This document shows positions 1 through 64,000 of a stretch of DNA of 64,000 bases, piece by piece. Source of the DNA: Acidobacteriaceae bacterium (GTDB lineage Bacteria > Acidobacteriota > Terriglobia > Terriglobales > Acidobacteriaceae); contig JASHPJ010000030.1 in NCBI GenBank assembly GCA_030038195.1, positions 1 to 64,000 of the forward strand, written 5' to 3'. Within the stretch, counting starts at the first letter, position 1; each line of letters opens with the position of its first letter. Below the pieces are notes generated by a model. That model had not been told where the DNA came from and ran no database searches. It was given only the letters and a program-made list of their open reading frames with translations. The translations under genes were made by a program, and so were the position numbers.

Positions 1-2500
1 CCACCTGCTTGGTTGTGATGGTAAGCTTGGCGCCGGTCAGCTCGGAGCCTTCCCATCCGTCCTTCTCGGCTTCGATATGAATTTCGCCCGGCCGCCGGGT
101 GGATTGCACGATCACCTGCGCCAGCCCGTTGAATAGCGACCGCTTTGGCTCCTTGTCGCTCTCCTGGCAGTTGGGGTTGCCGTTGCCTACGCCGATGAGC
201 ACGCCGTCGCCCGACACGTGGAAGGCGACGGCATTCTGCGCCGTCGGCACCGGGCGGCCATCCTTGTCCAGCGCTTCTACTCTCAAGACCGCAACGTCTT
301 CGCCGTCGGCGTTGATCTCCGTGCGGTCGGCGGTGAGGCGGATGGCGACCGCGGGGCCGGTGGTTTCGCGCTTTTCCGTGAGCACCACCTTGCCGTCCCT
401 GGTTCCACGCGCTTCAATCACGCCCGGCTCGTAGCGCACCTTCCACTCCACATGGCCCAGGTGCGGAACTTTTTTGCTGCCCTGGCTCTTGCCGTTCACG
501 ATCAACTCGACCGAGTCGAGATTCGAGTGCGCCCACACGGGAATCTCGTCGCCTTCCCGGCCCTCGAAGTTCCAGTGCGGGAACAGGTGCAGCACCGGCT
601 CCTTGCCCCACCAGGATTTGTAGTAAAAGAACGTGTCCTTGGGGAATCCGCAGGTGTCGATGATGCCGAACTGCGAGCTGATCGAGGGCCATCCATAGGG
701 CGTGGGCTCGCCGCGATAGTCGAAGCCGGTCCACGCAAAGCCGCCGCACTCCCACTCGCGCGTGCCGTAGAACGTCCACCACTCCTCGGCGGTCTCGCCC
801 CAGCCGGGCTGGTTCGTGTCATAGGCGCTGAGCGTGTTGCGGAGAGGATCGGTGGTGTACTCGCCGCGCGTGGAGATGGCGCTGGCCGTCTCCGATCCGT
901 AGATCACACGCGTGGGATGCGCCGTGCGAAATCCGTCAGGAAAGCGCAAGTTGTAATTGAAGCCGATCACGTCGAGCGCATCGGAAACACCTTTCGAGTT
1001 GTCGCCATTCACCGCAGCGGAAACCATGCGCGTGGGGTCGAGCTGGTGGCAGCGGCGCGCCATGGTTGCGCCAATCTTTGCGCCTTCTTCAGCCATGTCG
1101 TTCTGCAGATGGCCTTCCTCGTTGCCGATGGACCAGAGGATCACGCAGGGCGCGTTGCGATAGCGCTTGACCATGACTTCAAGCTGCGCCAGGCCCTCCG
1201 GGCTCGAGCTCATCTGCCGCGTCTCGCACATCATCATCAGGCCAAGACGGTTGCAGCCTTCCACCCACTCTGGCGTAGGCATGTTGTGCGAGGTGCGCAC
1301 GGCATTGCAGCCCATCTCCTTGAGCACACTCAGGCGAAAGTACTGCAGGCGGTCTGGCAGCGCCGCGCCTACGCCGGCGTGGTCCTGGTGATTGCAGGTA
1401 CCCTGGATTTTGAGCGGCTGGCCGTTGAGGAAGAAGCCGTGATCGGCATCCCAGCGCGTGGCGCGCACGCCGAAGGTCAACTGCTCGGCGTCGCGCGTGT
1501 TGCCGCCCGACTCGACCGTGACGACAGCAGTGTAAAGGTTCGGCGCATCCGGCGACCACAGCGCGGCATTGGCCACGCTCGCCGCCGCCGTAAAACGCGC
1601 GGAGCCATCGATGGCAACCGGCTGCTCCTGCGATTCGGCGGTCGCGACGGTGTTGCCTGCGGCATCGAGAATCTTCCACGCAACCTTGGCCGTTTCGGAC
1701 TGCCTGCCTTCATTCGCGACGACCGTCTCCAGCGTGAGCGCGGCCGAGCTGCCGTTCACCTCGGACCGCACTACGCTCTCCCACTTGCCCAGGTGCAGCG
1801 GATCGGTCTTCGTCAGCCACACGTGGCGATAGAGGCCCGCGCCCTCGTAGAACCATCCGTCGCCAAAGCTGGCATCCACGCGGACTACGATGCAGTTGCG
1901 CGCGCCGATGGCGAGAAAGTCGGAGATGTCGAAGCGGAAGGGCGCGTAGCCGTTGTCATTGCGGCCCACAAAGCAGCCGTTCACAAAGACAAGCACGCTG
2001 CGGAAAGCGCCGTCGAACTCGGCCGCGATGCGGCGGCCGGCGTCGCCGGCGGGAATCTCGAACTCGCGCCGGTACCAGCCGACACTGGTTTCAGGATAGC
2101 GGCGGCCGAGCGGCTTGTAGCCGTGCGATCGCTGCTCTTCGTCATGCACGAAAGGCAGCTCGACGGCCCAGTCGTGGGGCAGGTTCAGCCTGCGCCACTT
2201 CGAGTCGTCGTAGCCGACCTTGGCGAACCGGAAGTCACCGGTCTTGGCGAAGTCTCCCTGGCCGTAGCCGAAGTCCAGGTCCTTCAGCGGATCGGCGCCG
2301 TTGCCGAAGATGAACTTCCATCCGAAATCGAAGAGTAGCTGCTCGCGCGGGGCCACGGCAGCCAGCGCCTGCGTGGATGCGGCCTGCGCATCGCCGGCGA
2401 GTAGAGCCGCGGTACGTCCCCACGCAGACCGTGCAAGGGCAGAAGAAGCGGAGAGCGCAAGACCGGACTGAAGCAGAGCGCGGCGCGAGATTCCAGGCAT
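1..2500 (-). CDS. GH2-family beta-galactosidase, TAT-type signal, 3' end runs off the window
   Basis: Own translation of the minus strand from ATG at 2500: MPGISRRALLQSGLALSASSALARSAWG...FDFGWKFIFGNG...LNLPHDWAVELPF...GVRATRWDADHGFFLNGQPLKIQGTCNHQDHAGVG...CNAVRTSHNMPTPEW...ILWSIGNEEGH. Absent from the ORF track because no stop lies inside the window. Confidence 0.9.
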   Translation of the reverse strand, partial: MPGISRRALLQSGLALSASSALARSAWGRTAALLAGDAQAASTQALAAVAPREQLLFDFGWKFIFGNGADPLKDLDFGYGQGDFAKTGDFRFAKVGYDDSKWRRLNLPHDWAVELPFVHDEEQRSHGYKPLGRRYPETSVGWYRREFEIPAGDAGRRIAAEFDGAFRSVLVFVNGCFVGRNDNGYAPFRFDISDFLAIGARNCIVVRVDASFGDGWFYEGAGLYRHVWLTKTDPLHLGKWESVVRSEVNGSSAALTLETVVANEGRQSETAKVAWKILDAAGNTVATAESQEQPVAIDGSARFTAAASVANAALWSPDAPNLYTAVVTVESGGNTRDAEQLTFGVRATRWDADHGFFLNGQPLKIQGTCNHQDHAGVGAALPDRLQYFRLSVLKEMGCNAVRTSHNMPTPEWVEGCNRLGLMMMCETRQMSSSPEGLAQLEVMVKRYRNAPCVILWSIGNEEGHLQNDMAEEGAKIGATMARRCHQLDPTRMVSAAVNGDNSKGVSDALDVIGFNYNLRFPDGFRTAHPTRVIYGSETASAISTRGEYTTDPLRNTLSAYDTNQPGWGETAEEWWTFYGTREWECGGFAWTGFDYRGEPTPYGWPSISSQFGIIDTCGFPKDTFFYYKSWWGKEPVLHLFPHWNFEGREGDEIPVWAHSNLDSVELIVNGKSQGSKKVPHLGHVEWKVRYEPGVIEARGTRDGKVVLTEKRETTGPAVAIRLTADRTEINADGEDVAVLRVEALDKDGRPVPTAQNAVAFHVSGDGVLIGVGNGNPNCQESDKEPKRSLFNGLAQVIVQSTRRPGEIHIEAEKDGWEGSELTGAKLTITTKQV

Positions 2501-2592
2501 GGAAGAAGCCTCATGGGAAGAAAGTCCCGCTGGCGCACGTAAAAGAAGCGCATCTGCGGGCAAACGGCACTATAAATCAGCCGGGGCATTGG

Positions 2593-2607
2593 AGTAAACG
2601 CTTTCAA
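2593..2607. promoter_or_regulatory. Candidate LacI-family operator upstream of the GH2 gene
   Basis: Minus-strand TTGAAAGCGTTTACT fits the cre/LacI-type pattern WTGNAANCGNWNNCW at every constrained position, about 95 bp upstream of the GH2 start. Confidence 0.4.
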
Positions 2608-2692
2608 CCAAGAAAAACCGCGTCCGCCACGTTCGCGCCGCCGCTCGCCACGCGACGGATTTATGATAGATTCAAACAGTCGAGCCGGCTGC

Positions 2693-2782
2693 GGAGAGAT
2701 GGCCGAGTGGTTTAAGGCGCACGCTTGGAAAGCGTGTGTACTTTAACGAGTACCGTGAGTTCGAATCTCACTCTCTCCGCCA
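2693..2782 (+). tRNA. tRNA-Ser(GGA), CCA encoded
   Basis: Acceptor GGAGAGA/TCTCTCC, anticodon stem CACGC/GCGTG with loop TTGGAAA (anticodon GGA), long variable arm, TTCGAAT T-loop, 3' G-CCA. Confidence 0.95.
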
Positions 2783-2989
2783 TTGCATGAAACAGCCGCT
2801 CGCTCTTCGCCCGCAGACGGTGCTTGCGAGAAATGGGAAAGAGAGTTTTCGAGGAGTCTCATCCTCCACCTTCCTGTTCCCGGCGCATCGATTCTACCCT
2901 GCTTAAAATGCGCGGCAGCTCAGGCTGTTATCGGCATATAACTTCGGCGAAAGCGTTGGAATTGGGAGCTATAAGTAGTTATGCAGGCG

Positions 2990-3056
2990 AAAAACAACCG
3001 CAGGTTCCGCTACGGTTGGTCTTCGGCCTTCTACTCTCCGCTCAAGATGACAGTGC
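2990..3056 (+). repeat. Dispersed intergenic repeat family 1, degenerate copy A
   Basis: AACCGCAGGTTCCGCTACGGTTGGTCTTCGGCCTTCTACTCTCCGCTCAAGATGACAG resembles copies near 33225 and 47749. Confidence 0.55.
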
Positions 3057-3148
3057 TTGCGTTGATCCGTCAACAAGTCCATATATTGGGGCGATTAAGG
3101 GCGTCCGCTGCGCTTCATTTTTGTCCTGCCCGTTCTCAAGTTTCCGAT

Positions 3149-4606
3149 TCAACCTCGCCTCCGCACCACTTCTTTATACACTTCTGCGTACTCGCGCGCC
3201 GGGCCGGACCAGGCGTAGTTGCGCGCCATGCCGTTGCGCATGAGCTTCGTCCATCCATCCTGGTCTTTGAACGCGGCCAGCGCGCGGTCGATCGCGGCCA
3301 GCAGGTCGTGCGGCTCGTAGCCATGGAACTTGAACCCTGTGCCGGTTCCCTGCGCCGCGTCCCACTCTTCGATGGTGTCGTCGAGCCCGCCGGTGGCGCG
3401 CACTACCGGCACCGTGCCGTACTTGAGCGAGTAGATCTGGTTCAATCCGCAGGGCTCGTAGCGCGACGGCATCAGAAAGATGTCGGCGCCGGCCTCGATC
3501 TTGTGTGAGAGCGCATCATCGTAGCCCACGCGCACGGCCACGCTGGCCGGATGGCGGAAGGCCCAGTCGCGGAAGAAATTCTCGTAGATCGGCTCGCCCG
3601 AACCGAGGGCAGCCACCGCTACATCGCGCGCGGCCAGTTCCTCTGAGATGCGCGAGACCATGTCGAACCCTTTCTGCGTGACAAAGCGCGATACGATCCC
3701 GATCACCGACGCCGTCTCCGTCACGTGCTCCAGCCCGAAGGCATGCAGCAGATCGGCCCGGCAGGCGCGCTTGCCCTTGAGATCGTCCAGCGTGTAGTGC
3801 GCAGCGAGGTTCCGATCCACAGCCGGATCCCACTGCGCGTAGTCCACGCCATTCAGAATCCCACGCAGATCAGGCGCGCGATTGTGCAGCACGTCTTCGA
3901 GCTGCTCGCCAAACTCCGGCGTCTGTATCTCCTCGGCATAGCGCCGGCTCACCGTGGTGAGCATGTCTGAAAAGACCACACCCCCCTTGAGAAAGTTGAA
4001 GCGGTCGTATTGCTCCACCTTGTCCATGGTGAACAGGTCCCAGGGAAACAGCAGTTGCTCGGTGGTCACCGGCGGAAACTTTCCTTGGTACGCCGCATTG
4101 TGAAGCGTCAGCACCACGCCCGCGCGCCGGAACATCGGATCGGACGCGTACACCGTGCGCAGATAGACGGGAATCAGCGCCGCCTGCCAGTCGTGCACAT
4201 GAAAGATGTCGGGCACGCCCAGCAGCTTGGTCGCCTCCAGCACCGCGCGGCAGTAAAGGCCGAAGCGCGCGGCGTTGTCCAGGTACTCGCCGCCGTTCGG
4301 TCCGTAGAGGTCGGGCCGGTCGTAAAGCTCCGGGCAATCGATGAAGTAAAACTGCACGCCGTCGCGCGCGCCGCCGTCCACGATGCCCACAAACCGGTTG
4401 TAGTAGCGGAAAGGGATGGTGATCGACTCGACTGCCGTCCTTTGATTTTCGGCAATCATGGGCCGCACCCGCGCATAGAGCGGCAGGTACACGGTTACCT
4501 TGTGGCCCAGCTTTACCAGCTCGCGCGGCAGCGCGCCCACCACATCGGCCAGTCCGCCGGTCTTGGCAAACGGAACGCACTCGGAAGCGGCCATCACAAT
4601 CTGCAT
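3149..4606 (-). CDS. glgA: Glycogen synthase (GT5)
   Basis: MQIVMAASECVPFAKTGGLADVVGALPREL N-terminus, later SRYEPCGLNQIYSLKYGTVPVVRATGGLDDT; internal ATG at 4606 preferred over the 4669 ORF start. Confidence 0.95.
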   Translation of the reverse strand: MQIVMAASECVPFAKTGGLADVVGALPRELVKLGHKVTVYLPLYARVRPMIAENQRTAVESITIPFRYYNRFVGIVDGGARDGVQFYFIDCPELYDRPDLYGPNGGEYLDNAARFGLYCRAVLEATKLLGVPDIFHVHDWQAALIPVYLRTVYASDPMFRRAGVVLTLHNAAYQGKFPPVTTEQLLFPWDLFTMDKVEQYDRFNFLKGGVVFSDMLTTVSRRYAEEIQTPEFGEQLEDVLHNRAPDLRGILNGVDYAQWDPAVDRNLAAHYTLDDLKGKRACRADLLHAFGLEHVTETASVIGIVSRFVTQKGFDMVSRISEELAARDVAVAALGSGEPIYENFFRDWAFRHPASVAVRVGYDDALSHKIEAGADIFLMPSRYEPCGLNQIYSLKYGTVPVVRATGGLDDTIEEWDAAQGTGTGFKFHGYEPHDLLAAIDRALAAFKDQDGWTKLMRNGMARNYAWSGPAREYAEVYKEVVRRRG

Positions 4607-4820
4607 CGACTTCTCTCCATAAAAAACCGTGCCCGGCGGCAAACTTTTTTCATCCGCACCCAGGTCCAAAGGGCAAGTCTACTACGCGCCTCGTTTTAAG
4701 ATGCGTCAAAACGGCGATTGATGCTTTCCACTCCATGCTTGAGCCGCCCGACCCTCACCCATTAGCCTTGGTAGGTCACACGTCCTCACTCCAAAGGGCA
4801 ATGCCAAAGGGCAATCATTG

Positions 4821-6665
4821 ATGCGAATCTTCCTCGGACGGCTCTCCTTCTTCGCCATCTCAGCATGCGTCCTCTTTGCGTCCGCGTCGTACGCGCAGCC
4901 GTCCTCCACCACACACTCGTTCCGCGTGAAAGACGGCAAGTTTCTTCTCGACGGCAAGCCGTTCCAGATCATCTCCGGTGAGATGCACTATCCGCGCATT
5001 CCACGCGCTTACTGGCGCGCGCGGCTGCGCATGGCCAGGGCGATGGGTCTCAACACCATCACTACGTACGTCTTCTGGAACGAGCATGAACCCACGCCCG
5101 GCGTCTATGACTTCAGCGGCCAGCACGACGTGGCCGAGTTCATCCGCGAGGCGCAAAGCGAAGGGCTCCACGTCATCCTGCGCCCCGGGCCCTACTCCTG
5201 CGCCGAGTGGGAGTGGGGCGGCTATCCGGCGTGGCTGCTCAAGGACCACAACATCGTGGTGCGCAGCAGCGATCCAAAATTCATGGAGCCCGCGCGCCGC
5301 TGGCTGCTGCGGCTGGGCCAGGAACTTGCGCCGCTGCAGATCGGCAACGGCGGACCCATCATCGCCGTGCAGGTGGAAAACGAGTACGGCTCCTTTGGCA
5401 GCGACCACACCTACATGGAGCAGATTCACCACGCGCTGCTCGATGCCGGCTTCAACAAAGCTGTGCTCTACACCGCCGACGGCCCGGAGGAACTCCTCAA
5501 CGGCTCACTGCCCGAGCTGCCCGCGGTCATCAACTTCGGCGCCGGCGACGCCGAGCACGGCTTCGAGATCCTGCACAAGCTGCGCCCACAAGGTCCGTTC
5601 ATGACCGGCGAATACTGGGCTGGATGGTTCGATCACTGGGGCGAGCGCCACCACACCACCAGTGCGCGGCAGCAGGCCGACGAGCTGGCCTGGATTCTCT
5701 TCCAGGGCTACTCCGTCAGCATTTACATGTTTCACGGCGGCACCAGCTTCGGCTGGATGAACGGCGCCAACATCGACCACGGCAACTACGAGCCCGACGT
5801 CACCAGCTACGACTACGATGCCCCGCTCGACGAGAGCGGCCGGCCCACGCAGAAGTACGATCTCTTCCGCGACGTCATCGCCAAAGCTACCGGCATCACG
5901 CCGCCGCCCGTCCCGGTTGTCGATCCGCCGGTTGCGGTTCCCGCCGTCCAGCTTACCCGGTCCGCCTCGCTCTGGCAGAACCTGCCTGCGCCCATCGCAT
6001 CCGCGCAGCCGCTCACCATGGAAGACATCGGCCAGGCCTACGGCTACATCCTTTACCGCACCACCCTGCCCGCTCCCGTCTCCGGCGACCTGGCCGTGGA
6101 CGAGGTGCACGACTACGCGCTGGTCTACGCCAACGGCCGGCTCATCGGCACGCTCGACCGCCGGCTCAAGCAGAACCACCTCGCCGTCGACTTCAGCCAG
6201 CCCAACACGCGCCTCGATATCCTGGTTGAAAATACCGGCCGCGTGAACTTCTCTCTCGCCATCCGCGGCGAGCGCCAGGGCATTACACATCAAGTCACGC
6301 TGGCCGGCAGGCCGGTCACCGGCTGGCAAATCTACGGGCTGCCAATGAACGACCCGCAGCACCTTCCGTTCCGCACTGTGGACTGCGCCGGCGCCTGCTT
6401 CTATCGGGGAACGTTCCGGGTCGACCGCGTGGGCGACACGTTTCTTGATACCAGCGCCTTCACCAAGGGTTTCGTCTGGGTCAACGGCCACCCCCTCGGG
6501 CGCATCTGGAATATCGGCCCGCAAAAGACTCTTTACCTGCCCGGCCCCTGGCTGCGCAAGGGCAACAACGATGTAATCGTCTTCGATCTCGAAGGCGCGA
6601 CCGGCCGTACCATTTTGGGCCGCGCCAAGCCGATTCTCGATGGCAGCGTAAACTCCGGGCCATAA
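4821..6665 (+). CDS. GH35 beta-galactosidase, secreted
   Basis: ISGEMHYPRIPRAYWRARLRMARAMGLNTITTYVFWNEHEP...RPGPYSCAEWEWGGYPAWL...VQVENEYGSFG...TGEYWAGWFDHWG; N-terminal signal peptide. Track start is TTG at 4818, ATG at 4821. Confidence 0.95.
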   Translation: MRIFLGRLSFFAISACVLFASASYAQPSSTTHSFRVKDGKFLLDGKPFQIISGEMHYPRIPRAYWRARLRMARAMGLNTITTYVFWNEHEPTPGVYDFSGQHDVAEFIREAQSEGLHVILRPGPYSCAEWEWGGYPAWLLKDHNIVVRSSDPKFMEPARRWLLRLGQELAPLQIGNGGPIIAVQVENEYGSFGSDHTYMEQIHHALLDAGFNKAVLYTADGPEELLNGSLPELPAVINFGAGDAEHGFEILHKLRPQGPFMTGEYWAGWFDHWGERHHTTSARQQADELAWILFQGYSVSIYMFHGGTSFGWMNGANIDHGNYEPDVTSYDYDAPLDESGRPTQKYDLFRDVIAKATGITPPPVPVVDPPVAVPAVQLTRSASLWQNLPAPIASAQPLTMEDIGQAYGYILYRTTLPAPVSGDLAVDEVHDYALVYANGRLIGTLDRRLKQNHLAVDFSQPNTRLDILVENTGRVNFSLAIRGERQGITHQVTLAGRPVTGWQIYGLPMNDPQHLPFRTVDCAGACFYRGTFRVDRVGDTFLDTSAFTKGFVWVNGHPLGRIWNIGPQKTLYLPGPWLRKGNNDVIVFDLEGATGRTILGRAKPILDGSVNSGP

Positions 6666-6688
6666 GCGCTCCAGCATCTGCTACCATA

Positions 6689-7510
6689 ATGGGTCACCAG
6701 AAACTCATGACCGACACCACAGATGGGTCCACGAAGATCGGAAGCGACATGCTCATCGACGAGCGCCGCCAGCACATTCTCGCCAAAATTCAGCGTGAGG
6801 GGCGCGTGCTTATCTCCGAGCTGAGCGAGACACTTGGCATCTCGCGCATCACCATCCGCAAGGACCTCGACTACCTGGCCTCCAAGGGCCTTGCTCTACG
6901 CAGCCACGGCGGCGCGCTTTCCGCCAAAAGCGGCACGCTGCTCGATCCCTCGCTGGTTGAAAAAGAGCACAAGCAGTCCCAGGAAAAACAGCGCATCGCC
7001 CGCGCCGCTGCCGGGCTGGTTGCCGAAGGCATGTGCGTCCTGCTCGACTCGGGCACCACCACCACGGCCATCGCCCGCGAGCTGCGCCGCTTTTCTCACC
7101 TCACTGTCATCACCAACGCGGTCAACATCGCCACCGAGCTGGCCGGAACCGACTTCGAAGTCATCCTCACCGGTGGAAGCCTGCGCAAAAACTCCTTCTC
7201 GCTCGTGGGTCCGCTGGCGGAAGACGTGCTCCACTCCGTCCGCGTGGACATTCTCTTCCTGGGTGTAGACGGATTCGACACGAAAACCGGCGTTATGACG
7301 CCGAACCTGCTCGAATCGCGCGTGAATCGCGCCATGGTGGAGGCGGCCGCGCGCGTGGTGGCGGTGTGCGACTCCAGCAAGTTCAACCGCCGCAGCCTGG
7401 CGCTCATCGCTCCGCCTTCGGCCATTCACACCGTCATTACCGATGACAAGATCGCGGCCGAGGACGAGCAGACCCTGGCCTCCGCGGGCATTGAGGTCAT
7501 CCGCGCTTGA
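6689..7510 (+). CDS. DeoR/GlpR-family transcriptional regulator
   Basis: RRQHILAKIQREGRVLISELSETLGISRITIRKDLDYLASKGLALRSHGGA...LLDSGTTTTAIA...VITNAVNIATEL, classic DeoR HTH plus sugar-phosphate sensing domain. Confidence 0.93.
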   Translation: MGHQKLMTDTTDGSTKIGSDMLIDERRQHILAKIQREGRVLISELSETLGISRITIRKDLDYLASKGLALRSHGGALSAKSGTLLDPSLVEKEHKQSQEKQRIARAAAGLVAEGMCVLLDSGTTTTAIARELRRFSHLTVITNAVNIATELAGTDFEVILTGGSLRKNSFSLVGPLAEDVLHSVRVDILFLGVDGFDTKTGVMTPNLLESRVNRAMVEAAARVVAVCDSSKFNRRSLALIAPPSAIHTVITDDKIAAEDEQTLASAGIEVIRA

Positions 7511-8834
7511 TCGCGCAGGCCTCCGCGTAAGGCGCAATCGCGTTGCGGATGCGGTGCGTCACAATCACCCTGGCCTGGGGCTGCAAGGCGCCTGAACGCA
7601 CAGCCTTGTACTCATCCGGCAGGCAGGCGCTCAGCATGGTCTCCGGAATCTCCACCCCGCGCAGGTTCTCCATCAGCCGCTCAACGGCGTCCCGCACGTG
7701 GGGAATCGTCCAGTAGTAGCGCACGCGGTCGCTGTAGCTGTAGCGGCGCAGCAGCCGCTGCTGGCGCTCGCTGCCGTGGTAGTGATGCTCCCAGTGCCGC
7801 GGATCGTCGAGCATCGCCTGCTCCAGCACATCCATCAGATGCGAGCGCTTCGCCGCAGGAATAAGCTCGCTCTCGATCTGCTCCAGCGCTTCCAGCGCCT
7901 CGCGCATGGCAAAGGTCAGCGCCGGACCCACCTTTAAGATTGCGAACCCGTCGCGTACCAGCTCGCCATACGCCGCCGGCCGCTGATAATCGGTCGAGTG
8001 CGCCTCGTATACCAGCGTCTTCTGCTCGCGCAGCAGCCCGGTCAGGTGCGCGGCGCGCGAAGGCTCGTAATCGACGACGCTCAAATGGTTGAACTCGACG
8101 CCCGGCTGCACCACCAGCGCAATCACCCGCGGCCATACTGCGCCCAGGCCCGCCGCGGCAAACACGCGCTGGTGCACATCGAGTGTTTTGGCAGCCGCCT
8201 CACGCGTAGTGGGATGCAGATGGGACAGGCTCCCGGTCGCGCCGCCGGGCACCGGCACCTCGGTCCCGATCACGTACACCGGCTTTTCGCCGCGCGCCGC
8301 CTGCTCGGCCGCCGCGCACAACTGCGCCGCGCGCCGCGCAATCGTCTCGTCGTCCAGCGGACCGGGCTCGCCGCCACAGGCCATGCTGGTGTCGAGGTGA
8401 ATCTTTTGAAAGCCGGCGCGCGCGTAGCCCTCCACCATCCGCTCCGCCTCGCGCATGGCGTCGGCTGCCGCGCGCCGCTGCCATGGATTCGGCCCTAGGT
8501 GATCGCCGCCCAGGATCAGCCGCCCCGCATCGAATCCTTTGGCACCCGCAATTCCTTCCACCAACTGGCGAAAGTCCGCGGGCTGCATGCCTGTGTAACC
8601 GCCCTCGTGATTCACCTGGTTCGACGTGGCCTCGATGAGCAGATGCGATCCGTCCGCCATCGCCTGCTCCATGGCCGCCTCCAGCACCCACGGATGCGCC
8701 GAACACACCGAGTAAATCCCGCGCGGCTGCCCCTCATGCCACGACTGCGCCAACTGCTGCAGAAATCTCGACAACGAATCTCCTCCAACTATTGCCGGGG
8801 GAAGCGCGAACCCAGCCAGATGCAGAAACCGCAA
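7497..8834 (-). CDS. D-tagatose-bisphosphate aldolase class II, non-catalytic subunit family (GatZ/KbaZ-like)
   Basis: GIYSVCSAHPWVLEAAMEQA...LLIEATSNQVNHEGGYTGMQPADF...LILGGDHLGPNPWQ...KIHLDTSMACGGEP; 3 bp downstream of the alpha-galactosidase gene. Confidence 0.9.
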   Translation of the reverse strand: MRFLHLAGFALPPAIVGGDSLSRFLQQLAQSWHEGQPRGIYSVCSAHPWVLEAAMEQAMADGSHLLIEATSNQVNHEGGYTGMQPADFRQLVEGIAGAKGFDAGRLILGGDHLGPNPWQRRAAADAMREAERMVEGYARAGFQKIHLDTSMACGGEPGPLDDETIARRAAQLCAAAEQAARGEKPVYVIGTEVPVPGGATGSLSHLHPTTREAAAKTLDVHQRVFAAAGLGAVWPRVIALVVQPGVEFNHLSVVDYEPSRAAHLTGLLREQKTLVYEAHSTDYQRPAAYGELVRDGFAILKVGPALTFAMREALEALEQIESELIPAAKRSHLMDVLEQAMLDDPRHWEHHYHGSERQQRLLRRYSYSDRVRYYWTIPHVRDAVERLMENLRGVEIPETMLSACLPDEYKAVRSGALQPQARVIVTHRIRNAIAPYAEACAIKRG

Positions 8835-8837
8835 ACC

Positions 8838-10829
8838 CTACTTTACCGGCTCGGCATCCAGCGTGATCACTGCAAACGGCTGCAGCTCAATCTTTGTCAC
8901 CTCGCCCGCGCGCAGCCGCTTCGGCGCCTGCCCACGGTCGGCCGTCCACGGGCTGTGCGCCCGGTAACTCCGCGCCGCACCCTCCGGCAACTCGAAGGCT
9001 TTCGCCACGTCCAGCGCAAACTCCTGCGCGTGGTCTGCCGGATTCCGCAGCGTTACAATCCCCTTCTCCGGCGTCCACGCAGCCCAGCCATACACCTCGA
9101 GCTTGCCTGGATCGCCGCCGAGCCAGTGCGTGTCTTTGAGCACCGCCGCATTGGCGCGCGACCACTTCGCCGCCTCGGCCAGCGCATCCCAGTCTTCCTT
9201 GGTCAGCAGCGACGGCGTGATGTACATCTCCTGCAATTGCGTACCCGAGCCGAAGTAGTCGTGCACCTCGTCGATGAAGTCGTTGTCCGGGTCCGTGTCG
9301 AGATGCAGCGCCTCTTTTGCGAAGATCAGCCCGTGCAGCATGAGCGAGTTCAGCGGATAGAGCGGTCCGCCTTCGACGATATTGCGATAGGTCTGCTCAT
9401 CGCGATAGGTGATCCACTTCTGCCGCCAGCTTCCCACGCCGTCAAAGCTGTGATCGTCGCCGCCGCGCCAGATCGAGTCCGCGTAGCGCAGCCAGAAGGG
9501 GGAGGGCCGCGTACCGGTGGTCAGGTTGATGTAGATGTCCGGCTCCTGCTCGCGCAGCCGCCCGATGAGATGAATTGCCGCCGAAAAATCGCTGTCGAAC
9601 AGGCTGCCGGGAAACACCGTGCTCGCGTTGCCCGTGCCGTCGAACTTGAACTGGTTCACGCCGTACTTCGAGATCATCTGCAGGCAGGTCTTTTCGAAGA
9701 GGCCGTAGTATTTCGGCGCCGAGAGAGCGAATCCGCCCTTCACCGTCTCGTATCCGGCTGCCTCGCCGGCGGCGATGCGCTCTTTCTTGGCCTCGCTGTA
9801 ACCGCCCCACGGCGACAGCCACACGCCAATGCCAAATCCATACTGCGCCGCCGCCTCATGAATCCTGGTGAACCCGTTGGGCAATCCCGAGTCGAATCCC
9901 CACAGTGTATGCGTATCGTCCCAGCCGTCGTCGAAGAGGAACGAGTCCATGGTCACGCCGCGTTTGCGCACCAGCTCCTCGCCAAAGGCGCGCACGCGGT
10001 CCAGGGCCTCCGCCTCGTTGTAGCGCTCGCCGTAGCCGATGTCGTACCACGAGTTGTAGTGCAGGAAAGTGCGATACGGGTGCGCGCGCTCGAGCTCGAT
10101 GTAGCGCAGGAAATCCCGCCGCATCTGCCCCGGCGCAGCCACGCCGATCACCGACGAGTACGTGACTGGATTCCCCGGCTCCAGCGGCAGCGTTCGCTCG
10201 AGAAGCGACGTCGCCTGTCCGCTGTCCACTGCGCTGTGACACAGCGGAAACTCGAAACCGAAGAAGAAATTCCCATCCACGAGTGGAGAGCCCGGCACAC
10301 GGCCCACTACCTGCGCATCCGGCGCGGCAAAGTCGAACATGCGCACCTCGGCCAGGTTCACCGGCTGGCCTTCGGCCTTCAGCGTGATCTCCTGCCGGAT
10401 GTAATTTGTCCCCTCGCGCAGAATGGCGCACCAGCGCACGGCCAGCGCACCGTGGCTCAGATCTGCGCAGACTTCGTTGCCCGCAATCCGCTCCGCCGCA
10501 CGCGAGGCCGCCGGCCTGGCTGCAACTGCCGACCGCACCGGCGACGCACTCAGCGTCATCTGCGACGCGGCCACCACGCTGCCATCACCAAACTTCAGGC
10601 TGAAGGCCTCGCCCGGATCAAGCCGCGCTCCCGTCCGGCGATCCTCCACGCCCGCCACGCGCAGGCTCCCGTTGGCAACCTCGAATTTTGCCGTCAGCCG
10701 CTCGCTGCGCAGCGTATACCCGGTCATTCCCTGCGCCGACCCGCCCACAGCGGCACACCAACACCCCACTGCAAAGGCCAGGGCCTTCACCGTCCTCCAC
10801 CTGCAAACCCCTTCACGCATCCTGATCAC
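8838..10829 (-). CDS. Alpha-galactosidase-like glycoside hydrolase (clan GH-D type)
   Basis: FLHYNSWYDIGYGERYNE...DSFLFDDGWDD...FGIGVWLSPWGGY...NQFKFDGTGN...DIYINLTTGTRPSPFWL; signal peptide. Confidence 0.75.
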   Translation of the reverse strand: MIRMREGVCRWRTVKALAFAVGCWCAAVGGSAQGMTGYTLRSERLTAKFEVANGSLRVAGVEDRRTGARLDPGEAFSLKFGDGSVVAASQMTLSASPVRSAVAARPAASRAAERIAGNEVCADLSHGALAVRWCAILREGTNYIRQEITLKAEGQPVNLAEVRMFDFAAPDAQVVGRVPGSPLVDGNFFFGFEFPLCHSAVDSGQATSLLERTLPLEPGNPVTYSSVIGVAAPGQMRRDFLRYIELERAHPYRTFLHYNSWYDIGYGERYNEAEALDRVRAFGEELVRKRGVTMDSFLFDDGWDDTHTLWGFDSGLPNGFTRIHEAAAQYGFGIGVWLSPWGGYSEAKKERIAAGEAAGYETVKGGFALSAPKYYGLFEKTCLQMISKYGVNQFKFDGTGNASTVFPGSLFDSDFSAAIHLIGRLREQEPDIYINLTTGTRPSPFWLRYADSIWRGGDDHSFDGVGSWRQKWITYRDEQTYRNIVEGGPLYPLNSLMLHGLIFAKEALHLDTDPDNDFIDEVHDYFGSGTQLQEMYITPSLLTKEDWDALAEAAKWSRANAAVLKDTHWLGGDPGKLEVYGWAAWTPEKGIVTLRNPADHAQEFALDVAKAFELPEGAARSYRAHSPWTADRGQAPKRLRAGEVTKIELQPFAVITLDAEPVK

Positions 10830-10848
10830 GCTCCCGCACCATTCGCCA

Positions 10849-10858
10849 AGTGTACACT
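10849..10858. promoter_or_regulatory. 10-bp palindrome AGTGTACACT at the divergent GH promoter region
   Basis: Perfect palindrome 20 bp upstream of the 10829 start; TGTACAC heptamer recurs at 15473-15479 upstream of the other alpha-galactosidase. Confidence 0.3.
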
Positions 10859-11000
10859 ATAGGAAAATAAAAACAATAAAAAGGTTGAAATCGAAATATA
10901 CCTCGGATACACTCGGCTTCGATCGATCTGCATCCGCTGACTACCTGTCAACCGCCGGCCCTGTTCTCTCGCCGCCCAACCGTTACCATACTGGAGAACT

Positions 11001-13100
11001 ATGCCGGAGTCGAAGATGACCTCTCAACTATGCCGCGCTGCGCTTCTGCCTGCCCTTATCGCCTTGCTCTTTCCGGTCGCGCTCATCGCGCAGCCCGCGT
11101 CTGGCGCCGCGTTCGTCAACACGCTCATGCCGTTGCCCGCATCGCTGACGGCCAGGCCCGGCAGCCTGCCGATCAACGGCTCGTTCAGCTATGCCATCCA
11201 CGGCAACGCCGGCGCGCGGCTGAGCCAGGCCGCGGTCCGCTTCATCGGCCGGCTCGAAATGCGCACCGGCGTGCAGCTCGCGCGCACACCCGCTGCATCT
11301 GGCGCCACGCTCAGCATCGATGTGGCCACGCCCGCCTCCAGCCCTTACCCCACGCTCGGCGAAGACGAGAGCTATACCCTCGACATCGACGATCACAGCA
11401 TTGCGCTTCGCGCCAAAACCGACGTCGGCGCACTCCACGGCCTTGAAACCCTACTCCAGCTCGCGCAGCCCGCCGGCTCCTCGTTCCTCTTTCCCGCCGT
11501 GCACATTGAAGACGCGCCGCGCTTTCCCTGGCGCGGGCTCATGCTCGACTGCGGGCGGCACTTTCTTCCCGTCGACGTGATCGATCGCACCCTCGATGGC
11601 ATGGCTGCCGTGAAGCTCAACGTGCTCCACTGGCACCTGACGGAAGACCAGGGTTTCCGCGTGGAGAGCCGCGTCTTTCCCAAGCTGCAAGGGCTTGGCT
11701 CCAACGGACTCTACTACACGCAGCAGCAGATAAGCGAGGTCATCACCTACGCCGCGGCGCGCGGCATCCGCGTGGTGCCCGAATTCGACATGCCCGGCCA
11801 CTCCACCTCGTGGCTGGTGGGCTATCCGGAGCTGGGCAGCGCGCCCGGTCCCTACTCCGTGCAGACCGTCTTCGGCATCCACGACGCCGCGCTCGACCCC
11901 ACGCGCGAGTCCACCTACAAGTTTCTCGACGCGTTCCTAGGCGAGATGGCGCACCTGTTCCCCGATGATTACATGCACATCGGCGGCGACGAGAGCAACG
12001 GCAAGCAGTGGGCTGCAAACCCGCACATCCAGGCCTTCATGCGCGCACACGGACTCAAGACATCCGCCGAGCTGCAGGCTTACTTCAACACGCGCATCGA
12101 GAAGATCCTGGCCAGGTATCACAAGCGCATGGTGGGCTGGGACGAGATTCTCAGCCCCAATCTGCCGCGCGACGCGGTCATCCAGAACTGGCACGGAACC
12201 GAGTTCCTGATCAACGCGGCCAGGCAGGGACACAACGGCATCTACTCCCACGCCTACTATCTCGACCACATGTACTCGGCCGCCGACGTGTTCCTCGCCG
12301 ATCCCATCCCGCCCGGCTCCGATCTCACGCCTGAGCAGTCCAAGCTGATCCTGGGCGGCGAGGCCTGCATGTGGGGCGAGCACATCTCGCCGCTCACCAT
12401 CGACTCGCGCATCTGGCCGCGCGCGGCGGCAGTGGCCGAGCGTTTCTGGTCGCCGGCCTCCGACCGCGACGTGGACGACATGTATCGCCGACTTGCCATC
12501 GAATCCATCCGGCTCGATGCCGAGGGGCTCACGCACCTTTCTTACCCGGAGCGCGCGCTGCGCCAGCTTGCCGGCGCGGAAGACGACGGCGCACTCGCGC
12601 TCTTTGCCTCGACCCTCCAGCCGGTCGACTTCTCCGAGCGCTACCGTGAGCAGCACACAACACAGCTCACACCGCTCGATCAGCTCGTGGACGCCGTGCA
12701 CCCTGACCCGCCGCTGCGCCACCAGCTTGAACTGCTCGTCAACGCCGCGCTCAACAGTGACAAGGACCCGGGCGACAAGGACGCACTGGATCAGTTGCAA
12801 ACCATCTTTCGCTACTGGGTCTACGCCGCACCCGCGCTGGAGAGCATGGCGGTGCGCAATCCGCTGCTTCAACTAGAGACGAACCGCATCAGTCAGTGGC
12901 CCAAGCTCGGCCAGATCGGCCTGGATGCAATCACATATCTGCGCTCGGGCAACGCCCCACCGGCCGGATGGCAGGCCGAGCAGACCGCATTCATCCAGGA
13001 AGCCGCCAAGCCGCAGGAGCTGGTCGACTTCGTCGTGCTTACGCAACTCCAAAAGCTCGTCGACGCCGCAGCCTCCACAAAACCACATCCGGGACAATAG
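11001..13100 (+). CDS. GH20 beta-N-acetylhexosaminidase
   Basis: GLMLDCGRHFLPVDVIDRTLDGMAAVKLNVLHWHLTEDQGFR...VVPEFDMPGHSTSW...DDYMHIGGDESNGKQW...MVGWDEIL...GGEACMWGEH. Confidence 0.95.
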   Translation: MPESKMTSQLCRAALLPALIALLFPVALIAQPASGAAFVNTLMPLPASLTARPGSLPINGSFSYAIHGNAGARLSQAAVRFIGRLEMRTGVQLARTPAASGATLSIDVATPASSPYPTLGEDESYTLDIDDHSIALRAKTDVGALHGLETLLQLAQPAGSSFLFPAVHIEDAPRFPWRGLMLDCGRHFLPVDVIDRTLDGMAAVKLNVLHWHLTEDQGFRVESRVFPKLQGLGSNGLYYTQQQISEVITYAAARGIRVVPEFDMPGHSTSWLVGYPELGSAPGPYSVQTVFGIHDAALDPTRESTYKFLDAFLGEMAHLFPDDYMHIGGDESNGKQWAANPHIQAFMRAHGLKTSAELQAYFNTRIEKILARYHKRMVGWDEILSPNLPRDAVIQNWHGTEFLINAARQGHNGIYSHAYYLDHMYSAADVFLADPIPPGSDLTPEQSKLILGGEACMWGEHISPLTIDSRIWPRAAAVAERFWSPASDRDVDDMYRRLAIESIRLDAEGLTHLSYPERALRQLAGAEDDGALALFASTLQPVDFSERYREQHTTQLTPLDQLVDAVHPDPPLRHQLELLVNAALNSDKDPGDKDALDQLQTIFRYWVYAAPALESMAVRNPLLQLETNRISQWPKLGQIGLDAITYLRSGNAPPAGWQAEQTAFIQEAAKPQELVDFVVLTQLQKLVDAAASTKPHPGQ

Positions 13101-13128
13101 CAGCTTCAATCGGCAGAAACACGGGTAC

Positions 13129-13192
13129 TCCACTTTCACCGCAGTTTTATCGCGGTTAAGGTGGGATACAAATATTCCAGTTTTTTATCGTC
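13129..13192. terminator. Candidate bidirectional terminator between convergent GH20 and GH36 genes
   Basis: TCCACTTTCACCGC (13129-13142) pairs with GCGGTTAAGGTGGGA (13152-13166), 13 bp with one mismatch, followed by a GTTTTTTATC tract. Confidence 0.5.
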
Positions 13193-13236
13193 CTTTCTGA
13201 CCATCCACGAACCTGGGTGGAAAAGCACAAACACCA

Positions 13237-15459
13237 CTACTTCCGGTCCAGCCGAAACGCGGCAGCCTGAAAGTCCCCTTTGAAGCTCGCGTCCATCGCC
13301 AGCCCGTGATGCATCCACCACGCGCCGCTGGCGGTTGCGGGCGTGTCCGGGCCGGCTTTGCCTTCAATTGCGCTCAGCGTGTACTCGGCCTTGGGGTTCA
13401 GTCCTTCGAGCTTCAGCAGCGGGAACCCGCGTCCTTCCTGTGTCGAATGAATGAACGCAAACACCACCGCCTGGCCCTGGTCGCGGCGCACTGTCTCCGT
13501 GGCGGAAAACTCGCTGCCGTTCAGCGGCGAGATCAGCCGGTAGAGCTCGCCCTGCACAATCGTCGGCTGCACCTGTTTGTAGGCCGCGATCAGCCGCTTG
13601 GCGGTCGCGGTCTCCTCGGGCGTCCACTTGGTAATGTCGGCGCCGATGCCCAGCGAGCCCTGCATCGAGCTGAGCAGCCGGTACTGGAGCGACGTGGCAC
13701 GATTGTTCATCCAGTGCGGCGAGTCGGTCACCCAGTCCATCATCACCTGCGGCGTGTAGGCGTAGGTGAATCCGTTCTGGATGGTCAGCCGGTCAAAGGG
13801 ATCGGTATTGTCCGAGGGCCACACCTCGTCCACGTAGCGCAAAATACCCAGGTCGACGCGCCCGCCGCCGCCTGAGCAGGACTCGATCTCTACCTTGGGA
13901 TGCTTTTGCCGCAGCTCGGCCAGAATCGAGTACAGGTTGCGCGTGAAGGCTACGTACACATCCTTTTGCTCGCTGGCGGGAAGCTGGTCCCATCCCGGCT
14001 CGCTCCAGTTGCGGTTGTAATCCCACTTGAGGAAAGCGATATCGTTCTCAGTGAGCAGCTTGTCGAGAAAGCCGAAGACGTAGGCGCGCACATCGGGCCG
14101 GGCCAGGTTGAGCACAAGCTGGTTGCGCTGCTCGGTCTCCGGACGCCCCGGAAAGCGCAGCACCCAGTCCGGATGCTTGCGATACAGATCGGAGTCCGGA
14201 TTCACCATCTCCGGCTCGACCCACAGCCCGAAGTCCATGCCCAGCGCATGCACCTTATCGATGAGCGGCTTGAGCCCATGCGGGAACTTCTGCGGATTCA
14301 CATACCAGTCGCCCAGGCCGGCATGATCGTTCTTGCGCTGGCCGAACCAGCCGTCGTCCATCACGAAGCGGTCCACGCCGAGCGCCGCGGCTTTCTCGGC
14401 CAGCGCCATCTGCCCGGCCTCGCTCACGTTGAACTCGGTCGCTTCCCACGAGTTGTAAAGCACCGGCCTTGGCCGCGGCATCTCCGCGCCCCTGGTTGCC
14501 TCGGTGCGCGGCAGAATGTGCTTCAGCTCGTAGAGGTGCAGCACACGCGACGCTCCGCCCAGCCCATGCGCCGAGTAGCCGCCATAGAACACCGGCGTCT
14601 CCAGCGACTGCCCGGGATGGAGCACGTAACCAAAGTCGAAGGGATTGAAACCGCCGGTTACGCGGATCGCGTCGAGCTGGTCGCGTTCCACGGTGATGCG
14701 CCACGAGCCGCTCCAGCCCAGCGCGCCAAACCATACTTCGCCGTGCTCTTCATCGGCCGCGCCGGCCTGAATGGCAAACCACGGATTCGCCTGGTGGCCG
14801 GTCGAGCCGCGCCGGCTCTCCATCACCCGCTCGCCGTGCTCGAACGGCACCTGATTCAGCGTCCACTCGCCGGCCCAGCGGCCGGTCAGGTAGTTCAGCG
14901 TGTACTTGCCGGCCGGCAGCGCCCACGAGGCCGCCGCGGCCTGCTCGATAGTCACCGGCTCCGCATCACGGTTCTCGATGGTCGCCGACCGGGCCAGCAC
15001 GCCCGTCTCCGGGTCCATCGCGTAGTGCAGCGTCACGTAGATGGGCCGCTCGATGTCCTTCAGCTCCACGTCGAAGCCGTGCTCGGTGGCCTTGTGGCTC
15101 GCGTAGTGGAGCACCAGGTCGCGGTTGCCGTCAGCAAAGGTGATCTTCAGCGCCGGCTCCACGTAAAGCCCCGCACCCCATCCGGGGTACTCCTGTGGCG
15201 TATTCGTGTAAGAGTCGTCGAAAGAGGCCCATTCCGGCATCGGTTTCGCCGCGGGAAAACTGTCTGTCGCGCCCAGCCGTCCGCCCCAGTAGAGCTGCTG
15301 CAGCTCGCCACGCGGGTTCACCCCAAAGACATACGAAACGTTGCCGCCATCGAGGCGAAACACCTGCGTCGCCGAGTCGAAGCTCACCGTCGACGGCTGC
15401 GCTTCCGCCGACCAGGCCGCAAGCGTTAAAGCCGCGGCCATTGTAAAGGCTTTCAGCAT
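13237..15459 (-). CDS. GH36 alpha-galactosidase, secreted
   Basis: PRPVLYNSWEATEFNVSEAGQMALAEKAAALGVDRFVMDDGWFGQRKNDHAGLGDWYVNPQKFPHGLKPLID...DFGLWVEPEMVNPDSDLYRKHPDWVL...FLKWDYNRNW...IESCSGGGGRVDLGIL; signal-peptide ATG at 15459. Confidence 0.96.
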   Translation of the reverse strand: MLKAFTMAAALTLAAWSAEAQPSTVSFDSATQVFRLDGGNVSYVFGVNPRGELQQLYWGGRLGATDSFPAAKPMPEWASFDDSYTNTPQEYPGWGAGLYVEPALKITFADGNRDLVLHYASHKATEHGFDVELKDIERPIYVTLHYAMDPETGVLARSATIENRDAEPVTIEQAAAASWALPAGKYTLNYLTGRWAGEWTLNQVPFEHGERVMESRRGSTGHQANPWFAIQAGAADEEHGEVWFGALGWSGSWRITVERDQLDAIRVTGGFNPFDFGYVLHPGQSLETPVFYGGYSAHGLGGASRVLHLYELKHILPRTEATRGAEMPRPRPVLYNSWEATEFNVSEAGQMALAEKAAALGVDRFVMDDGWFGQRKNDHAGLGDWYVNPQKFPHGLKPLIDKVHALGMDFGLWVEPEMVNPDSDLYRKHPDWVLRFPGRPETEQRNQLVLNLARPDVRAYVFGFLDKLLTENDIAFLKWDYNRNWSEPGWDQLPASEQKDVYVAFTRNLYSILAELRQKHPKVEIESCSGGGGRVDLGILRYVDEVWPSDNTDPFDRLTIQNGFTYAYTPQVMMDWVTDSPHWMNNRATSLQYRLLSSMQGSLGIGADITKWTPEETATAKRLIAAYKQVQPTIVQGELYRLISPLNGSEFSATETVRRDQGQAVVFAFIHSTQEGRGFPLLKLEGLNPKAEYTLSAIEGKAGPDTPATASGAWWMHHGLAMDASFKGDFQAAAFRLDRK

Positions 15460-15786
15460 GGACCGTTCTCCTTGTACACGTATAGAAGCCGCACCATCAT
15501 ACCATCCATAAGCGCCGTGGCTTCTGATCGGACGGGGCAATCGCAGGGAAGGAATCATGAGGATTTTTACCCGGCTCCTACAGGGCTGATTCAATCTTTC
15601 CTTTTCGCTTCCCAGGGTTGCGTCCGCCTCGGCGGACTTCCCCCTGGGCTATTTTCCGCTTGTCCCTCCAGGACGAAGAAATGGCGCTGCTCGAGCGGTT
15701 GTAGCGGCGGCTCTCTCTCTGTGCTTCGTGGAAATCTGCACCCGTGCGATCCACTATTCTGAAGATGTGCTTCACGGAGGTCCCGG

Positions 15787-17235
15787 ATGCTTTCCCTCGC
15801 CGTAACCGCACCCGCAACTCCTACACCACCGGAAGAGATTGCCGCCGCGCTCGAACACATCGGTCCGCTCCACGGGCTGCCGCTCGAAGAGCGCCTGTGG
15901 CTGGCCCGCAATGGTCGCGAGGTGGTGGCCGGCGCGGGCGAAGTGCTGTTTGAAGAAGGGGCGGTCGCCGAGCACATGGTGCTCATCCTCAAGGGCGAGA
16001 TTCACGTCCGCCGCCTGCACGGCGGGCCCATGGCCTTGTTCATCGGCCGCACCGGCCAGATGACCGGCCTGCTGCCCTACTCGCGCATGAAGGGCTATGG
16101 CGGCCAGGGACTGGCCATCTCGCCGGTCTGGGCGCTGCTCATTCATCGCGACGATTTTCCTGCCATGCTGGCGGCCATTCCCTCCATGGCCCAGCGCTCG
16201 GTGAGTACGCTGCTTGACCGCGTGCGCGAGGTCACGCGCATCGAGCAGCAGGCGGAAAAGCTCACGGCGCTCGGCAAGCTGGCCGGCAACCTGGCCCACG
16301 AGCTCAACAATCCAGCCTCAGCCGCGCAGCGCGCCGCCGCCACGCTGGTTGAAGCACTGCAGGCCAACCGCAACAACCGCTTCAAGCTGGTCAAGCTGGC
16401 GCTCAAGGAAGAGCAGATTCGCGGCATTGTTGCGTGGGAGGAAAAAGTGCTCACCCGCACACTGCCCGTGCCCGCACCTGCGCCGGAGCCGGGCGCGCTG
16501 GCCTTTATCTCGCGCGAGGAAGCCCTCCGCGCATGGCTGGCCGGCATCGGCTGCGAAGACGTGTGGGAGATCGCGCCGCAGCTTGCCGAGCAGTGCGTCA
16601 CCGCCGCCGATCTCGACGAGCTTCGCGCTATCTTGAGCCCGGCCGAGCTGTGCATCTCGCTCCAGTTCTTTGCGCGCTACCTGCGCTCCACGCGGGCCGC
16701 AGAAACGCTGGTCAACTCCACCGCGCGCATCTTCGACCTCATCGGCGCCGTCAAGGACTACTCCAACATGGACCGCGCGCCTATCCTCGAAGTGGACGTG
16801 CCGGCCGGCCTGGACGCCACGCTGCAGATGATGCGCTCGCGCATGGACCATGTGCAGATCGAGCGCGACTACGCGCCCGATCTGCCGCGCATCAGCGCCT
16901 ACGGCGGCGAGCTGAACCAGGTGTGGACCGCGCTCATCGAAAACGCGCTCGACGCGCTCGGCAATCACGGCCTGCTGCGCATCACCTGCCGGCTCGAAGG
17001 CGAAATGCTGCTGGTGGAAATCTGGGACACCGGCCCCGGCATCCCGCCCGAGCTGCAGGAGCGCATCTTCGAGCCGTTCTTTACAACCAAGGCGCCGGGC
17101 CGCGGCCTGGGTCTCGGCCTCGACTACGCCATGCGCATCGTCCGCAAGCACCGCGGCCACCTGAGCGTGAAATCCGAGCCGGGCTCCACATGCTTCCGCG
17201 TCCGTCTGCCGCTGGACCAGTTGCAGGCGTACTGA
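15787..17235 (+). CDS. Histidine kinase with N-terminal cyclic-nucleotide-binding (CRP-like) domain
   Basis: N-terminus AGEVLFEEGAVAEHMVLILKGEIHVRR; then KLAGNLAHELNNPASAAQRAA H-box; GLGLGLDYAMRIVRKHRGHLSVKSEPGSTCF ATPase motifs. Confidence 0.88.
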   Translation: MLSLAVTAPATPTPPEEIAAALEHIGPLHGLPLEERLWLARNGREVVAGAGEVLFEEGAVAEHMVLILKGEIHVRRLHGGPMALFIGRTGQMTGLLPYSRMKGYGGQGLAISPVWALLIHRDDFPAMLAAIPSMAQRSVSTLLDRVREVTRIEQQAEKLTALGKLAGNLAHELNNPASAAQRAAATLVEALQANRNNRFKLVKLALKEEQIRGIVAWEEKVLTRTLPVPAPAPEPGALAFISREEALRAWLAGIGCEDVWEIAPQLAEQCVTAADLDELRAILSPAELCISLQFFARYLRSTRAAETLVNSTARIFDLIGAVKDYSNMDRAPILEVDVPAGLDATLQMMRSRMDHVQIERDYAPDLPRISAYGGELNQVWTALIENALDALGNHGLLRITCRLEGEMLLVEIWDTGPGIPPELQERIFEPFFTTKAPGRGLGLGLDYAMRIVRKHRGHLSVKSEPGSTCFRVRLPLDQLQAY

Positions 17236-17267
17236 GCCGGCTCCGGGCAACAGGGCGGACCGTGCGC

Positions 17268-18344
17268 TCAGGCGGCCAGGGCTTTCGCGGGGCGGCGGCG
17301 GGAGATGAAAAATTCGTACATGCAGGCGGCAACGCCAAAGGAGACAACTGCGGTCGCCACGCCGAAGAGCAACTGCAAGGCGGGCGAGGTGGCGTAGGGC
17401 AGAAACTGATCGCGCACGATCGCGTTCAGCAGGAAGACGAGCAGAGAGTAGTCGCCCAGACGCACGAGGAACGGAATCTTCCGGAGAGCGCCGCGCACCT
17501 GCATGTACATCCAGAGAGCCACGATCAGGGCGCCAATGAAGCTCAGCGGCCAGAGCACCCCGTACCGGCTGCCAAGCAGCAGGACTGCCAGTCCGGCGAG
17601 CGCGAGAGGGGCGTTGATGCGGATAGGGTAGCGCGCAGCGGCGACGCCGAAGCAGATCACCGACATGCGCCCGATGGGAGTAAACATAAGATTGGTTGAC
17701 CAGCGGGTCATCAGCGGATCGACGGCGTGGCCGACGGCAAGGCACAGCACCGCAAGCACCAGGAGACCGTACCAGCCAAACCGATTGGTGATGGTGCGAA
17801 GCAGCGGCCAGACGGCGTAGAGCTCGACGATGAAAGGGATAAACCACCAGGGTCCAACCGGCGGAATACCGTAGCCGAGGACGCTGGGCAAGCCAAAAAA
17901 CAGGAATGCCAGATCGAGTCCGAACCACCCGCTCACCGCCAGGGACATGGAGTGAATGGCCGACACGACAAACCAGGGAACCACCACCAGCGCGAACTGC
18001 GGATAGAGCTTCCTGATCCTGCCCCCCATAAATCCGATCCAGGAGGTGGGGTCGTCCCAGTGGCTTCGCGAGAGGCCGTACGCGGAAAGAAAAATGAAGA
18101 CCTGGACACCGAGATGTCCAAAGAACGAAAAGAATGCCTGGATGGCCAGCGAGGGGTGCTTCACCGTGTCAAGGAAGACCATGAACCTGGCCGGATCGAA
18201 GGTGAACTCGTTCTGGCGGGCCGGACTGACAAAGTGAAAGAAGTTATGGAAGACGATGGCTGTGATCGCCAGCCCTTTCAGGATGGCCGTGTCTTGGGTA
18301 TCCAGATTTCTTTCCACGAGCAGTTTCTCCGGGACGACCAACAT
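17268..18344 (-). CDS. Acyltransferase-3 family membrane protein
   Basis: LKGLAITAIVFHNFFHF...FISRRRPAKALAA with multiple hydrophobic segments. Confidence 0.75.
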   Translation of the reverse strand: MLVVPEKLLVERNLDTQDTAILKGLAITAIVFHNFFHFVSPARQNEFTFDPARFMVFLDTVKHPSLAIQAFFSFFGHLGVQVFIFLSAYGLSRSHWDDPTSWIGFMGGRIRKLYPQFALVVVPWFVVSAIHSMSLAVSGWFGLDLAFLFFGLPSVLGYGIPPVGPWWFIPFIVELYAVWPLLRTITNRFGWYGLLVLAVLCLAVGHAVDPLMTRWSTNLMFTPIGRMSVICFGVAAARYPIRINAPLALAGLAVLLLGSRYGVLWPLSFIGALIVALWMYMQVRGALRKIPFLVRLGDYSLLVFLLNAIVRDQFLPYATSPALQLLFGVATAVVSFGVAACMYEFFISRRRPAKALAA

Positions 18345-18545
18345 GTTTCTGTTGCGGGGAAAGCATCCTGAGAGCCGGCGGCCTGGGCAGTTTACAGGAC
18401 TTCATCGGCAAAACCACGCGTTCTTGATTTAAATCAGGTAATAAAAAGAAAAATCAGGCTTGCGCTTTCTGGAATTCTCGCGCTCGGGTCTCTGCTGGAG
18501 ACCACTGGTTTTTAAAGCCACGCACAGCGAGCTCGCATTTCTATC

Positions 18546-19052
18546 TTAAAACGATACATCGGCCGGCGCGGTCACCATCAGCACGGACTGGTCGCCGGTC
18601 TTCTGCTTCCACGCCGCACGGATGGCGTCGATCTTGGTGCGGTTGTCGGCGTTATCAGGATAGTCGATGATGAGCAGCTTGGAGCGCAGCCGCTCCGGCG
18701 TGGCCGCACCCTTGCCCAGCCACTGGCCGTAGACGTCCACCACGCTCAGTCCGTTGGGAAAGCGCGGAGTCACTTCCTGGTCAAGGAACGCACGCCACGC
18801 CACTTCGCTGACGCCTTTCTCCGGCTCGTCTGCGGGTCCAAGCCCAAAGTAGAGCCTTGTATCCACCCAGCCCTGCGCGTGGCCGGGATGCGCAGCATCG
18901 CCCGCCAGCGTGGGCGCAGCGGGCGCCGGAGCGGCGGTTTTATGCGCGCAGCCTGCGGACGCAATCAAGCCCAGCGCAGCCAGTAAAACCACGCTCAGCC
19001 GGACTTGTTTTCCTGATCCCTGACTCCTGATCCCTGTTCCCTGCTTCGTCAC
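18546..19052 (-). CDS. DUF3574-like lipoprotein
   Basis: Lipobox-type LGLIASAGC; VDTRLYFGLGPADE...FLDQEVTPRFPNGLSVVDVYGQW...KLLIIDYPDN. GTG start overlaps the upstream stop by 4 nt. Confidence 0.75.
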   Translation of the reverse strand: MTKQGTGIRSQGSGKQVRLSVVLLAALGLIASAGCAHKTAAPAPAAPTLAGDAAHPGHAQGWVDTRLYFGLGPADEPEKGVSEVAWRAFLDQEVTPRFPNGLSVVDVYGQWLGKGAATPERLRSKLLIIDYPDNADNRTKIDAIRAAWKQKTGDQSVLMVTAPADVSF

Positions 19053-19333
19053 TTTTCCACTTCCACGCCGCGCCAGAAGGCCACATAGCCTTTGATCTTG
19101 CGCGCCGCAGGCTTCGGGTCAGGGTAGTACCAGGCTGCATCCTGATTGTCCTGCCCGTCGATGACCAGGGTCAGGTAGCGAGCCTGGCCCTTCCAGGGAC
19201 AGGTGGAAGTGGTGGTGCTGGGCCGAAAGTACTCCCGCTTCAGGCTGGACTCGGGAAAGTACACATTCCCTTCCACTTCCTCAGTCTGATCGCTTTCGGC
19301 AACGACTTTGCCGTTCCAGATTGCTCGCGCCAT
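19049..19333 (-). CDS. DUF427 domain protein
   Basis: MARAIWNGKVVAESDQTEEVEGNVYFPESSLKREYFRPSTTTSTCPWKGQARYLTLVIDG...AAWYYPDPKPAARKIKGYVAFWRGVEVE. Confidence 0.85.
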   Translation of the reverse strand: MARAIWNGKVVAESDQTEEVEGNVYFPESSLKREYFRPSTTTSTCPWKGQARYLTLVIDGQDNQDAAWYYPDPKPAARKIKGYVAFWRGVEVEK

Positions 19334-19463
19334 GCTCTTTCCGGTCGATTGCGGCCGGCTCCGTCTCAAATCCGCCATTGCGGAGCGGATTTGCCCCGCC
19401 CGCAATGGGTAACGGATACGACACTACCAGAGATCGCGCTGCCGTGGCGAGTCCATCCGCCGG

Positions 19464-19787
19464 CTACTTGGCGGCTTCGATTGCGTCGACATGCACGCTC
19501 TTGTTTGACTCATCGGCGGTGGCCGTGATCGTTACATGATCTCCGTAGAAATCCTTCACGGCATCGGGATTGTCGATCTTCCAGACTTCTTTCTTCTCTT
19601 CATCCACAAAGACCGGCGCCTTGCCGCTCTTGATGCACGCCTTTACGCACTCGGCACCGCTGCCGGCGTGCTTGGCGCCGCAGCCCGCGTCGGAAATCCA
19701 GCCGTTGATCCGGGATGAATCCGCTGCCTGGGCTGCCAGAACTGCCATGGCAAAACCTGCCGCCGCCACTGCGAGAATACGCTTCAT
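19464..19787 (-). CDS. Small secreted conserved protein
   Basis: MKRILAVAAAGFAMAVLAAQAADSSRINGWISDAGCGAKHAGSGAECVKACIKSGKAPVFVDEEKKEVWKIDNPDAVKDFYGDHVTITA; GGAGG RBS just upstream of ATG 19787. Confidence 0.75.
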   Translation of the reverse strand: MKRILAVAAAGFAMAVLAAQAADSSRINGWISDAGCGAKHAGSGAECVKACIKSGKAPVFVDEEKKEVWKIDNPDAVKDFYGDHVTITATADESNKSVHVDAIEAAK

Positions 19788-19879
19788 GGGAACCTCCGGG
19801 GATATGGATTTTCTCAAACAGCTACCATCATGCGCCGTGGCAGCCGGTTTACACAAGGGCGCACTTGTCAGAGCCATGT

Positions 19880-19980
19880 AAGAATCTGCCCAAAAATTCA
19901 TCCACCAAGGCAAGAGCTTTGAAAGGGTACGGCTTCAGCTTTAAAGCCTGCTCTGGGCCTGCCGAAGGGTATCGTTGAAG
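19880..19980 (+). repeat. Dispersed intergenic repeat family 2, degenerate copy
   Basis: CTGCCCAAAAATTCATCCACCAAGGCAAGAGCTTTGAAAGGGTACGGCTTCAG...CCTGCTCTGGGCCTGCCGAAGGGT aligns with 38151-38205 and the reverse complement of 47958-47995. Confidence 0.55.
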
Positions 19981-20065
19981 AGAAAAGAGGATGGCCTTGG
20001 CCACCGAGGAAATACAAGCTGCTGAAAAGACTATAAAGAACCACCCTAAAATACGCGCCCTGTGC

Positions 20066-20533
20066 TTACTGCTTCGCTGCGCGCGGCCGCGTCGCTTCCA
20101 CCCGCTTCTGGATTGCCTCATACCGCTGCGCCGCGCCCGAAAACCGGCGCACCAGCTCGCTGGTCTTGGCCAGAAAGCCCGGATAGCTCTGCCGCACTGC
20201 GTCGAGAATCGGCGCAAACTTGGCCAGCAGAAAAAAGCCCTCTCCGTTGCAGTCCACAAACAGCTCGGCTGAAACCGCGCCGTGCAGCACCATGGCCGCG
20301 GCCATCTCCCAGTAGCTCAGGACCTGCCGCAGATGTGGATTATGCGGATCGGCCGGATTCTCCGACACCGCAAAATACTCTTCCGCCGTGGCCGGCCAGA
20401 ACTCGCCTGAGACCCACGCGCGCGCCTCGCGCATCACTGCTTCCGTGCGCAGCTCATACAGTTTCAGAATGATCTCGGCGTCGTGCGGCGTAGCCAGCAT
20501 GCGTTCCATCGTGGCCTCTCTCCGTTGGGTCAC
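20066..20533 (-). CDS. Conserved hypothetical protein
   Basis: 155-aa ORF with coherent composition, no antisense competitor of better quality, short gap to the next co-directional gene. Confidence 0.6.
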   Translation of the reverse strand: MTQRREATMERMLATPHDAEIILKLYELRTEAVMREARAWVSGEFWPATAEEYFAVSENPADPHNPHLRQVLSYWEMAAAMVLHGAVSAELFVDCNGEGFFLLAKFAPILDAVRQSYPGFLAKTSELVRRFSGAAQRYEAIQKRVEATRPRAAKQ

Positions 20534-20563
20534 ATGTTACAGGATTCCGCCGTTTTCAAACGG

Positions 20564-22051
20564 TCAGGACTCCAGCATTCCGGCCGCCTGGAAAAATCCG
20601 AGCCCGCGCTCGATTCCCTCGGCAAGCTCCGCCGGCGGCTCATCGGGAAATTCCCTACTCATTGCTGTAATCAGGTCACTGCGATCCCGTGTCCCGTCCA
20701 GCAGTCCCAGCAGGTGCCGGGCCTTCGCATCCTCGAAGACTGCCGTTGTATGCAGCAGCGTGGTGGCGCGGCCGCGCATGGCGCCCTCCTGCCGGCTGCA
20801 CGCGCTTGCCCGAGGCCGTTCCGTAATCCCATGCGCCAGCGGCGGGCTCCACGCGCGCAGCTCGATCATCTTGGCAATCGCCAGCCGGATCAGCCACGCC
20901 GCGCCGTCCTGCTCCAGCCCGAGCCCCGCTTCAGCCAGCCGCGGCTCCAGCTTGCTCACGGCAATTGCGTGCGGCCACGCATCGGCCAGCTCGCGCAACA
21001 GTGCCGTTACGCCAGGGTGGTTTGACTCCATCCGAATTCCGCCCGGCAGCACAAACGCCGTCGCGCCCGGCGCTTTTCCCGGCTCAGCCGCCGCGGGCGA
21101 GGCAATCGACAACCGCCGCAGTTGCTCCACCGGAAAATCGCGCCGCACTGCGCGCTCCGCGCGGCAAAGCAGCGTCTCGCGATAGCCCCGCATGCGCAGG
21201 CAGTCGAGAAGCTGCTCCAGCTTGAGGAGATCGCCTTCGGCCATCTCCTCGAGGGCCTTCTGCACCGGCTCACGATAGCAGGGATCGTTCGGCCCCGGCA
21301 GCCCTGACTCGCACAGATACTGCAATCCATGCCGGCGCGCGTGATGGACAAAATCGAGGAAGCGCGCCGGATGATAACACTCGCTCATCTCGTCGTGACG
21401 CGTGGCGGCAAGCGAGCGGTTTTCGATCCGCTGGAGCTGGTTTTCCATCATGGCGCGCAAGGGGTCGTCCGCGGGCCGCGCCTCGCACACGAAGTGGAGA
21501 AACTGCAGCCCCGCGCGCACCTGCTCTTCCAGGCTGTCCACGCCCTCGGCGCCGAGCTGCATCATCTCGCGCAGCATGGTGCGCACATGCCCGCCCGGCA
21601 TCGTGTTGTAACTGATGAAGGCAACACCGTGCCCGGCAAGCAGCTCGCTGCACAGCGCCAGCAGCCGGTCGCGCACCGGCTCTGGAGCCCACGCGTACAG
21701 CCCGTGCGCAATGATGAAGTCAAACTGGCCGAGCTCACGATCCGCGGCCAGCAGGTCCGCCTGAAACAGCCGGATGTTCCTCAAACCCAGCTCGCCGATG
21801 CGCTGCTGGCCGCGCTCCACCGGCGCGTGGGCCAGATCGAAGCCCACAAACTCGGCCGACGGCACGGCATACGCCATGGGAACCAGGTTGGCGCCGTCTC
21901 CGCAGGCCACTTCGAGCACACGGCTGCTCTCTACCGCGGCCGGCGAAAGCCCATGCAGAATCGCCATGGCCGCCAGCCGTCCGGGATGCGTATCGGGATA
22001 AGCCTGGCCGGGATAAGCAACGGCGTCGTAGGGATTTTGCGCGGTTCTCAG
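20564..22051 (-). CDS. Class I SAM methyltransferase with methyltransferase-regulatory domain; probable CTG start
   Basis: RVLEVACGDGANLVPMAYAVPSAEFVGFDLAHAPVERGQQRI; reading upstream of ATG 21967 gives LRTAQNPYDAVAYPGQAYPDTHPGRLAAMAILHGL, the conserved family N-terminus, back to CTG 22051 preceded by GGGAGGAAGACA and an in-frame TAG. Confidence 0.85.
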   Translation of the reverse strand: MRTAQNPYDAVAYPGQAYPDTHPGRLAAMAILHGLSPAAVESSRVLEVACGDGANLVPMAYAVPSAEFVGFDLAHAPVERGQQRIGELGLRNIRLFQADLLAADRELGQFDFIIAHGLYAWAPEPVRDRLLALCSELLAGHGVAFISYNTMPGGHVRTMLREMMQLGAEGVDSLEEQVRAGLQFLHFVCEARPADDPLRAMMENQLQRIENRSLAATRHDEMSECYHPARFLDFVHHARRHGLQYLCESGLPGPNDPCYREPVQKALEEMAEGDLLKLEQLLDCLRMRGYRETLLCRAERAVRRDFPVEQLRRLSIASPAAAEPGKAPGATAFVLPGGIRMESNHPGVTALLRELADAWPHAIAVSKLEPRLAEAGLGLEQDGAAWLIRLAIAKMIELRAWSPPLAHGITERPRASACSRQEGAMRGRATTLLHTTAVFEDAKARHLLGLLDGTRDRSDLITAMSREFPDEPPAELAEGIERGLGFFQAAGMLES

Positions 22052-22096
22052 TGTCTTCCTCCCGAAACCACCGGACCCTCGCTATCCTACCGCACG

Positions 22097-22222
22097 CTAC
22101 GCCGCCTCAGAATTATTCTTCCTGGGAAGCAGGCCTGTCGCCGCGCCGGCAGCCAGCTCCTCATCGGTAAAGAAGCGGCCCGAGCTTGCGGGAGACTTCG
22201 GCGAGACCGTTGTCGACGGCAT
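22097..22222 (-). CDS. Small ORF (41 aa) upstream of the methyltransferase
   Basis: MPSTTVSPKSPASSGRFFTDEELAAGAATGLLPRKNNSEAA; ATG preceded by AGGAAATCTTGG. Below the track length cutoff. Confidence 0.3.
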   Translation of the reverse strand: MPSTTVSPKSPASSGRFFTDEELAAGAATGLLPRKNNSEAA

Positions 22223-22253
22223 CCAAGATTTCCTGTATCGTCATGGCTCGCAT
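22161..22253 (-). CDS. Small ORF (30 aa) upstream of the methyltransferase, overlaps the 41-aa ORF in another frame
   Basis: MRAMTIQEILDAVDNGLAEVSRKLGPLLYR; preceded by GAGGAGGAGACCCA (strong RBS). Confidence 0.35.
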   Translation of the reverse strand: MRAMTIQEILDAVDNGLAEVSRKLGPLLYR

Positions 22254-22403
22254 TGGGTCTCCTCCTCGATTCTTTGCCAGCGCAGGCAGTTTCCAACACA
22301 AAGCTGGTGCCATTACGGACCTGCCGGCGCATTCATTCCAAAAATACTCGGCTAACCGTGATTCTTCGCGCAACGGCCCGCTCCGGTCCACTCCGATCGC
22401 TCC

Positions 22404-25088
22404 TTACACTGGCTGCAGCTCGCGCTTTTCTTCCTTCTTTTCGAGTACCGGCCCGTGTGTCTCAGCCGTCGGCGGAGGCGGCGCATCGCCGATGCGCTTG
22501 GAATAGCTGCACATCACTGCGTTCTTCTCCTCTTCCGCAGGAGCTGCCTTCTTGCCGCGCTTCTTGGGCGCGGCCTCTTCCTCGGCGGTCTTCTTCTTGT
22601 TTGGGCACTCGAGATACACGCCTGATTTTAGCGTCTTCTCGACGAGGTACGGGCTGCCGCACGCGGGGCACTTCTTGGGAACCGGCTTCAGGTTGGAAGT
22701 GAAGTCGCACTTGGGGTAATTCGTGCAGCCCCAGAAGACGTTGCCGCGCCGCGCCTTGCGCTCGGCGATGTCCCCGTCGCCGCACTTGGGGCACTTCATG
22801 CCTTCAACCAGGTTCTGCTTGATGTACTTGCACTTCGGATATCCCGAGCAGGAGACGAACTCGCCATACGCGCCCTGGCGCAGCACCAGCGGCTTGCCGC
22901 ACGCCGGGCAGTCTTCGCCGGTGGGCTCGGGCGGCTTCTGCTGCTGCTTCTGGCTCAGCTTGCGGAAGGTCTTGCAGGGCGGGTCGGCGTTGTAATCCGG
23001 GCACGACATGAACGGCCCGAACAGTCCGCGCCGCAGCACCATCACCTTGCCGCAGTTCTCGCAGTACTCCTCGGTCTCGCCCACGTCCTGCGCCTCGGGC
23101 GTGTTCAGATCCGGCTTGGCGGCGATGTTTTCCTTGGTAAACGTGCAGCTTGCCGGGTCCTTCTTGTTGTAGGCCGAACACGCGTAGAACGTGCCGAATT
23201 TGCCCCACTTCAACACCAGCGGCGATCCGCAGACCTCGCACTTCTCGCCGGTCATCTTTTCCATCCGCTTGATGTTTTCCATCTTCTTGCCGGCCACCTT
23301 CAGCTCGTCCTCAAAGTGGTCGTAGAAGCCGTTGAGCAGATCGGTCCACTTCTCCTTGCCCTCTTCGATGTCGTCCAGCTCTTCCTCGAGCCGGGCCGTG
23401 TACTGGGTGTCGAAGATGTAGGGGAAATTCTTCACCATCAGGTCGCACACCACCACGCCGATCTCGGTGGGATAGAACCGTCCGCGCGAGCCGCCGTGCT
23501 TGACCACGTACTCGCGGTCCTGGATGGTGTTGATGATCGATGCGTAGGTGGACGGCCGTCCGATGCCGCGCTCTTCGAGCTCTTTCACCAGCGAGGCCTC
23601 GTTATAGCGCGGCGGAGGCTGCGTGGTGTGCTCTTCGGGCAGCAATTCGTCCATGCCCAGCGTCTTTACGCCGTCCAGGCTGGGCAGCCGGTTTGCAGAC
23701 TCGTCGTCCTCGTCCTTCTTATCTTCAGAGACCTCATAGAGCTTCAGAAAGCCGTCAAAGCGCAGCACCGAGCCGCTCACGCGGAAGTCGTATGTCTTGC
23801 CGGTCTTCGACGAAACCGCGGCGATGGTCGCCGTGGTCACGTCATAGACAGCCGGAACCATCTGCGAGGCTACGAACCGCTTCCAGATGAGGGTGTAGAG
23901 CTTCAACTGCTCGTCGGTCAGGTAGCGGGCGATCGACTCCGGTGTGCGCGCGGCGTCGGTGGGCCGGATGGCCTCGTGCGCGTCCTGCGCATCCTTCTTG
24001 CCCTTGTATGCGTTGGGCGCCGCCGGCAGATACTGCGGGCCTAATTCCTTGCCGATCCACGCACGCGCCGCGGTCACCGCCTCCGGGGCCACGCGCGGCG
24101 AGTCGGTACGCATGTAGGTGATCAGGCCGGTGGTGCCTTCGCTGCCCAGGTCCACGCCTTCATAGAGCCGCTGCGCCACGCCCATGGTGCGGCGCACGTT
24201 GAAGCCCAGCTTGTTGGCCGCGTCGCGCTGCAACTGGCTGGTGATGAACGGAGCCACCGGCCGCCGCTGCTGCTCGCGGGCCTGCACGCCGGTAACGGAC
24301 CACCTGGCGTCCTGGAGCGCGGCCAGAACCGCGTCCATCGCCTTCTTGCCGGGCAGCGCGTTGGAAAGGAACTGGTCTTTCCCGTCCTTATCATCCTTGC
24401 CGTTCGCCACGCGTGCCGGCTCGCCATCGATGCCCACAAACCGCGCCTTGAACTTTTCGCGGTTACGGCGCTCGGGATGGAGCAGCGCGTCGAGGGTCCA
24501 GTATTCCACCGGCTGAAATGCGCCGATCTCCCGCTCGCGCTCCACGATCAGGCGCAGAGCCACGGTCTGCACACGGCCGGCTGACAATCCGCGCCGCACC
24601 TTGTCCCACAAGAGCGGTGAAATCTGGTAGCCCACCAGGCGATCGAGCACGCGTCGCGTCTGCTGCGCGTCCACGAGATTCTGATCGATGTCCCGCGCAT
24701 GCTTGAACGCATCCTGCACGGCCTTTTTCGTGATCTCGTTGAAGGTGACGCGGCGAATTTTTTTCCTCTCCTTGGAGTTGGTCCCGAGCTGCAACGCCAA
24801 GTGGTACGCAATCGCCTCGCCCTCGCGGTCCGGGTCGGGCGCCAGATACACTTCGTCGGCCCTGGAGGCCAGTTTCTTGAGCTGGTCGACAACCTTTTCC
24901 TTGCCCGGAGACACCACCAGCTCCGGCTCGAACGTCCGCTTCTTCAGCTCCACGCCAATGTCGTTCTTGGGCAGGTCCATGATGTGGCCTACCGAAGCGC
25001 GCACATCGAACCCCTTGCCCAGATATTTCTCGATCGTCTTTGCCTTGGCGGGAGACTCGACGATCACCAATGCTCTGCTCGCTGCCAT
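22404..25088 (-). CDS. topA: DNA topoisomerase I with C-terminal zinc-ribbon repeats
   Basis: ALVIVESPAKAKTIEKYLGKGFDVRASVGHIMDLPKND...YLAPDPDREGEAIAYHLA...LSAGRVQTVALRLIVEREREI...TYMRTDSPRV; CPKCG/CPACG zinc motifs. Confidence 0.97.
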   Translation of the reverse strand: MAASRALVIVESPAKAKTIEKYLGKGFDVRASVGHIMDLPKNDIGVELKKRTFEPELVVSPGKEKVVDQLKKLASRADEVYLAPDPDREGEAIAYHLALQLGTNSKERKKIRRVTFNEITKKAVQDAFKHARDIDQNLVDAQQTRRVLDRLVGYQISPLLWDKVRRGLSAGRVQTVALRLIVEREREIGAFQPVEYWTLDALLHPERRNREKFKARFVGIDGEPARVANGKDDKDGKDQFLSNALPGKKAMDAVLAALQDARWSVTGVQAREQQRRPVAPFITSQLQRDAANKLGFNVRRTMGVAQRLYEGVDLGSEGTTGLITYMRTDSPRVAPEAVTAARAWIGKELGPQYLPAAPNAYKGKKDAQDAHEAIRPTDAARTPESIARYLTDEQLKLYTLIWKRFVASQMVPAVYDVTTATIAAVSSKTGKTYDFRVSGSVLRFDGFLKLYEVSEDKKDEDDESANRLPSLDGVKTLGMDELLPEEHTTQPPPRYNEASLVKELEERGIGRPSTYASIINTIQDREYVVKHGGSRGRFYPTEIGVVVCDLMVKNFPYIFDTQYTARLEEELDDIEEGKEKWTDLLNGFYDHFEDELKVAGKKMENIKRMEKMTGEKCEVCGSPLVLKWGKFGTFYACSAYNKKDPASCTFTKENIAAKPDLNTPEAQDVGETEEYCENCGKVMVLRRGLFGPFMSCPDYNADPPCKTFRKLSQKQQQKPPEPTGEDCPACGKPLVLRQGAYGEFVSCSGYPKCKYIKQNLVEGMKCPKCGDGDIAERKARRGNVFWGCTNYPKCDFTSNLKPVPKKCPACGSPYLVEKTLKSGVYLECPNKKKTAEEEAAPKKRGKKAAPAEEEKNAVMCSYSKRIGDAPPPPTAETHGPVLEKKEEKRELQPV

Positions 25089-25523
25089 CCTGACTTCAGT
25101 TTCCTCTCTTACCCTTTACTTGTTTCCGGTGGCGGGTTTTCCATCCATATTGGACTCAACCCGTGCGCCGCCTGTCTTGCCTTGTCGGCGCGGACTCATT
25201 TTGGTTGAACCCGCGCCGCGAGCCGGTGTCTCCCGAATCAGGAGGAAAAATCAGCCCGCAAGTGTTGCACCGTACCACGGAACACCGCACCTTTTCCACT
25301 CTCCGCCTGGATTTCCGGCCTCCGGAATCCTCTTTCCAGGCGTAAACAATACCTCATCCCAGAGATGAATTTCTCCCCGCAAATGCCTGCTGAACCATCT
25401 CTTGCCGGCCGAGCAGCCAAGTAAATCCGGCTCCGGATTGATTAGACGGAAAAATTTCCAAACCCTTCACCCGGACGTGCATGCCAGCCATCCGTCCTTG
25501 CGGCGCCTGCCGCGCGGTTGTCT

Positions 25524-26720
25524 TTACAGCGTCCTGACGTAATTTTTGCCTGGCAGGCAGCGCACGCGGCCCGCCATCTCCAGCTCAAAGAGTGCTGTAA
25601 ATACTTCTGAAGACGTCAGTTGCGTCTCAAGTAGCTCGAGAATCCCATCCATCTGCAGGCTCTCGTCTGTGCGCAGCACTTCGAGCACCATGGCTTCTTC
25701 CGGCCGCAGCGCCGGATCAAGCAATAAGGATGCGGCCGTTTCCAGTTTGGATTCAGCCGGGGCTTCGGCCTCCAGTTCCAGCCGTACCTGCGAGGGCATC
25801 TCTTCCCACACGTCCTCCCAGGTGGCCACCAGCTTTGCGCCCTGCTTGATCAACGTGTTCGGCGTCCACGAGCCTTTGCTGGTGACGTTGCCGGGCACGG
25901 CGAACAGGTCGCGGTTCTGCTCGGCCGCGCAGCGCGCCGTTACCCGCGTCCCTGAGTTCTCGCTGGCCTCCACCACCAGCACGCCCACGCTCAGGCCGCT
26001 CAAAATCCGGTTGCGGCGGGGAAAGTTCTGCGGCGCGGGAAACGTCCCCATCGGCAACTCGCTCACCAGCGTGCCGCCGGTGGCCACAATCTCGGCGGCC
26101 AGCTTTCTGTTCTCCCTGGGATACACCACGTCGATTCCCGTGCCCCACACGGCCAGCGTGGGCCTGTGCGCCGCCAGCGCTCCCTTGTGCGCGCAGGAGT
26201 CGATGCCGCGCGCCATGCCGCTAATGACGAGCAGCCGCCGCGCCGCCAGGTCGCGAGCCAGCATCTCGGCCACTCCGCTTCCATACGGCGAGGGATGCCG
26301 CGTGCCCACTATCGCAATTGCCGGCCTGCGCAGCAGCGAAACATCACCCATCACCCACAAGACAGGCGGAGGATCGTAAATTTCTCTGAGCCGCTCCGGA
26401 TACGCTTCGCTGCTGAAGCACACTATCGAAACGCCATGCTCTCGCGCCCTTCCCCATTCGGCCGCAGCTGCCGCGCGCGCCTTGCCATCAAAGACGAACT
26501 GGGCGGCCTCGGCCGGAAAGCGCAGTCCTTCGAGCGCGGTCAGCGGCAGCTCGAAGATGCGGCACGGCGACTCGATCTCCTGCACCGCATCCAGAATCCG
26601 TTTCGGTCCCAATCCCGGCGTCAGCGCCAGCGCCAGCCACGCGAGCTGTTCCTGGTCAGGCTCCGCAGGCATTTGCCCCTCAACACTCATGGTTGCGAAC
26701 ATCCCCTTTCCGCTTTCCAC
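25524..26720 (-). CDS. dprA: DNA-processing protein DprA
   Basis: AIVGTRHPSPYGSGVAEMLARDLAARRLLVISGMARGIDSCAHKGAL...AVWGTGIDVVYPRENRKLAAEI...FPRRNRILSGLSVGVLVVEA; start may be internal. Confidence 0.93.
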   Translation of the reverse strand: MESGKGMFATMSVEGQMPAEPDQEQLAWLALALTPGLGPKRILDAVQEIESPCRIFELPLTALEGLRFPAEAAQFVFDGKARAAAAAEWGRAREHGVSIVCFSSEAYPERLREIYDPPPVLWVMGDVSLLRRPAIAIVGTRHPSPYGSGVAEMLARDLAARRLLVISGMARGIDSCAHKGALAAHRPTLAVWGTGIDVVYPRENRKLAAEIVATGGTLVSELPMGTFPAPQNFPRRNRILSGLSVGVLVVEASENSGTRVTARCAAEQNRDLFAVPGNVTSKGSWTPNTLIKQGAKLVATWEDVWEEMPSQVRLELEAEAPAESKLETAASLLLDPALRPEEAMVLEVLRTDESLQMDGILELLETQLTSSEVFTALFELEMAGRVRCLPGKNYVRTL

Positions 26721-27021
26721 ACACGCATCCTTGCTCCACGAAGACCTACCGCCGCTTCACTGGGATATGCCGAAAACCTATTTTGCCGCGTCCACTCAAG
26801 TCAAGTTCCATTACTGAAGACCGGCAAGGACGGTTACTTACCGAAGGTTGCAGAACTGATTACTGGAAGTCGAGTCTTTCCCGCTTTTTACAGCACAAAA
26901 GTTCTCCCCTTCAGCGACAATCAGGGAGTCAACCTTTCCAACTTTGTTTTCCGATTCACCGCTCCGAGCTGCAGTGCCATTAGAAAGACCGGGACCGGGA
27001 TATAGAGCCCCCTTACCGCGA

Positions 27022-30000
27022 ATGGATTCGCCTGTGACGATTAAAAACCTATACCGGACGGCAGTTGCCTTCTGCTTCTTCTACATATCGCTTGGGGGCA
27101 ACTCGCAAGCTGTCCGCCAGATGCTTCACGGCCATGTTCGTCCCGCTGTCGCGCGCGGGTTGGCCGCTCCACAGGGCCTCATGCCGCAGTCACAGCGCAT
27201 GAATCTCTCCATCGTGCTGCCGGTCCGGAACCAGGCCGGACTCGCCAGCCTGATCACACGGCTCTACGATCCCTCCGCTCCCGACTTTCACAGGTTTTTG
27301 TCCGCCGCCCAGTTCGCTGAGCAGTTCTCACCCACCCCTGCGGACTACCAGGCTGTCGTGGCCTACGCACAGGCTAACGGCTTTACCGTGGGCCCCGCAC
27401 CGGCCAACCGGATGGTGGTGCCGATCAGCGGCACCGTGGCGCAGGTGGAAAAGGCTTTCAACGTCCGCATGGGTCTCTACAGCCATCCTACCGAGAAGCG
27501 GCTTTTCTTCTCGCCCGACCGCGAGCCCTCGCTGGACCTGAGCGTGCCCATCGCGCACATCGCCGGCCTGGACAACTACTCGATTCCGCAGCCCATGTTC
27601 CACCGCAATCCTGCGCCGGAGAGCACCACCCACTACGTGACCGCTGGCTCGGGGCCCGGTGGATCGTTCCTGGCCAGCGACATGCGCTGGGCCTATTACG
27701 GCGGAACGGCGCTCACCGGAGCCGGCCAGACGGTCGCGCTGCTCGAGTTTGACGGCTACAACCAGAGCGACGTGGACCTGACCTTCAGCAGCGTGGGGCA
27801 GACCTATAGTGTGCCCATTCAAAATGTGCTGCTCGACGGCGCTACCGGCGCGCCGATCTCCGGCAGCGACAGCGAAGATGTTCTTGATATTGTTCAGGTC
27901 ATCGGCATGGCTCCGGGCCTGAGCCAGGTGCGCGTCTACATCGGCGGCAACGACGTGGATATCCTCAACGCCATCGCCTCGGAAGATCTCGCGCAGGAGG
28001 TTTCCATCTCCTGGTCCTGGAGTCCGGACGATCCCGCCACCGACGACACCTTCTTCGAGGAGATGGCCGCGCAGGGCCAGAGCGTCTTCGCCGCCTCCGG
28101 CGACTGGGGCGAGTTCGATCCTTATTTCGATAACTTCTACCCGGCCGAAGACGCCTACGTAACCTCGGTCGGGGGCACCGACCTTTCGACTGCCGGCGGC
28201 GGCGGCCCGTGGGCCAGCGAGACTGCCTGGAGCCGCAGCGGCGGCGGCGTGAGCCCTGACGGCATCCCGATCCCCTCCTGGCAGGCAGGCGTGGCCACCT
28301 CAAGCAACGGCGGATCAAACACCCTCCGCAACGTGCCCGACGTGGCCATGCAAGCCGACTTCGTCAACTACAGTTGCGCCATGGGTTCTTGCGCCGGCGA
28401 CTACGGCGGCACCAGCTTCTCAGCCCCGCGCTGGGCGGCCTTCACGGCCCTGGTCAATCAGCAGGCCGTGGCTGCGGGCGATTCCACCGTCGGATTCATC
28501 AATCCGGCCATCTACGCCATCGGCGAAGGCACCGATTACGCCAACGACTTCCACGACATCACCTACGGCAACAACGACGCGCGCAACAACTGCTGCGGCT
28601 GGCCCTATTACAATGCCGTTCCCGGCTACGACCTGGTTACCGGATGGGGAAGCCCCAACGGGCAAAGTCTGATTGACCAGCTTGCCCCGCCCACCACAGA
28701 AAGCTTCGCGCTCTCGCCGTCGTCTACCGTGCTCACCGTGACGCACGGTGGCTCGGGCAAAGTCACCATCTCCATCGATGACAAAAACGGCTTTGCGAGT
28801 CCGGTCACGCTGGACGCCGCGCTGCCCGAGGGTGTAACCGCGAGCTGGAGCCAGAATCCCGCTGCCGGCTCAGCCGCGCTCACTCTCAGCGTCGCGTCTT
28901 CGGTGGCCCGCGGCTCTTACCTGATCACAGTCAACGGCTCGGCCGGCGCGCTGACCGCGTCCACCAGCTTCGTGCTGCAGGTAATGGCACCGGGGTTCAG
29001 CATCGCGCCTTCGCCTTCCAGCCTGAACATCTATCCTGGCAATTCGAGCTCCTCCACGATTCTGGTCACGGACTACTCCGGCTTCTCGGGCAAAGTGAAT
29101 CTCGCCGTCACCGCCGGCCTGCCCAGCGGAGTCACCACCTCGTGGGCCTCGAATCCCACGACCGGCGCCGCCGTTCTCACGCTCACCGTCAGTGACACCG
29201 CCACGCCCAACACCGACGCGGTGATCACCATCACCGGCACATCCGGTAGCCTCACCGCCTCCACCACGCTTGCGCTGGTCATCAATCCGCCCACGTTTTA
29301 CGTGAACATGTCGCCCTATCCTTCCACCCTTGCGCAGGGCGCTTCGATCACCACCACGGTCACCGTCACCGGAGTGCCCGCTGACAGCTCCACGGAAACC
29401 ATCCGCCTCTCCGCGCCCGAACTGCCCACAGGCGTGACCGCAACCTTCAATCCCGCCACCATTCCGCTCGGCCAGTCCAGCGCGCTCACGCTTACCGCGG
29501 CCAGCACTGCTCCTACAGGCACGAGCCTGGCCGGCGTTGAAGCCGACGGCTCCACCACGGGAACGTTGAGCCAGTTCCCGCTGACTGTCACAGCCAAGGC
29601 AACGCCATCCTTTACGCTGGCCGCCGCCCAGACCGCAATCACCGCCGTTCAGGGCGGCACGGCCAGTGACCCGGTCACCGTAACCCCGCAGAACGGCTTC
29701 AACGCGAGCGTGAGTCTGGCCATCAGCCCGTCTACGCCGCTGCCCGCCGGAGTCACCGCGTCGTTCTCTCCGGGATCCACGACCAGCTCCAGCCTGCTCA
29801 CCTTCACCGCAGCCGTCAACGCCACCGCCGGTTTTTATCCGCTGCAGATTACCGGCACATCGGGCACGCTCACCTCGGTGGCCAACATCTATCTCACCGT
29901 GAATCCGCCGCCGCTCTTCAGCTTGAGCGCATCGCCGGCCGCGGTGAGCGTGGCGCAGTACAACTCGGCTACCGACACGATCACCATTCATCCGCAGCCC

Positions 30001-31953
30001 GGATTCACCGGCGACGTCAAGCTCTCGGTTGTTTCCGTGCTGCCCGCCGGACTCACCGCAGCGTTTTCGCCAGCCACGTCCACCACCAGCAGTGTGCTGA
30101 CTCTCTCAGCCAGCGGCGCAGCCGTTCCCGGCAATTACGTCCTCGGCATCGCCGGCTCGGCCGCAGAACACACCGTCACCACCACGCTGCCGGTCACGGT
30201 CACAGCCACGACCACGGTACCCACTACGACCACGCTGACCATCGCTCCCTCCGGGTCGCTCATTGTCGGTTCGGCTTACACGCTCACCGCGCGCGTGGTT
30301 CCCACCGGCGGAACCGCCACGCCTAGTGGCAACGTGGTCTTCAACATCGGCGGCGCGACGCAGTCCGTTGCGCTAAGCGCCGCGGGCGCCGCCACCTGGT
30401 CAGGCACGGCGCCTGCCGCGGCGGGCACGCTTACCATCTCCGCCGCCTACCAGGGCACGACAGACTTCGCCGCCAGCACGTCGAACACGCTCAACGTGAA
30501 CGTCGTGGGCATCGCCACCACTACTGCGCTCTCCATCAGCCCCAGCGGAAGCTCGCTCACCGCCGGCACGCAGTTCACACTCACTGCCACGGTCCTTGCG
30601 CAGAGCGGCACGGCTACGCCCAGCGGCAGCGTGGTCTTCAACATTGGCGGCGCGACACACTCGGTTGCGCTCGATACCTCCGGCGTAGCCACCTACACCG
30701 GCACAACTCCCGCAACCGCCGGCACGCTGGCCATCTACGCGACCTACCAGGACACATCAGGCTTTGCGCCCAGCACTTCAGTCACGCTCAACGAGACTGT
30801 CGCCAGCATCGCCACCAGCACTGCGCTCTCTATCAGCCCCTCCGGAGGCTCGCTCACCGCAGGCGCGGCCTTCACGCTCACCGCAAAGGTCACTCCGGCC
30901 AGTGGCACAGCTGTGCCCACGGGCAACGTGATCTTCACCATCGGCTCCAGCACGCAGGCGGCCTCGCTTAACGTGTCCGGCATTGCTACCTTGTCAGCAA
31001 CGGCCCCGCTCACTGCGGGCAATCTCGCCGTCTCCGCTGTCTACCAGGGGTCCGGCCAGTACGCCGGCAGCGCGTCCGTCACGCTCAATGAGCAGGTGGT
31101 CTTCACCGGCACGGATACGACTCTCACCATCGCGCCCAACAGCAGCTCGCTGGCCATCGGCGCATCCTACACGCTCACCGCTACCGTAACCGCGCAGACC
31201 GGCACGGCCACACCCGCCGGCAGCGTGGTCTTCACGATCGGCAGCGCGACACACTCGGTTGCGCTCGACACCTCCGGCGTAGCCACCTACACCGGCACAG
31301 CTCCCGCAACCGCAGGCACGCTGGCCGTCTCTGCCACCTACCAGGGCCAGGGCGGCTTCTCACCAAGCACCTCGAACACGCTAGACGAAACCATCTTCCA
31401 GACCGCGTCGCCCGCTTTCGCGCTCGCCGGAACCTCGGTGACGCTTACCGCGGGCGCAACCGCCGGCAATACCTCCACCATCACCATCACGCCCAGCGGC
31501 GGATTCACGGGCGGCGTCACCCTGTCGGCCTCCATCGCCGACAGCCCGCTCGGTGCGCAGAATCTTCCCTCGCTCAGCTTTGCCGCCGGCTCGGTGAGCG
31601 TCACCGGTTTCATGCCGGCTACCGCGACCCTCACCATTTCCACCACGTCAGCAACCACGGCCTCCACCGCGCCCGAGCGCAATGGCTTCCACTGGTACGC
31701 TTCGGGCGGAGCGGCGCTGGCCTGCCTGCTGCTCTTCGGCATCCCGTCCCGCCGTCGCGCCTGGCAGCGTCTTCTCGGCATGTTCGTTCTGCTGGCCGCG
31801 CTGGTGAGTGGAGCGGCCGGCTGCAGCGGCAGCTTTGTGATGAACCACAACCCCGCCTCTGCCGGCACTACGCCCGGCCTGTACCTGATCACGGTCAAGG
31901 GAGCTTCCGGCAGCACTACCGCATCCACTACGGTCTCACTCACGGTTCAATAG
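27022..31953 (+). CDS. S53 (sedolisin/kumamolisin-like) peptidase with multiple Ig-like repeats and an unusual C-terminus
   Basis: Prodomain RFLSAAQFAEQFSPTPADYQAVVAYAQANGFTV; catalytic DSEDVLDIVQVIGMAP, GGTSFSAPRWAAF, GYDLVTGWGSPNG; Ig-like repeats; C-terminal paired hydrophobic segments. Confidence 0.9.
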   Translation: MDSPVTIKNLYRTAVAFCFFYISLGGNSQAVRQMLHGHVRPAVARGLAAPQGLMPQSQRMNLSIVLPVRNQAGLASLITRLYDPSAPDFHRFLSAAQFAEQFSPTPADYQAVVAYAQANGFTVGPAPANRMVVPISGTVAQVEKAFNVRMGLYSHPTEKRLFFSPDREPSLDLSVPIAHIAGLDNYSIPQPMFHRNPAPESTTHYVTAGSGPGGSFLASDMRWAYYGGTALTGAGQTVALLEFDGYNQSDVDLTFSSVGQTYSVPIQNVLLDGATGAPISGSDSEDVLDIVQVIGMAPGLSQVRVYIGGNDVDILNAIASEDLAQEVSISWSWSPDDPATDDTFFEEMAAQGQSVFAASGDWGEFDPYFDNFYPAEDAYVTSVGGTDLSTAGGGGPWASETAWSRSGGGVSPDGIPIPSWQAGVATSSNGGSNTLRNVPDVAMQADFVNYSCAMGSCAGDYGGTSFSAPRWAAFTALVNQQAVAAGDSTVGFINPAIYAIGEGTDYANDFHDITYGNNDARNNCCGWPYYNAVPGYDLVTGWGSPNGQSLIDQLAPPTTESFALSPSSTVLTVTHGGSGKVTISIDDKNGFASPVTLDAALPEGVTASWSQNPAAGSAALTLSVASSVARGSYLITVNGSAGALTASTSFVLQVMAPGFSIAPSPSSLNIYPGNSSSSTILVTDYSGFSGKVNLAVTAGLPSGVTTSWASNPTTGAAVLTLTVSDTATPNTDAVITITGTSGSLTASTTLALVINPPTFYVNMSPYPSTLAQGASITTTVTVTGVPADSSTETIRLSAPELPTGVTATFNPATIPLGQSSALTLTAASTAPTGTSLAGVEADGSTTGTLSQFPLTVTAKATPSFTLAAAQTAITAVQGGTASDPVTVTPQNGFNASVSLAISPSTPLPAGVTASFSPGSTTSSSLLTFTAAVNATAGFYPLQITGTSGTLTSVANIYLTVNPPPLFSLSASPAAVSVAQYNSATDTITIHPQPGFTGDVKLSVVSVLPAGLTAAFSPATSTTSSVLTLSASGAAVPGNYVLGIAGSAAEHTVTTTLPVTVTATTTVPTTTTLTIAPSGSLIVGSAYTLTARVVPTGGTATPSGNVVFNIGGATQSVALSAAGAATWSGTAPAAAGTLTISAAYQGTTDFAASTSNTLNVNVVGIATTTALSISPSGSSLTAGTQFTLTATVLAQSGTATPSGSVVFNIGGATHSVALDTSGVATYTGTTPATAGTLAIYATYQDTSGFAPSTSVTLNETVASIATSTALSISPSGGSLTAGAAFTLTAKVTPASGTAVPTGNVIFTIGSSTQAASLNVSGIATLSATAPLTAGNLAVSAVYQGSGQYAGSASVTLNEQVVFTGTDTTLTIAPNSSSLAIGASYTLTATVTAQTGTATPAGSVVFTIGSATHSVALDTSGVATYTGTAPATAGTLAVSATYQGQGGFSPSTSNTLDETIFQTASPAFALAGTSVTLTAGATAGNTSTITITPSGGFTGGVTLSASIADSPLGAQNLPSLSFAAGSVSVTGFMPATATLTISTTSATTASTAPERNGFHWYASGGAALACLLLFGIPSRRRAWQRLLGMFVLLAALVSGAAGCSGSFVMNHNPASAGTTPGLYLITVKGASGSTTASTTVSLTVQ
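30220..31395 (+). repeat. In-gene tandem Ig-like repeats (about 99 aa period)
   Basis: Repeated TALSISPSGSSLTAGTxFTLTATV...SGTATPSGSVVFxIGxATHSVALDTSGVATYTGT. DNA of 30650-30733 and 31244-31327 is nearly identical, 594 bp apart. Confidence 0.85.
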
Positions 31954-31986
31954 AGCGGTTTCGCTTCTCATCTCCTTGCTGTCGCG

Positions 31987-32002
31987 TGTGACGCATATCA
32001 CG
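31987..32002. promoter_or_regulatory. Candidate CRP/FNR-family binding site
   Basis: TGTGA-CGCATA-TCACG, about 52 bp upstream of the USP start. Confidence 0.45.
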
Positions 32003-32011
32003 GCTCGCGCG

Positions 32012-32044
32012 CCTGATCTGCGTTTCCATGGAAACAAGATCAGG
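32012..32044 (+). promoter_or_regulatory. 33-nt compound inverted repeat abutting the USP ribosome-binding site
   Basis: CCTGATCT-GC-GTTTCCATGGAAAC-A-AGATCAGG; 3' arm overlaps the AGGAGG RBS at 32042-32047. Confidence 0.5.
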
Positions 32045-32053
32045 AGGTAGCTG

Positions 32054-32947
32054 ATGAACCCCGGAACCAGCCTTCCCTTGCGTACCATTCTTGTCGCCGC
32101 CGACCTGACCCACGAGGGTTCGCGCGCACTCCAATACGCGCAGCAGATCGCGCAGCTCCATCGAGCCACGCTGGTGGTCGTGCACACGATCGATCCGGCC
32201 GGCTATGCCTTTCCCGAAGGCGTGCCGTCCACCGCGCCGATGGATGAGGCCGGCCGCGCAGGGCTCGAAGGCATCGAAGCCGAGACGCGCGCCCAGGGCA
32301 TCCCGGTGCATTCGGTGATGGAAACCACGGTGGTTTACGACCGGCTGCTGCAGGCCGCCGTGGACAACCATGCGGACCTGCTGGTGCTGGGCACGCGCGC
32401 CGATACCCGGCTGGGCCGCGCAGTGCTGGGCATGGCCACCAGAAGGCTGCTGGCCAGGGCTCCCTGCCCGGTGCTGACCGTGCCGCCGGATGCAGATGCA
32501 GCGCTGGAGACGCCGGGGCTCTGGCGCCGCGTGCTGGTAGCCACGGATTTTTCCGCCACGTCGCTGTCCGCGCTCGACCGCGCGCAGTGCATAGTGGATA
32601 GCCACCTGGCCGTGGTGCACGCGGCTGGCGATGCCTCAGAGGAAGACCGCGCGCGCTACCTGGAACGCCTGCGCTTCCTGGCGCCTGCGGACACGCCGCG
32701 CGCCGTGCCGGTCGAGTACATTGTGACTTCGGGCGAGGCCGGCAAAGTGATCGTGGATTATGCGCGCGCCTTTCAGGCCGGACTGATTGTGCTGGGTTCA
32801 CCGCTGGACGAGCCGAGGGAAGAAGATTTCGAGCACAGCACCATTCTGCAGGTGATCGCGCATGTGAGCTGCCCGGTGCTTGCTGTGCCACCTGCGCAGG
32901 CTGCCAGCGCGGCAGAGGTGGCAAAAGAGTTCGCTTTCTCCCACTGA
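32054..32947 (+). CDS. Universal stress protein, tandem UspA domains
   Basis: TILVAADLTHEGSRALQYAQQIAQLHRATLVVVHTID...DLLVLGTRADTRLGRAVLGMATRRLLARAPCPVLTVP, second domain VLVATDFSATSLSALDRA. Confidence 0.9.
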   Translation: MNPGTSLPLRTILVAADLTHEGSRALQYAQQIAQLHRATLVVVHTIDPAGYAFPEGVPSTAPMDEAGRAGLEGIEAETRAQGIPVHSVMETTVVYDRLLQAAVDNHADLLVLGTRADTRLGRAVLGMATRRLLARAPCPVLTVPPDADAALETPGLWRRVLVATDFSATSLSALDRAQCIVDSHLAVVHAAGDASEEDRARYLERLRFLAPADTPRAVPVEYIVTSGEAGKVIVDYARAFQAGLIVLGSPLDEPREEDFEHSTILQVIAHVSCPVLAVPPAQAASAAEVAKEFAFSH

Positions 32948-32988
32948 AGAACCGCAGCCGGCCGCACTCTGCAAACCTGCAAGGCTGG

Positions 32989-33033
32989 CTACGCGAACAT
33001 GGGACCCGTTTGCGAGACGGGTCCCATGCGTAG
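32989..33033. repeat. Long inverted repeat / hairpin downstream of USP
   Basis: CTACG-CGAA-CATGGGACCCGT (to 33009), loop TTGCGAG, ACGGGTCCCATG-CGTAG: 17 bp with one 4-nt bulge. No T-tract, so not called as an intrinsic terminator. Confidence 0.6.
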
Positions 33034-33179
33034 ATGCAAAGTTCCAAGAAAAAGCTGCAGTGAAAGCAAGGGGGCTGTATCGCGGAACCACTGCCTTGCA
33101 ACGGACGCGACCATCCGGGAGCGGCAGCCTTGCATGTTTTCCTACAAAAGCATACTCATTCTGGTTTTGCTCTGCTCTT

Positions 33180-33359
33180 GCGTCCTGAGTCTGAGGTTCC
33201 TGGCACCATTTACGAAAAGCAACCGCAGATTCCGCCACAGCCGATCTTCGGTCCGCCACGGCGGATCTTCGACCTTCGACTCCGCAAGCCACAAAAAACG
33301 CAGCTTGCTACGCTCAGGATGACAGCTTATTTGCGATGTGAACTTCTGACTCAGGACGC
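33180..33359. repeat. Dispersed intergenic repeat family 1, copy B, with terminal inverted repeats
   Basis: Left GCGTCCTGAGTCTGAGGTTC and right GAACTTCTGACTCAGGACGC (reverse complement differs at 2 positions); core CCGCAGATTCCGCCACAGCCGATCTTCGG...GCTCAGGATGACAG. Confidence 0.75.
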
Positions 33360-33361
33360 TA

Positions 33362-33625
33362 GGGCGTGTTCACACTACGCGGGCGGTGGCGCTGGGAGCC
33401 AATTTTTTCGAGATCAAGGAGCGACGAGCGACGGATACCGGGCGTCTCCGAGCGAGGAGCGACGCAGAGATCGGGAAATTGGCCCCAGCCCTTCGGGTGG
33501 CGGCAAAAATCGGGCCATACTTTGTTGTCGTCCTCGCCTTGGAATCGCCAAAGTCTTCGTCCTCCGCCGCGTCTGGCCCGATTTTTACTCGCAACGCCAG
33601 CCGCTCGGGTAGTGTGAACAGGCCC
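33362..33625. mobile_element. 264-bp MITE-like non-autonomous element
   Basis: About 33-bp TIRs: GGGCGTGTTCACACTACGCGGGCGGTGGCG and, in reverse complement, GGGCCTGTTCACACTACCCGAGCGGCTGGCG; flanked by TA (or CTAG) on both sides; internal 13-bp perfect palindromic arms AAAAATCGGGCCA / TGGCCCGATTTTT. Confidence 0.8.
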
Positions 33626-34314
33626 TAGCAGGCCGAAAGCTGCTCAAGGGCCTTGGGCTGCAGAACGGTGAGCACGACACCGCGCGTAGCAATGAGCTTT
33701 TCCTTGCGGAAGCGGCCCAGCGTGCGGGTGACGGTCTCGCGCGTGGTAGCGGTCATGGAGGCAAGCTCCTCGTGGGTCAGTGGCATGGTGACGCATGCGC
33801 TCGGTCCCTTGCGCCGCGCGTCGGCGGCAAAGTCCAGAATGAGCCGGGCAAGCCGTCCGGCCGGCGAGCCGGGCAGGGTGATGAGCCGCACTTCGTCAAA
33901 GGCGGCGCGGTAATCCTGGGCCAGAACCTTTGCCGCGCCCATGCTGACCTCAGGGAAGTCGCACAGCATCTGGGTCAGGTGCTGAACATGCAGCAGGCGC
34001 ACGCGGCAGGGCTCCATGGCCTCGGCCGTCACCTCGTACTCATCCTTGGCGAGCGCTGCGCTCATGCCCAGCACGTCGCCCGCGCCGGCGATGCGCATAA
34101 TCAGCGTGCGACCTTCGCGCGAGGTGGCCGAGATTTTGACGCGTCCCGAGCAAAGCACAAAGACAGCGCTGCACTGATCGCCCTCGCGGAACAGCACGTT
34201 GCCGCGCTGATACTCCATGGCGATCGAGTTGGATTCGAGGAAAGCGCGCGCGTCTTTATCGAGATTGCAGAATGCGTGTTTTCCGGCGTGTGCGCAGTTG
34301 ACGCAGTTCAGCAT
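33625..34314 (-). CDS. Crp/Fnr-family transcriptional regulator with N-terminal cysteines
   Basis: MLNCVNCAHAGKHAFCNLDKDARAFLESNSIAMEYQRGNVLFREGDQCSAVFVLCSGRVKISATSREGRTLIMRIAGAGDVLGMSA...THEELASMTATTRETVTRTLGRFRKEKLI. Confidence 0.92.
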   Translation of the reverse strand: MLNCVNCAHAGKHAFCNLDKDARAFLESNSIAMEYQRGNVLFREGDQCSAVFVLCSGRVKISATSREGRTLIMRIAGAGDVLGMSAALAKDEYEVTAEAMEPCRVRLLHVQHLTQMLCDFPEVSMGAAKVLAQDYRAAFDEVRLITLPGSPAGRLARLILDFAADARRKGPSACVTMPLTHEELASMTATTRETVTRTLGRFRKEKLIATRGVVLTVLQPKALEQLSAC

Positions 34315-34437
34315 ATGGGTAACCTCCGGGTCTTGCTTGCATCCTCTTAAGGGCAATCCAGATGCCAAACCACGCACCATGTGATTTCAGCCACTTAGCA
34401 CTGGTCCTGGACACACAGCCCGCCTGGAATGGGTGAA

Positions 34438-34466
34438 ATGGCGCAGCGGCTGCGCCATATGGCGCA
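34438..34466. promoter_or_regulatory. Triple half-site palindromic cluster upstream of the sigma54 response regulator
   Basis: ATGGCGCA-GCGGC-TGCGCCAT-ATGGCGCA: three 8-bp half sites in inverted/everted arrangement. Confidence 0.4.
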
Positions 34467-34527
34467 ACGCGCCGGGTGCATTGCCCGCTTTCCGCTGATA
34501 CCATTGAAGTTGGCAACAAGAGGGGCA

Positions 34528-35880
34528 ATGAACGAAGCGGTACGCATTGTCGTCATTGACGACAACCCCGGCAGCCTGGAGCTGCTTTCCACTGCGCTGG
34601 CGCGGCCTGACGTGGCGGTGCACACAGCCTCCAACCCGGTGGAAGGAGTGCAGTTGGTGCGTCGGCTTCGTCCGCACCTGGTGCTGACCGACTTGGTGAT
34701 GCCCGAGATGAGCGGGCTCGAGGTGCTGCAGCAGATCGTCGAGTTCGATCCGCTGATCGACGTTCTGCTCATGACCGCGCACTACACTACGGAGACGGCC
34801 GTCGAAGCCATCCGCCACGGCGCAGCCGATTATCTGCAGAAGCCCGTCAAGCTTGGCCTGCTGCGCGAGCGCGTGGCCGGGCTGCTGGCGGCCGCGGCAC
34901 AGCGGCGCAAGGCCGGCTCAGACCAGGACGACCTGCCGGAGTCAAAATTCGAGGGCATGATCGCGCGCAGCAGCCCGATGTGGGACCTGTTCGCGATGAT
35001 CCAGCGGATTGCGCCGCACTATCGCTCGGTACTGGTTCATGGGCCCACGGGAACGGGCAAAGACCTAGTGGCCAGCGCGCTGCACCGGCGCAGCGGCGTG
35101 CCGGGCAAGCTGGTGGTGCTCAACTGCTCGGCGGTGGTGGAAACGCTGTTTGAAAGCGAGCTCTTCGGCCATGTGAAAGGCGCATTCACCGGCGCCGACC
35201 GCGATAAGATCGGGCTGCTCGAACTGGCCAACGGCGGCACGCTGTTTCTGGACGAGATCGGCGACATGCCGCTTTCTACGCAGGCCAAGCTGCTGCGTGT
35301 TCTGCAGAACCGCGAGGTGCAGCCGGTCGGATCGCTTTCCGTGCGTAAGGTAGACGTGCGCGTGGTGGCCGCTACGCACCGCGACCTGCGCGCAGCCATC
35401 GCCGCCGGCGCATTCCGCGAAGACCTTTACTACCGGCTCTCCATGGTGGAGCTCACCTTGCCGCCGCTCCGTGAGCGCACTGAAGACATTCCGCTGCTGG
35501 CGCGCCATTTCGTGCAGAAGTTCAGCCGCGAGTTTGGCAAGCCGGTGAGTGGGCTCACGCCGCGCGCAGCCATGATGCTGCAGCGCTATGCCTGGCCGGG
35601 CAACGTGCGCGAGCTGGAGCACGTGATCGGCCGCGCCTGCATGCTGACGGAGCATACCATGCTCGATGTTGCCGACCTGCCTGAAGAGCTGGCCCAGCAG
35701 ATTTCCATTGCACCCGAGGAGTCGGCGGCCAACGCATCGCTGCTTGCCGACCAGGAACGGCGGCTGGTGGAAGAAGCCCTGCGCGAGTGCGCCGGCAACC
35801 AGTCCCAAGCCGCGCGCAAGCTGGGAATCGGCCGCGACGCCCTGCGCTACAAGATGAAGCGCTATAACCTCACAGCCTGA
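34528..35880 (+). CDS. NtrC-family sigma54-dependent response regulator
   Basis: RIVVIDDNPGSLELLSTAL...PHLVLTDLVMPEMSG; GPTGTGKDLVASALHRRS; GAFTGADRDKIGLLELANGGTLFLDEIGDM; C-terminal Fis-type HTH NQSQAARKLGIGRDALRYKMKRY. Confidence 0.95.
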   Translation: MNEAVRIVVIDDNPGSLELLSTALARPDVAVHTASNPVEGVQLVRRLRPHLVLTDLVMPEMSGLEVLQQIVEFDPLIDVLLMTAHYTTETAVEAIRHGAADYLQKPVKLGLLRERVAGLLAAAAQRRKAGSDQDDLPESKFEGMIARSSPMWDLFAMIQRIAPHYRSVLVHGPTGTGKDLVASALHRRSGVPGKLVVLNCSAVVETLFESELFGHVKGAFTGADRDKIGLLELANGGTLFLDEIGDMPLSTQAKLLRVLQNREVQPVGSLSVRKVDVRVVAATHRDLRAAIAAGAFREDLYYRLSMVELTLPPLRERTEDIPLLARHFVQKFSREFGKPVSGLTPRAAMMLQRYAWPGNVRELEHVIGRACMLTEHTMLDVADLPEELAQQISIAPEESAANASLLADQERRLVEEALRECAGNQSQAARKLGIGRDALRYKMKRYNLTA

Positions 35881-35881
35881 C

Positions 35882-36277
35882 TCAGGCCGACTTCAGCACC
35901 TTTTCTACGCACTGGCGCAGCCGTGCCGGCCCGATGGGCTTGACCAGGTAAGCGGCAAAGCCGGCACGCGAGAGCTGCTCGGGCGCGGTCTGCGTAATGG
36001 CGGGTGTGAGTGCGATGATCGGTGTCCGCTGCAGCGAGGGCATGCGCTTGAGCGCGGCTGCGGTCGCGTAACCGTCGAGCTGCGGCGTCTGCAGGTCGAG
36101 GATCACCACGTTGGGCGCAAACTCGCCGGCCATGGCCAGCACCTGCTCGCCATCGCGCGCTTCGCCCACGACGTAACCGCCCGACTCCAGGATGGAGCGC
36201 AGCAGATCGCGGCTGCTGGCTCCGTCGTCCGCAATCAAAACGCGCCTGGGCGCGGCCGTGATTTCCGTTCCGGTCAA
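35882..36277 (-). CDS. Single-domain response regulator (CheY-like)
   Basis: RVLIADDGASSRDLLRSILESGGYVVGEARDGEQVL...NVVILDLQTPQLDG...AYLVKPIGPARL. Confidence 0.92.
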   Translation of the reverse strand: MTGTEITAAPRRVLIADDGASSRDLLRSILESGGYVVGEARDGEQVLAMAGEFAPNVVILDLQTPQLDGYATAAALKRMPSLQRTPIIALTPAITQTAPEQLSRAGFAAYLVKPIGPARLRQCVEKVLKSA

Positions 36278-36313
36278 CCTCTCACCCTCTGGCTCTCACC
36301 CTCTGGGCGAAGG

Positions 36314-37936
36314 TTAACGGGCTGGCGCGAGCGGCTCCGTGATTGGTGTCACAGTCGGTTGTGTAGGCAACGTGAAATGAAAGCGGCTGCCCTTGCCCGG
36401 CTCGCTTTCCACCCAGATCCGGCCGCCTTGCATCTCAACAAGCTGCCGGCAGATGGTGAGGCCCAGGCCGGTTCCCTGCCGCACGCCTACGGTCGTCTTG
36501 CCCACCTGGTAGAACTTGTCAAAGATTCGCTCGAACTCTTCTTGGGCGATGCCCACGCCGGTGTCAGAGACGGTGATGCGCACCAGCTCTCCGTCTATGG
36601 CCGCGGTTACGGCCACCTCTCCGCCGGCAGCCGTAAACTTTACGCCGTTGCTGAGCAGGTTATACAGAATCTGGCGCAGGCGCAGCGGGTCAGCCAGCAC
36701 GTCCACGCCTGGAATCTCGCCTTCGCGCACCGTGACGGCGCGAGCGGTGGCAAAGGGACGGATGGCGTTGACCGCCTCAGAGATAGCCGTGCGCAGGCGC
36801 AGGCTCTCGGTGCGCAGCGTAAGCCCCGAGGCCTCGATCATGCTCAGGTCGAGCACGTCGTTGATCAGGCCGAGCAGGTGTTCCGAGTCGGTTTGAATAT
36901 GGCGCAGAAAACGCCGCTGTTTTTCATTGAGCGGCCCTTCGCCCTCCTCGCCCAGCAGCTCGGCAAAACCGATGATGGTATGGAGCGGCGTGCGCAGCTC
37001 GTGGCTCACGCTGGCGATGAACTCGCTCTTGAGCATGTTCAACCGCTCGGCTTCCTTGTGCCGGTTTTCAAGCTCGGCCATGTAGCTTTGCTGCAAGGAC
37101 TGGATCTGCTGCTCGGCGCGCCTTCTCTCCGTTACGTCGCGGATGACGGCCGTAATCGTCACGCCGCTGGCGGATTGGGTCGGGCTCAGGCTGATCTCGA
37201 CGGGAAGCTCCGAGCCGTCTTTGCGTCGCGCGTACAGCTCGAGGCCGAGCCCCATGGGCCGGCTCACGCCAGAGGAGGCAAACTTTTCGCGATCAACCGC
37301 GTGCTGAGAACGCACGGACCCGGGGACCAGTGTATCGACACCGGCGCCGATCAGCTCTTCGCGGGTGTAACCGAACAGCCGCTCCGCGGTGCGGTTGGCA
37401 ATGAGGATCTTCCCGTTGCGGCCCACCTGCAGAATGGCGTCGGGCGCATTCTCGATCATCTCGTGAAATCCGCGCTCGGCTACTGCTTCAGCCTGTGCCA
37501 GCGCTTCGCGCGCAAGCAGCTTTTTCAGCTCGCTCACGTCGCGCGCAATCTTGGAGATGCCGGTAATCTTTCCGTCTGCATCGCGGATAGGCGAGATGCT
37601 CAGCGCGACCGTCACACGGCTGCCATCCTTGCGGATGCGCGTGGTTTCAACGTGGCTCAGCCGCTCGCCGCGGCGCAGCCGGTCGAGGATCTCCGCTTCA
37701 TCCGGCAACAGCTCCGGCGGAATGATGATCGTGATGGGCTCGCCAATCGCTTCTGCCGCGCTATAGCCGAAGATGCGCTCCGCGGCGGCGTTCCAACTGG
37801 TGATGATGCCGTCGAGGGTTTTGCTGATGATGGCATCATCAGAAGACTCGACGATAGCGGCCAGCCAGCGCTCCGCGTCGAGCCGCTGCGCCGCGTCGTC
37901 TGCGCCGGGCGAAATCTGCGTTGGAGTTTTCGTCAT
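36314..37936 (-). CDS. PAS-domain hybrid-type sensor histidine kinase
   Basis: Two PAS repeats (SSDDAIISKTLDGIITSWNAAAERIFGYSAAEAIG; ENAPDAILQVGRNGKILIANRTAERLFGYTREELIG); FIASVSHELRTPLHTIIGFAELL; GTGLGLTICRQLVEMQGGRIWVESEPGKGSRF. Confidence 0.95.
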   Translation of the reverse strand: MTKTPTQISPGADDAAQRLDAERWLAAIVESSDDAIISKTLDGIITSWNAAAERIFGYSAAEAIGEPITIIIPPELLPDEAEILDRLRRGERLSHVETTRIRKDGSRVTVALSISPIRDADGKITGISKIARDVSELKKLLAREALAQAEAVAERGFHEMIENAPDAILQVGRNGKILIANRTAERLFGYTREELIGAGVDTLVPGSVRSQHAVDREKFASSGVSRPMGLGLELYARRKDGSELPVEISLSPTQSASGVTITAVIRDVTERRRAEQQIQSLQQSYMAELENRHKEAERLNMLKSEFIASVSHELRTPLHTIIGFAELLGEEGEGPLNEKQRRFLRHIQTDSEHLLGLINDVLDLSMIEASGLTLRTESLRLRTAISEAVNAIRPFATARAVTVREGEIPGVDVLADPLRLRQILYNLLSNGVKFTAAGGEVAVTAAIDGELVRITVSDTGVGIAQEEFERIFDKFYQVGKTTVGVRQGTGLGLTICRQLVEMQGGRIWVESEPGKGSRFHFTLPTQPTVTPITEPLAPAR

Positions 37937-38144
37937 CGAATTCCGGCTGGAGTGGAAACTACTGCATCGTCTTCATTGTAGCCCTGCGCGGGCACAGGAC
38001 TCGAAACGAGCGGATGGCGCTTTCGAAAGAGCCGATATCCGCACCCTGTTACATCGACATATAAGTTGGCCGGCTTGAAGCCGTGCCCGGTTACAAAACC
38101 CCTCTCAAAAATGCTTTTCAGCAGGCTCTTCATCAGAGTTTTCC

Positions 38145-38260
38145 TAAAACCTGTCTAAAAACTCATCCGAGCAAGGCAAGAGCTTCAAGAGCTTTGAAAG
38201 GGCACGGCTTCAGCCGTGCCCTTTCAAAACATCAAGTTTTTAGACGGATTCTTAAAAACA
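38145..38260. repeat. Dispersed intergenic repeat family 2, palindromic copy
   Basis: Outer arms GTCTAAAAACT (38153-38163)/AGTTTTTAGAC (38235-38245); central hairpin GAAAGGGCACGGCT-TC-AGCCGTGCCCTTTC. Confidence 0.75.
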
Positions 38261-38266
38261 GGACTT

Positions 38267-41200
38267 CTACGCTCTTCGCAAAATGCCGTCGAGCAGCGGC
38301 GCGCATGCGAGCAGGTTGGCCGCTCCATAGTGATTGCGGTCCAGGGCGAGCACCTTGCGCAGCGCCGTTTCCGCTTCCGCGCGCTGGCCCAGGCCGAACA
38401 ACGCCTGGCCGCGCAGGAAACCGGCCTCGACCTGCCGGCGCGCCTGCAGATCGTCTTCAAACAGCAGCATGGCCGGCAGCGACGTGGCGAAGTAGTCGAT
38501 CTTTGCCGGCTCGCGTTCGAGCGCCTGCGCGTATTCGAGCACGGACTGGTGCAACGCAGCGGCTTCCGCCGCGCAGTCAAGGCACTGCTGCGCGAGCGCG
38601 CTCCAGAAGGTCATGTCGGAGACGGCGCGGACAGACATCTGCTGGAAGTCGCCAACCTGTCGCGCGGCCTGGCGCCAGGCAGCTCCGGCTTCGCTGGCGA
38701 GTCCGGCGGCTGCGCAGCTTGCGCCGATCCAGAAGTGGATGTCGCTCTGGTTGGCGAGCAGATGCTTCGCTTCGCCCAAGCCCTGCGGAGGCGCAAGAGC
38801 GGCCTGAAAGCATCGCAGTGCCTGCGCCGCATCGCCCGCGCTGAGCACGCGCTGGCCCAGCAGCAGATTTGCGCGCGTGTACTGCGCCAGCGCCAGGCCT
38901 TCCCCGCCCTCCCACGGCTGAAAGATGCGCCCCAGCAGCAATGACAGCGCGCGCTCCGGCTCTCCAGCCTGATTGAGCAGCGTGGCCACTTCAATGGAGA
39001 GATCGTCGCGCAGCGCACAGAGCCCAGGATGCCGCTGCAGCTCCGCCAGCCGCACAGCGGGCGCTTCACCGGTGCGCTTCCAGAGCTGGTCGCGCTCGTA
39101 GAACACGCGCGCGCCGGTTGGATCGGCCGCAAAGGCGCGCTCGAAGGCATCGCGCGCCCGCGCCGCGTCACCGCGCACGTTGAAATAAGCGATACCAAGA
39201 TTGCGCCACACGGTGGGAAAGGCCGGCTCAAGCCGAGCGGCGCGCTCCCATTGCGCGATGGCATCCTCATGCCGCCGGCGGTCGTAGAGCAGATTGCCCA
39301 GGTAGTAGGGCGCACGCGCATCGCCAGGCCGCGCGCGGATTGCCTCTTCCAGAATGAACAGCTCTTCAAGCCGGCTGGGAAAGCAGTACGCCGGATCGGC
39401 CGCCGCAGCGCGCTCATAGGCCGCGGCGCTTGCCTCCACCTCGCCCAGTTGCGCATAAAGATGCGCGAGCGTGTACAAGACAATCGGCGCGGAGCCATCC
39501 CGGTAGGACAGGTCTGCGGCGCGCAGAAGATCGACGGCTTCGCTGAGCAGGCCGGCGCGGCTGAAGTCCAGCGCAAGATCAAGAAGCTGCTGGTTGCTGG
39601 CCGGAAACGCACCGTCGAGGAGAAAACGCGACCACTGGTCCAGCGGGTCCATGGCGCGCGACTCGCGCAGCGCCGTCATGGCGTCAATTTCCTGCCCGAG
39701 CTTGCGCAGAAGCATCGCCTTCAGGTTGCGCGCGTTGAGGTTTTGCGGCGAGGCGGCCAGCGACTGCGTGACGTGCGCCAGCGCCTGCTCCCAGTCGCCG
39801 CTGTGCAGGTCACACTCGGCCAGCGCCAGAAAAGCCGGCGCCTGCCATGCCGCATTCCAGGTTGCCTTGTAAAAAGCAGCATAGGCATCGTCGTGCCGGC
39901 TCTGAAAACGCAGCACGAGCCCCAGGTTGTAAAACGGCTCGCCGTCGCGCGGGTTTGCATTACGCTCGGTGAGCCGCGCAATCGCCGCGCGAAAATGCCG
40001 TTCCGAGTCAGCAAACTCGCCGCGGCGCAGATGCCACAGTCCGAGTGCATGGTTCGAACGGCTGTCGCTCGGGTCGCGGCGCAGCGCCTCGCGCCAGTAA
40101 GCCTCTGGCGCGCGCGTGGCATGGCGATACTGCTCCAGGTGCAGCCCGGCGAGGTAAAGCTCTTCGCTGGTGGCAATGTTTTCGGGCAGCTCCGGCTCCG
40201 TGGCCACGCGCGGCTCATCCACGTTGCCGTTCGGTTCCGGCTTGTAACGCAGAATCTCGAGGCCGTCCGCTTCCACAGTCACGGCAATCTCCGACCACTT
40301 TACGCCTGCGGGCAGCGCAGCAGAAACCAGGAGCGGCCTGTCGATGGCTAGATCGCGCGTCCATTCGGCCAGGGGCGCGCCACCAGCCGTCGCGACGATG
40401 CGCGCGCCCGGCAGCGCGGATGGGACGCAGACACCGATGCGAAGCTCCGATTCATTCCCATCCACACGCAGCGCCGCGCGCAGGTTTGCGGCCTGCGGCG
40501 GACCGATGCGCCGGATCGGATACCAGAATTGCCGGAAGGTGCGCGTTTCCCACGGCGCGAGAAACGAGAAGTCAGGCTGATTGTCAGTGAATACGCCGGC
40601 CATCAGCTCGATGTACGGGCCGTCGGAGTCCGTAAGACAGCGGTCCCACGCGTAGCCAAAGTCGTGATTGCCCCATGTCCACTGTTTTTTGCCGGGTGCA
40701 ATGTGATGATTGGCCACGTGCACCACGCCTGTGCCTGCCGCGTGATCGTAACCGCCGAAGAAATCGTGCCGCGTGCCGACGATCATGTAGCTGGTGGGCA
40801 CCGGAATGTTGGCATACCAGCTCAGGTCGTTGGCGGGATACGAGCCGTCGGGCACGAACTGCGACGGCCGCTCGTCTGCCGGAACGCCCTGCTCCGCGCG
40901 CCGCGCATAGTCCACGCCGTAGTAGGGCCGGTCGCTCAGCGGAAAGCGAGTGATGGCGCGCCGCGCGTGATCGGCCACAAAGCGCACATCGGGCGGAAAG
41001 AAAGACTGATATTTTTCATGCACGCGGGCAGCAACATTGGCCCACCAGAGGAATGTCTGCACATAAGGAGTGCGATTAAAAAGCCTCACCTTGAGCTCGA
41101 CGTAGGCCTTGCCGGGATGAAGGCAGACGCCGTGCATGCCCTTCATGCGCGTCAGCGGATCGTGATCGCTGCACCATACAGTTACCGAGCCGTCTGCGTC

Positions 41201-41731
41201 GCGCTCCAGCCCCACTTCCACGGGCATGAACGTGGCCGGGCGATGATGCTGCGGCCAGTTGAACTCGACACCGCCGGAGATCCACGGGCCGGCAAGACCC
41301 ACCAGCGCCGGCTTGATCACGTTCTGCCGGTAGAAGAAGTCGTAGCCGTTCGTCTTGTCGAATCCAACGTGAATTCTGCCGCCGATCTCGGGCAGAATCA
41401 TCAGCCGGATGAACTCATTCTCGATGTGCACCGCATCCCAGGCGCGTTCTTCCGGATCGGTGGCGATGCGGTCGATGAATGGAAGCGGGTAGACCTTGCC
41501 ACTGCTGCCCTGGTAGACGCGCTTTTCCAGAAACATGGGATTGCAGTCGGGCGCGTGCGGTGGATAGGTCCGTATCGACACCGGCTGGCGCCAGGCCTTG
41601 ACGGCGCCTGTCTCCGCAGGCGGTGGATCGGGAAGCGCCAGGCACGATGGCCTGCAGGTGTTGCTCTCAGGATGGCGGGGACTTTGGCAGTTCATTTGCG
41701 AATCTGCAGTATCTTTCATCTCTGTATTCAT
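38267..41731 (-). CDS. DUF5107 domain protein with C-terminal TPR array
   Basis: PFIDRIATDPEERAWDAVHIENEFIRLMILPEIGGRIHVGFDKTNGYDFFYRQNVIKPALVGLAGPWISGGVEFNWPQHHRPATFMPV; many TPR-like repeats after residue 550. Confidence 0.85.
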   Translation of the reverse strand: MNTEMKDTADSQMNCQSPRHPESNTCRPSCLALPDPPPAETGAVKAWRQPVSIRTYPPHAPDCNPMFLEKRVYQGSSGKVYPLPFIDRIATDPEERAWDAVHIENEFIRLMILPEIGGRIHVGFDKTNGYDFFYRQNVIKPALVGLAGPWISGGVEFNWPQHHRPATFMPVEVGLERDADGSVTVWCSDHDPLTRMKGMHGVCLHPGKAYVELKVRLFNRTPYVQTFLWWANVAARVHEKYQSFFPPDVRFVADHARRAITRFPLSDRPYYGVDYARRAEQGVPADERPSQFVPDGSYPANDLSWYANIPVPTSYMIVGTRHDFFGGYDHAAGTGVVHVANHHIAPGKKQWTWGNHDFGYAWDRCLTDSDGPYIELMAGVFTDNQPDFSFLAPWETRTFRQFWYPIRRIGPPQAANLRAALRVDGNESELRIGVCVPSALPGARIVATAGGAPLAEWTRDLAIDRPLLVSAALPAGVKWSEIAVTVEADGLEILRYKPEPNGNVDEPRVATEPELPENIATSEELYLAGLHLEQYRHATRAPEAYWREALRRDPSDSRSNHALGLWHLRRGEFADSERHFRAAIARLTERNANPRDGEPFYNLGLVLRFQSRHDDAYAAFYKATWNAAWQAPAFLALAECDLHSGDWEQALAHVTQSLAASPQNLNARNLKAMLLRKLGQEIDAMTALRESRAMDPLDQWSRFLLDGAFPASNQQLLDLALDFSRAGLLSEAVDLLRAADLSYRDGSAPIVLYTLAHLYAQLGEVEASAAAYERAAAADPAYCFPSRLEELFILEEAIRARPGDARAPYYLGNLLYDRRRHEDAIAQWERAARLEPAFPTVWRNLGIAYFNVRGDAARARDAFERAFAADPTGARVFYERDQLWKRTGEAPAVRLAELQRHPGLCALRDDLSIEVATLLNQAGEPERALSLLLGRIFQPWEGGEGLALAQYTRANLLLGQRVLSAGDAAQALRCFQAALAPPQGLGEAKHLLANQSDIHFWIGASCAAAGLASEAGAAWRQAARQVGDFQQMSVRAVSDMTFWSALAQQCLDCAAEAAALHQSVLEYAQALEREPAKIDYFATSLPAMLLFEDDLQARRQVEAGFLRGQALFGLGQRAEAETALRKVLALDRNHYGAANLLACAPLLDGILRRA

Positions 41732-41779
41732 TTTGCGCCGATGATCGGGTTGTGCGCGCCGCTGGGTCCGTGCGCACCG

Positions 41780-43213
41780 TTATGCATGTCTCACCAGTGT
41801 ATCGGCCTCGATCTCTTCCAGGCTCTTTCCCCTGGTCTCAAAAAGCCGCAGTGAAAGGTAGATTACGCCGGCCAGGCAGATGCCTGCATACGTCCAGAAG
41901 GTTCCCGCGGCTCCAAGCGCGGCGTTGAGCAACGGAAACGTGTAAGTGAGCAGAAAGCACGCTGACCAAAGCGCGGTTACGGCAATCGCCATGGAGCCGC
42001 TGCGCAAGCGGTTGGGAAAGATTTCCGCGATGACCACCCACGTAGCCGGCGCCAGTGACATGGCATAACAGGCGATGGCTGCGAGCACCAGCACGAGCAT
42101 GGGCATGCCGTGGACATGCAGGCGATAGAGTAATCCGAGCACCGCGTAGATGGATATGAGCCCATACAGGCCGGCCAGCAGCAGAAAGCGCCTGCCCACC
42201 CGGTCGATGGCGAAGAACGCCACAAAGGTGAAGGCCACATTCACCGCGCCTGTGACGACGATGTTGAACAGGATATCGGAGACCTGGTAGCCGGCGGCGG
42301 CAAAGATCTCCTGCGCATAATTGAAGATTACGTTGATGCCGCACCACTGTTGCAGAACGGCAAGCACGATGCCGAGCAGAAGCAGCTTTCGAAAGCTGCG
42401 CAGGCGAAGCTCACGCCAGATGCTCTGCGCGGGCTGCGCTGCGCCCACGGCTGCGAACTCGTTGAGCACCTGCTCGGCATAGCTGCGGCCGCCCAGCCGC
42501 TCGAGCACGCGCTGAGCCTGACCGACGCGGCCCTTGGTGGCCAGCCATCGGGGGCTCTCCGGCACGGCGAGCGAGGCCAGCAAAAACAGCGCGGAGGGAA
42601 TGGCAGTGACCGCAAACATCCAGCGCCAGCCGTACTGGCCATTCCACGAGAGCAGAATCTGCTGGGTTGAAGCGCCGACCGGCACCGGCCGTGCGATGAG
42701 CCAGTTGACCGCCTGCGCCAGCAGGATTCCAAAGACAATGGCGACCTGATTGAGCGAGACCAGCCGCCCACGCAGCCGCGGCGGCGCAATCTCCGCAATG
42801 TACATGGGCGAGATGCCCGAGGCGAGCCCGATGGCGATGCCTCCCAGAATTCTCCACGCCACAAATGCAGCAAACTGCGGCGCCAATCCGGTCCCCAGCG
42901 AGGAGACGGCAAAGGTGAACGCGGCCAGAGTCAGCAGTTTTTTTCTGCCAAAGCGGCTGCTCAGGCCTCCCGCGGAAGCGGCGCCGGCCAGGCAGCCGAT
43001 GAGCGCGCAGCTCATGGCCCAGCCCTGCAAAGAGGGCGAGCCGAGATGAAAGTAAACCTCGTAGAAAGGCTTTGCGCCGCCAATGACCACCCAGTCGTAT
43101 CCAAAGAGCAGGCCGCCCAGCGCGCCGGCCAGCGCCGCAGACCAGAGGTAGACGCCGCCTGCCTCGTCGCCACGGGCCAGCGTGCGTTCAGCAGCAGGCA
43201 TGGGCATCACCAT
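41780..43213 (-). CDS. MFS sugar porter
   Basis: GGLLFGYDWVVIGGAKPFYE...GRKKLLTLAAFTFAVSSLGTGLA...GLASGISPMYIAEIAPPRLRGRLVSLNQVAIVFGILLAQAVNW...PESPRWLATKGR...GRRFLLLAG. Confidence 0.93.
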   Translation of the reverse strand: MVMPMPAAERTLARGDEAGGVYLWSAALAGALGGLLFGYDWVVIGGAKPFYEVYFHLGSPSLQGWAMSCALIGCLAGAASAGGLSSRFGRKKLLTLAAFTFAVSSLGTGLAPQFAAFVAWRILGGIAIGLASGISPMYIAEIAPPRLRGRLVSLNQVAIVFGILLAQAVNWLIARPVPVGASTQQILLSWNGQYGWRWMFAVTAIPSALFLLASLAVPESPRWLATKGRVGQAQRVLERLGGRSYAEQVLNEFAAVGAAQPAQSIWRELRLRSFRKLLLLGIVLAVLQQWCGINVIFNYAQEIFAAAGYQVSDILFNIVVTGAVNVAFTFVAFFAIDRVGRRFLLLAGLYGLISIYAVLGLLYRLHVHGMPMLVLVLAAIACYAMSLAPATWVVIAEIFPNRLRSGSMAIAVTALWSACFLLTYTFPLLNAALGAAGTFWTYAGICLAGVIYLSLRLFETRGKSLEEIEADTLVRHA

Positions 43214-43217
43214 CCGG

Positions 43218-45614
43218 TCACCTCGGCTTTGATCCGATCACTTCCAATGCATACGGTCCGTTCGTGCTGCGAAACGGCGAGCCGGACTCCGTGAGCTTGC
43301 CAGCGCGGTTATCCCAGTGCAGATGAGTGAGCTGGTAGGCGCCGTGCTCGTAGGCATACGTGTTGCCGTCGTCGCGGTAGAGATCGAATTCCCCGTCGGC
43401 TCCAGAATAAATGCGCACACGCGCCACGGTCTGCTTTTCATTGGTGCTTTCTATCGCGGAGCCGAGCGGCAGAATCGATCCGGCGCGCACAAAGATGGGC
43501 AGGATATCGATGGGCGCGTCAACGGTGATCGTCTGACCGCCATGGAAGCGCTCGTTCGTCCAGAAGTTATACCAGTCCGTGCCCGCGGGCAGATAGACCG
43601 GTCGCGAGGTTCTTCCCTGCTCCACCACCGGCGCAATCAGCAGCGCCGGGCCGAACATGTACTCGTCGCCCAGATTGGCGACTTTCGGATCGTCTCCGAA
43701 GTCCATGAAGAGGCCGCGCATGAAGGGAGCGCCGGTCTGATGCGTGCCCCACGCGAGTGAATAGATATAGGGCATCAGTTGGTAACGAAGCCACAGATAT
43801 TTTTCCAGGATGGGCTCAGCCTGCTTGCCATAAGACCACACCTCGTTTTCAGGCCGGCTGCCATGGCTGCGGAATGTGGGCTGAAACGCGCCATACTCGA
43901 ACCAGCGCGTGTAGAGCTCGGGATAGTCATCGTAATGTCCAATGTTCGCGCGCGCGTCTGTCGGGTCAAGCAGCGGCGGACGCTCCGGCACGTGCACCTC
44001 GGGCAGGTACTGCCATCCGCCAATGTCCGTGCTCCAGTACGGCATGCCCGAGGCGGTAAAGTTGATGCCCGTGGACACCTGCCGCTTGAGCGTATCCCAG
44101 TTGCCGCTGATGTCGGACGACCAGAAGGTCGTGCCGTTGCGCTGCGCGCCAAGGTAGGAGTCGCGCGCCAGGATCAGCGCGCGCGTCTTCAGGTCGCGCC
44201 GGAAGCCGTCGTAAAGCGCCGCGGTGTGAAACAGCGGATAGACGTTGAAGAACTCAGTGCCCGGCCCGATGTAAAAGTAGCTGCCGTTCGGCGGCAGATC
44301 GGGCTCGGTTTCGTCGGCCCAGAATGCGTCAAAGCCCTTGCTCACCAGATTCTCTTTGATGACCTTCCAGTACCAGCGCGCCGCATCGGGATTCGTCGTA
44401 TCGATATCGGAGCCGGCGCGATCGTAGGGTAATCCGTTGGTTGGCGTTCCATCGGCCAGCTTCTCGAACCACCCATGCTCCAGGATGGTTGCGTAGTAGC
44501 GGTCTTCCGGAATGAACCGCGGCCACACGCTGATCATCACGTGGAAGTTCATCTTGTGGAGCTGCTCGTTCATGGCGACGGGATCGGGCCAGAACTTCGG
44601 GTCCATATCCATCTGGCCCATCCTGGTGTAGTAGAACCAGTCGATGACCAGGTCGTCGATGGGCAGATGACGCTCACGATAGCCCTTGGCCACATCCAAT
44701 ACCTGCTGCTGGCTGGTGTAGCGCTGTTTGCACTGAATGTAGCCATAGGCCGACTTGGGCAGCATGGGAACAGCACCGGTGAGAAGCCGGTATCCACTGT
44801 AGATTTCGTCATAGCTGCTTCCGGCAATCACGAAGAAAGAAACCCGCTGGCCAACGTCGGAGGTCCACTTCACCGAGTCGTTAAAGCCAAAAGCCACAGT
44901 GGTTGCCGAAGGATTGTCCCATACCAGCCCGTAGCCTTTGCTGGTGACGACAAACGGCACGCAGACGGTCTGTCCCCCGGGCGCGTTGTAGTCGTGCGCG
45001 CAGCGCAGTGCATGCCCGCGGCGGTCAAGAAAGCCCTGCTGGTTCTGCCCCAGCCCGTAGTAGTGTTCGTCTGGCGCCGAAGAAAACGTCGCGCCCACCT
45101 GATAGAAAGGTGGATCGCCGGGCCTGCGGTCATACAGGATGTCGGCGTTACCGTCTTTGTGGTTGGGCACAGACATCTGCCAGTCCTCGAGCGAGAGAAG
45201 CTGCCTGCCGTCGGCCGTCTTGATGCTGATACCCACCCAGGGAGTGGAGCCATTGAAGAACTTCGCAATGTCAGCCTGCGTGCCCGTGGGCGGCCGCGAC
45301 GGCGGCTGCGGAGCTACGGTCACCACCAGCCGCGAAGAGCGGAGCACGTCGCCGCTTGGCGAGCCTTCCACGCTCCAGCCGGCGGACTGGGGCGCGGCGA
45401 TGATGCCGTATCCGGGCGCGGCGAGCGCATCCTGTTTGAGCAGGCTCAGGCTCACACGTATGATGTTGGGCGCGTAGGGCTCAACGACAACCGTGGCGGA
45501 GCCGCGCTTGAGCTGCAGCTCCTGCGCTGCGCAAAGTCCCCCGAGAAGCCCGGCCACGGCCAGCCACCTTCCCATACGTGCAACCAGCATTGCCTGATGA
45601 CCGCTTATCGACAA
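43218..45614 (-). CDS. GH31 alpha-glycosidase (alpha-glucosidase/alpha-xylosidase type)
   Basis: YYGLGQNQQGFLDRRGH...DDLVIDWFYYTRMGQMDMDPKFWPDP...FDAFWADETEPDLPPNG...NGTTFWSSDISGNWDTLKRQ...MPYWSTDIGGW. Confidence 0.93.
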   Translation of the reverse strand: MSISGHQAMLVARMGRWLAVAGLLGGLCAAQELQLKRGSATVVVEPYAPNIIRVSLSLLKQDALAAPGYGIIAAPQSAGWSVEGSPSGDVLRSSRLVVTVAPQPPSRPPTGTQADIAKFFNGSTPWVGISIKTADGRQLLSLEDWQMSVPNHKDGNADILYDRRPGDPPFYQVGATFSSAPDEHYYGLGQNQQGFLDRRGHALRCAHDYNAPGGQTVCVPFVVTSKGYGLVWDNPSATTVAFGFNDSVKWTSDVGQRVSFFVIAGSSYDEIYSGYRLLTGAVPMLPKSAYGYIQCKQRYTSQQQVLDVAKGYRERHLPIDDLVIDWFYYTRMGQMDMDPKFWPDPVAMNEQLHKMNFHVMISVWPRFIPEDRYYATILEHGWFEKLADGTPTNGLPYDRAGSDIDTTNPDAARWYWKVIKENLVSKGFDAFWADETEPDLPPNGSYFYIGPGTEFFNVYPLFHTAALYDGFRRDLKTRALILARDSYLGAQRNGTTFWSSDISGNWDTLKRQVSTGINFTASGMPYWSTDIGGWQYLPEVHVPERPPLLDPTDARANIGHYDDYPELYTRWFEYGAFQPTFRSHGSRPENEVWSYGKQAEPILEKYLWLRYQLMPYIYSLAWGTHQTGAPFMRGLFMDFGDDPKVANLGDEYMFGPALLIAPVVEQGRTSRPVYLPAGTDWYNFWTNERFHGGQTITVDAPIDILPIFVRAGSILPLGSAIESTNEKQTVARVRIYSGADGEFDLYRDDGNTYAYEHGAYQLTHLHWDNRAGKLTESGSPFRSTNGPYALEVIGSKPR

Positions 45615-45685
45615 GGCAGCCTCCTGATCCTGATGACGCCCGGCGCGACCAGGCGAGAGAGGGCAGAAGACAATTCTCGCTGTTT

Positions 45686-45700
45686 TTGAAAACGTTCTCT
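45686..45700. promoter_or_regulatory. Candidate LacI-family operator upstream of the GH31 operon
   Basis: TTGAAAACGTTCTCT fits WTGNAANCGNWNNCW; 72 bp upstream of the GH31 start. Confidence 0.4.
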
Positions 45701-45975
45701 TGCCGACGCCATTTTATTTGAATACACCAATGCCCCGGTTCTTCGCACGGAGCGCAGTCCTGCCTGCAAAGTTTCTTTTCAGTAGAAAAGCCGGCGTGGT
45801 AAATCACCTTATTGGGTGCTGCTGAGAATTGTCAACGCAGTGGAACGATGCGTGGAATGCACATTCCGGCGCACCGGTTCCGAGCCGCTTTCGTCGGGAT
45901 TGTTTCCTGCCTCGCTGTTGCGGGTTTTGGTAAAATGGTTTATCCCGTCAAAGAGAGAAGGGGAGGTCCGATCCG

Positions 45976-46695
45976 TTGCAAATCAGTTTTTCGGGCAAGG
46001 CTGTTCTCGTTGCCGGTGGAACCGGAGGCCTGGGCCGCGCCATTGCGCTGCTCTTGCTCGAGCAGGGCGCGCAGGTAGCCGTTACTTTCCGTCGCCAGGA
46101 GGAGTTCGCCGCTCTTCAGCAGGCGGCGGGCGATTCACGCGGCAGACTGGCCGGCTTCAACGCAGACGTAACGGACCCGCAGGCTGCGGCTAGCCTTGTC
46201 CAGAGCGCTCTCAGCCGATGCGGCCGTCTTGACGCCCTTGTAAACACGGTGGGAGCCTACGCCGGCGGCCTCACGCTGTGGGAGACTACCCCGGAAACCT
46301 TTGATCGCATGATCGACCTCAATCTTCGCTCGGGATATGCGCTGGCGCGCGCAGTGGCGCCCGTGCTCGTCTCCCAGAAGCATGGCGCCATCGTCAACGT
46401 CTCTGCCAAAGCCGCCTGGGATCACGCGGCCGGAGCTTCGGCCTATGCAGCTTCGAAGGCCGCGGCCATTGCTCTCATGGATTCGCTGGCCGCCGATCTC
46501 CGCGGCACGGGCGTGCGGATCAACTCCATCCTTCCCAGCATCATCGATACGGCAGCCAACCGCCAGGCCATGCCCCAGGCAGATTTCACCGCATGGCCCA
46601 AGCCCGAAGACATTGCGCGTGTCGTGCTGTTTCTCCTGAGCGACGAGGCGCGAGTGATCCACGGCGCGTCGATTCCCGTCTTCGGAAATGCATAG
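45976..46695 (+). CDS. SDR-family oxidoreductase
   Basis: VLVAGGTGGLGRAIALLLLEQGAQVAVTFRRQ...YAASKAAAIALMDSLAADLRGTGVRINSILPSIIDT; TTG start. Confidence 0.93.
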   Translation: MQISFSGKAVLVAGGTGGLGRAIALLLLEQGAQVAVTFRRQEEFAALQQAAGDSRGRLAGFNADVTDPQAAASLVQSALSRCGRLDALVNTVGAYAGGLTLWETTPETFDRMIDLNLRSGYALARAVAPVLVSQKHGAIVNVSAKAAWDHAAGASAYAASKAAAIALMDSLAADLRGTGVRINSILPSIIDTAANRQAMPQADFTAWPKPEDIARVVLFLLSDEARVIHGASIPVFGNA

Positions 46696-46904
46696 CGGCA
46701 TTCAATAACCCCATCGCACCATCGCAGTGAGAGCCTCTTTCCTCGCAACCCTCTGCGGCTCTGGTTTTGCATCTGCTCCAAGCCGCTTTGCCTTCCGTGT
46801 TGAAGGCACTGTGCTGCCTTGCTGGCCCATATGTACCAAAAACAGAGCCAGCGAGCATAGCACACTACAGTATTGAACCCTTGGTAATTCAAATCGACTA
46901 GTAC

Positions 46905-47478
46905 GAAACTCGCCACAGGAGCCGGCGCCGAGGGGACATAGCGCCATAAATTGTGGCTAAAGACGTAAGAGGAGCCGAAGGGGAGCTCGCCGCCGAAGAG
47001 CCAAAATTGCCACTGTTGTCAACCCAACTCGACGCTCCATACACACTTCCCGTCCCGTTGCCGGCAGCGGGCGTCCCTAACGTACCATCGACAGCGGGAC
47101 CGCTACAACCGCCGATGTAGGCGCTGGCGCAGGAGAAAAGCGCGTTGTTTCCTCCCATCCATGCCTATTGTTTCGTGGATGGATTGAACTCCAAAGAACC
47201 TGCGTGTCGCCCAAGTTGCCATTGGCGTCGAAACGACTACCGCTGAAGAGCCACAGGTCGCCCTTTTGATCGGTTCGGGTGACTCCCTGATTTCTGCCGC
47301 CGGAAAGATTTCCAGGAGACGCTTGGCTCAATACTCCATAGACTCCTGGTTGCGCGCCTGTGTCGCCGAGTGTACTGCTGCCTGCAATCCGGCCCAAGCA
47401 TCGCTCTGTGCTCTCGCTGCCAGGCACATAAACGCAATTGCACAGAAGGCAAGACACATTATCGCCGAGCGAGGCGCT
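46905..47478 (-). pseudogene. Kelch/galactose-oxidase-like secreted repeat protein, disabled by three 1-nt deletions and one nonsense codon
   Basis: Minus-strand fragments in successive frames: IMCLAFCAIAFMCLAARAQSDAWA / IAGSSTLGDTGAQPGVYGVLSQASPGNLSGGRNQGVTRTDQKGDLWLFSGSRFDANGNLGDTQVLW / EFNPSTKQ*AWMGGNNALFSCASAYIGGCSGPAVDGTLGTPAAGNGTGSVYGASSWVDNSGNF / LFGGELPFGSSYVFSHNLWRYVP. Confidence 0.8.
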
Positions 47479-47713
47479 CGGCGTGCCGTGCAAGCCGCCC
47501 TTTGTTGAGGTTTTCAAAAACATCCAATCCGTGTGCAAGATAGCGGAAATTTATTCATGGAAACACATTTTATTAATCTTATTTTCCCGTGTAATCTGCG
47601 GATCTTGCGGCATGAGACATATATGCCTCAGCGTCTCCCATGTTTCATGTGGCCATGTCGCATTTATTTAGAATGAGTTAAGCACGGCAAATTCCCACAG
47701 ATTGCCAGTGTGG

Positions 47714-47862
47714 TGTCACAGAAGTTCATAGCATAAGTTGAAGTCCCGAACCGCAGGTCCCGCCACGGCGGATCTTTGACCTTCGACTCCGTTTGGCCGA
47801 AAAATCGGCCAAACCTCGCTCAGGATGACAGCGGTATTTATGTCATGAACTTCAGAGACATG
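47714..47862. repeat. Dispersed intergenic repeat family 1, copy C, with terminal inverted repeats
   Basis: TIRs TGTCACAGAAGTTCATAGCATAA / TTATGTCATGAACTTCAGAGACA; core AACCGCAGGTCCCGCCACGGCGGATCTTTGACCTTCGACTCCG...GCTCAGGATGACAG; internal GTTTGGCCGA-AAAA-TCGGCCAAAC hairpin. Confidence 0.75.
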
Positions 47863-47864
47863 AT

Positions 47865-48022
47865 CTAGAAGGTGTTTCAAAATCTCCTTCTGTGTCCCCG
47901 AACCGTTCCCTCAAGGGCTAAAGCCCGTAGTTCTATTGCTTTCGTTACGGCACCCTTCGACAAGCTCAGGGCAGGCTCAAAGCCGTGCCCTTTCAAAACC
48001 GGGTTTTTGAAACAGCTTCTAG
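47865..48022. repeat. Dispersed intergenic repeat family 2, copy with 18-bp TIRs
   Basis: CTAGAAGGTGTTTCAAAA (47865-47882) / TTTTGAAACAGCTTCTAG (48005-48022), one mismatch; interior CACCCTTCGACAAGCTCAGGGCAGGCTCAAAGCCGTGCCCTTTCAAAA. Confidence 0.8.
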
Positions 48023-48087
48023 GGCAAGCAGACTCCAAGAGCATCTGCGTGCGGCTCACACGGCGGATTCAGGTATTCTGTGAACAA

Positions 48088-49779
48088 ATGCAATCCCTTA
48101 CCCGCAGACAGATCATTGAAGGTTTGGCCTGCTCCGGTTTTGCAGTATCCCCCGGAGCAAATTTTTTCCATCCCTCTCAAACAGCAGGATCGGGGAGCAA
48201 AACGGTAACCTTCCTCGATATCCTGCGCGCTCCGGATTTCGTCATCGCATTCTGCGGCCTTGATCAGCCAAAGCGGCTCAGCCGCTCGGGTACGCAATGG
48301 ACCGGAACAGGGTTGCTGGTCACCATCATTCCACAGCCTGATCGTCTGCCGATCGCTGTAGCGACGACAACTGCTCGTCCTACCCATATCCAGTTGCGGT
48401 GGAGCGTCTCTGTTGAACCCGGGCTCCTCGTTTTGGGCGACGCATGGGAGCGCAGCTATGGAGATCTGCGCTGGGAATCGCTGGTTCCGGAACGCGTCCT
48501 GCCCTGGTACTTCCTCACTGCCGACCGCGAGTCCCTGCATGGATACGGTGTAAAGACCGGGGCTGGGGCTCTCTGCTTCTGGCAGATCGATCCGCAGGGC
48601 ATCTCACTCTGGCTCAATCTGAGCAACGGAGGCTCCGGTGTTGCGCTGGGTGAAAGAGAATTGCTCGCCGCCACCGTAGTTACACGGCAGGGCGACCGCG
48701 GTGCAAATGCCCTCGATGCTGCGCGTGCCTTCTGCCGCAGGATGTGTGACACTCCTCGCCCCGCAACGACGATCTACGGCAGCAACGACTGGTATTACTC
48801 CTATGGCCGAAACACGGCCGCTCAGATCATTCGAGATACGGAGTTGATGGCGTCTCTCGCGCCAACCCGCGGGCCACGGCCCTTTACCGTCATCGATGAC
48901 GGCTGGAAAAACAAGGAAGCCTATCCCGATATGGCAGCGTTGTCCGCCACAATCCGCAGCCACAATGTGCGGGCTGGCCTGTGGATTCGTCCGTTGCAAG
49001 CGGATGCCGACACGCCAGCCGACCTGCTTCTGCCCAATGCGCGATTCGGGAACAACACGAGCCACGAAACCAACCTCGCTTTCGACCCAACCGTTCCGGA
49101 AGCGCTGGAACGTGTGCTGGCCAAAGTGACCCAAGCCATCGGCTGGGGCTATGAACTGATTAAACATGATTTTTCCACTTACGACCTCCTCGGGCAGTGG
49201 GGGTTTGAAATGCATGCCCAGCCTACGCTTTCAGGCTGGAGTTTCCATGATCGCAGCAAAACCAACGCCGAGATCCTCCGCGGCTTGTACGAGGCGATTC
49301 GCCAAGCTGCCGGGAAGCGCACGCTCCTGATCGGCTGCAACACCGTCGGCCACCTCGGTGCCGGCATCTTCGATGCACAGCGGATAGGCGATGACGTGAG
49401 CGGTAAGATCTGGGAACGCACGCGGCGCATGGGGGTGAACACACTGGCTTTCAGGTTGCCCCAGCATCGAGCATTCTTTGCACTCGATGCCGACTGCGTA
49501 CCGATCACGACAGAGACGCCGTGGTCCTGCAATCGACAATGGCTCGATCTGGTGGCCAGGAGCGGGACCGTGCTCCTGGTCTCACCCCAGCCCGCAGCCA
49601 TGGGGCTGGAGCAGCGCGATGCCGTACGTGCGGCATTCGAGATTGCCACGAGCGGGACAGAGACAGCTGCGATTGATTGGCAGAGTAACACCACGCCGGG
49701 CCACTGGCAATTCCGGCCCGGGACGGAGAAAAACTACGACTGGTATCAAAACAGCGGGGCATGGCCATTCGGGATTTGA
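48088..49779 (+). CDS. Alpha-galactosidase-like glycoside hydrolase (clan GH-D type)
   Basis: TIYGSNDWYYSYGRNTAAQIIRDTELM...PFTVIDDGWKNKEAYPDMAALSATIRSHNVRAGLWIRPL...ELIKHDFSTYDLLGQWGFEM...RTLLIGCNTVGHLGAGIFDAQRIGDDVSG; ATG 48088 preferred because the upstream ORF part lies in repeat sequence. Confidence 0.75.
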   Translation: MQSLTRRQIIEGLACSGFAVSPGANFFHPSQTAGSGSKTVTFLDILRAPDFVIAFCGLDQPKRLSRSGTQWTGTGLLVTIIPQPDRLPIAVATTTARPTHIQLRWSVSVEPGLLVLGDAWERSYGDLRWESLVPERVLPWYFLTADRESLHGYGVKTGAGALCFWQIDPQGISLWLNLSNGGSGVALGERELLAATVVTRQGDRGANALDAARAFCRRMCDTPRPATTIYGSNDWYYSYGRNTAAQIIRDTELMASLAPTRGPRPFTVIDDGWKNKEAYPDMAALSATIRSHNVRAGLWIRPLQADADTPADLLLPNARFGNNTSHETNLAFDPTVPEALERVLAKVTQAIGWGYELIKHDFSTYDLLGQWGFEMHAQPTLSGWSFHDRSKTNAEILRGLYEAIRQAAGKRTLLIGCNTVGHLGAGIFDAQRIGDDVSGKIWERTRRMGVNTLAFRLPQHRAFFALDADCVPITTETPWSCNRQWLDLVARSGTVLLVSPQPAAMGLEQRDAVRAAFEIATSGTETAAIDWQSNTTPGHWQFRPGTEKNYDWYQNSGAWPFGI

Positions 49780-49990
49780 TCCGCCGTGACCGTTCTTTGT
49801 CACAACCTACCAGGGATCGCCGCATCGCCGTCGGTGCGAACTTCATAGCCACCCGGCGGTTCACGTCTGTAGGGATGAATTCAGGACAAGTCTCTGCTGG
49901 TTCAGGTTTTTCTGTCCATGAGGACTGAGCCGCGGCTACAATTGCCGCTGAACAGATCAACGAAGCGACAACGAATTTGTCGGCCTTCAT
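49780..49990 (-). pseudogene. Truncated 5' remnant of a secreted protein, translationally coupled to the upstream GH gene
   Basis: MKADKFVVASLICSAAIVAAAQSSWTEKPEPAETCPEFIPT signal peptide starting in an ATGA overlap; frame then runs antisense to the convergent alpha-galactosidase. Confidence 0.4.
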
Positions 49991-51615
49991 CACTGGGCAT
50001 TTCGCAGCGCAGTGTTCATTTGCGGTTTACCGGAGATTGAAAATTGTAGCGTAGTCAATTCTTTGGCGCGCGCGACAACGGTCCCATCGCAGAGGACTTC
50101 GAGCCCACTACCGCTGTGGTACCGGGTACCATCGCGGTCATAGAGAATCGTCAGCAAGTGCCCATGGTACGGAACACCGTCCAAGGCAAAGTAATTCCAT
50201 TTCCCAGGTGGAATCAACGGGCGCAGCGTCAACTCATTCCCAGGCGCTGGCCGCAGCCCGATGAGGCCTGTAATAATAAGGTCCGCAAATCCGGAATGAT
50301 TGTAGTATCGGCCGCGGTTTGGAGGCGGCTGGCGGAGGGAAATCAGAATGTTTCGGGCGATCCATTGGCCGGTATCCGGATCGAGATCTTCATCGATCCA
50401 TGGAATCACTTTGCCATTCGGCAACCGGATGTGTTGGGAATAAGCATAAGTTTGCAGGAGACGAAAGTAATTTTCCCTGGTCATTACGCTTTGCCTTGGG
50501 CCGTCCAGGAGATTTGCAAGTGCTACTAATGTCTGCGTTGTGGCATACGGCCACGACGGCCCGTTCCAAAGGCATTCATGCCTCACTTTATAGTCAAACC
50601 TGGGATTACGCCGCTCGGCAGTCGTTGGTCCGTATCTGCCCCAAAAGCCCTCCGGATCAAAGAGGAGTTGCCAAGCCGAATCGTGCTGCACGGACGGTAA
50701 ATTAAAATACCAGGGGATATACCCTATCAGCTCCCGATCTCCAGTCCAGCCGTCGTCATCATGGCGCGCGACTGTCTCATAGAAGCCGTCGTGCGGATTC
50801 CAGAGTCGCTTCTCGACGAGTACGCGGAGATGAGCGGCTTTCACGCGATAGGCTTGCGCCACCTCTTCTTGGCCCGCCATTTCGGCGATCCGTGAGATGG
50901 CGATGGCATCGCCGTACATATAGCTGTTGATAGTCGGCCGGTAGCCATTCCCGCTGATGCTGTCTTCCATTCCATCGCGGTCATCGATCTGCCAAAACAG
51001 CCCATTGGAGTCCTGGTGTGTCCGCTCCCAAGCTTCGTAATTCTTTCCCAAGGCCGGCAGCAGGCTTATGGTAAAAGTCCGGTTCCCTGTTGCAAGAAAC
51101 AACTGGTACACAGAATCAGCGGCCCAGAAGCTATACCGCCGAGGTTCACCATCCGGCCCAAACCAGAAGCTTGTGTAGTCGTCAACGTACTCTGGATCGC
51201 GTAGCCAACGCGCTTCTCGTATGTGATGGCCTGCCGCCGCATCGATCATGTTGCGCTTTCCTGACCAGGGCACATCATCAAGAAATTCACTGATCAAATA
51301 TCCGTCGGGAGTTGGCATGATGTGTTTTTGGAAGGCATACCAGCGGAAGTAATAAATCCGCTCCATCTCCTTGTCGGGAATATCGAGCCAAGGAATATTA
51401 GCAACGAACCAGTCCCACGGCATAGGCGGCGCGGTTCCGAGCATCTGCCGCTCGTCATTGGCGAACTCCACAAAGTAATGCTGATAGTTGGCTGGTTGAA
51501 GCACAAGATGGTTAGCGGCCCGTTGCTGTCCGGCGCAGACCCTCCAGCTTGCTAGCAGAAGCACCAGAGCTACCACGCAATTCCAGCGAACAATAGAGCG
51601 CCCCCAAGTCATCAT
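49990..51615 (-). CDS. MGH1/GH63-like (alpha/alpha-toroid) glycosidase, secreted
   Basis: LWNPHDGFYETVARHDDDGWTGDRELIGYIPWYFNLP...FGRYGPTTAERRNPRFDYKVRHECLWNGPSWPYATTQTLVALANLL; signal peptide after MMTWGRSIVRWNCVVALVLLLASWRVCAG; ATGA overlap with the upstream gene. Confidence 0.8.
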   Translation of the reverse strand: MMTWGRSIVRWNCVVALVLLLASWRVCAGQQRAANHLVLQPANYQHYFVEFANDERQMLGTAPPMPWDWFVANIPWLDIPDKEMERIYYFRWYAFQKHIMPTPDGYLISEFLDDVPWSGKRNMIDAAAGHHIREARWLRDPEYVDDYTSFWFGPDGEPRRYSFWAADSVYQLFLATGNRTFTISLLPALGKNYEAWERTHQDSNGLFWQIDDRDGMEDSISGNGYRPTINSYMYGDAIAISRIAEMAGQEEVAQAYRVKAAHLRVLVEKRLWNPHDGFYETVARHDDDGWTGDRELIGYIPWYFNLPSVQHDSAWQLLFDPEGFWGRYGPTTAERRNPRFDYKVRHECLWNGPSWPYATTQTLVALANLLDGPRQSVMTRENYFRLLQTYAYSQHIRLPNGKVIPWIDEDLDPDTGQWIARNILISLRQPPPNRGRYYNHSGFADLIITGLIGLRPAPGNELTLRPLIPPGKWNYFALDGVPYHGHLLTILYDRDGTRYHSGSGLEVLCDGTVVARAKELTTLQFSISGKPQMNTALRNAQ

Positions 51616-52592
51616 GATTCCGCCACGAATCCCAAGCTCTCCTCTGAGCGCGTCACCAGCCCAATCTGTTCCAGATGGTTGTTTCGGCCGTTGTACCAAA
51701 GCTTCCAGCCACCATTGGAGTAGACCGCGAAGGGCTTATAACACGCGTCGGCATCCCAACCACCGGGGGTGGGCCGTACGATTGGGTTTTCCGCATGACG
51801 AACCCAGCCTGTGATCCCATCCTTTGACCGCGCCAGCCCGATCTGCGCGTGATCGATGTCGCGGAAACCGATATAAAAGGCGTAATACCAACCTTTCCAG
51901 AGCAATACCTGGGCGGCAGCAACGCGGTTCTTTTCCCACTCAAATCGAGGATCGGGCGTGAGAACTGGATTGGCCGCGTACTTATCCCATCTCAGGCCGT
52001 CCTTGCTTGTCGCGTAGCCAATGGCGTTCGGTTCGTATTGCTGGCCACCGGAATACCACATCTTCCATAAGCGATCCGCCGCATCCCACATCACGTGCGG
52101 GCACATTACTGCAACATCTTCCCATGGTGCTTCGGAGACAAGAACCGGCTTCTCTGATTGGCGCACCCAGGCGATTCCGTCGGCGCTCGTCGCATAACCG
52201 ATTGCGGACCTCCCCTTCGCCTGGCCTGTATACCACATGTGATATCCATCCTTGCGGTGTACTACGATGGGGCGATTGATATCGTCTTCCCACCCGGTCT
52301 CGGTGCGAGGTCCGAGGACGATCTCCGGTGGCTTCCAATGAATTCCGTTAATACTTTCCGTAATGGCAACACTCTGCTTGGGGCGCCAGGAAACCCACAT
52401 CCTGAATTTTCCTAATTCCCGCAGTACGCAGATGTCGAAACACGTTCCATATTGCCCACCAAGAACCGGGTTCCCTTCATACTTTACCCACCCGGCATAC
52501 TTTCCTGGATTCGTTGCACTGAACGCGTAGGTCAAGTAAGACTCCGTAGTCAGGTATCCCAGAGCCAGCATCAAATCTCTTCTTGTCAACAT
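51612..52592 (-). CDS. Five-bladed beta-propeller glycosidase-like protein (GH43/GH130-like)
   Basis: WVKYEGNPVLGGQYGTCFDICVLRELGKFRMWVSWRPKQSVAITESINGIHW...YHMWYTGQAKGRSAIGYATSADGIAW...WKMWYSGGQQYEPNAIGYATSKDGLRW repeats. Confidence 0.8.
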   Translation of the reverse strand: MLTRRDLMLALGYLTTESYLTYAFSATNPGKYAGWVKYEGNPVLGGQYGTCFDICVLRELGKFRMWVSWRPKQSVAITESINGIHWKPPEIVLGPRTETGWEDDINRPIVVHRKDGYHMWYTGQAKGRSAIGYATSADGIAWVRQSEKPVLVSEAPWEDVAVMCPHVMWDAADRLWKMWYSGGQQYEPNAIGYATSKDGLRWDKYAANPVLTPDPRFEWEKNRVAAAQVLLWKGWYYAFYIGFRDIDHAQIGLARSKDGITGWVRHAENPIVRPTPGGWDADACYKPFAVYSNGGWKLWYNGRNNHLEQIGLVTRSEESLGFVAES

Positions 52593-52758
52593 TGCTTCCT
52601 CGACAGTGTCTTATTCGTTCCACCGGCCAAAACCGGAATCTAACTTGTGTAACTAACCTTCTGAGCAAATCGTACAAACGTGATGGGTGGTTCCCGTGAG
52701 CCCACCTTTTCTTGCGATGGGCCCACGGAAGTAACTCTAGCCGATTGCGCACAGCAGC

Positions 52759-55700
52759 TCAGAAAATCGCGTGGAACGACAATTGAATACTTCTTGGAGC
52801 ATTGGCGGTGCTGATAATGCCAAAGCCCTGTGTGTTCGGTCCTACTGTATTGTTGTAGCCTGGGCTGTTCAGCACAGTGTGATTCAACGCGTTAAATGCC
52901 TCGGCATGGAAATTAAGCTTTACCGACTCCCAAATTCCGAAATCCTTGTCGAGACTTGCATTGAAGTCTTCAATACCCGAAGCAGGCCCCTTCCAGACAC
53001 CAGCCGTAGCATTGCCAAGGAACATCCGCTGTCCCACCCCAGGTAATGTGGTCGGTACACCACTCACAAGCGCCTGATCCGCTCTAACGAATTTGCTCGG
53101 ATCAAGCCAGCTCACACCGATCATCGATCCGCCCGACATGACGACCTGTTTACGATTAGAAAGCAGCGCGCCGCCTCCGGTATAGTTCGCATAACATCCG
53201 GCCGAACTGAAGTTGAACTCGTTGCAGTTGTAATCTGCCACACTCCCGTAGCCGCCGGTGCTTGCCGTTCCGGTCCCACCGATCGCCCAACCATCAAAAA
53301 TTTTGTCGGCTAACGTGTGCTGGCGCAGGAATAAGGGAAGCCTGTAACGGAACGCCGCGGTCATCTGGTGCACCGTACCTGGGCTGTAGTAATCCAGTGC
53401 GCAGTCTGCCAGATATCGGCAGCCCTGTTGAGCCGAGGTACTGCTGTACGTATAAGTTCCCAGCAGTGTTAGACCATACGAGTACCTCTTGTTAACCTCC
53501 ACCTGCAGGGAGTTATACCAGGAGTTGTAATCGGAGTAAAAGGTGGTGATTCCGTTGAACCCGGCCGGATAGTATGGCTCGCGTGACAGAATGTTCGCGG
53601 CGTCATTCGTGCTCCCTCCAGGGACAAAGATGGGCCAGTTCTGGTTGTGCGTCTCGAATAAATGAGTTCCGTGGGTTGCAACCCACGCCGCGGAAAAGAC
53701 GTATGTATTGATCGGCTCGATTTCAAATTCCAGATTGAACTTGTCATACAAGCCGTTATTGAAATTCTTCGCGATTGCCTGAGTGGAAAGGGGATTCGGA
53801 AAGACCAACGTAGCGGCTGCCGAAGATCCTGCTGTTGGTGCCGAAAACGGGAATGGAACGCTGCCGTATTGTGCGTAAGGCTGAGAGAGATCAAGTCCCG
53901 GTCCTTGAGTGGGGTAATAGTCGACGCCGAAAGGCGCTGCTGTCGTATAGTTGTTGAAATTCAACAGATACTCATAATCCGTGTAGAGTCCGTAACCGCC
54001 TTTGAGTGCAGCCTTGTGATTTCCCAGAAGGTCCCACGCGAACGAAAACCGGGGTCCCACGTTGTAGGCGTTGCCGGATAAGTTCGCCGGGATTCCACGA
54101 TCTCCAACTGTAACCAGCCCGACCGGCGCTGTTGGAAACACCGTCGATGCCTGACCTGGACGGAAAGTTACAAAACGGTTCTTCTCTTCTGTGATTCCAA
54201 AGTATGGTTGGAGGCGCGCGCCGATCATGACTGTCAATCGCGACTTCAGCTTCACCGTATCCTGAATGTACGCTTCCCGCGCCGGATAGTTCACGATAAG
54301 ATTCTGCGTGCTGTTTTGAGAAAAACTGGCGCCGAATTGGCCAAGAGGCCCACCATTCAGCAGCATATCCGCAATGCCATTGCCTGTACCGCCATAGACA
54401 CTGTCGGAGTCCTGAAACGAGACGTTGCCTCCCGCGCCCCAGGTCTGATTAAAGACCTCATGGTAGTTGCGGAATTCCAGGCCGGCTTTGATGGTGTGGC
54501 GCCCCTTAGTCCAGGTGAAATTGTCCGTGATATCCCAGGTGTGTTGCGTCATCGGATTTACGTACCCGTTGTAAATGCCCATGCCCATACTGCGTGGAGT
54601 AGAGATTTGCTGAACATTCGGTGCCAGATGATCACCTACCGAGTTAATTCCCGTGTTTGATGGATTCACTATCCCTGTACAAGGCGCGCATGTGTTCGTA
54701 ACTGAAATCTCGGTCTGGGTAATGCCCAAAACGAAGTTGTTCAGCATCGAAGGCGTGATGGTGTAGGTATCATTCACGGCCCAGACCTTCGTCTGGTCGG
54801 GTTCGCCCCAGGTTGCCTGGGGATTGGGATACTGAGTTGCCCACGATGCTTCCCCGAATTCGTCGTACATATCCTGGAAAGTCGGGTTGTCGTTGTACCA
54901 CCAGAGGCTGCCGAAGACCCGGTTCTTGCTGCCGAGATTCTCGTCGATGCGCACCATCCAAGTCTGAATGAGCGTTTCGTAATTCGGATTCCATGTAAAC
55001 GTGTCGTTTCCGCTGGTTGGCTCGGGCATGATTGCTGTGCCGCCGGAAGAGTTGAGGGCTTGCCCCATGGGGCCGAAGTCCGATGCAGGAATGATCGGCA
55101 TCGGCGCGCCATTGACAATTGGAACCCCGTCTGGCGAATTGGTGAAATCGCCGCTGCGTTCGGCGTCAGTAATGGTCTGTCCGCTCGTTGTCGAATTCTT
55201 CGACGTATTGGTGCGCTCATATGAGACGAAGAAGAATGTCCGGTTCTTGCCGTTGTAGAGTTTAGGCAGCCATACTGGACCGCCTACATTGCCGCCGTAC
55301 CACTCCTGGTGAAATGGCTGGCGCGGAATGCCCTGGAAGTTGTTTGACCAGGAGTTCGCGTTCCATGCGCCATTTTGCAAATAGGTCCAGAACTGCCCGT
55401 GAAAGTCGTTGGTGCCGTTTTTCAGCGTGGCCTCAATCTGTCCGCCGGCGCCACGGGCCACCGAGGCGTCAGGAAGCGCCGAAGACACGCTAAATTCGGC
55501 GGTGTTCTCTGACTGTGGGAAGTTGGCTGCTGCAGAGCCATGCATGTAATCATTCATGGCTGCGCCGTCGATTTCGTAATTGTTGGTCAGTTGCGAAACG
55601 CCGTTGAAGCTGGTCACTGGGATGTAGTAACTGGCGCCGGTTCCAGCCGCTGTTGCACCCGGCATCAACACTTCCATTGATTCGCGTGGGTCGCGCCCTT

Positions 55701-56211
55701 CAACCGGAATTGCTTCCATGAGATCGGGTTCAATTGTGGTCAGATTGTTTGCCGTTTCTGTATCCACCATGGCGGACGACCCCGAGACTGTGATGGTCTG
55801 AGTCTCCGTCCCCACTTGCAGTGTCACAGGAAGTGTGGCGAACCCTCCCGCATGAAGGATGACCTCGTTCGCCACAAAAGTCTTAAAACCAGAGGCTGTG
55901 CAAGTGACCGTGTACGTCCCGGCGGCAATTGAAACAAATTGGTAGAACCCGGCGCCATCGCTCGTTACTTTTGCCTCAATACCGGTGTTCACGTTGTGCG
56001 CGACGATCGCTGCATTCGGTATCACCGCGCCACTCGGGTCCGTGACCGTGCCCGCGAGCGATGCCGAAATGTCAACTTGGGCCCATACCGGCCTTCCGCA
56101 GAGCGCGATGCTGACGACAGAGAAGATGACCGCCAGCATGTATGCAAAGCGGTAAAGGTGGTGCCGCTTTCCCGACTTGCTCAAATCTGTGCGTTTTTCC
56201 TGAAAATGCAT
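52759..56211 (-). CDS. Oar/TonB-dependent-receptor-type outer-membrane protein with carboxypeptidase-regulatory-like N-terminus
   Basis: Signal peptide; VDISASLAGTVTDPSGAVIPNAAIVAHNVNTGIEAKVTSDGAGFYQFVSIAAGTYTVTCTASGFKTFVANEVILHAGGFATLPVTLQVG; barrel-like C-terminus ending in aromatic F (SIQLSFHAIF). Confidence 0.92.
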   Translation of the reverse strand: MHFQEKRTDLSKSGKRHHLYRFAYMLAVIFSVVSIALCGRPVWAQVDISASLAGTVTDPSGAVIPNAAIVAHNVNTGIEAKVTSDGAGFYQFVSIAAGTYTVTCTASGFKTFVANEVILHAGGFATLPVTLQVGTETQTITVSGSSAMVDTETANNLTTIEPDLMEAIPVEGRDPRESMEVLMPGATAAGTGASYYIPVTSFNGVSQLTNNYEIDGAAMNDYMHGSAAANFPQSENTAEFSVSSALPDASVARGAGGQIEATLKNGTNDFHGQFWTYLQNGAWNANSWSNNFQGIPRQPFHQEWYGGNVGGPVWLPKLYNGKNRTFFFVSYERTNTSKNSTTSGQTITDAERSGDFTNSPDGVPIVNGAPMPIIPASDFGPMGQALNSSGGTAIMPEPTSGNDTFTWNPNYETLIQTWMVRIDENLGSKNRVFGSLWWYNDNPTFQDMYDEFGEASWATQYPNPQATWGEPDQTKVWAVNDTYTITPSMLNNFVLGITQTEISVTNTCAPCTGIVNPSNTGINSVGDHLAPNVQQISTPRSMGMGIYNGYVNPMTQHTWDITDNFTWTKGRHTIKAGLEFRNYHEVFNQTWGAGGNVSFQDSDSVYGGTGNGIADMLLNGGPLGQFGASFSQNSTQNLIVNYPAREAYIQDTVKLKSRLTVMIGARLQPYFGITEEKNRFVTFRPGQASTVFPTAPVGLVTVGDRGIPANLSGNAYNVGPRFSFAWDLLGNHKAALKGGYGLYTDYEYLLNFNNYTTAAPFGVDYYPTQGPGLDLSQPYAQYGSVPFPFSAPTAGSSAAATLVFPNPLSTQAIAKNFNNGLYDKFNLEFEIEPINTYVFSAAWVATHGTHLFETHNQNWPIFVPGGSTNDAANILSREPYYPAGFNGITTFYSDYNSWYNSLQVEVNKRYSYGLTLLGTYTYSSTSAQQGCRYLADCALDYYSPGTVHQMTAAFRYRLPLFLRQHTLADKIFDGWAIGGTGTASTGGYGSVADYNCNEFNFSSAGCYANYTGGGALLSNRKQVVMSGGSMIGVSWLDPSKFVRADQALVSGVPTTLPGVGQRMFLGNATAGVWKGPASGIEDFNASLDKDFGIWESVKLNFHAEAFNALNHTVLNSPGYNNTVGPNTQGFGIISTANAPRSIQLSFHAIF

Positions 56212-56357
56212 TTTTGCCCCCTCTTGAACTCTGGACTGTTACACATCTCGATGCCGCCGCGTTGCGCTTCTGGCGCTTTTACACTCCACGGTCTCTCGCA
56301 GGCCCGGCCGACTACCGCAACCCCTTCACGGCACTGAAACGAATGCCACTGAAACCG

Positions 56358-56367
56358 TGAAAACGTT
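56358..56367. promoter_or_regulatory. TGAAAACGTT motif with flanking repeats upstream of the TonB-type receptor
   Basis: CACTGAAACGAATGCCACTGAAACCGTGAAAACGTT; core shared with 45687-45696. Confidence 0.3.
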
Positions 56368-56492
56368 AGACTTTCATCTATTCACTTGTCATGATGGCAA
56401 TGGACCAATTTGCAATGATGCATTTGCACTATGCCAGGAGAGTCGGGGATGGTGCAGGCCGCCAGACGGGTGCGAACGGCGAATGTCTGCAG

Positions 56493-57959
56493 CTATTGGG
56501 CGCTTGACCTGGGGTGATGAACGAGGTCCTGAAGGCGTTCCCAATAAACCGATATGCCTGTCCTGAGTGCCGTGATGAGCCGTCGTCCCGGATTCCCGTG
56601 CAGATAGACCAGCGCATGAATGCGCGTGCCTCGACCGGTCTCGCTTACGACGCTGAATTCTCCGCGCAGGGCTCGGATTTTCTCACTCATACCAGCCAGA
56701 CCGTAGCCTTTGACCTGTGTGGTTTTGGGATCAAATCCGCTACCATCGTCGGTTACTGTCAGGCAAACACTGGAAGGTCTATATTCCAGTTCAACATCGA
56801 GGGCAGAAGGATTGCCATGGCGTAACGCATTGGCAATAGCTTCCTGTGCTATACGGTACAAGGCATCGGTGGTGGAGAGGGAAAGACTGCTGGCCGGCCC
56901 ACTGGTTACGAAATGTACTTGAAGCTTCGATCCAGCCGTACTCCTTTCCAGCGCGTCACGAATCGCCGAAGGCAGATCTGCGCCTTCAACCAATTGCTGA
57001 GGACGCAGCATCATGATGCTGCGGTGCGCCTCAGAGTGGCTGTGGCGCACCATGTCCAGGGCCATATCAAGATGGCGTGCCAGCAGAGTGTTCGTATTGG
57101 GGACGACTTTGCGCGCCGCCTGAATCTGAAATGAGAGACCGGCAAAGCTCTGCGCCAGCGTGTCGTGCAATTCGCCTCCCAGTCTCGCCCGCTCGGCCAT
57201 GATTGCCTTATACTTGGACTTCAACATCTGGATCAGGATCAGGTGTCCTGCGATTACCAGGAGCGCAAGTAGAAATCCGATTTCCAGAAGATGCTTTGGA
57301 CTCCACCAGGGCGGGCCAGAAATTACTGTCACATCCTGTGCGGATCGCAGCAAGATGGCGAACCCGCCGCGGTAGAGCGTATCCCGCGGCTGGAGAGAAC
57401 ACACACCGCGAAGGCGGAGAATCGATCCGCTTTGAATTTCGGGAAGAGAGGAGCCGCCGGGTCCTGAATTAAGTTTGGCCAGGAAGACCTGCTGGCCGCT
57501 TTTCAGCTTCAGCCAGGTTTCCCGACCACTGCTCTCTCTGTCCACGAACCGCCCGGTTACCTCGATCAGGAGACCGGCGAATTTACCTAGCGCCGCCTCG
57601 TCCGGAGTCACCGAAAGGGGCGGTATCGGCGAGCCGTGCCAAAGAAGATCAACTTTGCTATCACGAAGGACCAGCCCATCTTCCGTATCGTCGGCGTGTC
57701 CCGTAACGAGCAGTTGGTCTCCGATTCTCAGACCCTGCGTGGAGAGTCCATCGACTTCCGCTCCACCCGTTGAATCCTGAATGTACGATGGATTTCCGTT
57801 TAGCGTAAGAGTCGCTTGTACCATAACTAGGGAGGCGGGCAATTGCGGTTGCGAATGGATGGCAGCAATCGATGCGTAGGTCGCGGGGGCCTGCGCGCTT
57901 GCGGCGGCTGTAGCGAGCCCCATAAGAATCACAGCGCCATATCGTATCGCTGGCTTCAT
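56493..57959 (-). CDS. NarL/LiaS-type (HisKA_3) histidine kinase with periplasmic OB-like domains
   Basis: Signal peptide; periplasmic VMVQATLTLNGNPSYIQDSTGGAEVDG...GDQLLVTGHADD...LLIEVTGRFVDRE...; TM LLEIGFLLALLVIAGHLILIQML; ERARLGGELHDTLAQSFAGLSFQIQAA H-box; AIANALRHGN, DDGSGF, GYGLAGMSEKIRALRGEFSV. Confidence 0.92.
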   Translation of the reverse strand: MKPAIRYGAVILMGLATAAASAQAPATYASIAAIHSQPQLPASLVMVQATLTLNGNPSYIQDSTGGAEVDGLSTQGLRIGDQLLVTGHADDTEDGLVLRDSKVDLLWHGSPIPPLSVTPDEAALGKFAGLLIEVTGRFVDRESSGRETWLKLKSGQQVFLAKLNSGPGGSSLPEIQSGSILRLRGVCSLQPRDTLYRGGFAILLRSAQDVTVISGPPWWSPKHLLEIGFLLALLVIAGHLILIQMLKSKYKAIMAERARLGGELHDTLAQSFAGLSFQIQAARKVVPNTNTLLARHLDMALDMVRHSHSEAHRSIMMLRPQQLVEGADLPSAIRDALERSTAGSKLQVHFVTSGPASSLSLSTTDALYRIAQEAIANALRHGNPSALDVELEYRPSSVCLTVTDDGSGFDPKTTQVKGYGLAGMSEKIRALRGEFSVVSETGRGTRIHALVYLHGNPGRRLITALRTGISVYWERLQDLVHHPRSSAQ

Positions 57960-57991
57960 GTCGCTTCCCGGCAAACTCCTCATCCCCCGGC

Positions 57992-58639
57992 TCACTTCAA
58001 CATGGTCACCCGGACATTCTTCCATTGCCCGCCCGAATCGTAAGACCGCAGCCCGATCTTCCCCTTTACAGGGCATTGCGGCACAAAGAGGTTGAGGCTT
58101 ACTTTCTCACTCTGTCCCTGTTGTTGAGCGAGAAGGCCGATGTGGCAGCCTCTCAACTCCATCCGAATGTGATACCAACAGTTGGGCAGGATAGGATTGG
58201 GCATAGGTTTTGCCGCCATCTCGCTCCATCCATGATCCGCTACTCCCAACACCAAAGCCCCATCGCGCACTCGGAGTCCGCCGTATATCCCGCTGTACGC
58301 ATCGACTCCAGGCTCCGCGTCCGACACTCTGGCAATCACTCCGGCATCACCGGTGCTGTTAAGCGAGATATCCGCATCAAGCGCGTAATCGGTCCAGTAT
58401 GGCGAACCTGTGATCAATTTCGCCCCGCGCTCATTGGATTCATTGACCATTACCCCGTCACGAACGTTCCAGTTCCCATCGTAGGCCACCCATTGCGAAT
58501 CGTCGCCAACTGCAAAGCTGTCGTGAAACGGCAGTCCACGCAAGGGCGAGCGCAGAACGTAAAGTACGCCCGCTGTTGCCGAAGACCCTACCAAGGCCGC
58601 AGCAAGGAAGAGAACCAGGTCTCGAATGATCGGCCGCAT
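57992..58639 (-). CDS. Membrane-tethered LamG/jelly-roll-like domain protein
   Basis: N-terminal TM DLVLFLAAALVGSSATAGVLYVL; FHDSFAVGDDSQWVAYDGNWNVRDGVMVNESNERGAKLITGSPYWTDYALDADISLNSTGDAGVIARVSD...GKIGLRSYDSGGQWKNVRV. Confidence 0.8.
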   Translation of the reverse strand: MRPIIRDLVLFLAAALVGSSATAGVLYVLRSPLRGLPFHDSFAVGDDSQWVAYDGNWNVRDGVMVNESNERGAKLITGSPYWTDYALDADISLNSTGDAGVIARVSDAEPGVDAYSGIYGGLRVRDGALVLGVADHGWSEMAAKPMPNPILPNCWYHIRMELRGCHIGLLAQQQGQSEKVSLNLFVPQCPVKGKIGLRSYDSGGQWKNVRVTMLK

Positions 58640-58711
58640 AAGCGCTCAATCCTCCATTCCAATCCAGACCATCAGTTGGCACCACGGCACGAAGCAGTCG
58701 GCTTGAAAATC

Positions 58712-59671
58712 TTAACGGCCGAACGCCCACACCACATTCTCGCGCGTAAGAAGCACGGCCTCCACGTGCTCCGGTGGCGGAAGAGGATGTTTTCGAATTC
58801 CGGCCAGCGCCGCTTCTACGGCGAGGTATCCAACCTGGTATCCATCCGTGGCCACTAGCGAATCCAGCTTGCCTTGCTGGAGGTTAAGAGCGAGAAAGAG
58901 ATCGCGGTCGGAACCTACCAGAGCGACTGAGTGCGGCGCATTCGAGGCCTCTAGTGCTAGCATCGCGCCCTGTGTGGCATCTGCAGTGAGCGCAAAGATA
59001 GCCTTCAAACCCGGAAACGTGTTCACGAGCTCCCGTGTGCTCTGCTCCGCTTCAGGTATCTGCACAGAGCCCGGAGATTGGGCGACAATTTCGATCCCCG
59101 GATAGGCGGCGATGGCCCGCATGAAGCTCCGTGCACGTAGCAAGCTTTCCGGCGTACCGCGGCCCAAGCCCACTATCGCTACTTCTCCCTTACCTCCCGT
59201 CAGTTGGGCGATTCTTTCGGCGGCAAGTCTGCCGAACTGCGCCTGATCAGGCGTGACCGAAGTCAGATAAGGACCGGTCGGCATTGGAGCCTCGGTCTGA
59301 ACCACGACAATGGGAATCTTGCGATTGGTCAGGTCGTCGATCATCGTGACTATACCCCACGGATTTGAAGGCCCCAGAATGAGCGCCTTTGCCCCTCTGT
59401 GTACTGCTGCCTCGGCGATCTCGATCTGACGGTCCAGATCGTCTTCCCTGGTCGGAGCGTTCCAGTAGATTCGATATCCCACGCTCCGCGCCGCAGCTTG
59501 AGCGCCGCGACGCATGTCTTCTGTGAAATTGGTGCCGCTGGTGCGCGGAATGAATGCAATCACCGGCGGGGATGCGGGTTGTCTCCAGGAAAGGAACAGC
59601 ATGGCCAGGCATCCGAAAGCAGCGCCCAATAAAGCGGCGCAGAGCGGCCGCACAATTTGTTGGATCCTCAT
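58712..59671 (-). CDS. Membrane-tethered periplasmic sugar-binding protein (RbsB/type I PBP)
   Basis: N-terminal TM; VIAFIPRTSGTNFTEDMRRGAQAAARSVGYRIYWNAPTREDDLDRQIEIAEAAVHRGAKALILGPSN...PIVVVQTEAP...LKAIFALTADATQGAMLALEA. Confidence 0.88.
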   Translation of the reverse strand: MRIQQIVRPLCAALLGAAFGCLAMLFLSWRQPASPPVIAFIPRTSGTNFTEDMRRGAQAAARSVGYRIYWNAPTREDDLDRQIEIAEAAVHRGAKALILGPSNPWGIVTMIDDLTNRKIPIVVVQTEAPMPTGPYLTSVTPDQAQFGRLAAERIAQLTGGKGEVAIVGLGRGTPESLLRARSFMRAIAAYPGIEIVAQSPGSVQIPEAEQSTRELVNTFPGLKAIFALTADATQGAMLALEASNAPHSVALVGSDRDLFLALNLQQGKLDSLVATDGYQVGYLAVEAALAGIRKHPLPPPEHVEAVLLTRENVVWAFGR

Positions 59672-59719
59672 TATTATGCGAAATGCTCCATCTGATCTCT
59701 AGTCCTGTTACCGGTCGCC

Positions 59720-60355
59720 TCATTCATTTAGTTTGACCAATCCGCGGCGGATGCCAATCGCTACCGCCTCGGTACGATCCTTCGCGCCCAATTTCGAAAG
59801 CAGGCTGATAACATGATTCCTGGCGGTGATATCGCTGATGAAGAGCCTCTTGGCAATCTCTTTGTTGGTAAGACCCTGCACTAGTAATTCGAGAACCTCC
59901 ACCTCGCGCGTGCTCAGCGAGGAGCGTCCAATCCGTTCAGCCAGTCGCATTGCCACGGCATTGGGAATTCTGCGAATTCCCTGGCTCACAGCGTGAATCG
60001 CCTCGATGACCTCATCCTGAGAAGCAGTCTTGAGCAAATATCCAAGAGCACCCGCCTCGATGGCATTGAAAATGTCTTCATCGAGCTGATAGTTCGTCAA
60101 TACGAGTATTTTGCTTGCTGGCTGTGAAGCGCGTAGCGCGGAAATTACTTCTACGCCGCCAATATCCGGCATCCTTAAATCCAGAAGCACCACGTCGGGA
60201 TTCAACTTTTCCGTCAGGAGAATCCCCTCTTTCCCGCAGGAGGCCATCCCAACAATGGTGATTCCTGATTCACTGTCAAGCATGCTGTGCAAGCCCCGGC
60301 GCACCACTGGATGATCATCAACAACAAGCACTCGAATGCATTCCGGCTCTGCCAT
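59720..60355 (-). CDS. NarL/FixJ-family response regulator (LuxR HTH)
   Basis: IRVLVVDDHPVVRRGLHSMLDSESGITIVG...PDVVLLDLRMPDIGGVEVI...LSTREVEVLELLVQGLTNKEIAKRLFISDITARNHVISLLSKLGAKDRTEAV. Confidence 0.96.
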   Translation of the reverse strand: MAEPECIRVLVVDDHPVVRRGLHSMLDSESGITIVGMASCGKEGILLTEKLNPDVVLLDLRMPDIGGVEVISALRASQPASKILVLTNYQLDEDIFNAIEAGALGYLLKTASQDEVIEAIHAVSQGIRRIPNAVAMRLAERIGRSSLSTREVEVLELLVQGLTNKEIAKRLFISDITARNHVISLLSKLGAKDRTEAVAIGIRRGLVKLNE

Positions 60356-60624
60356 TCCATCCTCTTCAGCTCAGGCTCAATTCTTCCAGAAACTTCAAAC
60401 AACTGGTAAGTTGGCGCGCGTCCTCTTCCATCTATGGCATTTCCAGCACATGCCGCATTCTTTCTTCTGAAGGCATGCGCACGTCTGGCGTTCGTCCAGC
60501 AATGACAATGATGACGATTCTCTGTGCCGTCATCGGGGTTGTCAACGGCTCGCTGTTATCTTGACTGGACCGGACAATCAGCGCAACCGCGGGCGCGGCT
60601 CAAAACGTTGCCGCAGATAAAATG

Positions 60625-60656
60625 TGGTGCGAATGCACCATTCAGCGATGGTGCAT
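60625..60656. promoter_or_regulatory. Three-armed inverted repeat (mutually exclusive hairpins or multi-half-site operator)
   Basis: TGGTGC-GAAT-GCACCA and ATGCACCAT-TCAGCG-ATGGTGCAT share the middle arm. Confidence 0.45.
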
Positions 60657-60753
60657 CAGAACCAAAAGCTTCGCTGATACCAAGCCTTTCATATTCGAGG
60701 TTTGAGTTATTTTTCGAATCTGCTATTCTCGCGGATGCATTCTGGAGTCTGCT

Positions 60754-61992
60754 ATGTGTGCGTGGGCAGGTCCTGCTGATTCAGGCGGATCGACGAAGAC
60801 CGTGACGGCAAGGCGTGCTGGCTTGTTTCTCGCTGTCATTCTCGCTGGAACAGCATTCGGGGCGCAGCCTGCTTATGCACAGTCACCTTCCGCTGGTCCC
60901 CCTGATATCACCCAGCTATCACATCAGGCGGAAACCGATCTTCACGAGCAGAGGCCGGCACAGGCAGTCGAAAAGTATCAAAAGATCCTCGCAGCCGAAC
61001 CGGATAACATCGGTGCTCTCTCCAATTTGGGACTCGCGTACTACATGCAGAAGAATTTTCCGTCGGCGGCAAAGGAGTTCGACCTAGCTCTTCGCCACAA
61101 CCCAAATCTCTGGAACATTGTTGCCCTTTGCGGTCTGTCCGAGGCTCAATCTGGACAGGATAAGAGTGCGCGCGCACATCTTGAGGCTGCATTTCAGCAT
61201 GTAGCAGAACCGTCGCTGCGCTTGGCAGTGGGTAAGCAACTGTTCAGCAGTGAATTCGAGACGGGCGATTTGAACCAAGCAGCCGAAATCGTTGTGCAAT
61301 TGCAGCAACTCGATCCGAAGAATATTGATATTATGTACGCCGCGCATCAGGTGTACTCTCTGTTGGCGGATAGAGCCTTCCTTTCTGTCGCACGCCTGCA
61401 GCCGGATTCTGCGCGAATGTTCCAACTGTGGGGCGACCGCATGACGGAATTGGGAGATACGGAGGGAGCCATTGTGGCCTATCGCATGGCCATTCAGCGC
61501 GATCCCAATCTCTCCAGCGTTCACGTTGCGCTTGCCGATGCACTCAACAACTCTCGCTCCGCGACCGAGAGAGCGCAGGCCGAAAGCGAATACCAAAAGG
61601 CGCTGGCCATCGATCCCCAGGACGAGAGAGCCGAATGCAAGCTCGGAGATATTGAGTTTCAGCGCTCCAATCACGAAGGCGCCACGCATCACTATAGGCG
61701 CGCCCTTCAGCTTCGGCCGGACGACCCTGACGCCAACGAAGGCTTGGGTATGGTTCTTTTCTCTTCGCGTTCGTACGCAGAGGCCAGGGTGTATCTGGCT
61801 CGCGCAGTACAACTGGACCCGACCAATGCAACGGACTATTACCACTTGAGCCAGGCAAGCAGAGAAACAGGAGATTTGGATGAGGCAAAGCGTGAAATGA
61901 GTGAATTCCTGAAGTTGAAAGCTGAAAGTGAGAATCTCAAGCGCAGCTTCGGCGAGTTGCCGCTTGAACGCGCTCGACAGAACACTCCATAG
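60754..61992 (+). CDS. Secreted TPR-repeat protein
   Basis: Signal peptide ARRAGLFLAVILAGTAFGAQPAYAQ; TPR units QAVEKYQKILAAEPDNIGALSNLGLAYYMQKNFPSAAKEFDLALRHNP, ATHHYRRALQLRPDDPDANEGLGMVLFSSRSYAEARVYLARAVQLDP. Confidence 0.85.
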   Translation: MCAWAGPADSGGSTKTVTARRAGLFLAVILAGTAFGAQPAYAQSPSAGPPDITQLSHQAETDLHEQRPAQAVEKYQKILAAEPDNIGALSNLGLAYYMQKNFPSAAKEFDLALRHNPNLWNIVALCGLSEAQSGQDKSARAHLEAAFQHVAEPSLRLAVGKQLFSSEFETGDLNQAAEIVVQLQQLDPKNIDIMYAAHQVYSLLADRAFLSVARLQPDSARMFQLWGDRMTELGDTEGAIVAYRMAIQRDPNLSSVHVALADALNNSRSATERAQAESEYQKALAIDPQDERAECKLGDIEFQRSNHEGATHHYRRALQLRPDDPDANEGLGMVLFSSRSYAEARVYLARAVQLDPTNATDYYHLSQASRETGDLDEAKREMSEFLKLKAESENLKRSFGELPLERARQNTP

Positions 61993-62055
61993 CGCTCCTG
62001 ACGCAGCACGGCACACAGACCCAGTCTAGTAAAGGAGTCATCCATACAGGACAAC

Positions 62056-62355
62056 GTAGTGTGAACCTCTACGCTCGACGGCAGGTACGAGGTGACCGCG
62101 ATACGCACCGACGATTACCATGGAGAACTCACCCTCTCGGAAGGCAATCAGGTACTCCATCGCGAATCCGTTGGGCTGTCGTACGGCGCCATCTTTGGAC
62201 CTGATGTAGCGGATGTCGTAGCCGGCCAGCGCCCACGATCCAGCAGCCCTTCCAAGCCCTCTTATACAACTTGTCAGGTCCACGCCTGCTGGACGGTGTT
62301 CTCGGAGTTCGTGAGCTTGCCTGCTACCATTCCTTCAATGCGAGTTGTCGATTAA
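62056..62355 (+). pseudogene. Possible remnant of a small protein gene with lost start
   Basis: Frame TSTLDGRYEVTAIRTDDYHGELTLSEGNQVLHRESVGLSYGAIFGPDVADVVAGQ looks protein-like but follows directly on TGA and ends in low-quality sequence. Confidence 0.3.
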
Positions 62356-63676
62356 CTTCCAGACGGAAATGCCCTCGGCCCATGTGGGCGAGACGGACAA
62401 AGTCGCAGCGGTCCTGCAAGCGGCGGCGCAGCAGTATCAAGCGGGCTTCCAGGTTGTCTTTGAAGTCAGGCAATTGCAATGTTGCGTCCAACCGGATTTC
62501 CTTATTTGAAAAGTCCACTCGTCCGCTCTGGGCGTAGCTTTGGACGAGCTTCCAGAAGATACGCCCGGCGATTCCTTTGATGAGATAGGCGTCATCGATA
62601 AAGATGCTGTCGTCGGCCTTGTAGTGCTTGACCGTCGAGACTGCCGTTGGCACCACCGTGCTCGGCTGGCGCGGGATCTCCTGCAATTTGATACTTTCTA
62701 AGCGCTCTTGCAAGGCCATGGCGGCAGCCATTTGGCGCGCGGCAATGCGCACCACGCGCTCATCGTCGGAGAGAAATCGGCCAGTGGTCGCACTCTGTAG
62801 ACACAGAATCGCAAGCAGCCGGTCCTGCGCCACCAAGGGTACAACAAGCTGGCTTTGCACCTGCGGCAGGCCCGGCAAAGCGATCTGCCGTTCAAGCAGG
62901 CTGTCATCACCGCCCCGCTCCACTGCGGATCGCACGGTATTCGAGTACAGGACGTCGCGGCTGAAGTTCGTAGTTCGCACCACTTCACGGCGCTGGGCTG
63001 CAATACCGAGGATTCCTTCACCGATCCACACCTCCGACCCGATTCCGGACTCGCCAAAGCCGTGGCTTCCGAGCGTGAACAGCCGCTTACCATCCTCGTC
63101 CGGGATCATCAAAAACGAGTGGTCGTAGCCAAAGAGTGCGGATAAGCTGTCGAGCGAGACGTTGATTACGGATTCGAGCCCAGCGCAGGCGCTGAGCCGG
63201 TCAGTGAACTCTTCGATCTGGGGAAGGAAATCGACCTTCGGTAGCGCTTCTCCGCCAGCTTCCGCGTTGATCGGCCGGCAGTCGAGGACTTCAAAGACGT
63301 CTACGCCACGCAATTTGAATATGTGGCTCATTCCAGTCTGTGACGCCACGGCGTCGAGCCGCGTTTTCATCTTCTCGAAGACCGGTCCTTCGGTTTCGGT
63401 CCGTTCGTACCGCAGGTCCAGGCGGTATTGATGCAAGTTGGCCGGCGAAACCACGACTACCTGGACAAACGGGTTCTGTCCGATGTTCTGGCGCGTCTTG
63501 TTGAAGAACTGGTAAGACAGGCCGACGTGGCGGCTATCGATACAGTGGACAACGGAGAGATTTGTGATGTTCGGCGTCCCGTCAGCCGAACACGTGCTGA
63601 TGGACGAAGGAATGATTCCCTCAAAGCACACGGCAATGCTCTCGAGCGTAACCGCGAGGAGCGAGGCCGTGGTCAT
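62324..63676 (-). CDS. PPOX-like FMN-binding domain fused to a GAF domain
   Basis: GIIPSSISTCSADGTPNITNLSVVHCIDSRHVGLSYQFFNKTRQNIGQNPFVQVVVV; GAF region LESVINVSLDSLSALFGYDHSFLMIPDEDGKRLFTLGSHGF...GEGILGIAAQRREVVRTTNFSRD. Confidence 0.8.
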   Translation of the reverse strand: MTTASLLAVTLESIAVCFEGIIPSSISTCSADGTPNITNLSVVHCIDSRHVGLSYQFFNKTRQNIGQNPFVQVVVVSPANLHQYRLDLRYERTETEGPVFEKMKTRLDAVASQTGMSHIFKLRGVDVFEVLDCRPINAEAGGEALPKVDFLPQIEEFTDRLSACAGLESVINVSLDSLSALFGYDHSFLMIPDEDGKRLFTLGSHGFGESGIGSEVWIGEGILGIAAQRREVVRTTNFSRDVLYSNTVRSAVERGGDDSLLERQIALPGLPQVQSQLVVPLVAQDRLLAILCLQSATTGRFLSDDERVVRIAARQMAAAMALQERLESIKLQEIPRQPSTVVPTAVSTVKHYKADDSIFIDDAYLIKGIAGRIFWKLVQSYAQSGRVDFSNKEIRLDATLQLPDFKDNLEARLILLRRRLQDRCDFVRLAHMGRGHFRLEVNRQLALKEW

Positions 63677-64000
63677 AGGCTTCGGCCCGCTCCGGGCCCG
63701 GGAGTCTGATCGAAGACCTGTCGGGGTACAAATAGGATTCTGACCAGCACCGGCGACGTTTCAATTTCGGCTTGCCAAAAAGCGTCGATCTGCTCGCGAG
63801 GTTGTCCAAGCGGCTCGTTGACCTTCGCGAACGCATCGCGATGACGCTCGACTGCGGCCAGGTCCATGCTGTCCGGTTCGCCGGTTGCGACGAGCCGTCC
63901 TTTCAACTGAATCGTCCGGTAATTCGTGGGGAGCGAAAAGGCCACAGCAATCTCGCCATTGGCTTCGAGATTGTCGAGCGTCTTATAGCTGGTGGCGAGA
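63673..64000 (-). CDS. Pyridoxamine-5'-phosphate-oxidase-like protein, 5' end off the window
   Basis: Own translation continues past the track start: SYKTLDNLEANGEIAVAFSLPTNYRTIQLKGRLVATGEPDSMDLAAVERHRDAF...; 4-nt ATGA overlap with the downstream gene. Confidence 0.7.
   Translation of the reverse strand, partial: LATSYKTLDNLEANGEIAVAFSLPTNYRTIQLKGRLVATGEPDSMDLAAVERHRDAFAKVNEPLGQPREQIDAFWQAEIETSPVLVRILFVPRQVFDQTPGPGAGRSL

Follow-up and report, generated by a model that had tools for sequence, protein, structure and literature searches.

A probable glycan sense-uptake-degrade locus of Acidobacteriaceae with a sugar-binding-protein-dependent, NarL-type two-component system

Acidobacteria are major degraders of glycans in soil. 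Among two-component systems that respond to sugars through a sugar-binding protein (SBP), XylFII-LytS is one example. Another precedent for SBP-kinase-response regulator sugar sensing is CuaDSR of Ruminiclostridium cellulolyticum (PMC10384115). The locus described here lies in a window of 64,000 nucleotides, comprising positions 1 to 64,000 of contig JASHPJ010000030.1 of an Acidobacteriaceae bacterium. It resembles CuaDSR in its dedicated SBP gene beside genes for a kinase and a response regulator (RR), in transporter-free sensing and in the putative control of sugar-use genes. It differs in the input of the acidobacterial kinase, which consists of a CBM66-like lectin domain and tandem OB domains, in the NarL-type character of the kinase and RR, and in the neighbouring target, an outer-membrane receptor locus. 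The criterion for a three-component sugar-sensing gene set, an SBP gene conserved beside a sensor kinase and an RR, was met.

As in the hybrid two-component system (HTCS) PULs of the Bacteroidota, an outer-membrane receptor and glycosidases are encoded beside the sensor; unlike in those systems, the inputs are of SBP and lectin type, and kinase and RR are each a protein of their own. The HTCS criterion, sensor, kinase, receiver and DNA-binding domains in one protein, was not met, since the kinase and RR have separate genes. No match to SusD was found among ten proteins of the window or the commonest neighbour families, and the receptor was assigned to OMP_b-brl_4. The original prediction that the locus departs from the canonical Bacteroidota PUL was upheld, there being neither a SusC/SusD pair nor a one-protein HTCS. 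With the NarX/NarL nitrate system of Escherichia coli the locus shares a HisKA_3 kinase, a GerE regulator and 7-2-7 inverted-repeat sites, whereas the input domains, the half-site (TAGTNCA) and the target genes are all different. Judged by its predicted domains, the system belongs to the NarL two-component family and is not a SusCD/HTCS PUL. By analogy, it is best read as working like an SBP-dependent sugar two-component system of the CuaDSR kind that would drive a PUL-like locus.

All seven genes of the proposed co-directional set were recovered as open reading frames, all on the minus strand, and Pfam searches confirmed the identities given to the RR, SBP, kinase and receptor. The leading gene (59720..60355) encodes a NarL/FixJ-type RR (Response_reg, 1e-27; GerE, 1.4e-18), in which the phospho-acceptor D59 is invariant among relatives. 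It is followed by genes for a sugar SBP with an N-terminal membrane anchor (58712..59671; Peripla_BP_4, 1.7e-43; PDB relatives of ribose-binding type), for a free-standing, membrane-anchored, CBM66-like lectin-fold protein, referred to below as LamG (57992..58639), and for a NarL-type histidine kinase with a signal-peptide-like start and one transmembrane helix (56493..57959; HisKA_3 and HATPase_c). The Oar/TonB-type outer-membrane receptor (52759..56211; CarboxypepD_reg and OMP_b-brl_4, 1.3e-135), for which Pfam reported no plug domain, precedes a propeller-type glycosidase or phosphorylase with a Tat-like signal (51612..52592) and a GH142-type beta-L-arabinofuranosidase homologue (49990..51615). 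The ATGA overlaps that had been predicted between the last three genes were only partly present. The ATG of the GH142 gene, at 51615, overlaps the propeller stop codon at 51614-51612, whereas 166 bp separate the receptor and propeller genes. The gene order is atypical, with the RR first, LamG separate and an SBP in which a membrane anchor replaces the lipid Cys. A promoter and terminator scan gave counts no higher than those in shuffled sequence.

Membrane tethering of the SBP is predicted in two forms: a lipoprotein Cys is present in 95% of relatives, and in the window protein, which has Arg30 at that position, an uncleaved N-terminal anchor is predicted. The LamG sequence scored 3e-8 against PF06439, the 3-keto-disaccharide hydrolase family, and gave no useful match when searched against the PDB, so that profile and fold searches were required. 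These were carried out with the family profile and a fused homologue, L026, and not with the window protein itself. The first domain of the L026 outer region (modelled at pLDDT 79) matched CBM66 structure 4b1m with a TM score of 0.79-0.81 by target length, and the family profile reached CBM66 4b1l at E 0.0012. Judged by that homologue, the protein earlier labelled "LamG-like" is a concanavalin-type sandwich with CBM66 as its nearest fold. On the evidence of this modelled fold and sequence relationship, the domain meets the description of a CBM66-like beta-sandwich; there are no data on fructan binding.

The OB-like domains predicted for the kinase were also supported. An AlphaFold2 model of the outer region (57294..57902; pLDDT 91.3, pTM 0.87) matched tandem OB proteins in the PDB, with low TM scores across both domains jointly and better superpositions of single domains. 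The H-, N- and G-boxes of the window kinase are intact, and NarL/FixJ membership was met by this HisKA_3 kinase and by a GerE regulator with a phospho-acceptor Asp. Homologous OB regions also occur elsewhere in the phylum within other signalling proteins, several of which have GGDEF motifs; one is joined to a GGDEF protein on contig C14 of genome G000 (L010:577-2937).

When the genome of the window was searched with the kinase, SBP and LamG proteins, each picked out a single additional strong locus, on contig C114. This paralogue has the same order of SBP, LamG and kinase and encodes LamG and kinase in one frame, which argues that the two form one sensor; an RR gene and a GH127 gene follow the kinase, and a receptor gene lies on the opposite side. 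The LamG protein was found in 13 of 396 genomes of a phylum-wide sample, all of them from the family of the window, and in 36 of 81 genomes of its genus. A scan of GTDB genomes gave 80 loci, nearly all from Acidobacteriaceae or unclassified acidobacterial MAGs; two records, carrying the labels Rhodanobacteraceae and Binataceae, probably stem from misbinned contigs.

Grouping at 90% identity left 94 non-redundant loci, almost all of them from Acidobacteriaceae. An SBP was encoded in 88 of the loci, a kinase in 90 and an RR in 81, and all three lay beside LamG in 77, which is strong support for the predicted conservation of the four adjacent sensor genes in other Acidobacteriota. With a paralogue in the same genome and about 94 syntenic loci, the recurrence of the locus exceeds chance. 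The commonest order in relatives is SBP, LamG-OB-kinase and finally RR, and 81 of the 94 loci encode LamG and kinase as one fusion protein; the window carries a rarer, split version in which the RR leads. The proposal that LamG and the SBP are accessories of the kinase gained support, for LamG from this fusion and for the SBP from its near-constant adjacency and its tethering. The analysis itself established the gene content, fold assignments, synteny and fusion in relatives; direct binding and contact between SBP and kinase are inferred. Three relatives (L035, L039 and L112) are LamG-kinase fusions without an SBP and without OB domains, and a neighbour of L035 is a 789-aa protein with two LamG-like domains.

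The identities of the two enzymes required some revision. The propeller had been called GH43/GH130-like; a weak Pfam match to GH130 (5e-9) and a PDB match to beta-1,2-mannobiose phosphorylase (4e-9) were obtained, and the protein is only distantly GH130/GH32-like. The last gene, previously described as MGH1/GH63-like, was reassigned to GH142. Its Pfam domains are MGH1-like_GH and GH65C, and it matched the C-terminal half of 5mqr at E 8.8e-123. That structure is BT_1020 of Bacteroides thetaiotaomicron, a GH142 beta-L-arabinofuranosidase (PMC7263609). The window enzyme aligns with BT_1020 over about 490 residues and retains the putative catalytic residue, Glu694 (in GYGMTEFLV) aligning with the Glu of GYLISEFLD; unlike BT_1020, it has no N-terminal half. 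The description of a GH142 enzyme is met by this relationship and the aligned Glu, enzyme activity being inferred; that beta-L-arabinofuranosides are the ligand of the window copy is a guess. A glycosidase-like gene on the plus strand (47872-49779), with no Pfam match and a weak PDB match to alpha-galactosidase 6lcj (E 2.7e-5), converges on the GH142 gene and may belong to the locus.

A receptor gene was the immediate neighbour in 55 of the 75 complete evaluable modules (73%), compared to about 2.5% expected, the latter calculated from roughly 46 receptor genes (our count, from 66 matches) among about 3600 genes (our estimate), and it lay within five genes in 71. GH127 genes were found near 33 of the 75 complete modules. 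Of the roughly 44 GH127 genes in 12 genomes, 11 were located within 10 kb of a module when 0.4 were expected, an enrichment of approximately 30-fold; the genome of the window has three, one of which adjoins the C114 paralogue. These associations with receptor and GH127 genes are direct observations. The activity of the GH127 proteins beside modules is uncertain, since many are distant members by Pfam score. Other recurrent neighbours were genes for TPR proteins, FG-GAP/ASPIC proteins, GH51-like, GH43, GH3 and GH32 enzymes, and sulfatases. A single fixed substrate for all modules was rejected, because the neighbouring enzymes differ.

In other modules, too, a secreted TPR protein is repeatedly encoded close to the receptor (34 of 87 loci). 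In the window, a secreted TPR protein is encoded on the plus strand (60754-61992), divergently from the RR gene, and the upstream region common to both has two palindromes; this protein and the TPR proteins close to other modules match only distantly, at 22-29% identity. Such a protein could be a SusD-like partner, an idea with no supporting test.

The variety of these neighbouring enzymes, together with an unidentified ligand and the abundance of receptor genes, leaves room for the view that the module senses a non-glycan signal, such as envelope stress or a signal molecule, and that its neighbourhood reflects the genome-wide richness in receptors and glycosidases. Genome-wide richness is at odds with the excess of adjacent receptors and the GH127 enrichment, and a non-glycan signal with the sugar-binding folds of both the SBP and the lectin-type part; this reading was considered unlikely. 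Less likely still is that the SBP and LamG serve uptake or periplasmic catabolism, with regulation left to the kinase and RR alone. Peripla_BP_4 proteins often work with ABC transporters, and PF06439 includes enzymes, but neither the window locus nor the annotated recurrent neighbour families contained a recognisable ABC permease gene, the nearest fold to LamG is a binding module and not an enzyme, and in most loci LamG and kinase form one protein.

There remained the question of whether a frameshift or an assembly error has split a gene that normally encodes LamG and kinase together. The fused form is found in nearly all relatives, and a split locus, L110, which is sister to the fused L041, resembles such an artefact. 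A congeneric genome, G430, holds the only recognisable orthologue of the window module within the genus, and there (L174, contig C8) the SBP-LamG-kinase stretch is a degraded remnant, with the OB region gone and LamG broken across two frames. Against an artefact, the window kinase opens with a signal-peptide-like stretch, the window LamG stops at the natural end of the domain, and separate LamG genes are also found in other split modules, co-directional in L175 and encoded on the other strand in L116-L121 and L176-L180. A frameshift was rejected as the main reading on account of the signal-peptide-like start and the other split forms, and an artefact of either kind was judged very improbable. 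In a quick tree of the kinase region, the window fell inside the module clade, nearest to L063 and the L116-L121 class, with a placement that is unsure because of its long branch. Since its kinase is divergent and the G430 orthologue is degraded, the window copy may be a lineage oddity.

A candidate operator was found in the intergenic regions between modules and receptors. These regions had palindromic words in common, far beyond the level in shuffled sequences, which condensed to TAGTNCA-NN-TGNACTA (7-2-7). With up to two mismatches, the palindrome was present in 42 of 59 non-redundant module-receptor regions, compared to about 3% of random stretches of the same length. Across 1.66 Mb of loci there were 52 sites with no more than one mismatch, 47 of them upstream of receptor, SBP, RR or GH127 genes. 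In a control, twelve permuted palindromes gave 0-3 sites and the true palindrome 31. The sole exact palindrome in the genome of the window was in the SBP-receptor gap of the C114 paralogue, and among fused modules outside the discovery set a module-receptor palindrome was detected in three of five. No palindrome of the common type was found in the modules whose separate LamG gene faces the other way (L116-L121 and L176-L180), a class that may use another operator.

The window has four sites at one mismatch from the relaxed consensus, TRGTNCANNTGNACYA, compared to 0.22 expected. One (TGATGCA-TT-TGCACTA, 56416..56431) precedes the receptor gene by about 205 bp. A second (TGGTGCG-AA-TGCACCA, 60625..60640) is upstream of the RR gene and the divergent TPR gene, and a 7-2-7-like site (TGGTGCA-TC-AGAACCA, 60649..60664) lies 24 bp from it. 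The fourth, TGGCCCATATGTACCA at 46823-46838, is unexplained and has no obvious locus gene behind it. The comparison with expectation is somewhat favourable, since the R/Y relaxation was picked with the relatives in view and the receptor region of the window was part of the discovery set. Most relatives have stronger sites than the three of this locus, and with the strict palindrome at three mismatches the window gave 13 sites compared to 6.8 expected, which is barely above chance. The 7-2-7 layout has been described for NarL sites (PMC7419079) and so fits a NarL-type RR. The palindrome and its positions are observed, and its occurrence in the upstream regions of the receptor and glycosidase genes supports the predicted control of these genes by the sensor, binding by the RR being inferred.

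Taken as a whole, the locus probably serves to sense, take up and degrade a glycan under the control of an SBP-dependent two-component system. In the proposed mechanism, the kinase would receive a periplasmic glycan fragment at its tandem-OB outer region, presented there by the tethered SBP and the CBM66-like domain, and would then phosphorylate the RR, phosphotransfer between these NarL-type partners being inferred. The RR would bind the 7-2-7 palindromes that precede its own operon and the receptor operon, and the outcome would be raised levels of the TonB-type receptor, the propeller glycosidase and the GH142 beta-L-arabinofuranosidase. SBP-kinase contact, the direction of regulation, RR-palindrome binding and the ligand are all inferred, in the absence of binding or expression data.

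No prior description of the module, with its lectin-type and tandem-OB input and its link to an acidobacterial receptor, was found in the open-access papers searched, which are only a part of the literature, and no paper on the regulation of the many acidobacterial TonB-type receptors was found among them. The combination of an SBP and a lectin-like domain on one kinase, beside a glycan receptor and glycosidases, forms a recurring set that is apparently undescribed. It is somewhat more likely than not that the Acidobacteriaceae have an undescribed, family-specific class of glycan sensor in which an SBP and a CBM66-like domain together feed a tandem-OB, NarL-type kinase and a readable 7-2-7 operator ties every copy of the sensor to a receptor and enzymes of its own, as a counterpart of the HTCS-driven PULs. 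If this is true, two sugar-recognising inputs on one kinase raise the question of whether monomer and oligomer are sensed together, and the family would possess a recurring sensor architecture, a means of matching sensors with their receptors and enzymes, and an operator sequence for the prediction of regulons.
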